A stretch of 26,118 nt of DNA from Bacillota bacterium (lineage in GTDB: Bacteria; Bacillota_C; Negativicutes; Sporomusales; Sporomusaceae), in the NCBI GenBank assembly GCA_023441125.1, contig JAEZQV010000154.1, positions 1 to 26,118 on the forward strand, in the 5' to 3' direction. The translations under genes were made by a program, and so were the position numbers. Under the pieces are notes generated by a model. It ran no database searches and had not been told where the DNA came from. It saw nothing but the letters and a program-made list of their open reading frames with translations. Numbering within the stretch: position 1 is the first letter of the stretch; every line of letters begins with the position of its first letter. Below, piece by piece: positions 1-26,118 of this stretch.

Positions 1-3
1 CTG

Positions 4-1449
4 TTACAGAGTCACGCCATTCTTAAAAATGGCAATTTCCCGGAAGCCCATGCGCTCGGCCTTGGTTGGCCGGCCGGAGGAAATCCCGATAATATGAGCG
101 ACAAGTTCATCCGTCAACTGCGCCATCGGCTGCCCGGCGAGCAGCCGGCCGGCGTCAAAGTCCAGCCAGTTGGCTTTACGGGCAAACAGTTCACTGTTAG
201 TGGCTATTTTGACCGTGGGCACCACCGTGCCCAGCGGGGTACCCCGGCCGGTTGTAAACAGGACAATCTGGCAGCCCGCCGCCGCCAGCGCGGTCGCAGC
301 CACCATATCATTGCCGGGTGAACTTAGCAGCGTTAGTCCCTTTTTTGCCACCCGGCCGGCGTAATCAATAACATCGGTTACCTGGCCGGTGCCGCCTTTT
401 TGCGTACAGCCCAGGGATTTCTCCTCCAGGGTGCTGATCCCGCCCGCTTTGTTGCCGGGCGAGGGATTCTCGTAAATCGGCTGGTTATGACTGACAAAAT
501 AAGCTTTGAAATTGTTAATAAGCCGGACGGTCTTATCAAATACCGCTTCATCCGCGGCCCGGTTCATCAGAATGGTTTCCGCCCCGAACATCTCCGGCAC
601 CTCGGTCAGTACCGTGCTGCCGCCGCAGGCCAGCAGCCGGTCGGAAAAAGCCCCGACCAGGGGATTGGCCGTAATGCCGGAAAAGCCGTCCGAGCCGCCG
701 CACTTAAGACCGATAACCAGTTCGGAAACCGGGCAGGCTTCCCGCTGAAAGCCCGCCGCAAATTGGACAAGTTCCCCCACCAATTGGGTCCCGGCGGCAA
801 TTTCGTCTTCCACCTCCTGGGCCACCAGGAATTTTACCCGGTTGGCATCGTAGTCGCCCAGCACTTTTTTAAACTCGGCAATATAGTTGTTTTCGCAGCC
901 CAGACCGACTACCAGTACGGCACCGGCGTTAGGATGCTGGACCAGATCGGCCAGAATGCGCTGGGTATTTTTGTGGTCAGCCCCCAGTTGGGAACAGCCG
1001 TAGGGATGGGTAATTTCAAAAATGCCGTCAACGTTGGGCCTGTCTATGAACCGGGCCGCCGCCTGCCGGGCAATCAGCCGGACGTTCTGGTTCACACAGC
1101 TGACAGTCGGGATAATCCAGACTTCGTTGCGTACGCCGACCCGGCCGGCGGCGCGGCTATACCCCTGAAATACGGGGCACTCGCGGGCCGCGGCCGCGGC
1201 CCGGGGTTCCGGCCGGTACTGATACTTAAGAATGTCACCCAGATTGGTTTTAAGATTATGGGTATGAATCCATTCGCCGGCCTTGATATCGGCAGTGGCG
1301 TGGCCAATCGGAAAACCGTATTTGATAATATGCTCGCCGGCGCGAATGTCGGTCAGGGCAATTTTATGCCCGCGCCCGGCCGGCGAGCCAGCGTCCGGCG
1401 TAAGGACAACAGCCACATTGTCTTTGTCATGTATTTTTAAATGCTCCAA
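4..1449 (-). CDS. uxaA: Altronate dehydratase (UxaA family)
   Basis: Altronate dehydratase converts D-altronate to 2-keto-3-deoxygluconate in the galacturonate branch of hexuronate catabolism; it is a cytoplasmic metal-dependent enzyme. The 481-residue product has the full family length (the E. coli enzyme is about 495). An N-terminal SAF-like segment (roughly residues 1-90) precedes the large catalytic part, with family-type motifs HPYGCSQLG, GLGCENNYI and CGGSDGFSGITANP. The start is TTG: a good ribosome binding site (AGGGAGGGG) lies just upstream, and the stop is the TAA at the extreme left edge, so the gene is complete. It follows uxaB by only 12 bases, so the two should be co-transcribed. 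What lies downstream is outside the window. The related galactarate and sulfolactate dehydratases share the fold, but the uxaB neighbour makes altronate the likely substrate. Confidence 0.93.
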   Translation of the reverse strand: MEHLKIHDKDNVAVVLTPDAGSPAGRGHKIALTDIRAGEHIIKYGFPIGHATADIKAGEWIHTHNLKTNLGDILKYQYRPEPRAAAAARECPVFQGYSRAAGRVGVRNEVWIIPTVSCVNQNVRLIARQAAARFIDRPNVDGIFEITHPYGCSQLGADHKNTQRILADLVQHPNAGAVLVVGLGCENNYIAEFKKVLGDYDANRVKFLVAQEVEDEIAAGTQLVGELVQFAAGFQREACPVSELVIGLKCGGSDGFSGITANPLVGAFSDRLLACGGSTVLTEVPEMFGAETILMNRAADEAVFDKTVRLINNFKAYFVSHNQPIYENPSPGNKAGGISTLEEKSLGCTQKGGTGQVTDVIDYAGRVAKKGLTLLSSPGNDMVAATALAAAGCQIVLFTTGRGTPLGTVVPTVKIATNSELFARKANWLDFDAGRLLAGQPMAQLTDELVAHIIGISSGRPTKAERMGFREIAIFKNGVTL

Positions 1450-1461
1450 GTCGGCCCCTCC

Positions 1462-2943
1462 CTACTTCACAAGCTGCTTAACGGTCGCCTGCAGGCCATG
1501 AGCGCTGATGCTGTGGAGATATTCAGCGGTCTTAGCCGCCAGGCCGGCAACCTGCGTTAAGTCCTGCCCCCACAGGGCGGTGTTTTGCAATACAGTCTCA
1601 GCTACCTTGCGGGCTGCCGCCGGCGTACCGTCAAAGCCTTGCCACACATCGGCAAAAAACACCAGCACCGGCATGTCGTCCTTCATGACAAATTCACCCT
1701 GTTCACGGCGGGCCAGCAGGCCGCTGCCGTCTACCTTACCGTCTTTATAGACGGCAATAAGGGCCGCCAGGGAAAAGGTCAGCTTGGCCGGCAAGGTACC
1801 GTAGCGGGCCTGGTATGCCAAAATGGAAGGCAGCACCCTGGCTTTGAACTTGGCAGAGGAATTCAGCAGAATACTGAGGAGATAATGCTTGATAAACGGA
1901 TTGCGGAACCTGTCGATCACGCTGTCGGCAAAGTCGGTGAGCATCGCTTTATCCAGGTCAATGGAAGGCACAATCTCCTCGAAAATCACTTGCCGCACGT
2001 ACCGGCCCAGGACCGCATGGTCCATCATTTCGCCAACCGTATCCAGACCATACAGAAAGGCCGCCGGTACCGACGACGTATGCGCCCCGTTTAAAATCCG
2101 CACTTTGCGGGTCCGGTAGGGCGTCATATCCTTGGTCCAGATGACATTCAGGCCGGCCTTGGCGAACGGCAAACGGCCGGCCAGGTGTTCCGGCCCTTCA
2201 ATAACCCAGAGGTGGAACAGCTCGCCGGTATCCAAGAGGCTGTCCTGATAGCCCAGCTTCGCTTCCAGTTCTTTAATCTCATCGCGGGGATAACCGGTCA
2301 CAACCCGGTCCACCAGGGTATTGAGAAAATAGTTGTGCTGCTCGACCCAGGTCTTAAAGCCGGCCGGCAGCTGCCAGGCATCAGCCAGTGCAAGCACTAC
2401 CCTTTTTAGGGTATCACCGTTTCTGTCGATCAGTTCACAGGGCAAGATAATCATGCCCCGGGCGGCATCGCCCTGAAAATGCCGGTAGCGGTGATAAAGA
2501 TATACCGTCAGTTTACCGGGGAAGGAAACCGGCGGCTGGTTGTCCGCCTTATCGGCCGGGTCATAGGCGATACCGGCCTCCGTCGTATTGCTGATAACAA
2601 ATTCAATAGCCGGATCTTCTGCACACTGCAGCACGTCCTGCCACTGGCTGTAGGGATTAAGACAGCGGCTTACCGCGGTTATCACCGCTTGCTCCTCATG
2701 GGGCTGACCGTTGCGCAAACCGCGCAGCAGCAGCGTATACAAGCCGTCCTGTGCGTTGATCAGATTGCTTAGCCCGTCGGCAATGGGTTGCACCAAAACC
2801 GCCCGGCCGTTAAATAACCCCTGCTTATTCATTTCGTGCAGCATCCAGTCGGCAAAGGCCCGTAAGAAATTGCCTTCCCCGAACTGAATAACCCGCTCGG
2901 GCAGCGCGGCTACCGGCTGTAATTGCCTGCTAAGTTTGTTCAT
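1462..2943 (-). CDS. uxaB: Tagaturonate reductase (altronate oxidoreductase)
   Basis: NADH-dependent reductase of the long-chain polyol/mannitol dehydrogenase family that interconverts D-tagaturonate and D-altronate, the step before UxaA. The 493-residue protein shows the nucleotide-binding signature FGEGNFLRAF near its N terminus and the family catalytic segment RILNGAHTSS around mid-protein. The start is the ATG at 2943, preceded by AGGAGG with 6-base spacing; an in-frame GTG nine codons upstream (2970) would place that Shine-Dalgarno inside the coding region and is rejected. It is the first gene of a two-gene operon with uxaA. The sister enzyme fructuronate reductase (UxuB) is similar, but the pairing with altronate dehydratase favours UxaB. 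The isomerase (UxaC) is not in the window. Confidence 0.93.
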   Translation of the reverse strand: MNKLSRQLQPVAALPERVIQFGEGNFLRAFADWMLHEMNKQGLFNGRAVLVQPIADGLSNLINAQDGLYTLLLRGLRNGQPHEEQAVITAVSRCLNPYSQWQDVLQCAEDPAIEFVISNTTEAGIAYDPADKADNQPPVSFPGKLTVYLYHRYRHFQGDAARGMIILPCELIDRNGDTLKRVVLALADAWQLPAGFKTWVEQHNYFLNTLVDRVVTGYPRDEIKELEAKLGYQDSLLDTGELFHLWVIEGPEHLAGRLPFAKAGLNVIWTKDMTPYRTRKVRILNGAHTSSVPAAFLYGLDTVGEMMDHAVLGRYVRQVIFEEIVPSIDLDKAMLTDFADSVIDRFRNPFIKHYLLSILLNSSAKFKARVLPSILAYQARYGTLPAKLTFSLAALIAVYKDGKVDGSGLLARREQGEFVMKDDMPVLVFFADVWQGFDGTPAAARKVAETVLQNTALWGQDLTQVAGLAAKTAEYLHSISAHGLQATVKQLVK

Positions 2944-2978
2944 GGTTATACCTCCTGGTGTTAGTTTCACAGTTCTAT

Positions 2979-3012
2979 ATAGTTAAACTATTCTAACATC
3001 TCTCTATTCTAA
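2979..3012 (-). promoter_or_regulatory. Possible operator: palindrome plus direct repeat upstream of uxaB
   Basis: A perfect 6-1-6 inverted repeat, ATAGTT-A-AACTAT, occupies 2979-2991, 36 bases before the uxaB start. A nine-base direct repeat (CTATTCTAA on the plus strand) occurs at 2988-2996 and 3004-3012, the first copy overlapping the palindrome. Such symmetry next to an inducible sugar-acid operon suggests binding by a repressor or activator (GntR, LacI or IclR types are common for hexuronate genes), but no regulator gene is adjacent and no clear -35/-10 pair was identified for uxaB. Confidence 0.35.
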
Positions 3013-3100
3013 TTTTATCGGCCGGCGCTTGGTTACGGTATAAACTTTTTTTATAATATTTTGTGTTTTTTTTAGCTCTCCGTTACAGCCTGGTTATGGG

Positions 3101-3129
3101 TTGCCTTGCACTCTAAGTCATGGTACTAT
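3101..3129 (+). promoter_or_regulatory. Candidate promoter for the EamA transporter gene
   Basis: TTGCCT at 3101-3106 and TACTAT at 3124-3129 are separated by 17 bases, about 38 bases before the ATG of the transporter gene. Both hexamers deviate from the sigma-A consensus, so this is a moderate candidate only; an overlapping TTGCAC at 3106 gives an alternative with poorer spacing. Confidence 0.4.
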
Positions 3130-3166
3130 CCTGTTATACACTTTTACAGGTAACAAGGAGACGGCC

Positions 3167-4087
3167 ATGAAACAGCCTGCACTTCCCGGCATGTCCCGTA
3201 TCACGGCGATGATGATTGCTGTCGTTTTGCTCTGGGGCGTCAATGTAGTAATGATAAAATATCTGACTAATTATTATCCGCCGCTCGCGCTGGCCGGCAT
3301 CCGGATGGTGCTGGCCGCGCTGTTTTTACTCCCGGCCGCTTTCTACCCCGGCGGCTGGCAGCCGGTGCCCCGCACCGCCTGGCTTCCCTTGTGCGGGGTA
3401 GCCCTGTTTAACATTTTTTTGCACCAAATAGCTTTATCCTTGGGCGTAAAGGCCACCAGCGCCACCCACGCCTCGCTAATACTCGCCCTCAACCCGCTTT
3501 TCACCACCCTGGCCGCCAGTTGGGCGGTCAACGAGCCGCTAAGCTGGCGCAAGGCCGCCGGCATTGTCTTAGGCCTTGGTGGGGTTCTGCTCATTGTCGC
3601 CAACAAAACCGATGCCGGACAGGCAACCCTTGCGGGAGACGGCGTTATGCTCATCGCCATGCTGGTATATGTCGCCGGCTCGCTCTGCGTCAAAAGGGCG
3701 CAGCAGGTCAATCCCCTGCTGATTGCGGTATACAGCCATGTACTGGCCGCCCCTTTGCTGGTGGCATTGGGTCTGGCCGTTAACCCGGTATGGATGTATG
3801 ACGGCGCCCTCCAGCCCTGGCCAATCGCCGTCTTGCTTTTTTCCAGCTGGTTCAGCACGGCCCTGGGGGCAGTATTGTGGAATACCGGCATTCACCACAT
3901 CGGCGCCTCCACTGCTTCGCTGTTTTTGAACGGCCAGCCGGTAATCGGCCTGTTCGCTTCCGCCCTGTTTCTGGGCGAAAAAATGCTGTGGCAGCATTAT
4001 GTGGCCCTTGTCCTGGTACTGGTGGCTGTCAGTTTAGGCACAGGCACCCTGACCGGCCGGCGAAAGCAACAGTTGGACAATGACTAA
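3167..4087 (+). CDS. EamA/DMT-family membrane transporter
   Basis: Inner-membrane permease of the drug/metabolite transporter superfamily, 306 residues, the usual length for a two-EamA-domain protein with about ten transmembrane helices. The sequence is a run of hydrophobic segments with short loops: the first EamA half begins at MIAVVLLWGVNVVMIKYLT, the second near the middle (GDGVMLIAMLVYVAGSLCVK). The C terminus is short and charged (GRRKQQLDND). The start at 3167 is chosen over an upstream in-frame codon at 3101 because AAGGAG lies 6 bases before it. It stands alone, divergent from uxaB. Members export or import amino acids, nucleosides or sugar derivatives; nothing here fixes the substrate. 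Proximity to uxaBA might suggest a sugar acid, but that is speculation. Confidence 0.88.
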   Translation: MKQPALPGMSRITAMMIAVVLLWGVNVVMIKYLTNYYPPLALAGIRMVLAALFLLPAAFYPGGWQPVPRTAWLPLCGVALFNIFLHQIALSLGVKATSATHASLILALNPLFTTLAASWAVNEPLSWRKAAGIVLGLGGVLLIVANKTDAGQATLAGDGVMLIAMLVYVAGSLCVKRAQQVNPLLIAVYSHVLAAPLLVALGLAVNPVWMYDGALQPWPIAVLLFSSWFSTALGAVLWNTGIHHIGASTASLFLNGQPVIGLFASALFLGEKMLWQHYVALVLVLVAVSLGTGTLTGRRKQQLDND

Positions 4088-4185
4088 GCTTACATTGGAT
4101 GCTAGGCCTCTTTATGCCGTATTGTCTGACTGCATGAATTGTGCCGGTAGTATTAACAATAGATAACATAAGGGGGTACAAGCCT

Positions 4186-5550
4186 ATGGCTAATGAAACT
4201 TCTAACATCGCTCATCCGCTATCGTTTGACGAACCTGACGACAACCTCAGTCCCCGTGACGCTATCGCCGAGGCCAAGCGCTGTCTGAACTGCAAAAATC
4301 CTCTCTGCCGCACCGGGTGCCCCATTGAGAATGAAATCCCCCAGTTTATCGCGGCCCTGGCTAAAGGCAATGTCGGCGAAGCCAGCCAGATTATTGCCCG
4401 CCGCAGCAATCTTCCGGCCGTATGCGGCCGGGTATGCCCGCATGAAAAGCAGTGTGAGGGCGCCTGTGTCCTGGCCAAAAAGGGCCAGGGTATCCGCATT
4501 GGCAAACTGGAGCAGTTTATCGCTGATTTTGATGCCGAGATGGAACTGACTTCCCACACGCCGCCCAGCAGCTATATCGGCAAAGTGGCGGTCATCGGCT
4601 CCGGCCCGGCCGGACTAACCGTCGCCGGCGACCTGGCGAAGCTGGGCTATCAGGTCACCATATTCGAAGGCCAGGCTGAACCCGGCGGCGTATTAATGTA
4701 TGGCATACCCGATTTTCGGTTGCGCAAGGACGTCGTCCGGCGGGAAATCAAACGCATCGAACGCCTGGGCGTAAAGTTTAATACTGAAATTCTGGTCGGG
4801 CCGGATATTACGGTCGACGAGTTGTTCGCCGAAGGCTATGACGCCATTTTCATCGGCACCGGCACAGCCCTGCCCCGGACCTTGGACATTCCCGGCAAGA
4901 ATCTGCCCGGCGTGCTGCAGGCCAGTTATTTTCTGCAAATGGTAGCGCTGGCCAGAGCCGGCAAAGTCGACCGCCGGGAAATTCCGGTACAGTTGGGCGA
5001 TAAAGTCCTGGTCATCGGCGCCGGCAATGTAGGCATGGATGCCGCCCGGACAGCCGTTCGCCTGGGGGCCAGAGCCAGTGTAATTTATCACCGTACGGAA
5101 AAAGAAATCACGGCTCTGCCGTCCGAATACCAGCAGGCACGGGAAGAAGGCGTGGAGTTTGTCTGGCTGGCCGGGACTACCCGCTTCCTTGGCCAGGATA
5201 GGCTTGCCAGCCTGGAATATGAAGTGCTGGAACTCGAAAACGATAAAAATATCCACGGCACCGGCCAATTCGAAACCATTTCCACCGACAAAGTAATTTT
5301 AGCCATTGGCCAGCGGCCGGCCGCCCGTATTGTCTCCACTACCACGGGCATTGAGGTGAATGAGCAGGGCTATGTGAAGACGAAGGAACGTCCCTATGGC
5401 ATGACCACCCGGCGAGGTGTTTTTGCCGGCGGCGATGTGGTCCATGAGCCGGCAACCGTAGTATTGGCCATGAAAGAAGCCAAGAAAGTGGCGCTGGGCA
5501 TCGCTCTCTATATAGAAGCCAAAAAACTTCTGGAAGAATGCGGCGCATAA
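4186..5550 (+). CDS. Glutamate synthase small subunit-like FAD/NADPH oxidoreductase (GltD/NfnB family)
   Basis: Iron-sulfur flavoprotein of 454 residues. The N-terminal region carries two four-cysteine clusters (Cys33/36/41/45 and Cys80/84/90/94), the pattern that binds [4Fe-4S] centres in GltD, NfnB and dihydropyrimidine dehydrogenase. An FAD Rossmann motif GSGPAG is at residues 138-143 and an NADPH Rossmann motif GAGNVG at 278-283; the C-terminal FAD motif GVFAGGD is also present. Such proteins feed electrons from NADPH into glutamate synthase or act in NADH/ferredoxin bifurcation as the large Nfn subunit. Here it is single: no glutamate synthase large subunit or NfnA-like gene adjoins it, so its partner is unknown. 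The ATG at 4186 is preferred because AAGGGGG lies 8 bases upstream; an in-frame GTG at 4141 has none. A strong terminator follows directly. Confidence 0.9.
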   Translation: MANETSNIAHPLSFDEPDDNLSPRDAIAEAKRCLNCKNPLCRTGCPIENEIPQFIAALAKGNVGEASQIIARRSNLPAVCGRVCPHEKQCEGACVLAKKGQGIRIGKLEQFIADFDAEMELTSHTPPSSYIGKVAVIGSGPAGLTVAGDLAKLGYQVTIFEGQAEPGGVLMYGIPDFRLRKDVVRREIKRIERLGVKFNTEILVGPDITVDELFAEGYDAIFIGTGTALPRTLDIPGKNLPGVLQASYFLQMVALARAGKVDRREIPVQLGDKVLVIGAGNVGMDAARTAVRLGARASVIYHRTEKEITALPSEYQQAREEGVEFVWLAGTTRFLGQDRLASLEYEVLELENDKNIHGTGQFETISTDKVILAIGQRPAARIVSTTTGIEVNEQGYVKTKERPYGMTTRRGVFAGGDVVHEPATVVLAMKEAKKVALGIALYIEAKKLLEECGA

Positions 5551-5553
5551 TAC

Positions 5554-5594
5554 ACAGCCGCTGAATCCCGCACCGGATTCAGCGGCTGTTTTTT
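5554..5594 (+). terminator. Rho-independent terminator
   Basis: A perfect 15-base-pair stem (5554-5568 with 5575-5589) with a 6-base loop is followed by TTTTTT. It sits 4 bases after the stop of the glutamate synthase-like gene, so that gene forms a single transcription unit. The reverse strand lacks a T-tract after the stem, so it probably works in one direction only. Confidence 0.95.
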
Positions 5595-5614
5595 CTCAGC
5601 ATGGCCTCTTTTGG

Positions 5615-6301
5615 TCACTTTCCCAGTTTCGCCCGGATGGCTCTTACGATTTCACGGGCAAACGGGCCTAAATCGTCATCCGCGTAAGCCTTTAATATCC
5701 CGGCCGCCACCTGGCGAATAGCGCTCTTGATCACCTCGGCATTGGCATACGGCTGCATGCGGAGTGTTTCTTCAATCAGCACGGCAGCCGTAAGCGCTTT
5801 TTCGGCCGCTTGTGTATTGATATATGTAACACTGTCAGCCTGGCCAAGAACAACTTTACCGACCGGGGCCAGAATCTCCCGGACTTCGGCGGCAAGATCG
5901 GCCGGGTGATCATCCACAATAATAACCGGTTCGGCTCCCAGCGCTATCTCCCGCGCCTGGGCAATAAACTTGGCGCCAATGCAGCGCACCTGGGGCCGGG
6001 CTGTCATTGCCAGCACATGCCGGGCTACGTTGGTAGCAATATTAATAATCGTAAGCGGCCGTTCCAGTTGATTGAAATCTTTTATCAGACTGATTACTTC
6101 CCGGTCAGGCACAACCAGAATAATTGTGCCTAATTCGGCCAGTTCCTCAATACCGGCAGCCGCCGGCACACCCAGTTCATCGGCAACGGCCTTAAGCTGC
6201 CTTTCCTCGCGGTCATATAATTTGAGCGCAACATGCCCTGCTAATTTGCCTGCCAGCACTTTACCCATTCGTCCGACACCGATCAAACCCACTTGTTTCA
6301 T
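5615..6301 (-). CDS. ProC-like NAD(P)-binding Rossmann protein
   Basis: A 228-residue protein that opens with a dinucleotide-binding fold, GLIGVGRMG at residues 5-13, followed by the strand pattern typical of pyrroline-5-carboxylate reductase and F420-dependent NADP oxidoreductases. The second half is helical, rich in Ala, Glu and Lys, as in the ProC dimerisation region. It is shorter than normal ProC (about 265-275) and the usual ProC dimerisation motif is not evident, so the reaction is unknown. The start ATG has AGGTGG about 10 bases upstream. It is a lone minus-strand gene, convergent with the glutamate synthase-like gene and divergent from the PhoH gene. A role as a divergent P5C reductase, an imine or ketoacid reductase, or a non-catalytic binding protein are all open. 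Confidence 0.75.
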   Translation of the reverse strand: MKQVGLIGVGRMGKVLAGKLAGHVALKLYDREERQLKAVADELGVPAAAGIEELAELGTIILVVPDREVISLIKDFNQLERPLTIINIATNVARHVLAMTARPQVRCIGAKFIAQAREIALGAEPVIIVDDHPADLAAEVREILAPVGKVVLGQADSVTYINTQAAEKALTAAVLIEETLRMQPYANAEVIKSAIRQVAAGILKAYADDDLGPFAREIVRAIRAKLGK

Positions 6302-6551
6302 ATATTTCAGCCACCTCGTCTATAGGTTACGTTCCCTGCCCAACATTCATACAATACAGTAAGTACTCTGTAATATATGCCCCTGTCCGGCAGGTGGTGC
6401 CAAACCAGGCCTGTTTATAATTTAATTCCAAATTAATAAATTGCTAACATACTAACGCTAAACCGCAAGTACAATTTAATATATACAGGTAATGATCCCA
6501 AACCATTTGCCGCAGCTTTCCCGTATGGCAATAAAGAAGGGGGATGAATCT

Positions 6552-7937
6552 TTGATTAAGTATTACGTGTTAGATACTAATGTGTTATTACACTCTCCCT
6601 ACGCAATCACTGCTTTTAACGAACACACGGTAATCATTCCCGAAGTAGTCCTGGAAGAACTGGACCGATTCAAATCCGAAACCAGTGAACGCGGCGCCAA
6701 CAGTCGGCTGATCAGCCGGATGATCGACAATCTCCGGGCGCAGGGCAACCTCTTAACCGGTGTGGCCTTGAACGATCTTGGCGGACTTGTGCGCATTGAG
6801 GCCAATCACCTGGATACCCAAATGCCTGCCTATTGGGACAAGACCAAAGCCGACAACCGTATCCTGCAAGTGTGCAAAGGTCTGGCCGAAGACAATCTCT
6901 CGACCATCTTAGTCAGCCGGGATACCAATATGCGGGTTAAAGCAGCCATTCTTGGGATCCAGGCCGAGGACTTCCGCAATGAAAAAGTGGCCAGCGTGGA
7001 GGAGCAATACACCGGCCGGGCTATTGTGTATGCCTCTTCGGATGTTATTGATGCCTTCCATCAGGATGACGGCCGGTATATGAACCCCGATACCCTCCGG
7101 ATTTTTGACGAAGCCAGCCATAGTATGCTGCCCCTGCAACTGGTAACCAATCAGTTTTTATTAATCCGCTCTTCCGACAAAGACCGCCACACCGCTCTTG
7201 GGCGTTTTGACGGTCAAAAGGTTGTGCATTTAAGATATCGCAGCCGTAATCCTTTCGGCGTTTCTCCACGCAATGTCGGGCAGGTCTTTATGCAGGAATG
7301 CCTGATGCTCAGCGCGGAAGAAGCGCCGCTTGTTATTATCAAGGGACCGGCCGGAACAGCCAAAACCTTTTATTCCCTGGCGGTCGGCCTGTACAATCAT
7401 CTGGGCTGCCGGCCGCGCTCCTATCATCATTTGCTGATTTGCCGGCCCAATGTGCCGATGGATGAGGATTTGGGCTATCTGCCCGGCTCGGAGCAGGACA
7501 AAATCGACCCTTATATGCGGGCGATTCGCGACAATCTGTTTACGCTCATGTCCGGCCATAGCATGACCGAACCCAAAGAAATCGAACAGGCCGAAGACAC
7601 CGTGCAGATGCTGTTTGACAAACGTATCATCCAGACCGAAGCACTGGCCTATCAGCGCGGCCGCTCCCTGCAGAAGTACTGGATCATCCTGGATGAAATG
7701 CAAAACGCAACGCCGCGTCAGGCCAAAGGGGTGATTACCCGCCCCGGCCTCGGCACGAAAATCATCCTCCTGGGCGATCCGGAACAAATCGACCATCCCT
7801 TCCTGGACAGCCGCACCAACGGCCTGGTCTACGCCGCCGAAAAAATGAAAGGCAGCAAATTGTGTTATCAGGTAACCATGGAACATGACGAGTGCGAACG
7901 CTCACCGCTGGCAGCGGAAGCAGCGCTGCGCCTGTAG
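6552..7937 (+). CDS. PIN-PhoH family protein (YlaK-type ATPase/RNase)
   Basis: Cytoplasmic protein that joins an N-terminal PIN nuclease domain to a C-terminal PhoH ATPase domain; members are predicted RNA-unwinding ribonucleases. The PIN part begins YYVLDTNVLLHS with the acidic Asp8 and continues with VVLEELDRFK. The ATPase part has a Walker A segment GPAGTAKT around residue 265, where most family members have GTGKT, and a Walker B ILDEMQNATP near Asp381, followed by LLGDPEQID. The start is probably TTG at 6552, with AAGGGGG 8 bases upstream and the protein beginning exactly where relatives begin; upstream in-frame ATGs at 6492 and 6525 lack a good site. Length with TTG is 461 residues. Single gene with a terminator 2 bases after the stop. 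Confidence 0.9.
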   Translation: MIKYYVLDTNVLLHSPYAITAFNEHTVIIPEVVLEELDRFKSETSERGANSRLISRMIDNLRAQGNLLTGVALNDLGGLVRIEANHLDTQMPAYWDKTKADNRILQVCKGLAEDNLSTILVSRDTNMRVKAAILGIQAEDFRNEKVASVEEQYTGRAIVYASSDVIDAFHQDDGRYMNPDTLRIFDEASHSMLPLQLVTNQFLLIRSSDKDRHTALGRFDGQKVVHLRYRSRNPFGVSPRNVGQVFMQECLMLSAEEAPLVIIKGPAGTAKTFYSLAVGLYNHLGCRPRSYHHLLICRPNVPMDEDLGYLPGSEQDKIDPYMRAIRDNLFTLMSGHSMTEPKEIEQAEDTVQMLFDKRIIQTEALAYQRGRSLQKYWIILDEMQNATPRQAKGVITRPGLGTKIILLGDPEQIDHPFLDSRTNGLVYAAEKMKGSKLCYQVTMEHDECERSPLAAEAALRL

Positions 7938-7939
7938 CT

Positions 7940-7975
7940 ATAAAACCCGTTCCCAATGTGCGGAACGGGTTTTAT
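7940..7975. terminator. Bidirectional terminator between phoH-like and DUF445 genes
   Basis: A 14-base-pair perfect stem (7940-7953 with 7962-7975, loop CAATGTGC-like, 8 bases) has A-rich sequence on its left flank and T-rich sequence on its right. The two genes converge on it, one ending at 7937 and the other at 7987, so it probably ends transcription from both sides. Confidence 0.9.
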
Positions 7976-7986
7976 TATTACCAAGG

Positions 7987-9249
7987 TTACGGCAGCAACA
8001 GCCGGATAAGGGCCAGCCCCAGGCCGGCCATGCCGCCGACAAGTACGCCGTTAATCCTGACCCAGTCCAGGTCGTCGCCGGCTTTATCCTCAATAAAGGC
8101 ATTCAGGTCCTCGTCGGAGAGCTTTTGTAAGGCCCGGCTGGCTACCTGGCCGACAAGATGGTGTTCCTTTTCTAAAATAGTATGTAGCAAAAGTTTTAAA
8201 TACTCTTCCGCCTGGCACTGGAGCAAACCGTTGTTCTTAAAACGCGTCCAGCAGCGCAGTGCTTGTTCTGTCAGCCATTCAGCCACCGCCGTCCGGTAAG
8301 CGGACGGCTGCTTAAGGGCCGCCAGCACGCTTTCCGCCAGGATGGTTAACGGTGCAGCCAGGTCCAGTCTGGTTAGCTGGCCGTTCTTCCAGTCATTGAC
8401 GGCCTGTTCCCAGGCCGGCGTATTGAGCTTGGTCAGCACAACCTTGAGCTCAGCCTGAAACCACAGCCGCACCGGGTGCTCCTCCTCCAGCAGCTCATCG
8501 ACGATAGCAATCAGCTCCTGGTGCAGGGCCGCTGCGGCATCTGACAAATTGATGCCGTCAATACTCTCCAGGAAACCGGTGATGACCGCTGACAGCCAAT
8601 TCTTCCGGGCCGTGTTCTGTTTCAGTTCGGCCAGATAATCGTACAGAGTATCCCGGGTTTTGTCCTGCCGGACTACGTCTGCCAGTTCCTCAACAATGGC
8701 CCGGTACACATCGCCGCCCTTGCCCGCTTCCAGGGCCCAGCCGACAATGGCGGCCGTATGCGGCACAATGGACTGGCGTCTGAGCGCCAGTTTCAGCACG
8801 CGCTCGCTGTACCTGGCAACCGCCCCGGCATCCAGTGTCTCCGCCAGCTCGGTCAGCAGTTTATCCACCGTCAGGCTGATGCCGGCCCGCATATCGGCTT
8901 TATCTGCATAGCCCATAAGCTTTGCCAGCAGATTTACCTCTTTCAGCCGCATCTTGATTGCCTTTTTACTTAGAAAATCGCCTTCGACCGCCGTCGCCAA
9001 AGCGTCAATGATACGGTCCCGGTTGCGGGGTATGAGGGCGGTGTGGTAAGGAAAACCCAGCGGCTTGCGAAAAAATGCCGTAACCGCAAACCAGTCGGCA
9101 ATCCCGCCGGCCAGACTGGCTTCGGTCACGGTAAGCAGCATGGTCGCCAGCCAGTTGTCCGGATAAGTAAGCTTACAGGTCAGCGCTGCGGCAAACAAGC
9201 CGGCGGCCCCGGCCAGAACCTGGTTGGCCCGCCGTTTACGCGCCCTCAC
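7987..9249 (-). CDS. DUF445 family membrane protein (second of pair)
   Basis: A 420-residue protein of the DUF445 (YheB/YjiN-like) family of unknown function. An N-terminal hydrophobic segment (about residues 10-30) is followed by the family signature GGIADWFAVTAFFRKPLG and PRNRDRI near residues 45-80, a long helical middle region rich in charged residues, and a C-terminal hydrophobic segment beginning IRINGVLVGGMAGLGLALI. This suggests membrane anchoring at both ends with a helical domain between. The start is GTG, overlapping the TGA of the upstream DUF445 gene (GTGA), with AGGAG upstream inside that gene: translational coupling. It is the last gene before the bidirectional terminator. Function is unknown. 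Confidence 0.88.
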   Translation of the reverse strand: MRARKRRANQVLAGAAGLFAAALTCKLTYPDNWLATMLLTVTEASLAGGIADWFAVTAFFRKPLGFPYHTALIPRNRDRIIDALATAVEGDFLSKKAIKMRLKEVNLLAKLMGYADKADMRAGISLTVDKLLTELAETLDAGAVARYSERVLKLALRRQSIVPHTAAIVGWALEAGKGGDVYRAIVEELADVVRQDKTRDTLYDYLAELKQNTARKNWLSAVITGFLESIDGINLSDAAAALHQELIAIVDELLEEEHPVRLWFQAELKVVLTKLNTPAWEQAVNDWKNGQLTRLDLAAPLTILAESVLAALKQPSAYRTAVAEWLTEQALRCWTRFKNNGLLQCQAEEYLKLLLHTILEKEHHLVGQVASRALQKLSDEDLNAFIEDKAGDDLDWVRINGVLVGGMAGLGLALIRLLLP

Positions 9250-10484
9250 GGCCTGACTCCTGCGGCATAAGTCAGCAAAAACAGCACCATACCAACAAGT
9301 CCGCCGACAATAGAGCCATTGATCCTGATCATTTGCAAATCATTCATAACCTTATCCTCAATATAGTGAACCAGCTCCTCATTGCTAAAACCCTCCAGAT
9401 AGGTTGTAACAATCCGGCCGATCTCCCCCTGATTCCGGGTGACCCACCCGGCCAGCCAGGCAGCCAGATACGCATCCAGCTGCCGCTGCCGGTCCGCAGC
9501 ATCTGTTACTTCATTGATCAGCCGCACAGTCCGTTTTACAGCCCACTTGGCGCCCCCGGCCACAAACTCAGGGTGATCGGCCGGCAGCTCGGCCAGATTT
9601 TCGGCCAGTTTGGCTATGAGCGGCCGCAATTCGGCCTCGGCCTTGTGCGCCATGTCGGTATCTGCCTGCAGGCTGCCGGCAAACTCGCCCACTAACGCTA
9701 ACAGACGCTGCCGCACCGGATGGTCTGAGCCTTGCATGTCGGTCAGCAAACTGCGAATTTTCTCCTGGATAATACCGGCTACTGTAGCCGGATCCAGATC
9801 CAGCAAGCTCTCCAGCAGCCAGCCGACCAGTTTGCGCTGATTCTGTTTGGCTGCGTACGCTTTTAGCGCACCGCGGTAAATATCGCCAATCAGCTCGGCC
9901 ATATAGGGTTCACTGACCAGCCGTTTGATTTCTTCCAGAATGCCGTCCGCCAGCTTATCGATAAAACCGTGCTGTACCGACCATTCCAGCGCCTGGCCGA
10001 CCAGCGGGGCCATGCGCACTTTGTGCCGGTGTTCTGTCAGTAACAGGTTAAGAATAGCGTCCAGTCTGTCGGCGCCCAGGCCGCAAACAGCGTCCTTCAA
10101 AACGCCTTCAGCCAGCAAATATAAATGCCGCCTGGCCACCGGCTGGCCGGCGTGATGCACCAGGAGGCGGGACAAACCGGCATCGGCCAGAGTTTCCCGG
10201 ATGGTGGCCGCCGTTACAATCTCGTCCTCAACCATGGTGACAATGGCCTGGAAGATGCGCTGGCGATTGCGGGGAATAATAGCTGTACGGTAGGGAATAT
10301 TCAGCGGCTTGCGAAACAGGGCGGTCACGGCATACCAATCGGCCAGGCCGCCGATCATAGCCGCGCCAAACCCGCTGTTGACCAACCCGCCCCAAAAATT
10401 ATAATGCCAGGGGTAGCTGAGGCAGAACCCGGCCGCGGCGGTAATTAAGGTCAGGCCTGCTTTATTGCTGTTGTCAGTAAGCAC
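9246..10484 (-). CDS. DUF445 family membrane protein (first of pair)
   Basis: A 412-residue DUF445 protein, paralogous to the gene that follows it. It has an N-terminal hydrophobic region, then GGLADWYAVTALFRKPLN and PRNRQRIFQ, the same block as in its neighbour, a long helical middle part, and a C-terminal membrane segment starting IRINGSIVGGLVGMVLFLL. The start is taken as GTG at 10484, which has GGAAGGTGA 4 bases upstream; a TTG at 10520 would extend the protein by 12 residues but lacks a site. The stop overlaps the start of the second DUF445 gene. Paired copies suggest a hetero-oligomer or a tandem duplication. Function is unknown. Confidence 0.87.
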   Translation of the reverse strand: MLTDNSNKAGLTLITAAAGFCLSYPWHYNFWGGLVNSGFGAAMIGGLADWYAVTALFRKPLNIPYRTAIIPRNRQRIFQAIVTMVEDEIVTAATIRETLADAGLSRLLVHHAGQPVARRHLYLLAEGVLKDAVCGLGADRLDAILNLLLTEHRHKVRMAPLVGQALEWSVQHGFIDKLADGILEEIKRLVSEPYMAELIGDIYRGALKAYAAKQNQRKLVGWLLESLLDLDPATVAGIIQEKIRSLLTDMQGSDHPVRQRLLALVGEFAGSLQADTDMAHKAEAELRPLIAKLAENLAELPADHPEFVAGGAKWAVKRTVRLINEVTDAADRQRQLDAYLAAWLAGWVTRNQGEIGRIVTTYLEGFSNEELVHYIEDKVMNDLQMIRINGSIVGGLVGMVLFLLTYAAGVRP

Positions 10485-10656
10485 AATATCACCTTCCCGC
10501 CAGTATAGTCTATGCGGCAACTGGACCGTTCAGCCAATTTTCTAGCCAATATCTGAAAGTCGTGCCCTAGAGGGTCAATTTGTGAGCTTAGGCGACACAG
10601 GCGGCGTTCACCTGCCGCTATCCGTGCCGGTGAATTGCCAGGCCATGAGCCGGACT

Positions 10657-10685
10657 TTGCTATTGGCCTTCAGCCAAGCTACAAT
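10657..10685 (+). promoter_or_regulatory. Sigma-A-type promoter for the 57-residue small protein
   Basis: TTGCTA (10657-10662) and TACAAT (10680-10685) are spaced by exactly 17 bases, about 30 bases before the ATG of the small gene. Both are close to consensus. An inverted repeat further upstream (GCGGC...GCCGC around 10602-10620) has no assigned role. Confidence 0.7.
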
Positions 10686-10715
10686 AAAATGAGATTACTG
10701 TTAGGAGGAGAGGTT

Positions 10716-10889
10716 ATGTCTATTATCTACTGGTTCCTGCATGCCATCACCGGCTGTCCCGCAACCAGTCTGAGTCATACTATGTACGGCACCACTCACT
10801 GCCGCGCCTGCGGCCGGGTAACGTTTGTCTCCGACACGCTCCCGAAAATTACCCGGCTCAAAGCGCCCAACCGCTTCGGGTACCGGTAA
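10716..10889 (+). CDS. Small hypothetical protein with a CxxC motif
   Basis: A 57-residue protein, starting at an ATG with AGGAGGAG about 5 bases upstream. The first ~13 residues are hydrophobic (MSIIYWFLHAITG). It contains three cysteines: Cys14 and a CRACG motif at Cys29/Cys32, a pattern often used for metal binding or redox, then a basic C terminus. A longer reading frame that opens at 10635 is rejected because the strong ribosome binding site and promoter point to 10716. It stands alone between the DUF445 pair and the convergent ABC exporter genes. I do not recognise the family. The good promoter and ribosome binding site argue that it is real and expressed. Confidence 0.72.
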   Translation: MSIIYWFLHAITGCPATSLSHTMYGTTHCRACGRVTFVSDTLPKITRLKAPNRFGYR

Positions 10890-10938
10890 TAGCCGCCCCG
10901 GCCCGGCCGGGATGGTACATAATCCCGTCAACCTTCCT

Positions 10939-11688
10939 CTATACAATCAGCCGCCGGGTCATAAGCCTTACAGCCAGCGGCATTAATAATACGGCAACGA
11001 AGAGCAGCACCCCGGCATGCACCAGCAGGCCGGGGTTATGATTTCCCAAAGCCATTGCCCGGCACACTTCCACACTGTGATAAATGGGATTGAGCCAGGC
11101 TGCCGTTTGCGCCCAGCCGGGCATGGCATTGATCGGAAAGAATACCCCGGAAAAAAGATAAGCCGGCGTCAAAAATAAAGTAACATAATAATTAAAGTTG
11201 TCAATATTAGTGGTTACGCCGGTATAACACAGGGCCAGCAGGGAAAATGTCAGCCCCGGAATGACCAGAAAGAGCGGTATTAGGAGCGCCGACCACGCTC
11301 GGACCTGCCCGAGGGCGGTAATCACGCCCAGGATGACGGCCCCGAACACCATGCTTTTAAAAGTGCCGTACAGGATATCGGCGGCGACAATGTCCCGCAC
11401 AGTAACCGGGCCGGCCAGCATGGCCTGAAACGTTTTCTGGTAATGCAGCCGGATAAAACTGCCGTAGGTACATTCAAAGGAGGCGGCGAACATCGCCGAA
11501 GAAGCCACCATGCCCGGCGCAATATACTGAATGTAGGCCAAGCCTTCGATATCCTGGACAAAACTCCCCAGGCCGTAGCCCATAGCCGAAAGATACAACA
11601 GGGGTTCAATAAAGTTGAACATGATATTGGTAAACCATATTTTTTTAAATACCGCCATGTGGCGGGCAAAGATGCGCAGTATGGCCAT
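10939..11688 (-). CDS. ABC-2 type export permease
   Basis: Inner-membrane permease of the ABC-2 family, 249 residues, with about six transmembrane segments and family-type stretches such as FNFIEPLLYLSAMGYGLG near the start and LTPAYLFSGVFFPINAMPGW in the C-terminal half. It resembles the NodJ/DrrB group, which export polysaccharides, lipochito-oligosaccharides or drugs with an ATPase of the NodI/DrrA type. The ATG overlaps the stop of the ATPase gene (TAATG) and has AGGAGAAGG upstream, so the two are translationally coupled and form one exporter. An upstream in-frame extension of 36 residues overlaps the ATPase gene and is rejected. The substrate is unknown. Confidence 0.9.
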   Translation of the reverse strand: MAILRIFARHMAVFKKIWFTNIMFNFIEPLLYLSAMGYGLGSFVQDIEGLAYIQYIAPGMVASSAMFAASFECTYGSFIRLHYQKTFQAMLAGPVTVRDIVAADILYGTFKSMVFGAVILGVITALGQVRAWSALLIPLFLVIPGLTFSLLALCYTGVTTNIDNFNYYVTLFLTPAYLFSGVFFPINAMPGWAQTAAWLNPIYHSVEVCRAMALGNHNPGLLVHAGVLLFVAVLLMPLAVRLMTRRLIV

Positions 11689-12617
11689 TAGCCTTCTCCT
11701 CCTGAGCCGGTTAGTTTCAAAAATACGTCTTCCAGATTGGCCGGACGCAATAAATACGCGTGCTTGGGCACCCCCCATGCCTCCAGGCTGTGACACAGTT
11801 CTTCACCGTGCTCAGTATAAAGGAATATTCCATCCACGACGCGGATAACCTCGCCCCCCTGCGCCGTCACCCGCTCTTCCAGCCCGGGCGGCACCTGGGC
11901 CAGCGGCAAATGAATTTCAATGGCGCAGGGCAGAACCTGGGTGGCTATCAGTCCTTGCGGACTGCCTTCGGCCAGGATAATGCCTTCATGCATGATAACC
12001 AATCTGTCGCACAACTGAACCGCCTCTTCCATATAGTGCGTAGTCAGGATAAGCGTAACACCCTCTGCTTTAAGACTTCTGAGCTTTTGCCATACCAGGT
12101 GCCGGGCCTGGGGATCAAGCCCGGTGGTCGGTTCATCCAGGATGATGATTTCCGGTCTGTTCATAAGTGCCCGGGCAATAACCAGCCGCCGTTTGAGGCC
12201 GCCCGACAAGCTCTCAATCGAACTGTTTTCTTTCTCCTCAAGACCCATAAAGCGTAATAAATCCAAGCCGCGCGACCGAGCCTCCGTCCGGCTTAAACCA
12301 AAAATCAGTCCATATACTATGAGATTTTCGATGACGGTCAAATCCTCATCGAGGTTATCCTCCTGCGGCACTACGCCCAAACGGGCTTTCAAAGCCGGCG
12401 GCGTCAGCCTGACCGCCTCCTCAAACAGCCACAGTTTGCCTTCCGCTACCGTCGACATGCCGTACATCATCCGCATGGTTGTCGTCTTACCGGCGCCGTT
12501 ATGCCCTAAAAATCCATAACACTCGCCGGCCCTGATGCTGAACGAGATTCCTTTCAGCGCCCGGAAGCCATTATAAGTTTTGCCAAGGCCTTCGGCCCGG
12601 ACAACGGTTGTCGCCAT
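11688..12617 (-). CDS. ABC transporter ATPase (NodI/DrrA-like)
   Basis: Cytoplasmic ATPase of an ABC-2 exporter, 309 residues. Walker A GHNGAGKTT is at residues 38-46, the signature LSGGL at 137-141, Walker B IIILDEP with Asp161/Glu162, and the switch His194 (TTHYMEEA). The C-terminal ~80 residues form the small extension typical of NodI/DrrA ATPases. The ATG at 12617 is chosen because GGGAGG lies 9 bases before it; an ATG three codons upstream directly abuts that site. The permease follows with a one-base overlap. The gene is downstream of the ilv-leu operon, separated by a terminator. Confidence 0.92.
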   Translation of the reverse strand: MATTVVRAEGLGKTYNGFRALKGISFSIRAGECYGFLGHNGAGKTTTMRMMYGMSTVAEGKLWLFEEAVRLTPPALKARLGVVPQEDNLDEDLTVIENLIVYGLIFGLSRTEARSRGLDLLRFMGLEEKENSSIESLSGGLKRRLVIARALMNRPEIIILDEPTTGLDPQARHLVWQKLRSLKAEGVTLILTTHYMEEAVQLCDRLVIMHEGIILAEGSPQGLIATQVLPCAIEIHLPLAQVPPGLEERVTAQGGEVIRVVDGIFLYTEHGEELCHSLEAWGVPKHAYLLRPANLEDVFLKLTGSGGEG

Positions 12618-12707
12618 GAATACCATCCTCCCAGCAATCCGGCCGGCTGCCGGTAAACCATTGTCCCGCGCAGCCGGGTGTGCTGTTTTTTCTCAAGAGT
12701 CCCAAAG

Positions 12708-12745
12708 AAAAAAGCAGCTGTATCTATATGATACCAACTGCTCTT
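12708..12745 (-). terminator. Terminator of the ilv-leu operon
   Basis: On the minus strand an imperfect hairpin (GCAG...TATC paired with GATA...CTGC, 12741-12714, loop ATATA) is followed by TTTTTT. The middle of the stem has a small internal loop, so it is weaker than other terminators here, but it lies about 50 bases after the ilvB stop. Confidence 0.65.
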
Positions 12746-12797
12746 TCAAAAATCCACCCGATTATGGGATTTGCCTCACATGCCTCATAAATTGTCC

Positions 12798-14465
12798 TTA
12801 CATATCCACATACGAATCCATGGCTCCGCCCGGCGCAATCATGGGTGTAACCAGATCGGCGGTGGCAATATTGGCAACCAGGAGGGACGGCCCCGGCCGT
12901 TCCCAGGCGTCACTAAGCGCCTGGCTGAATTCCGGCGGCGTATTGGCCACCGCCGCCGGCAGGCCAAAGGCCGCGGCAAAGGCGGTAAAGTCCATGGGAG
13001 CCGGCAGCAGGGAAGCCGAGTAGCGTTTATCAAAGAAACAATGCTGCAACTGCCGGACCATACCCAGACTCTGATTGTTAATGACAATGGAAATGATCGG
13101 CAGCCGCTCCGCAGCTACGGTATAGAGCTCACAGCCGGTCATTTTCAGCGAACCGTCGCCGACAATGTGCACCACCCGTTTCTCCGGCCTGGCCAGTTGC
13201 GCGCCCAGCGCCGCCGGCAGGCCAAACCCCATAGCCCCCAGACCGCCTGACGTGAGAAACCCCCGCGGGCTGTTTACCTTCAGGTCTTGCGCCGCCCACA
13301 TCTGGTGCTGGCCCACATCGGTAACATAAATGACCTCTTTATCGGCCAGCTGGCTATTCAAAGCCGCCATAACCCCGGCGGCAGTAAGTTCGCTTTGGTT
13401 GACAGGCGCAGTGTAAGTGGACTGCCACTGCCGGATGGTCTCCCACCAGGCTGACCGCTCACCGGGAACGACAGCCTGCGTAAGTTCAGTCAGGATACTG
13501 TTCATTTCTCCGACCAGCGGTACAGCCGCATCGACATTTTTATGAACTTCCGCCGGGTCAATATCAATATGGATAATGGTTTTGCCGGCGGCGTAGCGGG
13601 CCCGGTCACCGGTTACCCGGTCGTTAAAGCGGCTGCCGGTTACAATCAGTACATCCGCCGCATGCACCGCATGATTGGCCGGTTTAAGCCCATGCAGCCC
13701 CGTCATGCCGAGCAGGTTGGGGTGCTGGCCTGGTAGAGCGCCAATGCCCATCAGGGTTGTCACGACTGGCAGGCCGCATTGTTCGGCAAAGCGGGTCAGC
13801 GTCTGGCCGGCATTGGCATGAATACAGCCGCCGCCGGCAATGATAACCGGTCTTTTGGCCGCGCTGACGGCCGCGGCCGCCTTGCTGATGAGGTTTGGCA
13901 GGTCCGGTGACTGCCGGACCAGGTTCTGCCCGGAAGAGGCGGTGGCCAGATCGGCAAAGTTATAGGTATTGGCCTGGATGTCACGCGGAATGTCAACAAG
14001 TACCGGACCGGGCCGCCCGGACCGGGCAATGTTGAAAGCCCGCCGCAGGGTATCGGTCAGCTTGCCGCTATCCTTGACCAAAAAATTATGTTTGGTAATC
14101 GGCATGGTGATGCCGGTGATATCGATTTCCTGGAAAGCATCCCGGCCGATCAGGTTGGTTTGCACCTGGCCGGTAATGGCTACCACCGGCACCGAATCCA
14201 TGAAGGCAGCCGCCAGCCCTGTCACCAGATTGGTAGCGCCCGGCCCCGAAGTGGCAATGCATACCCCAACCCGGCCGCTGGCTCTGGCATATCCGTCCGC
14301 AGCGTGGGCGGCTCCCTGCTCATGTACAGTTAACACATGGCGGACAGGTGAACCATACAGCGCATCATACAGCGGCAAAATGGTCCCGCCGGGATACCCG
14401 AATACCGTGTCTACCCCTTCTTTGACCAGGCATTTCACAATAGCTTGTGCACCTGTCATGAGCAT
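12798..14465 (-). CDS. ilvB: Acetolactate synthase large subunit
   Basis: Thiamine diphosphate enzyme that condenses two pyruvates to acetolactate (or pyruvate with 2-ketobutyrate to acetohydroxybutyrate), the first common step to valine, leucine and isoleucine. The 555-residue protein has the catalytic Glu49 in VHEQGAAHAADGYARASG, the central flavin-binding type domain, and the ThDP/Mg motif GDGSLKMTGCEL beginning at residue 436 and ending with INN near 463. The GDG motif is followed by LKMTGCEL rather than the more common FQM.xQEL, a mild divergence. The start ATG has GGGGTGAT upstream. It is the last gene of the operon, 6 bases after leuB, whereas the small subunit ilvN is the first. Catabolic AlsS is an alternative, but the operon context argues for biosynthesis. 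Confidence 0.92.
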   Translation of the reverse strand: MLMTGAQAIVKCLVKEGVDTVFGYPGGTILPLYDALYGSPVRHVLTVHEQGAAHAADGYARASGRVGVCIATSGPGATNLVTGLAAAFMDSVPVVAITGQVQTNLIGRDAFQEIDITGITMPITKHNFLVKDSGKLTDTLRRAFNIARSGRPGPVLVDIPRDIQANTYNFADLATASSGQNLVRQSPDLPNLISKAAAAVSAAKRPVIIAGGGCIHANAGQTLTRFAEQCGLPVVTTLMGIGALPGQHPNLLGMTGLHGLKPANHAVHAADVLIVTGSRFNDRVTGDRARYAAGKTIIHIDIDPAEVHKNVDAAVPLVGEMNSILTELTQAVVPGERSAWWETIRQWQSTYTAPVNQSELTAAGVMAALNSQLADKEVIYVTDVGQHQMWAAQDLKVNSPRGFLTSGGLGAMGFGLPAALGAQLARPEKRVVHIVGDGSLKMTGCELYTVAAERLPIISIVINNQSLGMVRQLQHCFFDKRYSASLLPAPMDFTAFAAAFGLPAAVANTPPEFSQALSDAWERPGPSLLVANIATADLVTPMIAPGGAMDSYVDM

Positions 14466-14471
14466 AGATTA

Positions 14472-15542
14472 TCACCCCAGTCTTGCGATTACTTGCTGTT
14501 TCATTTCGTCGGTCGATACCCGGGTAAAACCTTGCTGGTAAATATCGGCGGTACGGTAACCATCGGCCAGCACCCGTTCAACCGCCGTTTCAATCATAGC
14601 CGCCGCCGGCTCACTGCCCAGCGAATACCTAAACATCATCGCCGCCGACAGAATGGTTCCCAGCGGATTGGCAATTCCCTGGCCGGCAATATCGGGCGCC
14701 GAACCGTGAATAGGCTCGTACAGCCCGGTACCGTCCCCCAGGCTGGCCGAAGGCAACAGACCAATCGATCCGGTCAGCACCGCGGCCTCATCACTTAAAA
14801 TATCGCCGAACAGATTACCGGTAACAATAACGTCAAAGCTGCCGGGATTCAATACCAGCTGCATAGCGCAATTGTCAACATACATATGGCTGAGTTCCAC
14901 CTGGGCAAAGTCGGCCGCCACCTCGCCGGCGATCTTGCGCCACAGGCGGGATGTGGCCAGCACATTGGCCTTATCTACCGACATAACCCTGCCCTTACGG
15001 GCAATGGCGGCACGGCAGGCCAGACGGACGATGCGTTCAATTTCCGGGCGGCTGTACATCTCGTTGTCACAGGCCTGCTCGACCCCGTTAATTACCGCCG
15101 CTTCCTGCCGGGCGCCAAAATAGATGCCGCCGGTCAGTTCGCGCACAATGACAATATCCACGGTACTGACAATTTCGGGTTTAAGCGGCGACTGGCCCGC
15201 CAAAGCCGGAAAAGCTTTGACCGGCCGGAGATTGGCATACAGACCCAGCGCTTTGCGCAGACCGAGAATGGCTTTCTCGGCCCGGAGCTCAGGCGACACA
15301 TGATCCCATTTTGGTCCGCCGACGGCCCCTAACAGTACGCCGTCGGCCTGGCGACAGGCGGCAACAGTATCCTCGGGCAGCGGCACACCGAATTGATCAA
15401 TGGCGGCGCCACCGGCCTGTTTGGTCTCATGGGTAAAGCTAAAACCGAGCTTATCGGCAGCCGCTTGCGCCACACTGAGCGCAGCAGCGGTAATTTCCCC
15501 GCCAATGCCGTCACCGGGAATAACTACTATATGTTTGCTCAT
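14472..15542 (-). CDS. leuB: 3-isopropylmalate dehydrogenase
   Basis: NAD-dependent oxidative decarboxylase that turns 3-isopropylmalate into 2-ketoisocaproate in leucine synthesis. The 356-residue protein matches the family length and motifs: IPGDGIGGE at the N terminus, RKALGLYANLRPVK, RELTGGIYFG, and GSAPDIAGQGIANPLGTILSAAMM, the substrate and NAD sites. The ATG is preceded by GGGAGGT. It is separated from leuD by 69 bases that contain a strong hairpin, and from ilvB by 6. Confidence 0.97.
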   Translation of the reverse strand: MSKHIVVIPGDGIGGEITAAALSVAQAAADKLGFSFTHETKQAGGAAIDQFGVPLPEDTVAACRQADGVLLGAVGGPKWDHVSPELRAEKAILGLRKALGLYANLRPVKAFPALAGQSPLKPEIVSTVDIVIVRELTGGIYFGARQEAAVINGVEQACDNEMYSRPEIERIVRLACRAAIARKGRVMSVDKANVLATSRLWRKIAGEVAADFAQVELSHMYVDNCAMQLVLNPGSFDVIVTGNLFGDILSDEAAVLTGSIGLLPSASLGDGTGLYEPIHGSAPDIAGQGIANPLGTILSAAMMFRYSLGSEPAAAMIETAVERVLADGYRTADIYQQGFTRVSTDEMKQQVIARLG

Positions 15543-15569
15543 CGTTACCTCCCTAACCCCACTTGGGCC

Positions 15570-15601
15570 GGGAGATTGTCCCGCTAGCGAAACAATCTCC
15601 C
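15570..15601 (-). other. Intercistronic hairpin between leuD and leuB
   Basis: A perfect 10-base-pair inverted repeat (15570-15579 with 15592-15601, arms GGGAGATTGT/ACAATCTCCC) with a 12-base loop that itself contains CGCTAGCG. No T-tract follows on either strand, so it is not a plain terminator. In an operon transcript it could protect or process the mRNA, setting different levels for leuD and leuB-ilvB. Confidence 0.6.
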
Positions 15602-15611
15602 TGTGTTCATC

Positions 15612-16106
15612 TTACTTTTTCAGTATTTCCCGGGTGTAGCCGACCAAGCCGCCGGCCTGGGCAATTTCCTGGATAAAACCGGGCAATGGCGGTACGGCAA
15701 ACTTTTCGCCGGTGCCGGCGTTCACGGCCACGCCGGCATCTAAATCCACTTCCAGGATATCACCGGCTTTAATATTGATATCGCCTTCGCCCAGTTCAAT
15801 GAGCGGCAGGCCAATATTAATGGCATTGCGATAAAAGATCCGGGCAAAGCTTTCCGCCACCACACAGGCCACGCCGGCCGCCTTCAAAGCGCCGGGTGCA
15901 TGTTCCCGCGAAGAGCCGCAGCCAAAGTTTTTGCCGGCGACAATAATATCGCCCTGCTCAACCTTGCCGGCAAAGGTAGGATCGATATCTTCCATAGCAT
16001 GGGTGGCGAGTTCTTTCATATCGGCGGTATTTAAATATCTGGCCGGGATAATTACATCGGTATCGACATTATCGCCATAGCGCCAGACTTTTCCGGAAAA
16101 TTTCAT
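15612..16106 (-). CDS. leuD: 3-isopropylmalate dehydratase small subunit
   Basis: Swivel-domain subunit of isopropylmalate isomerase, 164 residues, the short type that pairs with a ~420-residue LeuC. It shows [13 protein letters not shown] near the start and [14 protein letters not shown] mid-protein, the substrate-binding segment. The start ATG overlaps the leuC stop (ATGA) and has GAGGAGGT upstream, so the two subunits are translationally coupled. Confidence 0.97.
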
Positions 16107-17371
16107 GATGCTACCTCCTCAGGCCCGGCTATCCGTCCTAATACGGCGCTTGCCGCCGCCACAACCGGACTGGCAAGATACACCTCACTGTCAACATGCC
16201 CCATCCGCCCGCGAAAATTGCGGTTGGTCGTGGCCACCGCCCGTTCGCCTTTGGCCAGAATGCCCATATACCCGCCCAGGCAGGGGCCGCAGGTCGGTGT
16301 GCTGACCACCGCGCCTGCTTTAATAAATATTTCCACATAGCCGCGTTTAAGAGCTTCCAGATAAACAGCCTGACTGCCGGGGATAATGATGGCCCGTACA
16401 TCTTCATGCACCTGCCGGCCGTTTAAAACGGCCGCCGCCTGCTCCAAATCCTCAATCCGGCCGTTAGTACAGGAGCCGATGACTACCTGATTAATGGCCG
16501 TCGGCTGAATATCACTCACGGGCCGCACATTTTCCGGCAGATGCGGCAAGGCCACAACCGGCGTGAGTTTATCCAGGTCAATGGTAACAATGCGGACATA
16601 TTCCGCATCCGGATCAGCCGCCACCGGCGTATACGGTTTTTTGACCCGGCCGGCCAGATACGCTTCGGTAATAGCATCGACCGGGAAGATGCCGTTTTTG
16701 GCCCCGGCTTCAATGGCCATATTGGCGATGGTCAGCCTGTCGGTCATAGTAAGGGCGGCTACCCCTTCGCCGGCAAACTCCAGCGACTGATAGCGGGCGC
16801 CGTCTACCCCAATCATGCCGATCAGTTTCAGGATAACATCCTTGCCTGATACCCATTTGCCGAGCTTGCCCTTGAGTTCCACTTTAATGCTGGCCGGGAC
16901 CTTGAACCAGGTCTCGCCGGTAGCCATGGCACAGGCCATGTCGGTCGAGCCCACGCCGGTGGCAAAGGCGCCCACGGCGCCATAAGTACAGGTGTGGGAA
17001 TCGGCGCCGATAATAACCTCACCCGGAGCCACCAGGCCCTGCTCAGGCAGCAGGACATGCTCAATGCCCATGCGGCCGACCTCGAAGTAATGGGTAATCT
17101 GCTGCTTTCTGGCAAATTCCCGCATGGTCTTGGCCATCTCGGCGGACTTGATATCTTTATTGGGCGTAAAGTGGTCAGGGACCAGGACAATTTTATCTTT
17201 ATCAAACACTTTGTCACTTATCTGCTCAAATTCCTGAATAGCCGGCGGGGCGGTGATATCATTGCCCAGGACCAGGTCCAGCCTGGCTTTGATGAGCTGG
17301 CCGGGCTGGACTTCCGGCAAACCGGCATGGGCGGCAAAAATTTTTTCAGTCATTGTCATCGGTCTAGCCAT
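16103..17371 (-). CDS. leuC: 3-isopropylmalate dehydratase large subunit
   Basis: Aconitase-family subunit that binds a [4Fe-4S] cluster and isomerises 2-isopropylmalate to 3-isopropylmalate with LeuD. The 422-residue length marks it as the LeuC/HacA short type. The three cluster cysteines are in IGSCTNGR and [10 protein letters not shown], and [21 protein letters not shown] is the conserved substrate region. The ATG at 17371 follows AGGGAGGT by about 9 bases; a start at 17419 would overlap leuA by 40 bases and is rejected. Gap to leuA is 8 bases. Confidence 0.96.
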
Positions 17372-17379
17372 TATTTTAG

Positions 17380-18924
17380 TTACCTCCCTTGAGCCTGCTG
17401 GACGGCGGGAAATCCACAAACAGCCAGCATTTTGTTTATTGCATTTACATAAGCTTTCGCACTTGCTTCAATTACATCGGTGGAAAGTCCCCGGCCGCTG
17501 AAAGTCCGGCCATCCTGTTCAATCCAGACGGTTGCCTCACCCAGGGCATCTTCCCCGGCCGTCACCGCCTTGAGCTGGTAATCTTTGAGTCCGACCGGGA
17601 ACCCGACGGCCTGCTCGATAGCCTTGAAAGCGGCGTCGACCGGGCCGTCGCCGCAGCTGGCGGCTTCGGAAACGCCGGCACTGGTTCTGAGCTGCACCGA
17701 GGCGGTGGCCACCATTTGGTTGCCGCTGGCGACATGGTGATAAACCAGGGTATACCATTCCGGCCGTACAGCGGCCTTCTCCACAATCAATGCTTCAATA
17801 TCCTTGTCAAAGACCATCTTCTTCCGGTCGGCCAGTTCCTTGAACTTGGCAAACAAGGTATTGATGGTCTCGGCATCAACATCATATCCCAGGTGCTTGA
17901 GACGCTCCTCGAAAGCGTGCCGGCCGGAATGTTTGCCGAGCACAATGGCGTTGCGGCTGATTCCCACCGATTCGGGGCTCATAATTTCATACGTCAGCGG
18001 ATTATTGAGCACGCCATGCTGGTGGATACCCGATTCATGGGCAAAGGCATTGTCACCGACCACCGCTTTATTGGGCGGTACGGCAATACCTGTCAGGGTG
18101 CTGACCAGGCGGGACGTACGGTAAATCTGCTGGCTGTTGATATTGGGCAGCGCCTGGTAGTATTCACGGCGGGTGTAAAGGGCCATAACCAGTTCTTCCA
18201 GCGAGGCGTTGCCGGCCCGTTCGCCCAGACCGTTGATAGTACACTCCACCTGACCGGCGCCCGCGGTTACCGCTGCCAGTGAGTTGGCCACCGCCATCCC
18301 CAGGTCATCGTGGCAATGCACGCTGATAATCGCCTGCTCAATGTTGGCGACATGCTCGCGGATATACGTAATCAGGGCGCCGAATTCCGCCGGCGTCGTG
18401 TAGCCTACCGTATCGGGCACGTTAATGACGCTGGCGCCGGCGGCAATAGCCCGCTCATACACCTGGCACAGGAAATCCCAGTCGGAACGGGAGGCGTCTT
18501 CGGCCGAAAATTCCACGTCGGCAACCAGGCTCCTGGCATAGCGGACGGCCTGCTCGGCCCGCTTGAGGAGCTCTGGCCGGGTCATCTTGAGTTTGTGTTC
18601 CAGATGAATGTCGCTGGTGGCGATAAAGGTGTGGATTCGCGGGTGTTCGGCCTTTTTAACGGCTCTGTAGGCTGTTTCGATATCCTTTTCGTTGGCGCGG
18701 GCCAAACCGGCAATCGCCGGACCTTTGACCCGGGCGGCAATCTGGCTCACAGCCTCAAAGTCACCCGGCGAGGCAACCGGAAACCCGGCTTCAATGACAT
18801 CAACGTTTAGTTTGGCCAGGGCTAGAGCGATTTCCACCTTTTCTTCTGTTTGCAGGCTTACTCCCGGCGTCTGCTCGCCATCTCGGAGGGTAGTGTCGAA
18901 TATCTGAATTCTTCGAGTTTCCAT
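17380..18924 (-). CDS. leuA: 2-isopropylmalate synthase
   Basis: First enzyme of leucine synthesis: condenses acetyl-CoA with 2-ketoisovalerate. The 514-residue protein is full length and starts with the [15 protein letters not shown] motif of the HMG-like TIM barrel; [17 protein letters not shown] holds metal ligands. The last ~130 residues form the regulatory LeuA dimer domain that gives leucine feedback inhibition. An AGGT site lies 7 bases before the ATG. It follows ilvC after 118 bases, the largest gap in the operon. Homocitrate or citramalate synthases are related, but the leuCDB neighbours settle the assignment. Confidence 0.96.
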
Positions 18925-18986
18925 GCCATTACCTCGCTTTCCATTTCATTTTACTGCAGATGGTGTTTCGTACCCGGCGAAAGGAC

Positions 18987-19025
18987 CACGGCTGGCCTTG
19001 CATATAAGACCGGACGCAAGCCGTG
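18987..19025 (-). other. Stem-loop in the ilvC-leuA spacer
   Basis: The 118-base gap between ilvC and leuA contains an inverted repeat, CACGGC at 18987-18992 with GCCGTG at 19020-19025, with additional inner pairing (CTTGC/GCAAG). It is followed by TTTTT only on the plus strand, that is, against the direction of the operon. It could block antisense transcription or act as an mRNA processing element; no riboswitch class is recognised. Confidence 0.45.
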
Positions 19026-19042
19026 ATTTTTCCACTGTTGTG

Positions 19043-20543
<1,501 letters not shown>

Positions 20544-20599
20544 AAATTCCACCTCCGCTTAATTATTGGCACAGTATGTCAGTATTATCACCTGGAAAT

Positions 20600-20885
20600 A
20601 ATAAAACGCCCCTGGAACAGATTAAAAAATCTGTCCATAGGGGCGCTCAATGCGCGGTACCACCCTACTTTGGGCTCATTTCGCCATGGCTGCACGGCCA
20701 TGTTCTGCCGGATAACGGCCGGCGCCGCTGTTGCCTGAAACACATTGTGTTCAACCTACAATGTGCACGTCAGCAAAAGAGTTTCTGGGCGAGAATAGCT
20801 TAACCACTGCACCGGTTCGCAGCAACCACCGGCTCTCTGGGCAGAATCGCAAGCTTAGCTCCCAGTCATTACCATTGCCAATATT
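20600..20885 (-). ncRNA. T-box leader, probably leucine-specific, upstream of ilvN
   Basis: On the minus strand the T-box sequence AGGGTGGTACCGCG lies at 20666-20653. Stem I is visible: CTGGG (20865-20861) pairs with CCCAG (20789-20785); above it AGCTT/AAGCT and CTGC/GCAG pair, and the distal part has the conserved AGAGAGCCGG...GGTTGCTG...CCGG. The internal loop on the 3' side reads ATTCTCG at 20796-20790; CTC at 20793-20791 followed by a purine fits a leucine specifier. An 8-base-pair hairpin (20741-20748 with 20758-20765) matches stem III. The T-box works by sensing uncharged tRNA-Leu, which stabilises the antiterminator. The specifier choice is inferred from the alignment of loops. Confidence 0.92.
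20603..20645 (-). terminator. T-box terminator hairpin
   Basis: Immediately 3' of the T-box motif, GCGCCCC...GACAGATT pairs with AATCTGTTCC...GGGGCG on the minus strand (CGCCCC 20607-20612 pairs with GGGGCG 20640-20645 in plus coordinates), followed by TTTT. It competes with the antiterminator formed by the T-box sequence. Confidence 0.9.
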
Positions 20886-20901
20886 TTACTGTACATGCCT
20901 A

Positions 20902-20958
20902 CAAAAATACTCTGCACAAAAATTTCTACTTGTAAAAAGTAAGAAACTTTCCGCAGAG
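20902..20958 (-). terminator. Riboswitch-controlled terminator
   Basis: CTCTGC/GCAGAG closes a long imperfect stem whose upper part is TTTC(T)TACTT...AAGTAGAAA with loop TTTAC, followed by TATTTTTGT on the minus strand. It lies between the ykkC aptamer and the T-box, so transcription can be stopped here before the T-box is made. Confidence 0.8.
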
Positions 20959-21052
20959 CCTTTTATACTCACGGTGTAACACGGTAATTGCCGCGTTCTG
21001 CATCGCTCGGCCCAGACCTGTCAACCAGCGGAACCCTAGATGCACTTCCTTA
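20902..21052 (-). ncRNA. ykkC-family riboswitch (probably ppGpp type) with terminator, ilv-leu leader
   Basis: The minus strand shows the ykkC signature: CTAGGGTTCCG from 21039, then TCTGGGCCGAGCG, then ACACCGTGAGTATAAAAG. P1 forms between TGCATC (21044-21039) and GATGCA (21004-20999). P3 GAGT/GCTC shares its 3' strand with the terminator stem that starts CTCTGC (20958-20953) and closes with GCAGAG (20915-20910), followed by TATTTTTGT. Ligand binding would favour P3 and prevent the terminator, giving an ON switch. Subtype 2a of this family is reported to bind ppGpp and to precede branched-chain amino acid genes, which matches here. PRPP or guanidine binding cannot be excluded by eye. It lies directly 5' of a T-box in the same leader. 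Confidence 0.85.
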
Positions 21053-21074
21053 CGCGATATGTAACTTTGTATAC

Positions 21075-21103
21075 ATTATGCCAGCACCCTTGTTCTTTGT
21101 CAA
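21075..21103 (-). promoter_or_regulatory. Promoter of the ilv-leu operon
   Basis: TTGACA (21103-21098) and CATAAT (21080-21075) are separated by exactly 17 bases on the minus strand, nearly the sigma-A consensus. The expected start lies near 21068, about 16-20 bases before the aptamer. The leader from there to ilvN is about 525 bases and accounts for most of the gene-free stretch 20544-21122. Confidence 0.9.
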
Positions 21104-21122
21104 GGACTTTTTTTAACCTTTT

Positions 21123-22073
21123 TTACGCCTCGGCCAGATACTCCGCCAATTGCCGTCTGGTGGGGTAGCCTTCGACATCGCCCTGGACAGTAACCGCCAG
21201 GGAGCCAATGGCATTGCCGCGTACGACAGCCTGCTTAAGGCTAAGTCCTTCCAGCAGGGCCGAAAGTACGCCAACGGCAAAACCGTCACCAGCGCCTACC
21301 GTATCCACCACCCGGCGTACCGGAAAGCCGTTGGCGTAACCTTCCTCGATAACCTCCCGGCCTTCCTGATGGGAGTAAAAGGAACCGTCCGGACCGTCTT
21401 TCATGACAATGTAACGGTTGCCGGCCTCATGAAAATACGCCTTAACCGCCGGCCATTCGCCTGTTCCCAGTAAAATTTCGGCTTCTTTGCGCCCGGGCAT
21501 AATCAGATCAGACAGGCCGGCCAGTTTAAGCAGCGTTTCTCTGGCCTGGTCTTCGTTCCACAGTTTCAGTCTGATATTGGGGTCAAAGGTAACCAGGGCT
21601 CCCTGCTCCTTGGCGAGGCGGACGGCCGCCAGCAGGGTTTCCCGGCAGCCTGCACTCAGCGCCGGAAAAATACCGGTAATATGCAAAATTTTCGCAGCGG
21701 CAAAATACTCTTCATCCAGGATAGCAGGCGTAATATGACTGGCTGCTGAACCGCGACGGTAATAAAATACTTTGGGATCGCCAATCTCATTGCGCTCTTT
21801 AATCAGCATACCGGTTGGATATTCAGGCAGAATTCGCACCCGGGAAGTATCCACCCCTTCGCCGCGAATGGTATTACGGATGTAAGTGCCAAACGGGTCG
21901 TCGCCAATGGCGCTGATCCAGCCGGCGTCATGTCCCAGGCGGGCCAGACCGATCGCCACATTGGACTCGGCCCCGGCAATTTTCCGGGAGTAACTGGTAA
22001 CAAACTGCAGTGAATCGCTCTGATCGGCCACCATCATGACCATACTCTCACCAAGCGTTATAATCTGTGGCAA
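21123..22073 (-). CDS. kdgK: PfkB-family sugar kinase, probably 2-keto-3-deoxygluconate kinase
   Basis: Ribokinase/PfkB-family kinase of 316 residues. ITLGESMVMM starts the first strand, AGAESNVAIGLARLG is the sugar-binding region, and DTVGAGDGFAVG begins at residue 257 with the catalytic base Asp263. The sequence style (GESMVMM, RRGSAASH, PGRKEAEIL) resembles 2-keto-3-deoxygluconate kinases, which give KDPG for the Entner-Doudoroff aldolase; this would consume the product of UxaA. The start is TTG, with GGAGGAG about 5 bases upstream. It has its own promoter and lies just upstream of the ilv-leu promoter without a clear terminator, so some readthrough into the riboswitch leader is possible. 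Other PfkB substrates cannot be ruled out. Confidence 0.82.
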   Translation of the reverse strand: MPQIITLGESMVMMVADQSDSLQFVTSYSRKIAGAESNVAIGLARLGHDAGWISAIGDDPFGTYIRNTIRGEGVDTSRVRILPEYPTGMLIKERNEIGDPKVFYYRRGSAASHITPAILDEEYFAAAKILHITGIFPALSAGCRETLLAAVRLAKEQGALVTFDPNIRLKLWNEDQARETLLKLAGLSDLIMPGRKEAEILLGTGEWPAVKAYFHEAGNRYIVMKDGPDGSFYSHQEGREVIEEGYANGFPVRRVVDTVGAGDGFAVGVLSALLEGLSLKQAVVRGNAIGSLAVTVQGDVEGYPTRRQLAEYLAEA

Positions 22074-22092
22074 GTCTACTCCTCCTCTCCGT

Positions 22093-22121
22093 TTAGTATA
22101 TGAAAGTTCGCTGTCACTAAC
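22093..22121 (-). promoter_or_regulatory. Promoter of the sugar kinase gene
   Basis: TTGTTA (22121-22116) and TATACT (22098-22093) are 17 bases apart on the minus strand, about 20 bases before the TTG start. The -35 overlaps the T-tract of the preceding terminator. Confidence 0.72.
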
Positions 22122-22147
22122 AAAAGACCTGCGGCAAGCACCGCAGG
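22118..22147 (-). terminator. Terminator of the paaK-ACT operon
   Basis: On the minus strand GACCTGCGG pairs perfectly with CCGCAGGTC (22139-22147 with 22124-22132), a 9-base-pair GC-rich stem with a 6-base loop, followed by TTTTGTT. It lies about 45 bases after the ACT gene. Confidence 0.92.
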
Positions 22148-22193
22148 TCCGGACACGTTTAGCGAATAGTTCACCATATGAAACAAAATCCCA

Positions 22194-22643
22194 TTACCAG
22201 TAAAAATTCGGGGCAGAACCGGTCTCATCCCGATAGCAGGCCGGATTCTTCTCTTCCCCGTTAATAAGGCGCTCGGCCAGCGTCAGGTTATCAACTTTTA
22301 ATACTACCCGCGCCGTATCGGACGTGGTGGCGGCAAAGGCATATACATACTCGACATTGACGCCGGCCGCGCTTAATTTGCTGATCTGTTCAAACAAACA
22401 GCCGGGCTGATCGGTGATCACAATGCTTAACACCGGTGTGGCCTTAACGGTAAAACCGGCGCCGCGCAAGATATGCTGCACCTTTTCCGGCTCATTGACA
22501 ATAATCCGCAGAATGCCAAAATCAGCCGTATCAGCCACGGCCATGGCCCGAAGATTAATTTCATGTGTATGAAGTACGCCTAATACTTCGGCCAGCTTGC
22601 CAGGCTGGTTTTCCACAAACACCGACAATTGATGAATAATCAT
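22194..22643 (-). CDS. Tandem ACT-domain protein
   Basis: A 149-residue protein made of two ACT domains: the first (IHQLSVFVENQPGKLAEVLGVLHTHEINLRAM, about residues 2-68) and the second (TPVLSIVITDQPGCLFEQISKLSAAGVNVEYVY, about 69-128), then a short C-terminal tail. No catalytic domain is attached, so it is likely an amino-acid-sensing protein. Stand-alone double ACT proteins next to phenylacetate-CoA ligase genes occur in many anaerobic Firmicutes and may sense aromatic or branched amino acids for that enzyme; this is inference. It starts 11 bases after paaK with GGGGGG upstream of the ATG. Confidence 0.88.
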   Translation of the reverse strand: MIIHQLSVFVENQPGKLAEVLGVLHTHEINLRAMAVADTADFGILRIIVNEPEKVQHILRGAGFTVKATPVLSIVITDQPGCLFEQISKLSAAGVNVEYVYAFAATTSDTARVVLKVDNLTLAERLINGEEKNPACYRDETGSAPNFYW

Positions 22644-22654
22644 GCTGTACCCCC

Positions 22655-23959
22655 CTATATTTTCCTATTATCTATAACCCGCTTGGCCTTGCCTTCGCTC
22701 CGTTCAATGGTTTTGGGACCGACAAGGCGAACTGCTGCCGATACATTGAGTACACTGGCCAGTTCCGACTTGATCCTGGCTTCCAGTCTCTCCAGACCGC
22801 GCACCTCGTCTGAGAACATGTCTTCCGTTACTTCCACGAGCACCGTCAGATGGTCCAGATTATCCTTACGGTCAACAATCAGCTGATAGTGCGGCGATGT
22901 TTCCCCAATGCTTAACAATACCGTCTCCACCTGGGACGGGAATACATTGACCCCGCGAATAATGAGCATATCGTCACTGCGTCCCAGCACTTTGCTCATG
23001 CGAACCAGCGTGCGGCCGCAGGCGCATTTTTCCCGGTATAAGACCGAAAGGTCGCGCGTGCGGTAGCGGATCATCGGCATGCCTTCCTTGGTCAGCGTAG
23101 TAATAACTAATTCCCCTTTTTCGCCGTCAGGCAGTACTTCCCCTGTTACCGGATTGATAATTTCCGGATAAAAATGGTCTTCAAAAATATGCAGGCCGTC
23201 CTGTTGGCTGCATTCAATGGCAACACCCGGTCCGATGATTTCACTTAATCCGTAAATATCAATGGCCTTGATGCCCAATTGGGCCTCAATCTCCTGGCGC
23301 ATCCGCTCCGACCAGGGCTCAGCGCCGAAGATCCCTACCTTCAGCGAGGTCGCCTGCGGTTCAATCCCCATATCCCGCATGGACTCGGCAATATACAGGG
23401 CATAGGAGGGCGTACAGGCCAGCGCCGTCGTGCCGAAATCCTTCATCAGCATAATCTGTCTGGCGGTATTGCCGCTGGAAATGGGGATGACCGAGGCGCC
23501 TAACAGCTCCGCGCCGTAATGGATGCCTAACCCGCCGGTGAACAGGCCGTAGCCGTACGCTACCTGAATACAGGATTGCTTGCTCAGGCCGGCCGATACC
23601 AGCGACCGGGCCGCAACCTCGGACCAGATGCCAATATCCCGCTTGGTATAACCCACAACTGTAGGCCGGCCGGTCGTGCCGCTGGAGGCATGAATACGGA
23701 CAATCTCCGACATGGGAACGGCAAACAACCCATACGGATAATTGTCCCGCATATCCTGCTTGGTTGTGAACGGCAGCTGCCTGATATCGTCAAGACTGTT
23801 GATGTCCTCGGGCAGCAAGCCCTGTTCCTGCATTTTGGAACGGTAGAACGGCTGCTGCCGGTACAGCCTGGCGACGATTTCCTTAAGCCGGCCGGCCTGG
23901 AGACTGGTCATTTCCTCCCGTTCCATTGTTTCCGCCGGTTTATTCCAGTATGTATTCAT
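22655..23959 (-). CDS. paaK: Phenylacetate-CoA ligase family protein
   Basis: AMP-forming acyl-CoA ligase of 434 residues, the usual PaaK length. [16 protein letters not shown] (around residue 90) is the nucleotide-binding P-loop, [15 protein letters not shown] the mid adenylate motif, and [10 protein letters not shown] the hinge region; [14 protein letters not shown] sequence and the C-terminal small domain complete it. It converts phenylacetate (or another aryl acid) with ATP and CoA. In anaerobes these genes often accompany indolepyruvate ferredoxin oxidoreductase, linking them to aromatic amino acid fermentation or synthesis from aryl acids; the partner genes are not seen here. AGGAGG lies upstream of the ATG. 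It is the first gene after the riboswitch leader. Confidence 0.92.
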
Positions 23960-24032
23960 TATTACCCTCCTGATAAAAATTAAAATTGCGCGTAACCGGT
24001 TGCTGCGGGCAGCTGCTTGCGCGTCTGTATAG

Positions 24033-24077
24033 AAAAAACCCCGCGCAAAGTCCTTGGCAGGAACTTGCCGCTAGGGT
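24033..24077 (-). terminator. Riboswitch-controlled terminator before paaK
   Basis: On the minus strand ACCC...AAGTTCC pairs with GGACTTT...GGGGT (arms 24077-24060 and 24053-24038) with a few wobbles and bulges, and is followed by TTTTTT at 24038-24033. Confidence 0.8.
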
Positions 24078-24162
24078 TTTTTGTACCCACGGTGTGACCC
24101 TCCGGGCCCTGTGCCGCTTGGACCAGACGCGGTAACCGCCGGAACCCTAGGCACACTTCCCT
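24033..24162 (-). ncRNA. ykkC-family riboswitch (probably ppGpp type) upstream of paaK
   Basis: A second copy of the aptamer in the ilv-leu leader. Minus strand: CTAGGGTTCCGG from 24150, GTCTGGTCCAAGCG, then ACACCGTGGGTACAAAAAA. P1 is TGTGCC (24155-24150) with GGCACA (24115-24110), entirely different bases from the other copy but still paired. P2 has GCGG/CCGC; P3 is GGGT/ACCC. The 3' strand of P3 also begins the terminator stem (24077-24060 with 24053-24038) that ends in TTTTTT, so ligand binding should turn expression on. The two copies share the blocks between pairings nearly exactly, which argues for one ligand class. The role over a PaaK/ACT operon is inferred. Confidence 0.83.
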
Positions 24163-24212
24163 TATTGCAAAATAAGCCTGATTGTAAACCTTGTATACTG
24201 TATTCGTGGAAT

Positions 24213-24241
24213 ATGATACCAGCTGGCAAAGACAAAGTCAA
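24213..24241 (-). promoter_or_regulatory. Promoter of the paaK-ACT operon
   Basis: TTGACT (24241-24236) and TATCAT (24218-24213) are spaced 17 bases apart. Predicted start near 24206, some 45 bases before the aptamer; a small hairpin CTTATT/AATAAG (24161-24176) lies between. With the riboswitch and the mgsA promoter this accounts for the gene-free stretch 23960-24366. Confidence 0.85.
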
Positions 24242-24300
24242 GCACTATTTGTCTGATAGTTCTGAGAGCGGGAACACTTGGCTTTTACGCGGCGGATCAG

Positions 24301-24330
24301 TGGCCAACCGACCGGGATTTATGGTATAGT
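24301..24330 (+). promoter_or_regulatory. Candidate promoter of mgsA
   Basis: TATAGT at 24325-24330 is a good -10 box about 37 bases before the mgsA start; TGGCCA at 24301-24306 is a weak -35 with an 18-base spacer. Confidence 0.5.
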
Positions 24331-24366
24331 AAAATCAGGACTGAATGTGAATGGAGGTGATCGCTG

Positions 24367-24741
24367 GTGAAAAAAACCGTAGCTCTTATCGCGCATGATC
24401 GCAAGAAGGAAGAAATGCTGCAATTTGTCCTGGCTCACAAGGAGCAACTGTCCCAATATAACTTGATTGCCACAGCCACTACCGGCAGAATTATTCAGGA
24501 GAATGCCGCCCTGCCGGTCACTACCTACCTATCCGGCCCGTTAGGCGGCGACCAGCAGATTGGCGCCCGGATCGCCTGCCAGGAAGTGGATGTTGTTATC
24601 TTCCTGCGGGATCCATTAACCGCCCAGCCGCATGAGCCCGACATCACGGCGCTGCTCCGCATCTGCGATGTGCACGATGTACCGGTGGCCACGAACGCGG
24701 CGACGGCCAGATTTGTCATCCAATGTTTGGCCGGAGAATAA
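24367..24741 (+). CDS. mgsA: Methylglyoxal synthase
   Basis: Converts dihydroxyacetone phosphate to methylglyoxal and phosphate, a phosphate-releasing bypass of lower glycolysis, in the cytoplasm. The 124-residue protein is a compact full-length member. All residues known from the E. coli enzyme are present with a constant offset of nine: His10/Asp11 (AHDRKK), Asp62 ([10 protein letters not shown], the catalytic acid), Asp82, His89 and Asp92 ([14 protein letters not shown]). The start is GTG with GGAGGTGA upstream. Single gene, followed by a terminator. Confidence 0.96.
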
Positions 24742-24757
24742 CTGCATTTGCCGAAAG

Positions 24758-24800
24758 CCTCATTTCAGCATATCATTTTGCTTGAAATGAGGTCATTTTA
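24758..24800 (+). terminator. Terminator of mgsA
   Basis: CCTCATTTCA-GCA pairs with TGC-TTGAAATGAGG with a single bulge, followed by TCATTTTATTTT. It lies 17 bases after the stop. Confidence 0.85.
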
Positions 24801-24811
24801 TTTTACGGGCT

Positions 24812-24853
24812 ACCGCGGTTGCGCCAAGCTTCAGGCTAAAGCGCAGCCACGGT
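24812..24853 (+). repeat. Imperfect inverted repeat of unknown role
   Basis: ACCGCGGTTGCGC (24812-24824) pairs with GCGCAGCCACGGT (24841-24853), 12 of 13 positions including one wobble, around a 16-base loop. It lies between the mgsA terminator and the NlpC/P60 promoter, upstream of the predicted transcription start. Confidence 0.5.
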
Positions 24854-24880
24854 TTATTTAATTATGGTAGATATATCATG

Positions 24881-24909
24881 TTTACATAATTATTTTACTA
24901 TGTTATTAT
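24881..24909 (+). promoter_or_regulatory. Promoter of the NlpC/P60 gene
   Basis: TTTACA (24881-24886) and TATTAT (24904-24909) are 17 bases apart, about 46 bases before the ATG. The surrounding sequence is AT-rich. Confidence 0.7.
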
Positions 24910-24955
24910 AGATCAGTGACTTTAATGATGCTAACTATGATAGGAGGGGTGTACC

Positions 24956-25630
24956 ATGAAACGTTATACCCATCAGATAGCCGCAATCCTTCTCTTGGCC
25001 GTTTTTACCACGCTGTTTATGCCGGCCGTGCCTGCTCAGGCCTTTTCCCTATCCGATCTTACCGGTTCTTCCGCCCAGCAGCAAACCAGCAGTTCCAGTT
25101 CCGGCAGCAGCAGCCTGATGAATATTTTACTGGCCCTGCTGTTAGGAAAGCTCCTTGGATCTTCTGACAATAGCAGTGCCACCAGCAATTCAGGCGGCAT
25201 TTCTTCCGTGCTGGGCGCTTTCGGCTCGAAACCGGCAACCACTACCGGCAGTGCCAGCACGCAAGGCAGCGAGATCGTGAAAACTGCCCAAAAATACATG
25301 GGCGTTCCTTATGTCTGGGGCGGCGACAAACCGGACGGCTGGGATTGTTCCGGCTTTACCCAGTATGTAATGCGGGAAAGCGGCATTACGATTCCCCGGA
25401 CGGCTGCCGAACAGTATAGCACTGGCACGGCAGTGGACAAGAATAACCTAAAGGTTGGGGACCTCGTGTTCTTTACCACCTATAAACCGGGCGCATCCCA
25501 CGTAGGCTTCTACATGGGCGACGGCAAATTTATCCACGCCAGCTCGGCCGCCAAACAGGTGACCATAAATTCGTTATCCGAAACGTATTACACCGAGCAT
25601 TATATCGGCGCCCGCCGTTATACCAACTAA
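24956..25630 (+). CDS. Secreted NlpC/P60 family cell-wall peptidase
   Basis: Predicted exported peptidoglycan endopeptidase of 224 residues. The N terminus is a signal peptide: basic MKRYTH, a hydrophobic core, and AQA near residue 29 as likely cleavage site. A Ser/Gln-rich low-complexity linker (about 38-104) contains a hydrophobic patch LMNILLALLLGKLLGSS. The NlpC/P60 domain covers about 105-224 with the catalytic triad Cys131 (WDCSGFT), His182 (ASHVGFYMG) and His194 (FIHASSA). No SH3 or LysM binding domain is present. The ATG has TAGGAGGGG upstream. Single gene with promoter and terminator. Confidence 0.95.
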   Translation: MKRYTHQIAAILLLAVFTTLFMPAVPAQAFSLSDLTGSSAQQQTSSSSSGSSSLMNILLALLLGKLLGSSDNSSATSNSGGISSVLGAFGSKPATTTGSASTQGSEIVKTAQKYMGVPYVWGGDKPDGWDCSGFTQYVMRESGITIPRTAAEQYSTGTAVDKNNLKVGDLVFFTTYKPGASHVGFYMGDGKFIHASSAAKQVTINSLSETYYTEHYIGARRYTN

Positions 25631-25636
25631 AAAGCA

Positions 25637-25674
25637 GGCTGCGAATCCTTAACAATAAGCGATTCGCAGCCTTT
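25637..25674 (+). terminator. Terminator of the NlpC/P60 gene
   Basis: A perfect 11-base-pair stem GGCTGCGAATC/GATTCGCAGCC (25637-25647 with 25661-25671), extended inside by CTTA/TAAG, followed by a short TTT. It begins 6 bases after the stop. Confidence 0.85.
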
Positions 25675-25719
25675 CCCGCTATTGTTTGAGAAAATCATGT
25701 GACATACCTGACTTATATA

Positions 25720-25735
25720 TAGTATAGTTATACTA
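25720..25735 (+). promoter_or_regulatory. Palindrome upstream of lysR, candidate operator
   Basis: TAGTATA-GT-TATACTA is a 7-2-7 perfect inverted repeat 34 bases before the LysR start. A possible -10 TATAGT (25724-25729) overlaps it, with GTGACA 18 bases further upstream as -35. An autoregulatory LysR site is plausible. Confidence 0.45.
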
Positions 25736-25769
25736 AGATCGTCATCTTGCTACGTAAGGGGTTGGTTGC

Positions 25770-26118
25770 ATGTCACTTTCAAAATACGAAATATTTAACA
25801 CCATAGTTGAAGTTGGCAGCCTAACCAAAGCCGCAGAAAAACTCAATCTGACCCAATCGGGCGTCAGTTATGCCATTTCCACGCTGGAGGCCGAGTTGGG
25901 ATTTCCGTTACTCAAGCGGGACCGTTCAGGCATCAGCTTGACCAGCAACGGCGAACGCATTCTTGTTCATGTCCGCCGAATTTTGCATGAAGAAGATTTG
26001 CTGCGACAGGAAACCGCTGCGATCAAAGGCATTGACACCGGCACCGTCCGCCTGGGGACACTATCCAGCGTTTCGATGCAATGGCTGCCGGGTATTTTAT
26101 CACAATTCAACGAAAAAT
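25770..26118 (+). CDS. LysR-family transcriptional regulator, N-terminal part (cut by window end)
   Basis: The reading frame opens at ATG 25770 with AAGGGG upstream and stays open to the last base, giving 116 residues. They contain the LysR winged helix-turn-helix: YEIFNTIVEVGSLTKAAEKL, then LTQSGVSYAISTLEAELGFPLLKRD and LTSNGERIL, then the start of the linker helix and the effector domain (GTVRLGTLSSVSMQWLPGIL). The rest, including most of the ligand domain, lies beyond the window. LysR regulators commonly control an adjacent gene; the target is not evident here. Confidence 0.93.
   Translation, partial: MSLSKYEIFNTIVEVGSLTKAAEKLNLTQSGVSYAISTLEAELGFPLLKRDRSGISLTSNGERILVHVRRILHEEDLLRQETAAIKGIDTGTVRLGTLSSVSMQWLPGILSQFNEK

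Follow-up and report, generated by a model that had tools for sequence, protein, structure and literature searches.

A Probable ppGpp and tRNA-Leu AND Gate in the ilv-leu Leader of a Sporomusa-Like Bacterium

The leader of the ilv-leu operon in the window (the whole stretch of 26,118 nt that was analysed) is very probably, at a rough probability of 0.87, a two-input gate of transcription attenuation, in which a ppGpp-type ykkC aptamer and a leucine T-box are combined with AND logic. The observations behind this reading, all made in silico, are the two RNA families, their terminators, the mutual exclusivities of the competing structures, the covariation, the Leu specifier, the cognate tRNA of relatives and the conservation of the arrangement. 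The leader would thus be a well conserved natural RNA AND gate in which a global starvation alarmone is coupled with one particular uncharged tRNA. Many genomes of the class to which Sporomusa belongs have this pairing, and the specificity of its T-box varies by codon among Leu, Val, Ile and Phe.

The Leader and Its Operon

The leader region, promoter included, was read on the minus strand from 21103 to 20552, and the first ORF downstream of it is ilvN, encoding the small subunit of acetolactate synthase (20016–20552). On the same strand follow ilvC for ketol-acid reductoisomerase (19043–20074), leuA for 2-isopropylmalate synthase (17380–18924), leuC and leuD for the large and small subunits of 3-isopropylmalate dehydratase (16103–17419 and 15612–16106), leuB for 3-isopropylmalate dehydrogenase (14472–15542) and ilvB for the large subunit of acetolactate synthase (12798–14465). 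The gene order is therefore ilvN, ilvC, leuA, leuC, leuD, leuB, ilvB, and the first-pass annotation of this DNA, made from the letters alone, was right in assigning the leader to an ilv-leu operon. The genes for the two subunits of acetolactate synthase are split, ilvN being first and ilvB last in the operon, about 5.5 kb apart (12798–20552, minus strand). The window also contains two adjoining DUF445 proteins (7987–10520, minus strand), and ARAGORN found no tRNA genes in it. Transcription would start from a sigma-70-type promoter on the minus strand (21075–21103), with TTGACA from 21103, a 17-nt spacer and CATAAT to 21075; it agrees with the consensus at 11 of 12 positions, which bears out the near-consensus promoter that had been proposed.

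A search of genome contigs for relatives of ilvN returned four loci, with identities of 90% in Sporomusa malonica, 87% in S. acidovorans, 86% in a metagenome-assembled genome and 45% in a member of Lachnospiraceae. In the three closest relatives (L001–L003) ilvN is likewise preceded by both RNAs, a finding which, together with the 86–90% identity of ilvN, marks the window as Sporomusa-like. The same recurrence in three close relatives led us to reject a chance co-occurrence of the two elements. At the distant Lachnospiraceae ilvN locus there was no RNA match at E 0.01.

A second aptamer, also predicted to be of ppGpp type, lies at 24056–24166 on the minus strand (RF00442, 46.1 bits, E 2e-5, cut-off 63) and precedes paaK, an ACT-domain gene and a sugar kinase, which form the operon directly upstream of ilv-leu. 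The paaK-side and ilv-side aptamers occur within one stretch in eight of nine genomes of the genus; in the ninth, G137, they lie on separate contigs. An alignment of 30 aptamers shows UA after P3 on the paaK side in the window, L002 and L017, where the ilv-side aptamers have U.

Structure of the Aptamer and Its Terminator

Scanning with Rfam models, which had been suggested as a check, matched both the ykkC family and the T-box in the leader. Both scores fall below the gathering cut-offs (63 for RF00442, 93 for RF00230), and a default scan of the window at gathering thresholds is empty for this reason. Under an E-value threshold the ykkC core is found at 20950–21050 on the minus strand (RF00442, 54.3 bits, E 8.3e-9). 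With its add-on helix P0 the aptamer, of the ykkC subtype 2a-like (ppGpp-type) form by its predicted features, spans 20939–21053 and so extends slightly past the Rfam match; P0 pairs 21053–21046 with 20946–20939 and joins the 5' and 3' ends of the aptamer. This helix is called P1 under another numbering, and in the ppGpp class it is in competition with the terminator.

Covariation was evaluated on 30 aptamers, which we chose from 61 that could be parsed. Two-sided changes occur in six of the eight pairs of P0, the four outer pairs of which are broken in 7 to 9 of the 30 sequences. For the whole structure the covariation score is 0.413 versus a mean of 0.184 for shuffled alignments, none of 500 shuffles reaching it and slid structures giving at most 0.125; pairing is found in 94.3% of cells, versus 82.4% after shuffling and at most 43.4% after sliding. 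The computed free energy is −30.5 kcal/mol for the structure as drawn and −38.7 kcal/mol for the fold of the aptamer stretch, and a longer stretch, with the terminator formed, reaches −55.9 kcal/mol, as expected for a switch that is off without its ligand.

That terminator (20901–20958, minus strand) consists of a hairpin at 20958–20910 and a T-rich tail to 20901, in keeping with the claim that the ykkC-family aptamer has a terminator of its own. Its stem, of 21 pairs and −19.3 kcal/mol, consumes the 3' strands of both P3 and P0, so that a ligand holding these strands in the aptamer would give readthrough. In L003 about 100 nt of extra sequence lie within the loop of terminator 1 (2525–2630), and the outer arms can still pair. 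The U tract of the tail, TATTTTTGT, is short, and termination there could be leaky; coupled with Rfam scores under the gathering cut-offs, this might indicate that the aptamer or terminator 1 has decayed and that the T-box alone is functional. We consider such decay very improbable, given that many columns of the core do not vary across the 30 aptamers, that P0 and P3 are both paired in the window and that the stem of terminator 1 has its 21 pairs with just one unpaired base per side.

Which Ligand Does the Aptamer Bind?

The classes of ykkC RNAs differ at published marker residues: guanidine-I aptamers have A at residue 49, where the ppGpp and PRPP classes have a pyrimidine, and at residue 96 more than 97% of PRPP aptamers have G, while those for ppGpp have a base other than G (PMC6031431, in the part consulted). 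We took the subtype from these markers through our own alignment rather than from a subtype-specific model, the matching family RF00442 being named Guanidine-I, and residue 96 was mapped by inference to the base that follows the P3 strand. The window aptamer has C at residue 49, in a column that is invariant in all 30 aligned sequences, and U at the equivalent of residue 96, a U shared by all 24 tandem aptamers that could be parsed. Together with the covarying P0, these residues fit the ppGpp class and neither guanidine-I nor PRPP, so that on sequence criteria ppGpp is the most likely ligand, in line with the earlier suggestion.

The name of the Rfam family would speak for a guanidine-I riboswitch, since this is the sole curated family that matches convincingly, yet residue 49 is C instead of A, and the window has a covarying P0 that the guanidine aptamer lacks according to the part of PMC6031431 consulted. 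The window also scores 54.3 bits, versus 78.7–91.6 bits for at least 19 matches in the class that do have A at residue 49, and the genes of the operon are not guanidine carriers; the guanidine-I reading is consequently extremely improbable. If the aptamer were instead of subtype 2b and bound PRPP, the gate would read nucleotide precursor supply along with uncharged tRNA-Leu. The core, the add-on helix and the pyrimidine at residue 49 are indeed common to subtypes 2a and 2b (PMC6031431, same part), and the residue-96 marker is ambiguous within the class of Sporomusa, because gltB leaders, which PMC5912903 places in the ppGpp class in the part consulted, are mixed. We consider PRPP very improbable nonetheless, as the window and all 24 tandem aptamers parsed have U rather than G at the equivalent of residue 96, and the downstream genes are ilv and leu genes, not purine genes. 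Both readings were rejected on residues 49 and 96.

With regard to the gltB leaders themselves, 18 of the 31 parsed have G at the equivalent of residue 96 (for instance L008, L010 and L014) and 13 have U (for instance L043, L093 and L163).

The T-box and the Proposed Gate

The T-box leader occupies 20636–20878 on the minus strand (RF00230, 75.5 bits, E 1.8e-16, cut-off 93), scoring below the 92.6–103.9 bits of the closest relatives. Its specifier codon is CTC for leucine (20791–20793, minus strand), read from the cmscan alignment since our specifier regex missed the window. The antiterminator (20638–20667, minus strand), with the T-box motif AGGGTGGTACCGCG at 20666–20653, and terminator 2 (20597–20645, minus strand; hairpin 20645–20607 plus a T tail) are mutually exclusive. 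The first-pass annotation had described a full T-box, specific for leucine and followed by a second terminator, and each of these elements is recovered here. A tRNA-Leu(GAG) with A before CCA, which fits both the CTC specifier and the UGGU of the T-box, was found in the relatives G001 and G086 with a loosened pattern allowing 3 mismatches, a first pattern having given no matches; the loosened pattern did not find it in a third relative, G002.

How would the two RNAs work together? RNA polymerase starting from the promoter at 21103–21075 would make the ppGpp-type ykkC aptamer first. Without ppGpp, terminator 1 would take the 3' strands of P3 and P0 and stop transcription near 20901, while bound ppGpp would hold P0 and P3 and let the polymerase proceed. 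The T-box would then read tRNA-Leu(GAG) via its CTC specifier, uncharged tRNA stabilising the antiterminator and charged tRNA leaving terminator 2 to form, and full expression would require both signals. The ligand, termination in the cell and the AND output are what we infer; the AND logic is implied by the presence of two ON-type terminators in series.

Tandems in the Class of Sporomusa

Matches to RF00442 are present in all nine genomes of the genus and in at least 59 of 200 genomes of the class. With regexes for the aptamer and the T-box motif, at least 26 distinct aptamer–T-box pairs were found including that of the window, at least 25 of them in 21 of the 200 class genomes, the nine genomes of the genus Sporomusa included. 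These counts are lower bounds, given that the aptamer regex misses some aptamers (e.g., in L099) and that the tandems were drawn from the match list of at least 59 genomes, covering part of the loci. The aptamer comes first and the T-box second in every tandem found, and no T-box motif lies within 1,500 nt upstream of an aptamer at the loci examined. A competing terminator 1 is found in 25 of 26 tandems, the one missed by the test being the first tandem of L084, and a terminator 2 in all 26.

The genes behind the tandems, where identified, are ilvN, ilvB, ilvC or leuA, and in other cases periplasmic binding proteins of the Peripla_BP_6 family (L100, L103, L107) or a PEP-mutase-like gene (L160). 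In four further loci (L104, L105, L113, L139) the aptamer precedes ilvN by about 100 nt and no T-box motif is present. The specifier, read before a conserved purine plus CCC and compared with ten cmscan alignments for eight loci, is CTC in 16, GTC in 7, ATC in 2 and TTC in 1 of the 26 tandems found. Hence Val (GTC), Ile (ATC) or Phe (TTC) specifiers occur in 10 of the class tandems, which number at least 25 (L084, L085, L098, L100, L103, L131, L140, L141 and L146). All three leuA leaders (the second of L085, L090 and L129) have CTC. Among the tandems of ilv operons outside the genus, L128 has CTC and the other eight have GTC in seven cases and ATC in one.

A Promoter Element Shared by Amino Acid Operons

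A candidate operator, the element TGTATACAnnnTTACA (21060–21075, minus strand), extends over the last part of the −10 box and the likely start site. Exact copies of TGTATACA in the interval from −110 to −15 relative to the aptamer core are present in 19 of the 24 tandem leaders and 13 of the 60 single ones, and in none of the 19 leaders of guanidine-I type. When one mismatch is allowed in a slightly shorter stretch, the numbers are 20 of 24 for tandem leaders, 19 of 28 for other leaders, 16 of 33 for gltB leaders and 2 of 19 for those of guanidine-I type. Random windows of matched GC content from the same loci, a control that retained the actual sites, contain an exact copy in 4.4% of cases, and in 12.1% if one mismatch is permitted. 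In most tandems TGTATACA and the end of the −10 box overlap. A position 14 to 23 nt further downstream is seen in L043, in L093 and in the paaK leaders of L002 and L128, and this displacement favours a candidate binding site over a part of the core promoter. L087, L097 and L141 are also listed with a downstream TGTATACA, although there the element may overlap a different −10 box. Computed over 54 of 62 distinct matches, a set that contains close relatives and some probable non-promoters, the bases following TGTATACA favour nnnTTACA at 61 to 72%.

The pattern TTGAC-N18-22-ATGTATACA has 20 matches in the nine genomes of the genus versus one for the reversed pattern: 8 are ilv tandem leaders, 4 are of metX type (in the 2 of these 4 that were tested, a SAM riboswitch and MetX are present), 3 are T-box leaders and 5 are others. 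Across the class the pattern is found in 76 of 200 genomes, the reversed control giving 10 matches in 9 genomes. From 30 of the matches listed we picked 20 loci for looking like true promoters; 15 of these carry a T-box. Ten precede ilvN, one ilvC, one a carboxyltransferase, two threonyl-tRNA synthetase and two a sodium:alanine symporter (in both pairs one tested and one assigned by likeness), and four an unassigned protein (one tested, matching no family). Two ilvN loci with the promoter element, L211 and L216, gave no RNA family match. In ilv operons of the class the element accompanies the ppGpp aptamer and T-box together, either of the two alone, or no leader RNA that could be detected; TGTATACAnnnTTACA is common to ilv, metX, thrS and other amino acid promoters of the class, whatever the leader RNA.

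It is possible that TGTATACAnnnTTACA provides a third input, at the level of initiation. More tentatively, and at somewhat under even odds, we propose three stacked layers of control over branched-chain synthesis in the class, namely a DNA-binding protein at TGTATACAnnnTTACA, the ppGpp aptamer, and a T-box with a specifier that varies with the operon's genes, the element being the constant part. If so, the RNA modules would be exchangeable add-ons to one promoter regulon of amino acid starvation, encompassing ilv, metX, thrS and transporters; and if TGTATACAnnnTTACA is a repressor site, the initiation side of the control would become testable. Term-seq and start-site data are available for Sporomusa sphaeroides (PMC12456013). 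Among the papers listed by literature searches on the TGTATACAnnnTTACA/TGTATACA element or a regulon of this group, none dealt with either, judged by title.

Comparison with Known Systems

The first-pass annotation treated ppGpp RNAs ahead of branched-chain genes as established and presented the leader, on condition that its aptamer binds ppGpp, as an AND gate by its own inference. This logic stands insofar as two ON-type terminators in series imply it, but it is not new: tandems of a T-box and a ppGpp aptamer were already described as AND gates in the parts consulted of PMC5912903 (legend of Fig. 6C), PMC6031431 (Discussion), PMC7583486 and PMC9481103. Either order of the two elements is possible (PMC5912903, PMC6031431 and PMC9481103, same parts), and the main Table 2 of PMC9481103 lists 15 cases of ppGpp followed by T-box(Leu) and 16 in reverse. 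Since the ppGpp/T-box(Leu) gate is in print, the window adds one more case to those published. Table 2 contains ppGpp aptamers with T-box(Leu) only, and no Val, Ile or Phe specifiers; our literature searches, which covered PMC9481103 by its main table, likewise returned no ppGpp–T-box tandem specific for Val, Ile or Phe.

Compared with its nearest counterparts, the window shares with the T-box (RF00230) stem I, the specifier loop, the T-box sequence, the antiterminator and the terminator, differing in its score of 75.5 bits against a cut-off of 93. With the ykkC subtype 2a riboswitch it has in common the core, the residue markers, the add-on helix and an ON-type terminator, but it scores under the cut-off of the matching Rfam model, and its ligand is predicted from the nucleotides of the aptamer. 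The readthrough proposed here agrees with a folding study of another ppGpp riboswitch, in which, in the part consulted, ppGpp stabilises the closing helix against the terminator (PMC10687018). As for the ppGpp/T-box(Leu) tandem, as far as the consulted parts of those papers describe it, the window shares its elements, the order of the 15 ppGpp-first cases, the separate expression platforms, the Leu specifier and the branched-chain genes, and its own leader has no demonstrable difference from it, whereas relatives in the class differ from the published tandem by their Val, Ile and Phe specifiers.
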